Origin: Dehalococcoidia bacterium
Lineage (GTDB): Bacteria; Chloroflexota; Dehalococcoidia; Dehalococcoidales; BS750m-G39
DNA: 36,852 nucleotides
Reading direction: 5' to 3'
NCBI GenBank assembly: GCA_011176635.1
Contig: DUEC01000037.1
Span: 1 to 36,852 of the forward strand
The notes below the pieces were generated by a model. The model did not search any database and was not told the DNA's origin. It saw only the letters and a list, made by a program, of their open reading frames with translations. Made by a program: the position numbers and the translations under genes. Of the stretch, positions 1-36,852 are shown one piece after another; within the stretch, counting starts at the first letter, position 1; each line of letters begins with the position of its first letter.

Positions 1-33
1 CCTATTAGAAAGTCTTTGAAGCGGAGCTTATAT

Positions 34-50
34 GGGCGGGCTTGGGTGGG
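34..50 (+). repeat. G-quadruplex motif, member of the same dispersed repeat
   Basis: GGGCGGGCTTGGGTGGG followed by AAAGAAAAC. Confidence 0.55.
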
Positions 51-106
51 AAAGAAAACGTTAATAAACCTTGCATTACCCCCCTAAAATCAGGTAAAGT
101 CAAGCT

Positions 107-1501
107 ATGGGCAAAACGGATAAAACCGGCTCCAGGACTATCTTCGTCTGCCAGAACTGCGGCAAGGAGAGCCTGAAATGGCTGGGGCGCTGCCCTAACT
201 GCCAGGAGTGGAACAGCTTTGAAGAGACCGTGGTCTCAACCGCCGCTCCGGCCAGCATCTCCGCCATGGGAAACCCGCCCCAGGAGCTATCCCGGGTGAT
301 AACCGGTACCTCTGACCGCCTTCCCCTGCCCCTTTCTGAGTTCAACCGGGTGCTGGGGGGAGGGGTGGTCGCTGGCTCGCTGGTGCTCATCGGGGGCGAC
401 CCCGGCATTGGCAAGTCCACCATCCTTCTCCAGGTCTCGGCCCTGGCCGCTAAAGCGGGGGGCAAGGTGGCTTATGTCTCCGGCGAGGAATCGCTCTCCC
501 AGATAAGGCTCAGGGCGGAGCGCCTTGGGGTGAGTGGGGAGAGGCTCTACCTGCTGGCGGAGACCGACCTCGGGGCTATCTTAAGCCACCTGGAGCAACT
601 GGCACCGTCGCTGGTAATCATCGATTCCATCCAGGCGGTCTCCCTGCCCGAGCTGGACTCGGCGGCGGGCAGCGTCGGCCAGGTGAAAGAGTGCACCCTG
701 AGGCTGATGCACTGGGCCAAGCCCAACGCCGTGCCTGTTTTCATTGCCGGGCATGTGACCAAGGACGGCGCCATCGCCGGTCCCAGAGTGCTGGAGCACA
801 TCGTTGACGTGGTCCTCTACCTTGAGGGGGAGCCTTTTAGCGCCTACCGGGTGCTGCGCGGGGTTAAGAACCGCTTCGGCTCCACCAACGAGGTGGGCGT
901 CTTTGAGATGAAGGAGCAGGGTCTGGTGGAGGTGGACAATCCGTCCAAAGCCTTCCTCTCCCAGCGCTGGAGGGAAGCCGTAGGCTCGGCGGTGGTGCCG
1001 ACACTGGAGGGCAGCCGACCATTGCTGGTGGAGATTCAAGCCCTGACCACCCCCACATCTTTCGGCCTGCCCCGGCGCACCGCCAACGGCATTGACTTCA
1101 ACCGCTTGCTATTGATTACGGCCGTGCTGACCAAGCGGGCCGGCCTGAAGCTGGGTAACCAGGATATCATCGCCAACGTCACCGGCGGGCTTAAAATCGC
1201 CGAGCCGGCGGCCGACCTGGGCATTGCCCTGGCTATCGCCTCCAGTGCCCGCGATGTGGCTGTCGACCCCGGGCTGGTAGTGGTGGGTGAGGTCGGTTTG
1301 AGCGGGGAGCTTAGAGCCGTCTCCCAACTGGAGCGAAGGGTGGCTGAAGCCGCCCGGCTGGGCTTTGAGCGCTGCCTGGTGCCCAAGACCGGCGCTGGAA
1401 TTAAAGCCCCCAAGAATATCAGGCTGGTGCCGGCAAGCACCCTGAGAGAGGCGGTAAAGGTGGGGCTGGTAGGGGGTAAAACAAAAAGTAATGAAAGCTA
1501 A
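107..1501 (+). CDS. radA: DNA repair protein RadA/Sms
   Basis: N-terminal CxxC zinc finger (CQNCGKESLKWLGRCPNC), Walker A GGDPGIGKST, KNRFGSTNEVGVFEM motif and C-terminal Lon-like domain. Confidence 0.97.
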   Translation: MGKTDKTGSRTIFVCQNCGKESLKWLGRCPNCQEWNSFEETVVSTAAPASISAMGNPPQELSRVITGTSDRLPLPLSEFNRVLGGGVVAGSLVLIGGDPGIGKSTILLQVSALAAKAGGKVAYVSGEESLSQIRLRAERLGVSGERLYLLAETDLGAILSHLEQLAPSLVIIDSIQAVSLPELDSAAGSVGQVKECTLRLMHWAKPNAVPVFIAGHVTKDGAIAGPRVLEHIVDVVLYLEGEPFSAYRVLRGVKNRFGSTNEVGVFEMKEQGLVEVDNPSKAFLSQRWREAVGSAVVPTLEGSRPLLVEIQALTTPTSFGLPRRTANGIDFNRLLLITAVLTKRAGLKLGNQDIIANVTGGLKIAEPAADLGIALAIASSARDVAVDPGLVVVGEVGLSGELRAVSQLERRVAEAARLGFERCLVPKTGAGIKAPKNIRLVPASTLREAVKVGLVGGKTKSNES

Positions 1502-2381
1502 TAAGTATCTGCTTAAAGCAACCCCATATCTGATCTCCGTTATCGTTGGACTCGTCTTGTATTTCATTGGGCTAAACCTGAGTGAAAATGTAAGAGTCCT
1601 TTTTACAAGCCTCTCCGCAGCCTTTTTTGCGGTACCCCTTTTATATTTGTTTTACCAAGTTGCCCAAAACCTTTCTAAGAAAAGGCTCAATAAAGAGGTC
1701 TTTGATTATGCGAAGATGCAAGTCGACAGGGAAGTGCTTTCCGTTACTAATCAATTGAATAAAATAGTCTATCCTCTTGAGGAGAAGGATTTTTCATTTA
1801 AAGGTATAAATGACTTTCTCTCTATTAAAAAAGATAACCTCACGGAGTTGTTGGTGAAGAACAAATATTTGGGTTTCCAAGTATTTAAAGAATGGAAGGT
1901 GAATAAAGGGAACCTAGATGACATCTTGAAGAATTCATACATTCTTGCAAGTTTAAGCGATGACCAGATAATATCCATTACCCTAATTCTTAAAGGATTA
2001 GATACCCTAGAAGAGATACAAAGAATTGATGATTTGTACATAAACACAGGCGAAAAAGCTACTTCGTACAAGATTGTAGCCGGTAAAGAAATGAATAAAG
2101 CTAATATGAAATTTCCCGACAGATATTTACTATTAGAAGATCTGGGAGATGATAAAGCACTTGTGGCTGATTTCGGTGATTTTCCTCTATACAAAGTAGA
2201 AAAGCTTTTATATTACTTCAAAATTAACGATAACTATGCAAAAGGCTATGCAGAGATTATCTTTCAGGTGATAACAGAAATCAATAATTGGCTTAATTTA
2301 ACAGGTAGAGAGTTTGTTCTTGATACCAAAATGTTTCGACTTAGATTTAAGGGAAGTGATAAAGTCCAGCATGAGAAATAG
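1491..2381 (+). CDS. Uncharacterised protein with two predicted N-terminal TM helices and a cytoplasmic domain; AT-rich
   Basis: 296-aa ORF overlapping radA and ispD by 11 nt each; hydrophobic segments near residues 12-32 and 36-57; no family recognised. Confidence 0.8.
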   Translation: MKANKYLLKATPYLISVIVGLVLYFIGLNLSENVRVLFTSLSAAFFAVPLLYLFYQVAQNLSKKRLNKEVFDYAKMQVDREVLSVTNQLNKIVYPLEEKDFSFKGINDFLSIKKDNLTELLVKNKYLGFQVFKEWKVNKGNLDDILKNSYILASLSDDQIISITLILKGLDTLEEIQRIDDLYINTGEKATSYKIVAGKEMNKANMKFPDRYLLLEDLGDDKALVADFGDFPLYKVEKLLYYFKINDNYAKGYAEIIFQVITEINNWLNLTGREFVLDTKMFRLRFKGSDKVQHEK

Positions 2382-3057
2382 CCAACCCAAAGTCTCCGCC
2401 ATAATCGCCGCCGCTGGTGAAAGTCAGCGCATGAACGGCATTGATAAGATCTTGGCCCCCTTGGGGGGCAGGCCGGTCATATCTTATGTCCTCGCCGCCT
2501 TCGGCGATTGCCAGCCTGTTGACCGTATCGTGCTGGTGGTCAATGAGAAGAGCCTGGAGGCTTGCCGCCAGCTGATAGCCAAAGAAGGATTTTCAAAGCC
2601 GGTTGACGTTTGCATCGGCGGCAAGAGGCGGCAGGACTCGGTGGCGGCGGGGCTGTCTAAGCTTAAAGACTGCCAGTGGGTGGTCATCCACGACGGCGCC
2701 CGCCCGCTGGTGGCTAAAGAGCTGATTGAGCAGGGATTAAAAGAGGCTCAAGAGACCGGGGCCGCTGTAGCCGCCGTTCCCGTCACCGATACCATCAAGA
2801 CCGCCGGTGACGATAGAATCGTGCTTGAGACGCCCTCACGTCAAAACCTGTGGGCGGTGCAGACGCCGCAGGTCTTTAGACTTGATATAATAACCGAGGC
2901 TTATCAAAAGGCAAAGGGCGAAGTCACCGACGACGCCTCGCTGGTAGAGCAAGCGGGCTACAAGGTTAAGCTCTATATGGGCTCTTATGATAATATAAAG
3001 ATAACCACTCCCGGCGACCTGTCAGTAGCGGAGACGATAATCAAGCATGGAAAATAA
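2371..3057 (+). CDS. ispD: 2-C-methyl-D-erythritol 4-phosphate cytidylyltransferase
   Basis: AIIAAAGESQRM nucleotidyltransferase motif, HDGARPLV and VTDDASLVE; start placed at the ATG at 2371 (MRNSQPKVSAII), not the ORF-track start at 2314. Confidence 0.95.
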   Translation: MRNSQPKVSAIIAAAGESQRMNGIDKILAPLGGRPVISYVLAAFGDCQPVDRIVLVVNEKSLEACRQLIAKEGFSKPVDVCIGGKRRQDSVAAGLSKLKDCQWVVIHDGARPLVAKELIEQGLKEAQETGAAVAAVPVTDTIKTAGDDRIVLETPSRQNLWAVQTPQVFRLDIITEAYQKAKGEVTDDASLVEQAGYKVKLYMGSYDNIKITTPGDLSVAETIIKHGK

Positions 3058-3532
3058 TAGGCGAATCGGCATCGGCTATGACATCCACCCCCTGGTCAAG
3101 GGCAGGAAGCTCGTCATCGGCGGCGTGGAGATACCCTCAAAGAAGGGGCTTGACGGCTGGAGCGACGCCGATGTCCTCAGCCACGCTATTATCGACGCCC
3201 TGCTGGGGGCGGCGGCGCTGGGCGATATCGGGCAACACTTTCCCGCCGGCGAGGCGCAGTATAAGAATATATCAAGTTTAACCTTGCTCAAAACGACAAG
3301 CGATGAGCTTAAAGAAAATGGTTGGCAGATAGCCAATATTGATGCTACCATAGTAGCCGAAGAGCCGGAGCTTTCCGTCTTCATTGAGCGGATGCGGCAA
3401 AACTTGAGCCAGACCCTCGGTATCGAGGTAAAGCGGGTAAGCGTCAAAGCCAGCACCTCAGCCCGACTCGGTTTTATCGGTCGGGGGGAGGGGATAGCCG
3501 CCCAGGCCATAGCCTTGATAGCAGGAGAATGA
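3047..3532 (+). CDS. ispF: 2-C-methyl-D-erythritol 2,4-cyclodiphosphate synthase
   Basis: [11 protein letters not shown] and [30 protein letters not shown] signature. Confidence 0.97.
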
Positions 3533-3536
3533 TTCT

Positions 3537-4175
3537 ATGGGATTTTTCAGCGGCATGAGAAAGGATATCAAAGCCGTCTTCGCCAACGACCCGGCGGCAG
3601 TCAGCACCCTGGAGGTGCTGCTGGCTTACCCCGGCTTTCACGCCCGCCAGTGTCACCGGATAGCCCATACCCTGTTTCGGTGGCATATTCCCCTCCTGCC
3701 CCGCCTTATCTCCCACATCAGCCGATTCTTTACCGGCATTGAAATTCACCCCGGGGCTAAAATCGGCGACGGCTTTTTCATCGACCACGGCATGGGCGTG
3801 GTCATCGGCGAGACCTCGGAGATTGGCGACAACGTCACCCTCTATCAGGGGGTGACCCTGGGCGGCACCAGCCACCAGCGGGCCAAGCGCCACCCCACCC
3901 TGGGCAACAACGTGGTGGTCGGGGTGGGGGCACAGCTTATCGGGGATATCACCATCGGCGATAACACCAAGGTGGGCGCCGGCTCGGTGGTGGTAGATTC
4001 GGTGCCGGCTAACGCTACTGTGGTCGGCGTGCCGGGGCGGGTGGTGGCGGTGAGGAATCCCGATACCGATACCGTGGAGAGATTGCCCGACCCGGTGGGA
4101 GAGAAGCTGGAAAACCTGGAAAAGCGAATAGCCGAGCTGGAGAAGAGCTCAACCACCGGGAAGAAGCGAGAATGA
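3537..4175 (+). CDS. cysE: Serine O-acetyltransferase
   Basis: Hexapeptide-repeat acyltransferase; [42 protein letters not shown]. Confidence 0.95.
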
Positions 4176-5662
4176 AGGTATATAACACCCTCTCCGGGAA
4201 AAAGGAAGAGTTCTCACCCCAGGGCAAAGAGGTCAGGATGTACGTCTGCGGGGTCACCCCCTATGACGAAGCCCACATCGGCCACGCCATGAGCTACATC
4301 ATCTTTGATGTCATCCGCCGCTACCTGCGCTCCCAGAATTACAAGGTCAAATACGTGCAGAACGTCACCGATATCGACGATAAGATTATAGACCGTGCCG
4401 CTAAGCTCGGTATCACCCCGGCGGAGCTGGCCAAGAAGTACACCGAGAGCTTCGATGAAGATATGAAAGACCTGAACATTTTCAGGGCGGAGACCGATAT
4501 CTACCCCAGGGCTACCGAGGAGATTCCCAAAATCATTGAGGTCATTGCCGGCCTGGTGGATAAGGGCTTTGCCTACCCCGCGGGGGGCAGCGTCTACTTC
4601 CGGGTTAGGAACGACCCCGACTACGGTAAGCTCTCCCACCGCAGCCTGGAGGCAATGAGAGCCGCCGAGTGCGCCGTGGGCGGGGAGGAAAAGGAGGACG
4701 CCATGGACTTCGCCCTCTGGAAGGCGTCCAAGCCTGGGGAGCCTTTCTGGGAGTCTCCCTGGGGCGAGGGCCGGCCGGGCTGGCACATTGAGTGCAGCGC
4801 CATGTCCTTAAAATACCTGGGAGAGACCCTGGATATCCACGGCGGCGGGCAGGACCTGATTTTCCCCCACCACGAGAACGAGATTGCCCAGTCGGAGAGC
4901 TTTACCGGTAAGAAGCCGTTCGCCAAATACTGGATGCACAACGGGCTGTTGCAGTTCGGCGAGGACAAGATGAGCAAGTCCCTGGGCAACCTGATAACCA
5001 TCAGGGAGGCTTTGAATAGGTACAGCCCCGATGCCATCCGCATCTTTGTCTTGAGCTCCCACTACCGCAGTCCGCTGACCTACTCTGAGGAAGGGCTGGA
5101 GGCGGCGGAGAAGGGGGCGGAGAGACTGATGCGTGCAAGTTCGCTGGGCGGTAGCAAGGCTGCTTCAGCGCAAGCACTAGACGCTGAGACTTACCACAAG
5201 CGGTTTAATGAGGCCATGGACGATGATTTTAACACCGCTCAGGCCATAGCCACCCTGTTTGATTTAGCCCGGGAAATAAACGAAGCTGGCGATTCCGGTC
5301 TTAGTTTCTCGAAAGCTCAAAGCCTTCTTGCAGAACTTGGACGTGACGTTCTGGGTTTAAAGCTTCCGGAAACGCGAATAATCTCTGCGGGAAAAGTTAC
5401 ATTTAGAATTTCAGGGAAACTGAGCGCAAAGTCTACAGTCATACCTGATACGGTCAGTGCCCGTGTAAATCGTCTTATTGAGGAGCGCGTAAACTGCCGG
5501 AAAGAGAAGAAATGGCAGCAGGCGGACGAAATACGAAAAAAGCTGGCTGAGCTGGGGGTTATTCTAGAAGACACCCAGACGGGAACAGATGTCACCTATA
5601 AAAGCGTTCCCTCTGAAGAATCCCTCAACAGTCTTATGAAGGAGCTTGGTATAGCTCTTTGA
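4172..5662 (+). CDS. cysS: Cysteinyl-tRNA synthetase
   Basis: [24 protein letters not shown] and KMSKSLGN motifs; ATGA overlap with cysE. Confidence 0.97.
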
Positions 5663-5690
5663 GGAAAAGATAATTAACCAGTTTCTTCTT

Positions 5691-5706
5691 CCCACCCTAC
5701 CCACCC
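5691..5706 (-). repeat. G-quadruplex motif, member of the same dispersed repeat (minus strand)
   Basis: Minus strand GGGTGGGTAGGGTGGG followed by AAGAAGAAAC. Confidence 0.6.
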
Positions 5707-5827
5707 AATAGGGGTTTCACCTCTCTAACTCTCTCCTCTGGGGGTGGGGAAGCGTATTTTAGAGGCGCTAGCCTATGAGGGCGGGTGGGTATGGGACACA
5801 AAACAATCGAGAACAAGGAGGTGCGCT

Positions 5828-6043
5828 ATGTGGCAGAATATAGCCTTTATCCTGATTGGCATCGGCATACTGGTGCTAATCGGCTGGGCGGTTCAGGGCT
5901 TCTTTATGGCGGCTGATATTCCCCTGCTTGTCCGCATCGCCGTGGGTGTCATCGGCGCCGGGATACTGGTGCTCATCGGCGTAGCCATCAAAGACCGCAT
6001 TAAAAAGGCTAAGACCGACGATTTCAAGGAGGTAGAGAAATGA
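5828..6043 (+). CDS. Small two-TM membrane protein
   Basis: Start moved from 5744 to the ATG at 5828, preceded by AAGGAGGT; hydrophobic helices; ATGA overlap with the next gene. Confidence 0.7.
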   Translation: MWQNIAFILIGIGILVLIGWAVQGFFMAADIPLLVRIAVGVIGAGILVLIGVAIKDRIKKAKTDDFKEVEK

Positions 6044-6354
6044 TTATCACCACCTCAGCCCAGGTGGAAGGCAAGACCATCGCCAAAACAATCGGCATGG
6101 TCAAGGGCAACACCATCAGGGCCAGGCACATCGGCCGGGATATTATGGCCGGACTGCGGGGTATAGTCGGCGGCGAGATAACCGAATACACCAAGATGAT
6201 GGCCGAAGCCAGAGAAGAAGCCATCCAGAGAATGAGAGAAGACGCCGAGGCGCAGGGGGCTAACGCCGTGGTCAGTATGCGCTTTACTACCTCAATGATA
6301 ATGTCAAACGCATCCGAGATTTTGGCCTACGGCACTGCGGTAGTGCTGAAATAG
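6040..6354 (+). CDS. YbjQ/UPF0145 family protein
   Basis: TIGMVKGNTIRARHIGRDI...GLRGIVGGEITEYTKMM...A...GANAVV family pattern. Confidence 0.9.
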   Translation: MIITTSAQVEGKTIAKTIGMVKGNTIRARHIGRDIMAGLRGIVGGEITEYTKMMAEAREEAIQRMREDAEAQGANAVVSMRFTTSMIMSNASEILAYGTAVVLK

Positions 6355-6355
6355 C

Positions 6356-8059
6356 TTACTGCCCCTTCACCCACGACCAGAAAGAGCGCCAGACCTTCAG
6401 CTTAACCCTTCCCACCGGCAGCTCCAACTGCTGCCTCTCGACAATGGGGAAGGCGTTTATCTCGTCTATCTCCGGTTTAATGCGGGCAATCTCCTTATAA
6501 TCGCCCCGGGACAGCAGACCGTCAATGTGGCTGGCCATCTCCCAGGCCCTCTTGACCCGTTGCTCACCGGCATCGGCCATCTCCAGGGAGATAACGGCGT
6601 GTTTTGCCTTCACCCGGTTGAGGTGCAGTATGGCATCATAAGCAGTGTCCACAATCTGCTGGCGCGTCATCCATTCCGTCTCGTAGTTAAGCGAGTATTT
6701 CCAGTTCGGGGTTACCAGCGCCTGGCGGTGTTCCTCCAGCGTCCGAAAGAGGACGCGGTAGCCGTAGCGCTCCGGTTGCTCAAAGGCGAGGCTGCCGGGG
6801 TCGAGGAAGGGGGAAAGGGGGGCGATGAACAGGAAAAGCCGCTTATCTCCCTTGAACCTCTTGTACAAAGAGTCGCAGTAGTCAATAGTAGCCATCACCG
6901 AGCTTGACGTCTGCTTGGGCAGGCCAATCATAAAGAAGACGTCCAGCCGCCCGCAGCCGGCATCGAGGGCATCGGCTATCGTCTGCTCCAGCTCCTCGTT
7001 GGGATAATTTCGGCCGGCGGCTTTCCTCACCTTGGGGTCGTGCGATTCGGGGGAAATCTCCAGGCAGAAGTTGGGGCAGGCCCGGCCCATCTGGCGCAGT
7101 AGTTCCTTGGGGGCGGGAGAGAATAGCTCCAGGATAAGCTGGTTCTTTAACTCCTCCCTCTCCAGCAGGCGCAGGACCTCCTGGGCGTAGTCTTCCCCGC
7201 CCTGCTGTAGGTCCCCCAGGATAAAGATAGGGCCGGTGCTAAAGCGCTCTATCTGCTTTATATCCTGGGCCACCGCCTGGGGAGAGCGAAAGGCGGTTTC
7301 ATCACGCTGGTAGCATTGTTTGAAGGCGGCGGCGGAGCCGCCGCAGATAACGCAGTTCTGGGTACAGCCCCGGCAGGTGAGCACGGCGGTAATGGGATAA
7401 TGCGCCCAGCCCTTGAAGGGGGCATAGCTGGCCAGGTCGCGGTACCTGATAACCGAGCGCACGGTGTTGGCGTAGTGGCTGACCATAACCGAGCTTAGGT
7501 CGGTGGGAACGTAGGAGAAGGGGTTTTCCCGCACCTCGCCCTTCTCGTCCCGCCAGACCAGGTTGGGCACCGCCTCCGGCTCGACCTTGTCCCTGATACA
7601 GCCCAGGAGCTTCCTGAGCGGTTCCTCGGTGGAGTCGCCCCTCATCACATAATCAATCTCCGGGTATTCCATCAGCTCTTTATAGAAATAGGTCGAGGAA
7701 AACCCGCCCAGTATCACCTTGGACTGGGGGTGGCACTTCTTCACTATCCGGGCCACCTCAATGGCGCCGTGACAACTCACCAGCCAGTGCAAATCGATGC
7801 CGAAGAGCGGCGCCTTGAGCCGCCTGATAAAAGCCTCGGCATCGAAGTTGTCGTCCTCCAGCATCCGCACCGCCAGGTTGACGATACGCACCCGATAGCC
7901 GGCGCTCTCCAGATATTCGGCGATGCTGGTAAAGCCGATGGGATACATCTCAAACATGGATGACGAGGGAATCAGGTCGCTGACCGGCCCGTAGAGAATG
8001 GCTTTCCGGCGAAAGTCATAAACGCTGGGCGGATGAAGTAAAACCAGGTCTACTGCCAT
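6356..8059 (-). CDS. B12-binding domain/radical SAM protein
   Basis: N-terminal cobalamin-binding-like fold (LLHPPSVYD...LGGFSSTYF) and radical SAM CxxxCxxC (CTQNCVIC). Confidence 0.85.
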   Translation of the reverse strand: MAVDLVLLHPPSVYDFRRKAILYGPVSDLIPSSSMFEMYPIGFTSIAEYLESAGYRVRIVNLAVRMLEDDNFDAEAFIRRLKAPLFGIDLHWLVSCHGAIEVARIVKKCHPQSKVILGGFSSTYFYKELMEYPEIDYVMRGDSTEEPLRKLLGCIRDKVEPEAVPNLVWRDEKGEVRENPFSYVPTDLSSVMVSHYANTVRSVIRYRDLASYAPFKGWAHYPITAVLTCRGCTQNCVICGGSAAAFKQCYQRDETAFRSPQAVAQDIKQIERFSTGPIFILGDLQQGGEDYAQEVLRLLEREELKNQLILELFSPAPKELLRQMGRACPNFCLEISPESHDPKVRKAAGRNYPNEELEQTIADALDAGCGRLDVFFMIGLPKQTSSSVMATIDYCDSLYKRFKGDKRLFLFIAPLSPFLDPGSLAFEQPERYGYRVLFRTLEEHRQALVTPNWKYSLNYETEWMTRQQIVDTAYDAILHLNRVKAKHAVISLEMADAGEQRVKRAWEMASHIDGLLSRGDYKEIARIKPEIDEINAFPIVERQQLELPVGRVKLKVWRSFWSWVKGQ

Positions 8060-8079
8060 TACAAATCACACCATTAGTT

Positions 8080-8970
8080 TTAGAAAATCCCGGCCAGAAT
8101 ATAGCCGATACCGAGCAAAAACTGGGTTACCAGCACCACCATAACGTTGCTGGCCATGGCCGGCACCAGCTGGTTCAGGTCTTGGTGCTTGCTGGCGCCC
8201 AAAATCGCCTTTATCGCCAGGGGCAGGGTGAGCAGGGCTATCAGCGAGAAGGCCGGCATCTGCCCGGCCACCACCCCGCCGATTATCCATAGATAGACGG
8301 CTATGGTCAGCACGGAATAGACTATAGCCGCCCTTTTCTTGCCGATAGCGATGGGCAGGGTTCTCCTGCCCGCTTTCTTGTCGGCGGCGACATCGGGGAA
8401 CTCGTTCAGCAAAAGCAGGTTATGCACTAAAATTCCAGAGGGTATGCAGGCAATAACGGCGGGCAGGGTATAATCGGCGGTCTGAATGAAGTAAACCCCC
8501 AGCACGGGCAAAGCCCCCATCCCCGCCCCCGGAGCCCACTCCGGCCAGCCCAGCCTGGTCAAGAAGGGGGTATAGAGGATAATGCAGGCCGCGCCCACTA
8601 TCATCAAGGGCAGGAGCGGCCAGCCCTGGACAATGACGAAATAGACGCCTATCGGTATCGCCAGAATAAACGAGCCCATCCCCAGCCAGAAGACCTGCCT
8701 CGGCGTCATCTGGGATGCCGGCAGGATGCCGCTGCCCCCGCTGAAAGGGGTGCGCCTGACTTCAAGGTCTATACCGCTCTTATAATCAAAGTAGTCATTG
8801 AGCACGTTGACGCCGATGTGAGCTAAGAGCAGGCCGAGGAAGGCCAGCAGGGCGTGGCCGAGGTGAAAGTCGCCGTCGTACCAGGCGATGCAGGTGCCGA
8901 GGAAGACCAAAACCACCGAGAGGAGCAGGAACCGGGGTCTGGTCTCGGCAAACCATACTTTAAGTTTCAT
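8080..8970 (-). CDS. UbiA/MenA-family prenyltransferase
   Basis: NDYFDYKSGID Asp-rich motif, multiple TM helices, NEFPDVAADKKAGRRTLPI second motif. Confidence 0.9.
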   Translation of the reverse strand: MKLKVWFAETRPRFLLLSVVLVFLGTCIAWYDGDFHLGHALLAFLGLLLAHIGVNVLNDYFDYKSGIDLEVRRTPFSGGSGILPASQMTPRQVFWLGMGSFILAIPIGVYFVIVQGWPLLPLMIVGAACIILYTPFLTRLGWPEWAPGAGMGALPVLGVYFIQTADYTLPAVIACIPSGILVHNLLLLNEFPDVAADKKAGRRTLPIAIGKKRAAIVYSVLTIAVYLWIIGGVVAGQMPAFSLIALLTLPLAIKAILGASKHQDLNQLVPAMASNVMVVLVTQFLLGIGYILAGIF

Positions 8971-9092
8971 TCCTCTTCTTTATGAGCCGCCTCCAGGTGC
9001 TTCTGCCAGCACTTTTCGTGCACATAAACGGCGCACCGGGCGCAGTAGTAGATATGGGCTCGGGCATCCTTTCCGCAAACCGGACACTTCAT
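8967..9092 (-). CDS. 41-aa Cys-rich zinc-ribbon-like protein, translationally coupled to the UbiA gene
   Basis: Below the ORF-track length cutoff; translation MKCPVCGKDARAHIYYCARCAVYVHEKCWQKHLEAAHKEEE; TGA overlaps the UbiA ATG (ATGA). Confidence 0.65.
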   Translation of the reverse strand: MKCPVCGKDARAHIYYCARCAVYVHEKCWQKHLEAAHKEEE

Positions 9093-9128
9093 TAACTGCC
9101 TCCGCTCTAAGCTGTTGCCGCCGGTTTT

Positions 9129-9353
9129 TTAGCCGATTCTCAGGGCGACCATAGAGATGATAATGAATAGAGCCACCAGGACGATGGTAAGCTGGAACAG
9201 CGTCTTCTCTACGCCCCGCCTGGTCCGAAAGACGGTGTCAGCCTGACCGAAGATACCCCCCAGCCCCCCACCTGTAACCTGAAGCAGGACGGCTACTATC
9301 ACGGCGGCGGCCAACACAATCTGAGCGATATTAAAATAGTCCAGGAGTTGCAT
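9129..9353 (-). CDS. secG: Preprotein translocase subunit SecG
   Basis: 74 aa, two TM, VLLQVTGGGLGGIFGQADTVFRTRRGVEKTLFQLT. Confidence 0.92.
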   Translation of the reverse strand: MQLLDYFNIAQIVLAAAVIVAVLLQVTGGGLGGIFGQADTVFRTRRGVEKTLFQLTIVLVALFIIISMVALRIG

Positions 9354-9355
9354 CT

Positions 9356-10819
9356 TTATACTTCCTCCAGCTTTTTCAGCAACAGTTCGTTTATCAGCCC
9401 GGGGTCGGCACGGCCCCTGGTAGCCCTCATTACCTGCCCGACCAGAAACTTCAAGGACTGTTTCTTGCCCGCCTTATAATCGGCTACCGCCCGGGCATTG
9501 TTTTTTATTGCCTCCATAACTTCCTTCTCGATAGCCCCGCTATCGCTTATCTGCCTTAAGTTCCGCTGGGCGATAATGTCTTCGGCCGGCTGGCCGCTGG
9601 CGAACATCTCTTCAAGCACCGACTTGGCGGCGGCGGCGCTGACCTCGCCCTTCTTTCCTAAGGCCAGCAAGCCGACCAGCCGCTCGGGGCTGACCTTTTT
9701 CCTAAAGTCGGCAATATCTATACTATTAGCATTTATTATACGGCTGACTTCGCCCAAAAGCCAGTTGCTTATCTCCTTGGCTGGCGCCGGGCTGGCTTTA
9801 TCTGCCTTTAGGCAGTCTTCGAAGTAGTCAGCCATTGCTTTTGAGCCGGTAAGCAGGTTGGTGTCGTAGAGGGGCAGGTCGTATTGGGCAAGGAATCGGT
9901 CGCGCCTGGCTTCGGGCAACTCGGGCAGCTTTGCCCTTACCGCCTCCACCCATTCCTTGCTCAACACCAGCGGGGCCAGGTCGGGCTCAGGGAAGTAGCG
10001 ATAGTCGTGGGCATACTCCTTACTGCGCTGGGCGACCGTTATCCCCTTGTCCTCCACCCACCCCCTGGTTTCCTGGGACAGCTTCTTGCCCTCGGCCGCC
10101 CTCTTTCTCTGTCTCTCGGCTTCATACGTTAGTGCCCGGTAGACCGCCTTAAAGCTATTCATGTTCTTGACCTCGACCTTGGCCAGAAGCTCCTGGCTCT
10201 TCTTGGGGCGAATGCTGATATTGGCGTCGCACCTGAAACTGCCTTCCTCCATGTTCCCCGTGGATACACCGAGGTACTGGAGTATGCTCCTCAGCTTTAT
10301 CAGGTATTGCCTGGCTTCCTCCGGGGAGCGCAGGTCAGGCTCGCCGACAACCTCCATCAACGGCACCCCGGAACGATTAACATCCACTAGGCTGTAAGAA
10401 CCGTTACCGGGGGAGGCGCGGTGGACCAGCTTGGCGACATCCTCCTCAAGATGCACCCGGGTTATAGCCACCTTTTTCTTCTGGCCGTTGACCTCGATGT
10501 TGAGCCAGCCGTGATGGCCAAAGGGGGCGTCATACTGGGAAATCTGATAGCCCTTCATCAGGTCGGGATAGGGGTAGTTCTTGCGGTCAAACTTGGTGTA
10601 ATCGGAGATGGTGCAGTTGAGGGCAAGGGCGGTCATCACCGTATATTCCACTGCCTGCTGATTGATGGTGGGCAGGACTCCGGGCATGCCTAAGCACACC
10701 GGGCAGACATGGGTATTGGGCGGAGCGCTGGCGTAATCGGTGCTACAGCGGCAGAACATCTTGCTCTTGGTCAGGAGCTGGGCGTGAACCTCCAGCCCGA
10801 TAACGGTCTCGTAGTCCAT
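9356..10819 (-). CDS. gatB: Aspartyl/glutamyl-tRNA(Asn/Gln) amidotransferase subunit B
   Basis: [40 protein letters not shown]; start moved to the ATG at 10819. Confidence 0.96.
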
Positions 10820-10904
10820 AGCACGTTTTAGTATAGCAACAATAGTGATGGCTGACAAGAAAGGCACTATTTCTAAAGGGGGATTAAGGGGGATTTCCCC
10901 CGTA

Positions 10905-10921
10905 GGGTGGGTTAGGGTGGG
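10905..10921 (+). repeat. G-quadruplex motif, member of a dispersed intergenic repeat
   Basis: GGGTGGGTTAGGGTGGG followed by AAGAAAAAC. Confidence 0.6.
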
Positions 10922-10990
10922 AAGAAAAACTAAAGTATCCAAGGGGAGGGGCTTCCTTATGTCTATCCCTTAATAAGAGGCACCAGAATA

Positions 10991-10999
10991 TGTTATAAT
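10991..10999 (+). promoter_or_regulatory. Extended -10 promoter element for tRNA-Ala
   Basis: TGTTATAAT (TGn-TATAAT) ending 11 nt before the tRNA 5' end. Confidence 0.5.
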
Positions 11000-11010
11000 C
11001 TTGGGGAGGT

Positions 11011-11086
11011 GGGGATATAGCTCAACTGGGAGAGCGCTGCCTTCGCATGGCAGAGGTCGGGGGTTCGAATCCCCCTATCTCCACCA
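11011..11086 (+). tRNA. tRNA-Ala (anticodon CGC), CCA encoded
   Basis: Cloverleaf: acceptor GGGGATA/TATCTCC, anticodon arm CTGCC-TTCGCAT-GGCAG, T-arm with GGTTCGAATCC, terminal CCA. Confidence 0.95.
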
Positions 11087-11117
11087 AAGTGTAAATACTA
11101 TAAGAGAGGCGATAGTG

Positions 11118-11300
11118 ATGGCTGGCGAAAAAAGGGGAGCCGATAAAGCAGGCTTAGGTAGCTTTGTATTTGTGGGGTGTCTTATCATTGGCCTGGGCGT
11201 TGGCATAGGCTTCGGTTTCATGCCAGCAGCCATTATCATTGGCCTGGGTGTGGGTTTTATCGCTATGGGGATAGCGCGCTATAAGACCGGCAAATGGTAA
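11118..11300 (+). CDS. 60-aa glycine-rich two-TM membrane protein between two tRNAs
   Basis: MAGEKRGADKAGLGSFVFVGCLIIGLGVGIGFGFMPAAIIIGLGVGFIAMGIARYKTGKW; the ORF-track start at 11001 overlaps the tRNA, so it was moved. Confidence 0.6.
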   Translation: MAGEKRGADKAGLGSFVFVGCLIIGLGVGIGFGFMPAAIIIGLGVGFIAMGIARYKTGKW

Positions 11301-11316
11301 AATGTTCAGGAATCTG

Positions 11317-11393
11317 GCCCCTGTAGCTCAGATGGATAGAGCAACGGTTTCCTAAACCGTGTGTCGCGCGTTCGAGTCGCGCCAGGGGTACCA
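11317..11393 (+). tRNA. tRNA-Arg (anticodon CCT), CCA encoded
   Basis: Acceptor GCCCCTG/CAGGGGT, anticodon arm ACGGT-TTCCTAA-ACCGT, GTTCGAGTC T-loop region, terminal CCA. Confidence 0.95.
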
Positions 11394-11394
11394 C
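11364..11394 (+). repeat. Direct repeat copy 1 (attL-like) inside the tRNA-Arg 3' end
   Basis: TCGCGCGTTCGAGTCGCGCCAGGGGTACCAC matches 16670..16700 with 2 mismatches; last 20 nt identical. Confidence 0.85.
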
Positions 11395-11405
11395 ACTCAA
11401 GCTAA

Positions 11406-11441
11406 AGAGGGCCGGGATAAATTCCCGACCCTCTTTTTTTT
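11406..11441 (+). terminator. Rho-independent terminator after tRNA-Arg
   Basis: AGAGGGCCGGG-ATAAATT-CCCGACCCTCT hairpin (one mismatch) followed by T8. Confidence 0.85.
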
Positions 11442-11687
11442 ATCTCCAGCGCGGCACGAAACAAGCGTTTGTTTGGTTAGCTGTGGAACAAACAGTGAAG
11501 AAAGCCTTGACAACTAAATTCTAAATTATGAAGCCAATTTGAAATGGTTGCCTAAGGAGATTTACAATGGTAATAGAGCAATGGTCCAACGAAGGTGGCC
11601 AACTTTGCTTTGAGGCTTTCGAAAATTAAAGGTGGCCTAGTTTTAGGGCAGAATCAAATAGTCTCGAATGATGCGCTGGAGGTGGTT

Positions 11688-12065
11688 GTGAAAGCGGTTA
11701 TAATGCCCGGTTTTTCAGAATTGATAATCGTGGTTAATCCTACCGGGGAGGTGACTCGGGAGGGAATGCTCTCTATTGTTATGCCCTGGCTTTATGCACC
11801 CTGGCCAGGTACTCAGGAGAGAGGGATAATCGAGATGACAGCGCCGGGTGATACATTAAGGGCACTGCTTAGGGAACTATCGGAACGATATAGACAGGCG
11901 AATGTCGATTTTGAGCTAATTAACCCCAAAACTAATGACCTTGATTTCGACTATGATGTTGTGGTTAACGGCAAGAATTATGTAGCTTTAGCTGGCGGCC
12001 TTGATGTCAAGCTGAAAGCTAATGATACCGTGAAAGTTAAGGTACTTTGGCGCTGGGACGGTTAA
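11688..12065 (+). CDS. MoaD/ThiS-like beta-grasp protein, N-terminally extended, C-terminus -WDG
   Basis: GDTLRALLRELSERYRQ...DYDVVVNGKNYVALAGGLDVKLKANDTVKV; homologous to 36283..36663. The GTG at 11688 is favoured over 11595: GGAGG lies 5 nt upstream and the paralog alignment begins there. Confidence 0.75.
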   Translation: MKAVIMPGFSELIIVVNPTGEVTREGMLSIVMPWLYAPWPGTQERGIIEMTAPGDTLRALLRELSERYRQANVDFELINPKTNDLDFDYDVVVNGKNYVALAGGLDVKLKANDTVKVKVLWRWDG

Positions 12066-12083
12066 CTGACACTGGGGGGAAAG

Positions 12084-12815
12084 ATGCTGGACCAAAGCGA
12101 ACTGCTCAGATACAATCGGCAACTGATAATCCCGGATTTTGGTGAAGAGGGGCAAGGAAAGCTGAAAGACTCTCGTGCCGTAATCGTCGGCGTGGGTGGG
12201 CTGGGTTGTGCTTCGGCAACCTATCTAGCTGCGGCTGGTGTCGGCCACATTACTATCGTTGATTTCGATACCGTGGAACTAACTGATTTGAATCGGCAGA
12301 TTCTCTATGGGGAAGAGGATATAGGCAAGAAGAAGGTAATCGTAGCCAAAAGAAAATTATCCCGGTTGAATTCCAAGGTAGAAATTACTCCCGTCTTGGC
12401 CAAGATAACAGAGGAGAACGCCCTTAGCCTTATCGATGGGGCTCAGGTAGTAGTCGATGGTCTGGATAATTCGGCCACACGGCTGGTGGTAAACTCGGCT
12501 TGCGTTAAGCAGAAGATAGCCTACATTTATGGCGGAGTCTCGCGCCTGAGGGGCATGGTTACCACCATCATCCCCGGACAAACGCCCTGCCTGGCTTGCC
12601 TTCGTCCTGAGGGGGCCGGGGGACTCGGGGTTCTCGGAGTGACTCCGGCAATCATAGCCAGCCTGCAAGCCTTGGAGGCTATCAAACTGCTTATCGGCCG
12701 TAGCCCAGCGCTAGCCGGGAAATTGCTGTTGTTCAATGGTGATGATATGAAATTCCAGCTTCTCGAGATAAGGAGAAACGAAAGCTGCCCGGTCTGCTCC
12801 CCGACATCGTCTTGA
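12084..12815 (+). CDS. MoeB/ThiF/HesA-family E1-like adenylyltransferase
   Basis: RYNRQLIIPDFGEEGQGKL, GVGGLGCASATYLAAAGVG, DFDTVELTDLNRQILY, zinc CLACLR...CPVC. Confidence 0.93.
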   Translation: MLDQSELLRYNRQLIIPDFGEEGQGKLKDSRAVIVGVGGLGCASATYLAAAGVGHITIVDFDTVELTDLNRQILYGEEDIGKKKVIVAKRKLSRLNSKVEITPVLAKITEENALSLIDGAQVVVDGLDNSATRLVVNSACVKQKIAYIYGGVSRLRGMVTTIIPGQTPCLACLRPEGAGGLGVLGVTPAIIASLQALEAIKLLIGRSPALAGKLLLFNGDDMKFQLLEIRRNESCPVCSPTSS

Positions 12816-12824
12816 TAAAAAGAG

Positions 12825-12852
12825 AAAGGGCTACACCGAAGTATAGCCCTTT
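12825..12852. terminator. Bidirectional hairpin terminator between convergent genes
   Basis: AAAGGGCTA-loop-TAGCCCTTT, 9-bp perfect stem. Confidence 0.65.
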
Positions 12853-12874
12853 AACGTAAGCCGGCAAATACGAG

Positions 12875-15217
12875 TTATTTTTGTCCTTTCTCCCTCTTTT
12901 TCTTTAGCGCCCAGAAAACCTTCTCCGGCTGTGCCGGAAGGTCCTTTATCCAGACCCCCGTAGCATCATGAATGGCACTGACTATTGATGGTGGAGCACT
13001 GCAGCAACTCCCCTCGCTGGCTTCTTTAGCGCCAAAGGGGCCATAGGGGTCGTTGGTTATTACGTGTATGACCTGAGTCATTGGCGCTTCGTAGGCGCGA
13101 GGTCGCTTGTAATCTACCAGATTGGGGTTGAGGGTCTGCCCACTATCCATCTTAAACTCCTCATACACGGCGGCTGATATCCCCTGGTGATATGAACCAC
13201 CCTGGACTTGAGTCTCTACCGCCTGGGTATTTAGTGGGAAACCACAATCGTGAGCGATCACATTATTATCGGTACATTTTACCACGCCTGTCTCCACATC
13301 CACCTCCACCTCGCTCGCCTGGGCGGTGAAGCTATAGTTGGTACCGATGTCGCCCACCCCTTTACTGAAATCAGCCAGGCCATACATTGATATTCCCTGG
13401 GTGGAATAGCCGCGGCCAATGATGACCTTGCCCGGTGTCTCGTAGCAGGCAATCCTCACCAGCCTTTCCCAGGCCATGTTCCTTTCGGGACTGGACTTAA
13501 CAAAGACCTTCTTATCTTTAATATCTACATCCCCCGGTTTTACGCCAAACTGCTGCGCGGCGACCTCAAGGAGCTGACTTTTAGCATCCTCGGCTGCCTT
13601 CGTTGCCGCCTCGCCGGCGTGCACGGTGACCCGGCTCCCATAGCTACCGGGGTCAACTGGTGTAAACGCCGAATCCACCCTCTTCAGGTCTATGTCCTCC
13701 AGTCTTATGCCAAGCACTTCGGCAACAATAGCGCTCATTATGGTGTCTGAACCCTGCCCGACATCGGTGGCGCCGGTCAGATAGTTGACACTCCCGTCCT
13801 CGCATACCCTTACGATGGCGGCGCAAGCGTTGTGGGCACTCAGCTTCGTCCCACTGTTATAAGTTGCCGCGGCAAAACCCATGCCGTAGGCCGTGTCTCC
13901 TTCGACCTTTTTCTGTCCCTTTCTCGCTTTCCAGTTTACCGCCTCGGCGACCTTCTCGATGCATTCCTGTACGCCACAGGTCGCCACATGCACATCGTTA
14001 ACCGTTTCATAAATCTCGCCCGGCTTGGGGTTTTCAATGGAATTCTTAAGCCTGATTTCCACCGGGTCTAATCCAAGTTCTTCGGCTATCATGTCCAGCT
14101 GGACATCGGCAGCAAACCGGCTGTGGTATAGCCCGTGTCCTCTCATCGCTGCCGAACTGGGGTTATTGGTAAAGTAGTTATAGGCGTCATATTTGAAATT
14201 AGGTAGCTTGTAGGGCAGCGTCTGACAGGTACCAACAAGAAACATGGTAAGCGGGCTGATCCGGGTGTAGGCACCCCCGTCAGCAACCGCCTTGAGAGAG
14301 GTAGCCTTTAATATGCCATCTTTGGTGACCCCTGTCTTGACGGTAATCCACATGGGGTGACGCCGCAGGTCGGTGGTGAGGGCATCAAACTGGCTGGTCA
14401 CAAACTTCACCGGCCGACCGGTCTTTTTGGCTAGCATGACCGCCGAGAAATCAGCCGGCGTCATGTCGTTCTTGGTGCCACCAAAATCAGAGCCGATAAT
14501 GGGTGTTATTATCCGTACGTTGCTCAAGGGCAGATCAAAGCACTTGGCTAGAATCCGGTAGGGAAAATATGGGCTCCCCTTGGCCCCGATATAGACGATA
14601 CGCTCGGGGTCAGGCCAATAGGCAACCACTGCCGGCGGCTCTAGATATCCTTTGGCCATTCGGGGGGTCTGGAAGGTATCCTCCCGAACAAGGTAAGACT
14701 CAGCGAAGGCTTTGTCGACATCGCCGAAGTTCCAATGGTACTCAACACAAATGTTACCCGGACGGTCATCGTGAACCAGGGGTGCCCCTTCTTGCATAGC
14801 CTCGGAGGGAGTAAAAACGCCAGGAAGTGGTTCATAATCTACCTCAATAAGGTCACAGGCCTCTTGAGCCGTATCCTCATCAACGGCGGCCACCGCCGCT
14901 ACCCCTTCGTATTGATAGCGCACCTTTTCCACTGCCAGGGGCTCTTCGTCACGGGTCGGCCCGCTCCAACCCCACTTGAAACCGCCAAAGTCCTTGCCGG
15001 TAGTCACCGCTTTTACACCGGGCAAAGCCTCGGCCTTGCTGGTGTCAATGTTCAGTATCCTGGCATGGGCATAAGGGCTTCTGTTTATCTGGCCCCATAA
15101 CATATTGGCTACTTCAATATCGGCGGCATACTTTGCCTGGCCAGTAACCTTGGCCCTGGCGTCTACCCGTGGTATCGCTTTGCCTAAAATCGAATAATTC
15201 CCGAAAGTTTCGTCCAT
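12875..15217 (-). CDS. Molybdenum hydroxylase (xanthine dehydrogenase family), molybdopterin-binding large subunit; resembles 4-hydroxybenzoyl-CoA reductase alpha
   Basis: GSDFGGTKND, AAMRGHGLYHSRFAADVQLDMIAEELGLDPVEIRLKN, TGATDVGQGSDT, GPFGAKEASEG. Confidence 0.92.
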   Translation of the reverse strand: MDETFGNYSILGKAIPRVDARAKVTGQAKYAADIEVANMLWGQINRSPYAHARILNIDTSKAEALPGVKAVTTGKDFGGFKWGWSGPTRDEEPLAVEKVRYQYEGVAAVAAVDEDTAQEACDLIEVDYEPLPGVFTPSEAMQEGAPLVHDDRPGNICVEYHWNFGDVDKAFAESYLVREDTFQTPRMAKGYLEPPAVVAYWPDPERIVYIGAKGSPYFPYRILAKCFDLPLSNVRIITPIIGSDFGGTKNDMTPADFSAVMLAKKTGRPVKFVTSQFDALTTDLRRHPMWITVKTGVTKDGILKATSLKAVADGGAYTRISPLTMFLVGTCQTLPYKLPNFKYDAYNYFTNNPSSAAMRGHGLYHSRFAADVQLDMIAEELGLDPVEIRLKNSIENPKPGEIYETVNDVHVATCGVQECIEKVAEAVNWKARKGQKKVEGDTAYGMGFAAATYNSGTKLSAHNACAAIVRVCEDGSVNYLTGATDVGQGSDTIMSAIVAEVLGIRLEDIDLKRVDSAFTPVDPGSYGSRVTVHAGEAATKAAEDAKSQLLEVAAQQFGVKPGDVDIKDKKVFVKSSPERNMAWERLVRIACYETPGKVIIGRGYSTQGISMYGLADFSKGVGDIGTNYSFTAQASEVEVDVETGVVKCTDNNVIAHDCGFPLNTQAVETQVQGGSYHQGISAAVYEEFKMDSGQTLNPNLVDYKRPRAYEAPMTQVIHVITNDPYGPFGAKEASEGSCCSAPPSIVSAIHDATGVWIKDLPAQPEKVFWALKKKREKGQK

Positions 15218-15218
15218 T

Positions 15219-15704
15219 CTACTGACCTCCTCGCATCTCTCTAGCTGCTATTTCTATGGCTTCGATATATTTAACGTAACCTTCGTCGGCGCACAGGTTA
15301 CCCTGTATCGCCTCTTTTACTTCTTCCCGCGTTGGGTTAGTATTCTCATCCAGTAATGCCTTCGCCGACATCACCATCCCCGGGGTGCAGAACCCGCACT
15401 CTATAGCGCCATGGTCGATCATTGCCTGCTGGATAGGGTGCAGCTTGTCACCATCAGCCACCCCTTCAATGGTGGTAACTTCACGGCCATTAGTCTGGAG
15501 CGCCAGTACCGAGCAGGACCTGACCGCCTTGCCATCAATATTAACGGTGCAGGCACCGCAAGCACTGTCCAGACAACCCACCTTGGCGCCGGTCAGCTTA
15601 AGTTCCTGCCTGAGCAAGTCCACGAGTAAGGTCTCCGCTTTCACCTCTAGCTCATAAGGTTTGCCGTTAACGGTTAATTTTAATTCCTTCATTTCACCTT
15701 TCAT
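15219..15704 (-). CDS. Molybdenum hydroxylase 2Fe-2S small subunit; CRC motif replaced by CAD
   Basis: GCLDSACGACTVNIDGKAVRSC, IECGFCTPGMVMSAKALL, GNLCADEGYVKY. Confidence 0.93.
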   Translation of the reverse strand: MKGEMKELKLTVNGKPYELEVKAETLLVDLLRQELKLTGAKVGCLDSACGACTVNIDGKAVRSCSVLALQTNGREVTTIEGVADGDKLHPIQQAMIDHGAIECGFCTPGMVMSAKALLDENTNPTREEVKEAIQGNLCADEGYVKYIEAIEIAAREMRGGQ

Positions 15705-15717
15705 TCTATACTTCCTA

Positions 15718-16590
15718 TCACGCTGCCTTGGCTCTTTCCAGAGCTAGCTGGGCTACTCGCTTCACGAAGACCTTCACCATCTCCCTCCGGTATTCTATTG
15801 AACCATGAACATCAGCGGGGGGGGTAGCTTCGGTTGAGGCTACCTCACCAGCCTTGGTAAGCAGGCCGTTGTTAATCGTCTTTCCGATTAGTAGCTTTTC
15901 TGCCTTTTTAGCCCTTAACGGGACGGAAGCAGCATTGCTAAGAGCAATTCGAGCGTCCCCGCACCCGCCCTTTGAGTCCAAGGTGATTGACACTGCTGCC
16001 CCGATAATGCTCATATCCCCTTTCATTACCATGAGTTTCTCGTAGGCAGTACCGGTGTGAGCTGGCGGGGTCGGCACCTGAATTTCAGTGAGCATTTCAT
16101 TGGGTTCTAGGGCTACCTCAAGATAGTCCTTGGAGAATTCTTCCGCCTCAACAATTCTCTCTCCGGCGGAACTGGCCAGCTTTAGCTTAGCCTTCAGGGC
16201 GATTAAGACCGGGGCCGGGTCGCCGGCCGGGTCACCGTGGCAGATGTTGCCACCAATCGTGCCCCAGTTTCTAGTCTGAATTGTGGCCAGATTTCCCTCC
16301 ATCTCGCTGAGCACTCCGAAATGCTTTTGGATAACCGGAGATTTCTCTATAGCTCGATGTATGGTCAGCGCCCCGATTCTCAAGCCCTTGCCCTCATCGT
16401 ATTTTATATAGTCCAGATCGGTTATGCCCTTGAGGTCAATCAGGTATTCGGGGGTGAGCAGGCGTTGCTTCATGACAACCAGCATCGATTGCCCACCGGC
16501 GATTATTTTAGCCTCTTCTTTATACTTGGCAAGCAGGGAAAGGGCTTCCCTAACTGTTTTGGGAGCGAAATACTCAAAAGCAGCTATCAT
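15718..16590 (-). CDS. Molybdenum hydroxylase FAD-binding medium subunit
   Basis: KIIAGGQSMLVVMKQRL, TRNWGTIGGNICHGDPAGDPAPVLIAL. Confidence 0.93.
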   Translation of the reverse strand: MIAAFEYFAPKTVREALSLLAKYKEEAKIIAGGQSMLVVMKQRLLTPEYLIDLKGITDLDYIKYDEGKGLRIGALTIHRAIEKSPVIQKHFGVLSEMEGNLATIQTRNWGTIGGNICHGDPAGDPAPVLIALKAKLKLASSAGERIVEAEEFSKDYLEVALEPNEMLTEIQVPTPPAHTGTAYEKLMVMKGDMSIIGAAVSITLDSKGGCGDARIALSNAASVPLRAKKAEKLLIGKTINNGLLTKAGEVASTEATPPADVHGSIEYRREMVKVFVKRVAQLALERAKAA

Positions 16591-16669
16591 TTGACCTCCT
16601 CAATTCAAAAGTCACTATATCATATAAAACCTGGCAGGTTCCCGTCAAGGTTGCTCGTAAGCTCCCGGT

Positions 16670-16700
16670 TCGCGCCTTCAAGTCGCGCCAGGGGTACCAC
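16670..16700 (+). repeat. Direct repeat copy 2 (attR-like), 3' fragment of tRNA-Arg
   Basis: TCGCGCCTTCAAGTCGCGCCAGGGGTACCAC; no 5' tRNA half upstream; same orientation as the intact tRNA. Confidence 0.85.
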
Positions 16701-16731
16701 TTTAAAGATATAGCTTAAGGACTTGTGTGGC

Positions 16732-17733
16732 TTAGGCTGATAGCAGCTCCTTGAATTTGGCGGTCAGGGCCGGTAAGACCTCTTTGTAATCGGCGACGAT
16801 GCCGAAGTGGGCTACGTTGAAGATATTAGCCTCTTTATCATTGTTTATGGCCACGATGTACTTTGAGCCCAGGCAGCCGCCGATGTGCTGTATGGCCCCG
16901 GAGAGGCCCACGGCTATGTATAGCTTGGGGCTGACCACCTTGCCTGTCTGGCCTATCTGGAGCGTCATCGGCGCCCAGCCCTCGTCGCAGGCGGGCCGGG
17001 TAGCGCCGACAGCGCCGCCCAGGACGCTAGCCAGCTCCCTTAACATCTCGAAGCTTTGAGCGCTGCCTATGCCGCGCCCGCCGCTAACCACCACCTCGGC
17101 GTCCTCCAGCTTCACCCCTTCCACCTCCTCTTTTATCCGCTCGACGACCTTGACCTTAAGCGCTGCAGGGTCGAGCTTGCCTTCTACGGGGATAACCTCG
17201 CCCTTCCGGGAGTCGTCGCGCTTGGCCGGCGGCACCGTCTTCGGTCTTAAGGTAGCCATCTGAGGGCGGGCAGTCTTTGATACCATTGTGGCGTGGGCGT
17301 TGCCGCCAAAGACGGGCCGGGTCGAGACCAGCATTTTGGCCGAGTCAAGTGATAGCTCCAGGCAGTCCATAGCCAGTCCGCCCCCCAGGCGGCCGTTCAG
17401 TCGCGGGGCTAAATCGCAACCGATATCAGTATGGCCGAGAAGCACGATAGAAGGAAGCTCCTTCTGGCAAAGGTCGGCCGCCATCTGAGTGTAGGCGTCG
17501 GAGTTATAGCTATCCAGGAGGCTGTCTTCGGCAATATAGACCTTATCGGCGCCGTAGGCGATTGCCTCCTGCCCCAGGCCGCCTGCTTTGCCGCCCATCA
17601 ACAGGGCGCTTAAGTCCTCGCCCAGTTCATCGGCCAGCTTTCTGCCCACTCCAAGGAGCTCTATAGTGATTGGCGCCAGCTTCCCCTCAACGATTTCACC
17701 GCAGACCAGAACACCTTTATTATCCATTTTCAC
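16732..17733 (-). CDS. etfA: Electron transfer flavoprotein alpha subunit
   Basis: VVSGGRGIGSAQSFEMLRELASVLGGAVGATRPACDEGW...IGQTGKVVSPKLYIAVGLSGAIQHIGG. Confidence 0.96.
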   Translation of the reverse strand: MKMDNKGVLVCGEIVEGKLAPITIELLGVGRKLADELGEDLSALLMGGKAGGLGQEAIAYGADKVYIAEDSLLDSYNSDAYTQMAADLCQKELPSIVLLGHTDIGCDLAPRLNGRLGGGLAMDCLELSLDSAKMLVSTRPVFGGNAHATMVSKTARPQMATLRPKTVPPAKRDDSRKGEVIPVEGKLDPAALKVKVVERIKEEVEGVKLEDAEVVVSGGRGIGSAQSFEMLRELASVLGGAVGATRPACDEGWAPMTLQIGQTGKVVSPKLYIAVGLSGAIQHIGGCLGSKYIVAINNDKEANIFNVAHFGIVADYKEVLPALTAKFKELLSA

Positions 17734-17754
17734 ACCCTCCGTTTATTCCTTAAG

Positions 17755-18549
17755 TCATAGCAGCTTAGCCAGCTTGGCGGCCAGGTTTTCGGCCGCTTGG
17801 CCGGGGCTGTCTCCGCTAATCATCTCGCACTCGGTCTTTCGGGACGGCACGGAGAGACCGGTGACCTCGGTGTGGGCCTTAGCCTTGTCCAGCTCCGGGC
17901 CTTGAGCTCCGATATCGGCCGCCTTCCAGACCGGGACCTGGGTGCGGGCGGCAATCATGATGCGCATTCCCGCGGGAAGACGGGGCAGACCGAGCTCACT
18001 GCTGGCGGTAATCAGGCTGGGCATAGGCGCCTCCAGCACTTCATAGCCGTCCTTGACTATCCTCTTTACCTTGAGCTTCTTATCGGCGGCTTCGATATCG
18101 CAGGCGAGGGTAACCACCGGGATGCCCATTATCTCGGCCAGAATAGAGCCGACCTGGCCGTTGCCCCAGTCGGCGGACTGCCGGCCGCAGAGGACCAGGT
18201 CGTAGGCGCCGATTTTCTCGATGGCTTTGCCCAGGACATAGGCGATACCGAAGCTGTCTAGGTCTTCGAAGGCTTCATCCTGGAGAACGAAGCCTTCGTC
18301 GGTGCCCATAGCTATGGTGTGCTTCACCACCTCGGCAGCCTGCGCCGCCCCCAGGCTTATCACCGTTATCTTGCCGCCTTGCTTGTCCTTGAGCCGGCAG
18401 GCCGCCTCGACGGCCCGCTCGTCAAAGACGCTTATCACCGGCGGCACTCCCGGGGGAGGAATGACCTTTTTGGTCGCGGGGTCAATCTTGAATTTGGCCG
18501 GCGGTATCTCGGGGTCGAGCACCTGTTTAACGCAGACGATAATATTCAT
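17755..18549 (-). CDS. etfB: Electron transfer flavoprotein beta subunit
   Basis: MNIIVCVKQVLDPEIP, DLVLCGRQSADWGNGQVGSILAEIMGIPVVTLA. Confidence 0.96.
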   Translation of the reverse strand: MNIIVCVKQVLDPEIPPAKFKIDPATKKVIPPPGVPPVISVFDERAVEAACRLKDKQGGKITVISLGAAQAAEVVKHTIAMGTDEGFVLQDEAFEDLDSFGIAYVLGKAIEKIGAYDLVLCGRQSADWGNGQVGSILAEIMGIPVVTLACDIEAADKKLKVKRIVKDGYEVLEAPMPSLITASSELGLPRLPAGMRIMIAARTQVPVWKAADIGAQGPELDKAKAHTEVTGLSVPSRKTECEMISGDSPGQAAENLAAKLAKLL

Positions 18550-18573
18550 ACTATTCCCCTCCTCTCCTGTAAT

Positions 18574-20607
<2,034 letters not shown>

Positions 20608-20638
20608 GCTTTACCTCCTGTTTCTTCCCTTATCTTTT

Positions 20639-21367
20639 TTAACCCTCTCGGGCTATGGTTCTTGCCTCCTCGGGGATAGGGGGAGGGACTGGCTCGGCCA
20701 GAATCCTTCTTACCGCCTCAAAGCGAGGGGGACAGGACTGGAAGCAGATGCCGCAGCCTATGCACTTATCCTGGTCGATGACATGGATTAAATTCTTGCC
20801 GCCTATTATCGCCTCCACCGGGCATTTCCTGAGGCAAATCATGCAGCCCTGGCACTTCTCCGGGTCGATATAGTATGAGGTCAGCTTCTTGCGGACATAG
20901 CTTTCCACCGATTCCAGGTCTCGCTTTAACTGCTCCGGGTCTTTGCCTTCGCCTATGCCCAGAGGGCCCATCTCCTTCAGCTGCTTGGTGAAGCTGGTGA
21001 CAAGTTCGGCGAAACGAATTCCTTCGGAGGCGGACACCCATTCAATCCGCAGTCTTTCCGGGTTCAATCCTATCTGCTCCAGCAGTTTCTTACACAGCTT
21101 GGTCATCTCCAGGGCGTGGTAATTGCCTTCGGTGACATAATGGCATTCGTCAAGCCAGCAGCCGCCGATAAACACCCCGTCGGCCCCTTTTAGGAAAGCC
21201 CGGAAGATAAACTTCGGGTCGACTCTGCCGGAGCACATCACCCTTATCACCCTCATGTTAGGGGGGTATTGATACCGGGAAACCCCGGCGAGGTCGGCAC
21301 CGGCATAGCAGCACCAGTTACATAAGAATCCTAAAATCTTTGGTTCAAACTCGTGACTCACAACCAT
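20639..21367 (-). CDS. MvhD/FrhD-like hydrogenase delta domain plus 2x[4Fe-4S] ferredoxin (BamF-like)
   Basis: GFLCNWCCYAGADLAG, MCSGRVDPKFIFRAFLKGADGVFIGGCWLDECHYVTEGNYHA, CQGCMICLRKCP and CIGCGICFQSCP. Confidence 0.92.
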   Translation of the reverse strand: MVVSHEFEPKILGFLCNWCCYAGADLAGVSRYQYPPNMRVIRVMCSGRVDPKFIFRAFLKGADGVFIGGCWLDECHYVTEGNYHALEMTKLCKKLLEQIGLNPERLRIEWVSASEGIRFAELVTSFTKQLKEMGPLGIGEGKDPEQLKRDLESVESYVRKKLTSYYIDPEKCQGCMICLRKCPVEAIIGGKNLIHVIDQDKCIGCGICFQSCPPRFEAVRRILAEPVPPPIPEEARTIAREG

Positions 21368-21401
21368 TTTTAAAGCTCCCTAAAGAGTAACTTTTTTTTC
21401 A

Positions 21402-24400
21402 TTAGCGGACCTTGACCAGGGCGGGAAACGCCGCGTCAATTCCGGCAAAGATTTGCTCATCAGTAAAGTGTTTCGAGGAAATAGCCCCCGTTGGGCACTT
21501 TGTATTACAGAGACCATCTCCCTTACAGAGGACGGGAATAACCCTGGCCTTTTTGCCTTCCGGCGTATCGTGCATCTCTATGGCGCCGTATTTACAGACC
21601 GCCTGGCACTGCCCACAGCCGACGCACTCGCTCTCATTTACCTCGCAGATGGCGCCAGAGGCGGTGACGGTATCCTTGGAGAGAACGGTTGCCGCCCGGC
21701 CGGCAGCTCCGTAGGCCTGGGCAATCGTTTCCGATATATTCTTGGGATAGTGAGCTATCCCGCAGAGGAAAACGCCGTCGGCGGCAAAATCAACAGGCCG
21801 TAATTTTACATGGGCTTCCATGAAGAAACCGTCCGGGTTCAGAGGCACCTTGAATAGCTGGGATATTTCATTGCTCGTCGCCGAGGGAATGACGGCGGCG
21901 GCCAGGGCCAGGGCATCGGTATCTATAGAGACCTTCTTGGCTAGAATAGGGTCGGTGGCGGTAACCCTTAGGATACGCTTGCCGCCCTCTTCAACAACTT
22001 CCACCTGGGGCTTGTCCTCCGGCTCGTAGCGAATGAACTTCACCCCCCGGTTGGCCGCTTCCCGGTAATAGTCCTCGGCAAAGCCGTAGGTCCTCATATC
22101 TCGATAGAGAATGTAGATATCCATCTGGGGGTTGAGCTCTTTTAGTTTCAAAGCGCAGGTTATGGCGTTACTGCAACATACCCGGCTGCAGTAGTTTCGG
22201 TCTTCGTTTCGGCAGCCCACGCATTGAATCATCACCAGGCTCTGGGCGCCGGTTACCTTCTCTTCCCCCTTGGCGATCTGCTCCTCTAACTCCAGCAGGG
22301 TAAATACCCTATCATCCTGCCCGTAAAGGTATTCGGTGGGTTTATATTCTTCGGCGCCGGTAGCGATGACGGTTATGCCGTGTTTTATCTCCTTGATCCT
22401 TTCCCCCGACTTCACCTTGGTTACGAAATTGCCCACGTAACCGGAGGCCTCGGTGATGGTAGCATCGGTATACTTGTGAATCAAGGGGTGCCGGTATACC
22501 TTGCTTATAATATCGCTCAAATAGGCCTGGACATCCATCCCTTCCAGGATGTAATGAATTCTGCGGGCTATGCCCCCCAGCTCTTTATCCTTCTCCACCA
22601 GATAGACCTCAAATCCCTGGTCGGCCAGGCTCAGGGCACTGGTCATGCCGGCTATGCCGCCGCCGACCACCAGCCCCCTTTTGTCCACCGGCAGCTCAAA
22701 TTCGGTTAAGGGCTGTAAAAGAAGGGCTCGGGCTACCGACATCCGCACGATATCCTTTGCCTTTTTGGTGGCGGCTTCCTTTTCCCGGGAGTGGACCCAG
22801 GAGCAGTGTTCCCTTATATTGGCGAATTCAAAGTAATATGGATTGATTCCCCCCTCGCGGAGCGTGTCCCGGAACAGCGGCTCATGCGTCCTGGGGGTGC
22901 AGGCGGCGACGACCACGCGGTTAAGCCCCTTTTCCCTGATGGCGTCGGCTATCCTCTCGGCGGCATCAGTAGAACAGGTAAAGAGGTCTTCCTGGGCGTG
23001 GACGACGTTGTCCAGGGTCAAGGCGTATTCAACCACCGAAGGGACGTCTACCACCCTGCCGATGTTGGCCCCGCAATGACAGACAAAGACCCCCACCCTC
23101 GGTTCCTCGCCGGAGACATCCCTTTCCGGTGGATATACCCTTTCTTTGGCCAGCTTCCCTCGCCGGTAGGCAAGGAGTTGACTGCAGAGGGCGTCGGCCC
23201 CGCTGGCGGTCATAACCGACTCGGGGATATCTATGGGACCACGGAAGGCTCCGCTGACGAAAATTCCCGGGCGGGAGGTCTCAATAGGAGTATCGGGATT
23301 GGTTTTACAGAATCGGTGAGAATTGAGTTCGATGCCGAACTTATCGGCCAATTTTTCCACGTCGTTGGGGGGGGTCAAGCCGACGGCTAATACAACAAGG
23401 TCGAACTCCTCCTCTTTTACTCCGTCATCGGTAGCGTATTTTATGGTTACATTCTTGCTTTCCGGCAGTTCCTTGCCTATCGATACGTAGCTTCTTATAA
23501 AGCGAATGCCGGGAAGATTCTCCGTCCTCTGATAAAATCGCTCAAAGTCCTTGCCGAACGAGCGGATGTCGTTGTGGAATATGGTACACTTGGCATCGGC
23601 GTCATGGTCTTTGGTTAAAATCACCTGCTTCTGGGTGTAGGTGCAGCATACGGCCGAGCAGTAGCTGTTGCCGCCGGGGATAACCTGCCGGGAACCGACG
23701 CAGGAAATCCAGGCTATATTCTTGGGGTGCTTGCCGTCGGAAGGGCGCCTTATCTCGCCTTCGTAAGGCCCGGTGGAGCATAGTATTCGTTCAAAGTCGA
23801 GGCCGCTTACCACGTTCGGCATCTTGCCGTAGCCATAGTCACCCCTCGGCCTGGCGTCAAATGCCTCGTAGCCCGGAGCCAGGATGATGGCCCCTACCTC
23901 TATTTCTAGCTTCTTCTCCTTTTGATGGAGGTCTATGGCGTCGTTCTTGCAGACTCCCACGCAGATGTTGCATTTCTCGTCTTTAAGGAAGAGGCAGGTC
24001 TCGGGGTCTATATAGGTGATAAGCGGCACCGATTGGGAGAAGTATATATGGGTGCATTTACTCAAGGACAGGTTTTGATTATATTTATCGGGGATTTTGA
24101 CCGGGCAGTACTCGGTGCAGGTGGTACAACCCCGGCATTTATCATCTAAAATGTATCTGGGCTTCTTAATCAGGGTTACCTTGAAGTCTCCGGCTTCCCC
24201 TTCCACCTTGTCGACATCGGTATAGGTCATAATCTCTATATTGGGATGCCGGTCGCATTCAATGAACTTGGGAGATTCGATGCACAAAGAGCAGTCGTTG
24301 GTGGGGAAGGTCTTATCGAGCTGGGCCATCTTGCCGCCGATAGCCGGCGATTTGTCGACTAAATAAACCTTAAAGCCCATCTCGGCCAGGTCAAGGGAGG

Positions 24401-24503
24401 CCTGGATACCGCTGATTCCCCCACCGACGACCATAACATCGCCGATGTTGCTTTCTTCTTCGGTACTGTTAACAATCTGTTCTTCAACCGTTTCTTTTTC
24501 CAC
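21402..24503 (-). CDS. HdrA-like protein with two FAD-binding halves and multiple ferredoxin motifs (BamE-like)
   Basis: VVGGGISGIQASLDLAEMG, CRGCTTCTEYCP, VGSRQ...YCSAVCCTYTQKQ, second VVGGGIAGMTSALSLADQG, CVGCGQCQAVC. Confidence 0.94.
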   Translation of the reverse strand: MEKETVEEQIVNSTEEESNIGDVMVVGGGISGIQASLDLAEMGFKVYLVDKSPAIGGKMAQLDKTFPTNDCSLCIESPKFIECDRHPNIEIMTYTDVDKVEGEAGDFKVTLIKKPRYILDDKCRGCTTCTEYCPVKIPDKYNQNLSLSKCTHIYFSQSVPLITYIDPETCLFLKDEKCNICVGVCKNDAIDLHQKEKKLEIEVGAIILAPGYEAFDARPRGDYGYGKMPNVVSGLDFERILCSTGPYEGEIRRPSDGKHPKNIAWISCVGSRQVIPGGNSYCSAVCCTYTQKQVILTKDHDADAKCTIFHNDIRSFGKDFERFYQRTENLPGIRFIRSYVSIGKELPESKNVTIKYATDDGVKEEEFDLVVLAVGLTPPNDVEKLADKFGIELNSHRFCKTNPDTPIETSRPGIFVSGAFRGPIDIPESVMTASGADALCSQLLAYRRGKLAKERVYPPERDVSGEEPRVGVFVCHCGANIGRVVDVPSVVEYALTLDNVVHAQEDLFTCSTDAAERIADAIREKGLNRVVVAACTPRTHEPLFRDTLREGGINPYYFEFANIREHCSWVHSREKEAATKKAKDIVRMSVARALLLQPLTEFELPVDKRGLVVGGGIAGMTSALSLADQGFEVYLVEKDKELGGIARRIHYILEGMDVQAYLSDIISKVYRHPLIHKYTDATITEASGYVGNFVTKVKSGERIKEIKHGITVIATGAEEYKPTEYLYGQDDRVFTLLELEEQIAKGEEKVTGAQSLVMIQCVGCRNEDRNYCSRVCCSNAITCALKLKELNPQMDIYILYRDMRTYGFAEDYYREAANRGVKFIRYEPEDKPQVEVVEEGGKRILRVTATDPILAKKVSIDTDALALAAAVIPSATSNEISQLFKVPLNPDGFFMEAHVKLRPVDFAADGVFLCGIAHYPKNISETIAQAYGAAGRAATVLSKDTVTASGAICEVNESECVGCGQCQAVCKYGAIEMHDTPEGKKARVIPVLCKGDGLCNTKCPTGAISSKHFTDEQIFAGIDAAFPALVKVR

Positions 24504-24539
24504 TTCGCTTCGTCCTTAAATCAAGTTTCTGGGACTTGC

Positions 24540-25697
24540 CTAAATCGCCTCCTGGATAATCTCGGTGATGTCTTTAATCTCGATGACTTTACTGTCCTCC
24601 AGGGTTAATTGGCTGTCCTTAAAATTGATGATGCAATACGGGCAGGCGGTGACCAGCACCTCAGCCCCGGCATCGATGGCTTGTTGTAGTCTCAAGTCGG
24701 AGAGCCTTTCCCCCTTTTTGGTCTCCATCCAGATTCTTCCCCCGCCGCCGCCGCAGCAAAGGGAGTTTTCTCTGGAATCGGCCATCTCAACCAGTTCTAA
24801 ACCGGGCACCTTCTTTAAGACCTCTCTGGGTTCGTCGTATATGCCGTTATGCCGCCCCAGGTAACACGGGTCGTGGTAAGTAACCTTCTTCTTATACTCC
24901 CTGGTGAGCTTTAGTTTTCCCTCATTGATAAGCTCGAATAGATATTGGGAGACATGGACCACCTCAAAGTTGGCCTTAAATTCGGTATACTCGTTTTTGA
25001 AGGCGTGGTAGCAATGAGGGGAGGAAACCAGGATTTTCTTCACCCCGTTATCGATAAAGGTCTTGATGTTTTCCTTAGCCAGGCGTTTGAATAATTGCTC
25101 GTTGCCCGCCTTGCGCACGCTCTCGCCGCAGCAGACCTCTTTGGAGCCTAGAATCCCGAAGTCCACCCCGAGCTTGGTCAGGATTTGGCCGGTTGCCCGG
25201 GCTACGCTCTGGACTCGCGGGTCGAAGGCCGGGGTACAGCAGGGGAAATACAATAGCTCGGTGCCCTCGGTGAAGTCCTTTATTCCCAGGTCTTTGGCCC
25301 AGTTGGCCCGGCCCTCCGCTTCCTGCTGCCAGGGATTACCGACACTGGCGATGCTGGTCATTACTCCCCGCAGGTTGGGGATGCTGGCCGGGACTACGCC
25401 GTCGGGGACTAAGAGGCGGCGCATAGCCCTCATGACATCGATAATTTTCACCCCGCGCGGGCAGCGCTCCACGCAGGCGCCGCAGGTGGCGCACAGCCAT
25501 ATGTCCTCCGAGCCGAAATCGACCACGCCTAACTGTGCCTGGTGGATAATACTGCGAACGAAGAATTTTCTCACCCGGTTCCAGGGACAGGCCGTCTCGC
25601 ACAGTCCGCATTGATAGCATAAACTGAAGGCTTCTCCACCAGTTTCTTTTATGCCGTCTATTACCTCTTTAAAGGGGGCTAAGGCCAGAGTCTCCAT
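24540..25697 (-). CDS. HdrD-like (Fe-S)-binding protein with two CCG domains (BamD-like)
   Basis: CYQCGLCETACPW, CATCGACVERCP, KEVCCGESVRK, SLCCGGGGGRIW. Confidence 0.93.
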   Translation of the reverse strand: METLALAPFKEVIDGIKETGGEAFSLCYQCGLCETACPWNRVRKFFVRSIIHQAQLGVVDFGSEDIWLCATCGACVERCPRGVKIIDVMRAMRRLLVPDGVVPASIPNLRGVMTSIASVGNPWQQEAEGRANWAKDLGIKDFTEGTELLYFPCCTPAFDPRVQSVARATGQILTKLGVDFGILGSKEVCCGESVRKAGNEQLFKRLAKENIKTFIDNGVKKILVSSPHCYHAFKNEYTEFKANFEVVHVSQYLFELINEGKLKLTREYKKKVTYHDPCYLGRHNGIYDEPREVLKKVPGLELVEMADSRENSLCCGGGGGRIWMETKKGERLSDLRLQQAIDAGAEVLVTACPYCIINFKDSQLTLEDSKVIEIKDITEIIQEAI

Positions 25698-25732
25698 TAT
25701 CTTTTTTAATCCTCTTCTTTCGCCTTAATGTT

Positions 25733-26257
25733 TTAACCCTTGGCTAATCGGGCCAGGCTGTCCTTTACCGTCTTCAATCCGTGTTTTTTTACTAATGATT
25801 CCAGTCCTATCTCCATCTCCTCCGGCTTCTCTTCTTCTTCACCTTCCTCTTCCCTTTCTTCGTAGGTCAGGGCATCGGATAGGCACCACTGGACACATAG
25901 CGGCTCTTCCAGCGGCGGTTCTTCTTCACACATATCGCATTTTAGAGGGAGGTCGGAATCGGGGTCTTTGAAAAGGTCCCGGGACGGGCAGGAAGCCCGG
26001 CAGAAACTGCACTCGTCATATTGCTTGCCGTCAATGGTATAAATGTCTCTGCCGTTACATTCGGCTTCGGTATACTCGCCGGCCAGTACCGGAACATAAA
26101 TATCTTTTAGCGGGTCAAAAAGCACCCGAATCCGGGACCTCTCCGGGTTGGTGCTGCTGTATTTCGGCGCGGCGTGAAAGGCGGAGCAGACTGCCTCACA
26201 TGAACGGCAACCGTTGCATTTGTCGACGTCTATCTTGATTACCTTGACTTTTTTCAT
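25733..26257 (-). CDS. Multi-cluster 4Fe-4S ferredoxin protein (BamC-like)
   Basis: CNGCRSCEAVCSAFH, CSFCRASCPSRD, CDMCEEEPPLEEPLCVQWC; Glu-rich C-terminal stretch. Confidence 0.9.
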   Translation of the reverse strand: MKKVKVIKIDVDKCNGCRSCEAVCSAFHAAPKYSSTNPERSRIRVLFDPLKDIYVPVLAGEYTEAECNGRDIYTIDGKQYDECSFCRASCPSRDLFKDPDSDLPLKCDMCEEEPPLEEPLCVQWCLSDALTYEEREEEGEEEEKPEEMEIGLESLVKKHGLKTVKDSLARLAKG

Positions 26258-28275
26258 TTTTTAGAATCCCTCTTAGTGGCAGGTTTCTGGCTTTTGGTGC
26301 TCTTTGCCGCCTTGGCTTTTTTCTCTTTATAGACCCCTCTTTGTTCAAAGTCCTGGCTGACGTAATCCAGCCCCAGTTCTTCTAAAGTCTCTTTGGTGGG
26401 AATACCTTCGTTGTTCCATCCCTTGAATTTATAGTACTCGTCGAGCAGTTTAGCCTCTATCTCAGGGAATCTCCTCTTCCAGTGGTCTTCAGGCGGCTTC
26501 TCGTCGGCTCGCCTCATGCCCCTTCTGACGTTAATGGCTCTAATTAGAGTCCGGTTCCTTCTGGCTATCTGCCATAGTTTAGCTTCATCGATGTCCATCC
26601 CGGTGGCGGATGAGATTAACCTGGGCAAATTGTGGATATGATAGGGAGGCTTGATGGGAAACGACGACAGGCCGGCGCAGATGCCGGTGGCGTCGTCGAT
26701 GTAGTGCATCGTCTCCTGCCATTCCACCAGCTCGCAGGTGGCTTCAGGCGTCGGGAAATTGGGAAAGGCGGTGCCCGGTTCCCCCCAGTTCAGGACGAAG
26801 TCCTTAATCTCTTCTTTGGGCACCTGTATCCAGTCCTTGACGAACTCCTCCCTCTCCTCTTTGGTAGGGAAGGGCGCCTGGGGTATCTGCCCCTCAATCT
26901 GGGTAATATTTATCTTCTCACCGGTGGACCACATGAGATAGTAAATAGGGTTCAGCGTCCCCAGTTTGATAGGAATCTGCTCATGTTTCTTAATAGTATT
27001 ATGGTCGTAGGCCTCTGCCCCCTTGCCAATCTTACGAGCCGCCCAGTAAACGCCATCGGCCAGAACATCTCCGATACCTTCCCGCCGCACGATTTTTTCA
27101 AGCAGATAGAAGAATCTCTCCTCGTTATCGGCGGGGAATCCGGGCATGTCCTGGTCGGTCAGGATGCTGGCTTCATAGAGCTCAACGGCGAAGGCCATAA
27201 CCTGTGGGGTTGTGTATCCGTCGACTCCATACTCCTGGGCCAGGCCGGCGATTCTAAAACCAAAATCCAGGTCCGACATGGCGGCCATGGTATAGGTAAG
27301 CTTGGAGTAGCATTTCATCATGTATCTTTCCAGTTTGGGGTGGGTAATTATTCCCCCGCATTTCATCGGGCAGTTGTAGCAGCTTATCAGCCGCTCCACC
27401 GTTTTGTCCTGGGTCTCTTTCCACTTGGCTTCGACTTCCTCGTTCCAAAAATTCTTTCGCCTTTCGCGGGCATTGCCCCAGGCGAAACTGGCGGTGTGCC
27501 ACTGCTCGTCGTGTAGCGACATCTCCTGGGGCGAGCCGAGCCCGGCTAAAATGGGCGGCACCCCCTTAATCGGATTTTCTCCCCGGTGCTGTATGTATTT
27601 CAGCACTTCGGTGCAGAGCTCAAAAAACTCAGCCGGTTGGGCGATATTGATGTCCTTGGTTCCGCGGACGGCTATCGCCTTTAACCCCTTGTCTCCCATA
27701 ACGGCGCCTATTCCGCCCCGGCTGGCGCTGGAGCGGCCCTGCTCGATGGAGGCGAAATAGACCCTATTTTCACCGGCCAGGCCGATGGTTGCCACCTGGG
27801 CTTTCGGCTCCTTCAACTCCTGCCTGATAAGCTCGGCGGTTTCAAGGGAGCCTTTGCCTTTAAGATGGCTGGCATCGCGTATTTCTACTTTGTCGTTGTG
27901 TATCCACAGATAGACCAGTTCGGGGGACCTGCCGCGAATGACCACTTTGTCGTAGCCGGCAAACTTCAGCTCCGGTGCCCAGAATCCTCCCATTATTGAA
28001 TAGGCCATTAACAGGGTCTGGGGAGAAAAGGTAGAAACAATGGTGCGATTGGCGCCCGGAGCCGGCGTGCCGGCTAGGATTCCGGCGCTGAATATGAGCA
28101 GGTTCTCCGGGTCGAATGGTTTAGTTTCAGGGGGGACCCTGTCCCAGAGCATCCTGGCGTTGGTACCCAGACCCCCCAGGTGGAGTTCAGTTAGTCCCGG
28201 GTCAGTTCCCTCTTTCTCAATGCTTCCCCGGGATAAGTCGATTTCTAGGTTAATCCCTGTCTCGGCAAACCTCAT
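26254..28275 (-). CDS. Aldehyde:ferredoxin oxidoreductase family, tungsten-pterin protein (BamB-like)
   Basis: AOR fold motifs (GGLGTNARMLWDR, SASRGGIGAVMGDKGLKAIAVRG, CYNCPMKCGG); C-terminal INVRRGMRRADEKPPEDHWKRRFPE...LLDEYYKFKGWNNEGIPTKETLEELGLDYV. Confidence 0.92.
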   Translation of the reverse strand: MRFAETGINLEIDLSRGSIEKEGTDPGLTELHLGGLGTNARMLWDRVPPETKPFDPENLLIFSAGILAGTPAPGANRTIVSTFSPQTLLMAYSIMGGFWAPELKFAGYDKVVIRGRSPELVYLWIHNDKVEIRDASHLKGKGSLETAELIRQELKEPKAQVATIGLAGENRVYFASIEQGRSSASRGGIGAVMGDKGLKAIAVRGTKDINIAQPAEFFELCTEVLKYIQHRGENPIKGVPPILAGLGSPQEMSLHDEQWHTASFAWGNARERRKNFWNEEVEAKWKETQDKTVERLISCYNCPMKCGGIITHPKLERYMMKCYSKLTYTMAAMSDLDFGFRIAGLAQEYGVDGYTTPQVMAFAVELYEASILTDQDMPGFPADNEERFFYLLEKIVRREGIGDVLADGVYWAARKIGKGAEAYDHNTIKKHEQIPIKLGTLNPIYYLMWSTGEKINITQIEGQIPQAPFPTKEEREEFVKDWIQVPKEEIKDFVLNWGEPGTAFPNFPTPEATCELVEWQETMHYIDDATGICAGLSSFPIKPPYHIHNLPRLISSATGMDIDEAKLWQIARRNRTLIRAINVRRGMRRADEKPPEDHWKRRFPEIEAKLLDEYYKFKGWNNEGIPTKETLEELGLDYVSQDFEQRGVYKEKKAKAAKSTKSQKPATKRDSKK

Positions 28276-28303
28276 TTTTTACCCCCTAAAGGCTACCTGT
28301 CCT

Positions 28304-29167
28304 CTAAATAGCACTTCCGGCTAAGTGTTTAGCCCTCCTTGCGCCCCGGTATTTCCTGGACACTGAATCGAAGTATTCATTGGCTTTCTCGGTGAGCAGG
28401 CCGCGGTATTCATTGAATAGAGCCGTTGCCTGGGGACGCAGCCAGTTATCGGGGAGCAGTTCCAGCGGCAGGTCCGGGTCGGAGAAGGGCAGCTTGCGGT
28501 ATTCATGGATAAGGTTGAAGCGGGCCACAAAACACTCGCTGGATTCAATAGTTTCTCCATTCTCTAATCGTCTCCGGTGCTCTTCCAGCTTGGGGTGATA
28601 CTCGCCCAGGAAACCGACGTACTTCTGGTGTATCTTGCCCAGGTCCCAGCAGTGGGAGACTATCTTCCTCGGGTCGGTACCGCCCTGATGCTGGGCACTG
28701 AAGATATTAACATATTCCTCGATATTGAGTCTCTCTAGCAGGTTCTTCACCTCTCTGGTCAGGTCGTAGGGTGAGATCCAGGTAGCCTCGCCTAGAGCCC
28801 CGTAGCCCATCAAGCCCAGCTCAAGGCGCAGCCTGTCCCTTGCCTGCCGCTTGCGTTCCGGTATGGAGTAGGTAACGATATTCCAGTTTCCGTCCCAGCG
28901 GGACTCCTTGCGCTGGAAAATGCGCTGCGCTCCCTCGGTCAGCAGGCTGTGCCCCTCATTGGTCAGCGAGTAGTAGCTTTTGCGGTTGCTACGCTTTGCC
29001 TTGAGGAGACCGGAACGGCACATCCTGGAGACCGCCGACCTGATAGCCTGCTCCGACAGGCCGAAATTGCTCAGCAGCCTGACCAGACTGCCAATTCCGA
29101 TTTCGCCGCCCCTATGGAGCACGTAGTCGCCATAGAGGGTCAGCATAGCGGCTCTAGGACCAAACAT
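28304..29167 (-). CDS. PaaX-family transcriptional regulator
   Basis: N-terminal wHTH LYGDYVLHRGGEIGIGSLVRLLSNFGLSEQAIRSAVSRMCRSGLLKAKRSNRKSYYSLT; middle domain W..YSIPE. Confidence 0.9.
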   Translation of the reverse strand: MFGPRAAMLTLYGDYVLHRGGEIGIGSLVRLLSNFGLSEQAIRSAVSRMCRSGLLKAKRSNRKSYYSLTNEGHSLLTEGAQRIFQRKESRWDGNWNIVTYSIPERKRQARDRLRLELGLMGYGALGEATWISPYDLTREVKNLLERLNIEEYVNIFSAQHQGGTDPRKIVSHCWDLGKIHQKYVGFLGEYHPKLEEHRRRLENGETIESSECFVARFNLIHEYRKLPFSDPDLPLELLPDNWLRPQATALFNEYRGLLTEKANEYFDSVSRKYRGARRAKHLAGSAI

Positions 29168-29187
29168 CAGTATGTCTCATATTTAAT

Positions 29188-29208
29188 ATTGCGTTAATTT
29201 CACGCTAT
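29188..29208. promoter_or_regulatory. 21-bp imperfect palindrome, candidate operator in the paaX/fdhD divergent region
   Basis: ATTGCGTTAATTTCACGCTAT: half-sites ATnGCGTnAA / TTnACGCnAT, 8 of 10 positions paired, next to the paaX start. Confidence 0.5.
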
Positions 29209-29348
29209 ATTATAATACTAGCATACGGCATCGGTCATGTCAATACTTTTTGGCTTCAAGTAATCTTTAAAAGATGGCTTGGGCTGGAGCTAGCCAGCCC
29301 GCCTTAAAACTGCTATATTTAGAGAGAGGTGGAGGCCCCGTAGATAAA

Positions 29349-30101
29349 ATGGCAAAAGATAGAAGCCTGGAGTGGGTTGAATACACCAGGGTGAATGCCA
29401 GGGTTACTAAGGCTAAGGAAAGGGTAGTAACCGAGCTCGGTCTGTCGATTATCGTAAACGGAAGGCATTTCGCCACCGCCATGATAACGCCCATGATGGA
29501 GAAGGAGTTCATCGTCGGGCATCTGTTCGGGCAGGGAATTATAGAAAATGCCGCCGACATAAAATCGATTAAACTAAAAGAGAACACAGCCGAGGTAACT
29601 TTGCTTAAAAAAGATAAGGCGGAGCGCTCTCCGGAAATACATTCCGATTTCAGGGTCAGCCGGGAAGATATATTCGGTGGGGTCAACGCCATCCTGAAAT
29701 CTAAAATATACGCCGAGACCGAAGCCATACACTCTGCGGGGCTGTTCAAACGGGGGGCAGAACCGCTCTGCATAGCCGAAGACGTCGGCAGGCACAATGC
29801 CCTGGACAAGGTTATTGGCTATGCCTTGATTAATAGGGTTGATTTCAGGGATACCTTTGCCGCCTCAACCGGGAGGATGGTCTCCGAAATGGTGTCGAAG
29901 GTCTGCCGGGCCAATATTCCGGTGGTGGCGACCAAGACGGCGGTAACCGGGTTGGCCGTTGACATTGGCCAGAGGTGCGGATTAACCATTATAGGCTTTG
30001 TCAGGGATATAGGGATGAAGATTGCCAAAGACAGTGACATAAGTATTGCCACTGAGAGGGGAATGAAGATTTACACCAATCCCCAGAGAATACTCTATTG
30101 A
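29349..30101 (+). CDS. FdhD-family protein lacking the CxxC sulfurtransferase loop
   Basis: EDVGRHNALDKVIGYAL, STGRMVSEMVSKVCRANIPVVATKTAVTGLAVDIGQRCGLTIIGF; start between 29274 and 29349 uncertain. Confidence 0.88.
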   Translation: MAKDRSLEWVEYTRVNARVTKAKERVVTELGLSIIVNGRHFATAMITPMMEKEFIVGHLFGQGIIENAADIKSIKLKENTAEVTLLKKDKAERSPEIHSDFRVSREDIFGGVNAILKSKIYAETEAIHSAGLFKRGAEPLCIAEDVGRHNALDKVIGYALINRVDFRDTFAASTGRMVSEMVSKVCRANIPVVATKTAVTGLAVDIGQRCGLTIIGFVRDIGMKIAKDSDISIATERGMKIYTNPQRILY

Positions 30102-31258
30102 TGAGAGACGGGCTCCCCCAAAATTTCGGCGATATCCTTAATCACCAGCTTTTCTTCTATCCCCTCGTCCTTTATGGCTTCGCCAAGCATGACGGCGCAG
30201 GTAGGGCAGGCTACCGCCAGGACGCTAGCCCCGCTCTTACCGGCTTCTCTTACCCTGATTCTCGACGGGCTGTTTTCGCCGCCGCCAAAGAAGTCGGTGT
30301 AGAAATTGGCGCTGCCCCCGCCACAGCAGAAGGAATTCTCGCGGTTTCTTTCCATCTCTACCAGCTCAACCCCGGGGATTGCCGCTAGTATCTGGCGCGG
30401 CGCTTCATATTCACCAGCGTGTCTCCCCAGAAAACAGGGGTCGTGATAGCTCACTCTCCTGTTGAGCTTTGAGGTCGGCTTTAGTTTTCCCTCTTTGATA
30501 AGGTCAGCGAGTATCCTGGTGTAGTGGAATACCTCTAATCCGCCGGGATATTCCTTCCGGAAGACATTATAGGCATGGGGGGAAAGGGTGATAATCTTCT
30601 TCACCCCGGCATCTTTAAAAAGCTGGCTGTTCTTCTCTCTCAACATCTGGAAGATGCGGCTCTCGCCGAGCATATTGACTTCGTTGCCGTCGCACTCTTC
30701 TCTAGAACCCAGGATGCCGAAAGAAACTCCGGCTTTAGTTAACAGCTCGCCCAGCGCTTTAGCGGCTCTCTGTCCCTTCTCATCGAAAGAGCCGACACAG
30801 CCGACATAAAAGAGGAACTCCTGCCCTTGGTAAGGCTCTATCCCCATGCCTTCGGCCCACCGCCCCCGGTTTTCCCTCGGCTCCCGGTAGGGGTTGCCGT
30901 AGGCTTCGATATTGCGGAAAAAACGGGCTACCTTGGGCATAACCAGCCCGTTGGCCACCACCTCTTCCCTTGTCGCTGTTATTATATTGACAATCTCATC
31001 GTTAAAGGGGAACTTGCAGCTCTGGACGCAGTTATTACAATTGGTGCAGGCATATAGTATCTTGCCCAGTGACTCGGACCACTCTATTTCCTCTTCCATC
31101 CAGGCCCTTATCAGCCACATTAAGCCGCCCGGTGAATAGCTCTTCAGGCGGAACCTGTTGTAGATGGGGCAGTTAAACTCCGAGTAATCTAAGGTCAGCT
31201 GGCAGTATCCGCAGCCAAAACACCTATGGATTATATCTTTATAGTCCTGCAGAGAAAT
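30095..31258 (-). CDS. HdrD/GlcF-like (Fe-S)-binding CCG-domain protein; probable non-canonical ATT start
   Basis: In-frame extension upstream of the annotated ATG at 31120 encodes ISLQDYKDIIHRCFGCGYCQLTLDYSEFNCPIYNRFRLKSYSPGGL, the expected first ferredoxin motif; then CTNCNNCVQSC and SFCCGGGSANF. Confidence 0.85.
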   Translation of the reverse strand: MSLQDYKDIIHRCFGCGYCQLTLDYSEFNCPIYNRFRLKSYSPGGLMWLIRAWMEEEIEWSESLGKILYACTNCNNCVQSCKFPFNDEIVNIITATREEVVANGLVMPKVARFFRNIEAYGNPYREPRENRGRWAEGMGIEPYQGQEFLFYVGCVGSFDEKGQRAAKALGELLTKAGVSFGILGSREECDGNEVNMLGESRIFQMLREKNSQLFKDAGVKKIITLSPHAYNVFRKEYPGGLEVFHYTRILADLIKEGKLKPTSKLNRRVSYHDPCFLGRHAGEYEAPRQILAAIPGVELVEMERNRENSFCCGGGSANFYTDFFGGGENSPSRIRVREAGKSGASVLAVACPTCAVMLGEAIKDEGIEEKLVIKDIAEILGEPVSHQ

Positions 31259-32638
31259 CTAGGTCACCTCCCAGTTTCCCGGATTCATGATATCGTTGGG
31301 GTCCAGCGTTTTCTTTATTCTGTCCATCAACTGACGGGTGTTGGCGTCCATCTTTTCCAGGATTAGTTTCTGCGCCGGAAGTTCCGGCTTCCAGACTATA
31401 CCGCCCAGCTCCAGGGTCAGCCGGTTGGTTTCATCCAGAGCCCCTCTGGCTCTCCCCGCCTCTTCGGCAACGGCGCGGTTGAAGGGGTAGGAGTAGGCGA
31501 GCATAACGCTATGACCATTGGGCAGAAGCTGTATGCCCAGTTGATAGAGCAGGTCGTACTTGTGGGCAATCTCGATGCCGCTCCGCCAGGCCTGGGGTAT
31601 TACCTCTATGGGCAGTATGGCCCCGGTGTATTCAAAGCCGCCGCCTTTCCTGAAATCGGCGGCGGTGGCGGCGAAGGGGGGCACGCCGAGGAACCTCTCC
31701 CGCAGCGGGGTCAGTGCCGGCTCTTCGGTTACCGGCAATATCTTATCCGGGTACTTCTGGAAAATCCGGTTGTGTAGTTCCTTCTTGGTCTCAAACTCTT
31801 CTTTTGACTGGCCGGAAACAACGATAATATAGAATATGTGCTGCGCCCACCTCGGCTTCTCCTGGGTGATAATGAAACAGTTCTCCAGGAGGTTAATCTG
31901 GCTGAGCTCGGCGATAATCTCCGGGATTAGCTCGACGCTGTCAGAGGAAAACAGCAACAGGTCTCGGAAGGCGGGCTTGGGGAAGAGCTGAATCGAGAGC
32001 TTGGTGACGATGCCGGTCGTTCCCAGCCAGCCCAGAAAGAGGCCCATGAGGTCGGGGAGGGGGTCGCGGCTGAACCATTTGGGGCTTACCGAGCATGAGC
32101 CCAGCCGGCATAGCTCACCGGTGGGCAGGACTACCTCCATGCCGTTGACCATCTGCGAGTTGACGCCGTACCTGGGGGTGAGGTGGCCGTGCCCGTGAAT
32201 AAGTATGTTGCCGACTATGGTGGCGGTGGGGGGCGACTCCGGGGTTGAGTGCTGGAGACCGGGGTGATGCTTCTCGAGGTAGGCCCTCAAAGCCGCCTGG
32301 GTGACGCCGGCCTCGATTACGGCGTAACGGCTGGCCTGGTTTACCTCGATTATTCTATCCAGCCTTTTCATGTCCAGGACGATGCCGCCCTTGAGGGGAA
32401 CGGTCAGCGCCGACAATGTCAGCCCCGCCCCCATCGGGGTAATGGCTATCTTTTCCCGGTTGGCCAGCCTGACTATCTGCTGTACTTCGTCGACCGTCCC
32501 GGGCATGACGACGCCGTCGGCCCTACGCGGTTTCTGCGCCCCCGGGTCGCGGGAGTAGAGATAAAGCTCTTCGGGGCGGTCGGAGACATAGTCCGCGCCG
32601 ACGATTTCAGCCAGCCGGCTTAAAAATTCCTCTTTCAT
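31259..32638 (-). CDS. FAD-binding oxidase, GlcD/D-lactate dehydrogenase-like
   Basis: GVVMPGTVDEVQQIVRLANREKIAITPMGAGLTLS...GGIVLDMKRLDRI; C-terminal DPNDIMNPG. Confidence 0.9.
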   Translation of the reverse strand: MKEEFLSRLAEIVGADYVSDRPEELYLYSRDPGAQKPRRADGVVMPGTVDEVQQIVRLANREKIAITPMGAGLTLSALTVPLKGGIVLDMKRLDRIIEVNQASRYAVIEAGVTQAALRAYLEKHHPGLQHSTPESPPTATIVGNILIHGHGHLTPRYGVNSQMVNGMEVVLPTGELCRLGSCSVSPKWFSRDPLPDLMGLFLGWLGTTGIVTKLSIQLFPKPAFRDLLLFSSDSVELIPEIIAELSQINLLENCFIITQEKPRWAQHIFYIIVVSGQSKEEFETKKELHNRIFQKYPDKILPVTEEPALTPLRERFLGVPPFAATAADFRKGGGFEYTGAILPIEVIPQAWRSGIEIAHKYDLLYQLGIQLLPNGHSVMLAYSYPFNRAVAEEAGRARGALDETNRLTLELGGIVWKPELPAQKLILEKMDANTRQLMDRIKKTLDPNDIMNPGNWEVT

Positions 32639-32702
32639 AGCTGCTTACATTCTAACATACCGCCAGCTACCGGTTCCCCGCGCTACTAGCCCAATCAGCG
32701 GT

Positions 32703-32939
32703 CTAATCCTTGATGTCTGCCAGGGGTCTCTTAAACGGGTCAATGGCGCTGGGCATTTTGCTTGGTATCTGAATTTGTTTGGCCCATTCTGTTTCAGGAT
32801 TGCCCGGGTTATTTCCCTCGGTTGCTTCCTCTGACTTCTCAATATGCCCCCGGTATTTCTTACTGAAACACAGGTAGTAGTGTCGGCCACGATAAAGGGG
32901 ACATTCCCCGCATAATTTGCCGGTGAAGGGACATATCAT
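32703..32939 (-). CDS. Small Cys-rich protein of unknown function
   Basis: MICPFTGKLCGECPLYRGRHYYLCFSKKYRGH; start at the ATG at 32939 likely. Confidence 0.6.
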   Translation of the reverse strand: MICPFTGKLCGECPLYRGRHYYLCFSKKYRGHIEKSEEATEGNNPGNPETEWAKQIQIPSKMPSAIDPFKRPLADIKD

Positions 32940-33017
32940 GTCTTCCTTAGCCAAAAGCAATACCCCCAATCACTTGCAGATTACCCATCTTTTGCCTGCC
33001 ACCAGCCTAAAGGACTA

Positions 33018-33788
33018 CTAGAGCTTGGGGCGGCGCCGTAGTGTCTCCGCTAAATCAAACGGCATAACCTCCGGCTTTAATGCCCCGTATACCGTAAAAA
33101 CATTTTGGAAATGGCTGAATTCCGGCTCTATAGCAGCTACCTCCTCAGGTGACAATGGACTCACGCCGCAGGGACGCAGAGGCGTATTTATTTGTACTTC
33201 ATCGGGGAAAAGCTGCTCGGCTATTTTGGCCATGTCGGCAGCGCAGCCCCTGTTGGCCTCAATGAACATCATCTGGAGGGCGAGCTTCCCCCGGTACTCT
33301 TCCCTGAAGAGTTGAAGCGCCTTAAGGATTTCAGCCAGTGTCTGGCTGCCGATAGGACGGTTGATTTCACCAAAAAGCTCCTCGTTAGGTGCATCAACCT
33401 TGGCCACGATCATATCAGCCAGGGCGAGCTCGCGGCGCACCTCTTCTCTGGGCATCAAGGAAGAATTGGTAAGAACCGCCACCGGCAGTTTCAGGGCCGA
33501 CTTCACCAGCCCTATTGCCTCGCCTAGGTTAGATGCCAGGCTCGGCTCGCCCATCCCTGAGAAGGTAGCATAGTCGGCGGCAACGCCTTCTACTTTTTTC
33601 AATTCTCGGGCAAGCCTGTCCAGGCTGACGAACTCTTTACGTTCCATCTCAGGGTGAGCCGTCTTCCCCAGCTGGCAGTAGACGCAATCAAAGGAACAGG
33701 TATTTACCCTGGTGGACAGGAGGTCGATACCCAGCGACCTGCCCAGCCTCCAGGATGATACCGGTCCGTAGATAACAGAGTTAGCCAC
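33018..33788 (-). CDS. Radical SAM protein (COG0731-like)
   Basis: TRVNTCSFDCVYCQLGKT (CxxxCxxC), FSGMGEPSL, LTNSSLM. Confidence 0.9.
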   Translation of the reverse strand: MANSVIYGPVSSWRLGRSLGIDLLSTRVNTCSFDCVYCQLGKTAHPEMERKEFVSLDRLARELKKVEGVAADYATFSGMGEPSLASNLGEAIGLVKSALKLPVAVLTNSSLMPREEVRRELALADMIVAKVDAPNEELFGEINRPIGSQTLAEILKALQLFREEYRGKLALQMMFIEANRGCAADMAKIAEQLFPDEVQINTPLRPCGVSPLSPEEVAAIEPEFSHFQNVFTVYGALKPEVMPFDLAETLRRRPKL

Positions 33789-33800
33789 TAGGCTGTACCT

Positions 33801-34289
33801 CTAGTGGCCGATGTATTTTTGATAGGCTTTCTTCCACGGTTCTTTCTTTACTATCAAATAGTCTCTTATCGCTGCCTTCAGCGTGTCTGCGGCTAGAAGT
33901 GCGCAGTGCTGGCTTTCTTCGGGTAGCCCTCCCAGGGCATTCAAGACCTTCTCTTGGCTTATCCTCTGGGCTTCAGCCAGGCTTTTACCCTTGGCCATCT
34001 CGGTTACCATGCTGCCCGAAGCGAGAGTCGTGCCGCAGCCGTCGGTCAGGAAGGTGGCGTTGGCAATAGTGCCGTCCTTCACCTTTAGCCACATATGCAT
34101 GGTGTCGCCACAGGGACCGGTTACCCGCCCGAAGCCGTCGGCATCCTCAAGGTCTCCCAGGTTCTTCGGGTTCATGCTGTGCTCGACGACGGCTTCGGAA
34201 TATATCCTTTTCATTTCCTGCTTGATTAGTTCTTCAAACTGCTCCCATGATGAAGACATTGTCTTAACTCCTAATCCCGGAGATGCCAT
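33801..34289 (-). CDS. NifU/IscU-like Fe-S scaffold protein
   Basis: EHSMNPKNLGDLEDADGFGRVTGPCGDTMHMWLKV, TDGCGTTLASGSMVTEMAKGKSL, HCALLAADTLKAAI; start may be the ATG at 34259. Confidence 0.9.
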   Translation of the reverse strand: MASPGLGVKTMSSSWEQFEELIKQEMKRIYSEAVVEHSMNPKNLGDLEDADGFGRVTGPCGDTMHMWLKVKDGTIANATFLTDGCGTTLASGSMVTEMAKGKSLAEAQRISQEKVLNALGGLPEESQHCALLAADTLKAAIRDYLIVKKEPWKKAYQKYIGH

Positions 34290-35121
34290 CCCACAGCTTC
34301 TCTATCTCCTGCGAGACCCTGCCGCTGGCGTATTCCACTACCGGCTTACCCCGCACCATGGCTTCGGTGACGGCGTTGTCAAAGGGAATCCTGGCGGCTA
34401 CGCTTATTCCTTGGTCGGCGCAATAGCCCTCAATCCGGCGGGTATTCTCCTCGTTGAGGTCGTACTTGTTTATACAGACTTCCGCCGTAACGCCGAAGTG
34501 GCGGCAGACGCCGAGCACCCTCTCCAGGTCGTGTATCCCGGAGAGTGTCGGCTCGGTTACCAGCAGGGCGGCGTTGGCCCCGGAGAGCGATGAGATGACC
34601 GGGCAGCCGATGCCGAGGGGGCCGTCGCTTAGAATATAGTCCAGGTTTCTCTCCTGGGCAATCTGCCTGGCCTTCTGCCTCACCTGGGCTACCAGCTTCC
34701 CCGAGTTCTCCTGGGCGATTCCCAGCCGGGCGTGCACCAGAGGCCCGTATTTGGTATCGGCGATAAACCAGTGCCCGGAGAGGTTTTCTTCCATGGCGAT
34801 AGCATCAACCGGGCAGATATGGAAACAAAAGCCGCAGCCCTCGCAGGCGACGGGGTCAACCGTGTAATCCTTAATAGCGTCAAAGCGGCACAGCTCCTGG
34901 CACAGACCGCACCGGGTGCATTTCTCCTCGTCAATAACGGCTGTCTGCCCGCTCCAGAACTCGGTCTTCTCTTTCAGCGAAGGCTTTAGCAAGAGATGGA
35001 GGTCGGCGGCATCCACGTCGCAGTCAGCCAGCACCTTGTCTTTGGCCAGCGCCGCCAGCGAGCCGACGATGCTGGTCTTGCCGGTGCCCCCTTTACCGCT
35101 TAAGACTACGATTTCTCTCAT
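34264..35121 (-). CDS. MinD/Mrp-superfamily P-loop ATPase with inserted ferredoxin domain (copy 1)
   Basis: VLSGKGGTGKTSIVGSLA, CTRCGLCQELCRF and CEGCGFCFHICP insertion. Confidence 0.93.
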   Translation of the reverse strand: MREIVVLSGKGGTGKTSIVGSLAALAKDKVLADCDVDAADLHLLLKPSLKEKTEFWSGQTAVIDEEKCTRCGLCQELCRFDAIKDYTVDPVACEGCGFCFHICPVDAIAMEENLSGHWFIADTKYGPLVHARLGIAQENSGKLVAQVRQKARQIAQERNLDYILSDGPLGIGCPVISSLSGANAALLVTEPTLSGIHDLERVLGVCRHFGVTAEVCINKYDLNEENTRRIEGYCADQGISVAARIPFDNAVTEAMVRGKPVVEYASGRVSQEIEKLWDGISGIRS

Positions 35122-35959
35122 CTACCGTCTCCTTGATACTGTCAAAAAGCTGGCCGAAGCTTTCCCGCCACTGCGGCATGCCCTCGGCCAGGGTTATTCC
35201 CTTAGAGTAAAGGCGGGCAATCTCGGTATCCAATGGGATGGTGAGCATGATTGGTATATTCTCTTTGCGGCAGTACTCTTCCACCTTGTTATCGCCGACG
35301 CCGGCGCGGTTGAGGACGACGCCGCAGGGAATACCGAGCTGTCTTATCGTTTCCACGGCCAGGACCAGGTCGTTGAGCCCGAAGGGGGTCGGCTCGGTTA
35401 CCAGCAGGCAGAAATCGCTGTCCTTGACCGCCTCCACCACCGGGCAGGAAGTCCCCGGGGGGATATCGATGATAACCACGCCGTTACCATCGGCCTGTTC
35501 TTTCACCCTCCTGATGACCGGCGGCGCCATGGCCTCGCCGACGGTGAGCCTGCCCTGAACAAACTCTATGCCGTCGGCGTTCCCCCACTCCACAACGCCC
35601 GTTTCCCGGCCCTGCTCGGAGATAGCCTCTTCCGGGCAGAGATAGCTACAGGCACCGCAGCCGTGGCAGAGCTCGGGGAAAACGAGGACGCGGTCGGGTA
35701 GTACCGCCAGGGCGTTATAGGCGCAGACCTCGGCACACTTGCCGCAGTAGGTGCACTTCTTCTCGTCTACCTTAGGCACCTGGATGCAGACCGCCTCTTT
35801 GCCAGTAATCACCGGCCTTAAGAATATGTGGGCATTGGGCTCCTCGACATCGCAGTCAAGAAGCCTGACCTTACGGCTGTCTTTCAGGGAGAGGGCAAGG
35901 CTGGTGGCTACCAGCGTCTTACCCGTCCCGCCTTTACCGCTGGCAACAGCTATTATCAT
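35093..35959 (-). CDS. MinD/Mrp-superfamily P-loop ATPase with inserted ferredoxin domain (copy 2)
   Basis: AVASGKGGTGKTLVATSLA, CTYCGKCAEVCAY and CHGCGACSYLCP insertion; overlaps copy 1 by 29 nt. Confidence 0.93.
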   Translation of the reverse strand: MIIAVASGKGGTGKTLVATSLALSLKDSRKVRLLDCDVEEPNAHIFLRPVITGKEAVCIQVPKVDEKKCTYCGKCAEVCAYNALAVLPDRVLVFPELCHGCGACSYLCPEEAISEQGRETGVVEWGNADGIEFVQGRLTVGEAMAPPVIRRVKEQADGNGVVIIDIPPGTSCPVVEAVKDSDFCLLVTEPTPFGLNDLVLAVETIRQLGIPCGVVLNRAGVGDNKVEEYCRKENIPIMLTIPLDTEIARLYSKGITLAEGMPQWRESFGQLFDSIKETVDERNRSLKR

Positions 35960-36157
35960 CTAGCCCCTGACCATCTTTGTCCCGCACTTGGGGCAGCTGA
36001 CATTGTAGCAGGGGGTACCCGCCTGGTGCGGGGCCCTGGCCCCACAGCTAGGGCAGAGGCAGTCGCCGCCGGGGCCGGCCCCGGCTCGGGTGCCCCTCAT
36101 CCGACCGCCCCTCTGACCGCCCCCTCGGGGCGGCCCGGTTCCATCTCCTCTAGGCAT
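35960..36157 (-). CDS. Small Gly/Arg-rich zinc-ribbon-like protein
   Basis: MPRGDGTGPPRGGGQRGGRMRG...CLCPSCGARAPHQAGTPCYNVSCPKCGTKMVRG; two CxxC pairs; GGGAGGTGA upstream. Confidence 0.7.
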   Translation of the reverse strand: MPRGDGTGPPRGGGQRGGRMRGTRAGAGPGGDCLCPSCGARAPHQAGTPCYNVSCPKCGTKMVRG

Positions 36158-36161
36158 AGTT

Positions 36162-36233
36162 TCACCTCCCCTGTTGACTGACGAACTTCAAACTTCTCCG
36201 GCACTAGGTACACCGGGATTCATAGATTGGCAT
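36162..36233 (-). pseudogene. Remnant resembling the FmdB-family zinc ribbon N-terminus, interrupted by TAG
   Basis: Minus-strand translation MPIYESRCT*CRRSLKFVSQQGR*; start resembles the FmdB pattern MPIYEYRCxxC. Confidence 0.4.
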
Positions 36234-36282
36234 GGCTATTGCCTCTTCTTCGAGTGCCTCTCTGGTGGAGCAATACTGACCA

Positions 36283-36663
36283 TTAACAGTGCCCCAGTGT
36301 ATCTGCCAGTATCTTTACCTCGTCCCCATCTTTTAGCTTTACCTCAAGACCATGATTTAAAAGCACAAAATTCTTGCCGTTAACAAACACGTCGTAATCT
36401 AATTTCAGCTCTCTGGTTATGGGGCAAATCGGCTCAAAATCAACACCCGCTTGCTTGTAACGAGACCCTACTTCGGCAAGTAATGCTCTCAGCGTGTCAC
36501 CTTCTACATCTATTGCGGCAAACCCTTTCTCCTTCGCATCTGGCCATGGTGCGTAAAATGCAGGTAGGGATGAGGAGGAGGTCCCCAGAGTCACTTGCCC
36601 GTCATAATTAACCAGAACTCTCAATTGCTCAAAATGGGGAACTATTGCTACCCTCATGCTCAC
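36283..36663 (-). CDS. MoaD/ThiS-like beta-grasp protein, paralog of 11688..12065, C-terminus -LGHC
   Basis: FYAPWPDAKEKG...EGDTLRALLAEVGSRYKQAGVDFEPICPITRELKLDYDVFVNGKNFVLLNHGLEVKLKDGDEVKI. Confidence 0.8.
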   Translation of the reverse strand: MSMRVAIVPHFEQLRVLVNYDGQVTLGTSSSSLPAFYAPWPDAKEKGFAAIDVEGDTLRALLAEVGSRYKQAGVDFEPICPITRELKLDYDVFVNGKNFVLLNHGLEVKLKDGDEVKILADTLGHC

Positions 36664-36845
36664 CCCCCTGAACTCTCGTCTTTCTTTTCCAGCGCCTCGA
36701 TGCGGCGCTGAATCTCGGCCAGTTGCTCGGCTAATGCCTGCGACTGGGCTTTGAGCGCCCCCAGTTCCTGCTCCGGGCTTTGCGGCTGGGGCGCCGGGCT
36801 TACCGGCGGGGTCATGCCCAACCCCATACCCATGCCTCTGCCCAT
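36660..36845 (-). CDS. DUF5320-like small protein, Met/Gly-rich N-terminus and coiled coil
   Basis: MGRGMGMGLGMTPPVSPAPQPQSPEQELGALKAQSQALAEQLAEIQRRIEALEKK. Confidence 0.7.
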   Translation of the reverse strand: MGRGMGMGLGMTPPVSPAPQPQSPEQELGALKAQSQALAEQLAEIQRRIEALEKKDESSGG

Positions 36846-36852
36846 GCCCTTA

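Follow-up and report, generated by a model that had tools for sequence, protein, structure and literature searches.

The locus considered here raises a simple question: where does translation of the second gene of a bacterial glcD-hdrD pair begin, when its reading frame opens directly after the stop codon of the first gene and offers no usual start codon ahead of its first cysteine motif? Both genes lie on the minus strand of the window (the whole 36,852-nucleotide stretch of DNA that was analysed), and the junction between them reads TGG GAG GTG ACC TAG followed, in the same frame and with zero gap, by ATT TCT CTG CAG GAC TAT. The closest copies retrieved by a scan of GTDB genomes were found in two other species, G005 (L003, contig C29) and G409 (L004, contig C23), whose proteins are, respectively, 86% and 82% identical to the window copy. 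The features on which the argument relies are the following:

30120-32663, minus strand: two-gene glcD-hdrD cassette, matching G005 and G409 without gaps at 84-85% DNA identity, with unrelated flanks.
31259-32638, minus strand: glcD-like gene with the Pfam domains FAD_binding_4 and FAD-oxidase_C, 459 aa, ATG start, TAG stop.
31264-31271, minus strand: extended Shine-Dalgarno (SD) sequence GGAGGTGA, which shares bases with the final sense codons of glcD.
31259-31261, minus strand: glcD stop codon, TAG here and TAA in both relatives.
31256-31258, minus strand: putative AUU start codon, 8 nt after GGAGG; ATT in three species, with TTG or ATG at the homologous or nearly homologous position in further relatives.
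31250-31252, minus strand: CTG at codon 3, a competing non-canonical start, 14 nt from GGAGG and likewise kept in the three species.
30095-31258, minus strand: HdrD/GlcF-like gene, 387 aa from the putative AUU start, with Fer4_8 and two CCG stretches.

The frame opened by the ATT runs for 387 codons to a stop ending at 30095. Its product showed a 4Fe-4S ferredoxin domain (Fer4_8) and two CCG domains over the Pfam cut-offs, the composition of an HdrD/GlcF-like (CCG-domain) subunit. The NCBIfam equivalogs GlcF, TfrB, DsrK, and LdhH all remained under their cut-offs and no named equivalog was matched, which leaves GlcD-like plus HdrD/GlcF-like as the most suitable labels for the two genes. Fer4_8 is matched from residue 10 onwards, and the first ATG of the frame, at 31120, is codon 47. 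As the preliminary description of this locus had pointed out, ATG, GTG, and TTG are absent between the TAG and the CxxCxxC motif. The first canonical start is likewise codon 47 in one of the relatives, and in G409 it comes only at codon 100, after both cysteine motifs; therefore, translation must begin before these motifs, and none of the canonical codons could yield the conserved protein. The substitutions that separate the three species mark codons 1-46 as evolving like coding sequence, with 19 codons changed only synonymously versus 5 changed non-synonymously, and with third positions making up 21 of the 28 variable sites. Purifying selection was also detected on the glcD-like gene in the comparison with G005 and G409.

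Several other genes of the window were noted. An fdhD-like gene on the plus strand (29274-30101) runs towards the hdrD-like gene, the last 7 bases of which it overlaps. In addition, the minus strand at 12875-29167 holds a redox cluster, adjoined by a PaaX-like regulator, with molybdopterin dehydrogenase subunits, an ETF alpha subunit, an HdrD-like protein, FlpD, a large FAD/Fer4 (HdrA-like) protein, a second CCG protein, and a tungsten-type aldehyde ferredoxin oxidoreductase.

The elements of the junction follow each other on the minus strand as GGAGG (31271-31267), TAG (31261-31259), and ATT (31258-31256), with a spacer of 8 nt between GGAGG and ATT. Thus, the coordinates, the frame, and the strong SD sequence given in the preliminary description were all recovered. 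The duplex of GGAGGTGA with the anti-SD has a calculated energy of -16.2 kcal/mol, which ranked second among the window genes examined, in contrast to the poor SD in front of the ATG at 31120 (-5.8 kcal/mol). A standard anti-SD was read at the 16S 3' end of G005 (GGATCACCTCCTTTCT); no 16S sequence was found in the genome of the window. The orthologue alignment proposed in the preliminary description as a check of the start codon showed the ATT in both G005 and G409, where the junctions read GAG GTG GCC TAA ATT TCT CTG and GAG GTG AGC TAA ATT TCC CTG. In both relatives, the order stop-ATT-TCY-CTG is accompanied by an intact GGGAGGTG SD sequence. GGAGGTG is identical across the three species, and their duplexes range from -15.3 to -16.4 kcal/mol, the two relatives giving these extreme values. 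The ATT and the SD were therefore retained while the identity of the stop codon changed between TAG and TAA.

Taken by itself, the conservation of one ATT says little, as many other ATT codons are conserved as well: of the eight ATT codons of the window copy at positions where the three species all encode isoleucine, seven were also ATT in both relatives. The argument for AUU is instead made by the stop codon in front of it, its distance to the SD, and the lack of alternative starts. On this basis, the HdrD/GlcF-like gene is very probably translated from the AUU placed directly after the glcD stop, which would be a real and conserved start, as the first of the two alternatives in the preliminary description had proposed.

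The more distant relatives are consistent with this assignment. Around 30 of them carry an ATG, TTG, or GTG at the homologous position or within a few codons of it, mostly 7-8 nt after GGAGG (the GTG of L005 being only a probable start), and in two of them, L008 and L009, a TTG occupies the exact codon aligned with the window ATT at the same 8-nt spacing. In the protein tree, the three ATT copies formed one clade with 100/100 support, and therefore the change to ATT probably occurred once. The arrangement is known from these three species only. No further stop-ATT members appeared in the class, order, and phylum samples, which added only more distant copies, or among the 84,980 genome species scanned. 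The idea that these genomes generally use stop-ATT starts was considered and rejected, as just 3 of the 26 matches to the pattern GGAGG-N4-9-TAR-ATT in the three genomes, the orthologues themselves, lead into a long frame that has no canonical start close by. Similarly, a search of about 120 kb for other genes with ATT, ATC, ATA, CTG, or ACG as candidate starts detected none, the one ATA match being internal to the HdrD/GlcF-like gene itself. A conserved hairpin masking the SD was also discarded, as the CUGGG...CCUAG stem of the window is weaker or broken in the relatives (alignment judged by eye).

The nearest competitor for the start is the CTG two codons on (31252-31250), absent from the preliminary description, which would shorten the protein by two residues. 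This codon is present in all three species, and CUG is a near-cognate of AUG, but its 14 nt from GGAGG contrast with the 7-8 nt found in most relatives. In addition, the TTG of L008 and L009 aligns with the ATT; L008 also has a TTG aligned with codon 3, although no SD is suitably spaced from it. Initiation at the CTG is thus unlikely, and ATT is clearly favoured as the predicted start because of its 8-nt spacing. A start at an internal canonical codon only, leaving a truncated protein or a dying gene, is what callers restricted to ATG, GTG, and TTG would suggest by picking 31120. Against it stand the purifying selection on codons 1-46, the loss of both cluster motifs that it would entail in G409, and the poor SD of that ATG, so that we regard it as extremely unlikely.

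The second alternative of the preliminary description, amber read-through into a fused GlcD-HdrD protein of about 850 aa, fared worse than AUU initiation. Both frames share one register in each of the three species, and no codon separates them, as a fusion would need; nevertheless, only one species has TAG as the stop, the other two having TAA, which argues against amber read-through, and a strong SD lies at the start position. In the more distant relatives, the second gene stands separately, in most cases in another frame than glcD, and has its own SD and ATG, TTG, or GTG, so the comparison of orthologues gave no sign of a conserved fusion. The proposed search for suppressors was equally negative: no pylS over the cut-off was found in the genome of the window, nor any CUA or UUA anticodon among the approximately 40 tRNA genes read by ARAGORN, an absence that is not absolute in an assembly 83% complete. 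With neither a conserved read-through stop nor a decoding tRNA detected, read-through appears very unlikely. Finally, an error of sequencing or assembly at the start codon might be suspected, as the relatives are metagenome assemblies and the genome of the window is a fragmented draft, but the identical ATT kept by three diverged species indicates that it is no such error, and we assign this explanation a negligible probability.

The infC gene of these same genomes also lacks an ATG, GTG, or TTG near its SD. In the genome of the window (L142/L225, G000:C22) and in G005 (L143, contig C21), its apparent start is ATA (GGAGGTAAATAGGAT ATA GTT AAG), and a similar ATA preceded by a weaker SD was found in G409 (L144, contig C61). 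AUA is an established kind of infC start, as in Staphylococcus aureus, and its apparent use here suggests that discrimination by IF3 operates in these genomes.

The comparison of the window with the contigs of the relatives by blastn revealed a single match, about 2.54 kb long in both sequences alike and covering just these two genes, with no comparable match in the flanks. Some 15-16% of bases differ among the cassettes of the three species. The family of G409 is a different one, and the copy carried by its other members, where present, is only about 50-57% alike. Horizontal movement of the glcD-hdrD pair is the simplest reading of this pattern and a probable one, mis-binning of the G409 contig being a possible alternative. 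Relatives of the second gene were also seen in Methanolliviera, Stahlbacteria, and one Lokiarchaeia assembly, which suggests wide horizontal movement. A tRNA-Pro (ggg) gene (L172, 9851-9927, contig C29) lies some 115-125 bases from the end of the G005 cassette and is a possible insertion site. A literature search found nothing on this enzyme pair in Dehalococcoidia.

The junction is best read as initiation at AUU that is coupled to the termination of glcD and that the extended SD rescues. Translation of glcD would end at the TAG or TAA, and either the terminating ribosomes, by reinitiation, or fresh 30S subunits would be held by the extended SD pairing, setting the AUU in the P site, where the initiator fMet-tRNA would start. 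As IF3 discriminates against AUU, the yield of the HdrD/GlcF-like Fe-S subunit is probably lowered and may respond to the level of IF3, by analogy with other AUU, AUA, and GTC genes; the gene would then probably be one of the few natural ones kept at reduced translation by AUU. More tentatively, the AUU could be a selected valve on a horizontally moving cassette, setting the ratio of FAD to Fe-S subunit and making a metabolic electron-transfer enzyme respond to IF3 or growth state through coupled non-canonical reinitiation. Few natural AUU-initiated genes are documented, and to this small class the present case would add an enzyme subunit from an uncultured lineage, with an AUU kept across species and after a probable horizontal movement. 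Gene callers limited to ATG, GTG, and TTG shorten such genes, here at the cost of one or both ferredoxin motifs. The pair offers a clean test case of whether subunit ratios are set by an AUU start combined with an extended SD.

Several known systems resemble this arrangement in part. In Escherichia coli, infC and pcnB are natural genes restricted by an AUU start that IF3 discriminates against; in contrast, the gene described here encodes a metabolic electron-transfer subunit, is second in its operon, and has no evident tie to IF3 autoregulation or polyadenylation. In S. aureus, cvfC1 (AUU) and ccpN (AUA) share with it an extended SD and a start conserved across species, and belong with citZ (AUA) to a set of AUU/AUA genes whose yield in poor medium was measured at about 10% of that from AUG (PMC13009471); phylum and gene are different, and here the start adjoins an upstream in-frame stop codon. 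Streptomyces sigR, whose GTC start is repressed by IF3 and sets the ratio between two products of an operon (PMC5472188), provides the parallel for a non-canonical start as ratio setter, although its codon is GTC rather than ATT, its operon encodes regulators, and its effect was shown by experiment, whereas the present case is known from sequence. Finally, as in known gene pairs coupled by termination-reinitiation, adjacent genes encode likely partner subunits and the SD lies within the upstream gene, but the restart codon here would be an AUU right after the stop instead of an ATGA or TGATG overlap.
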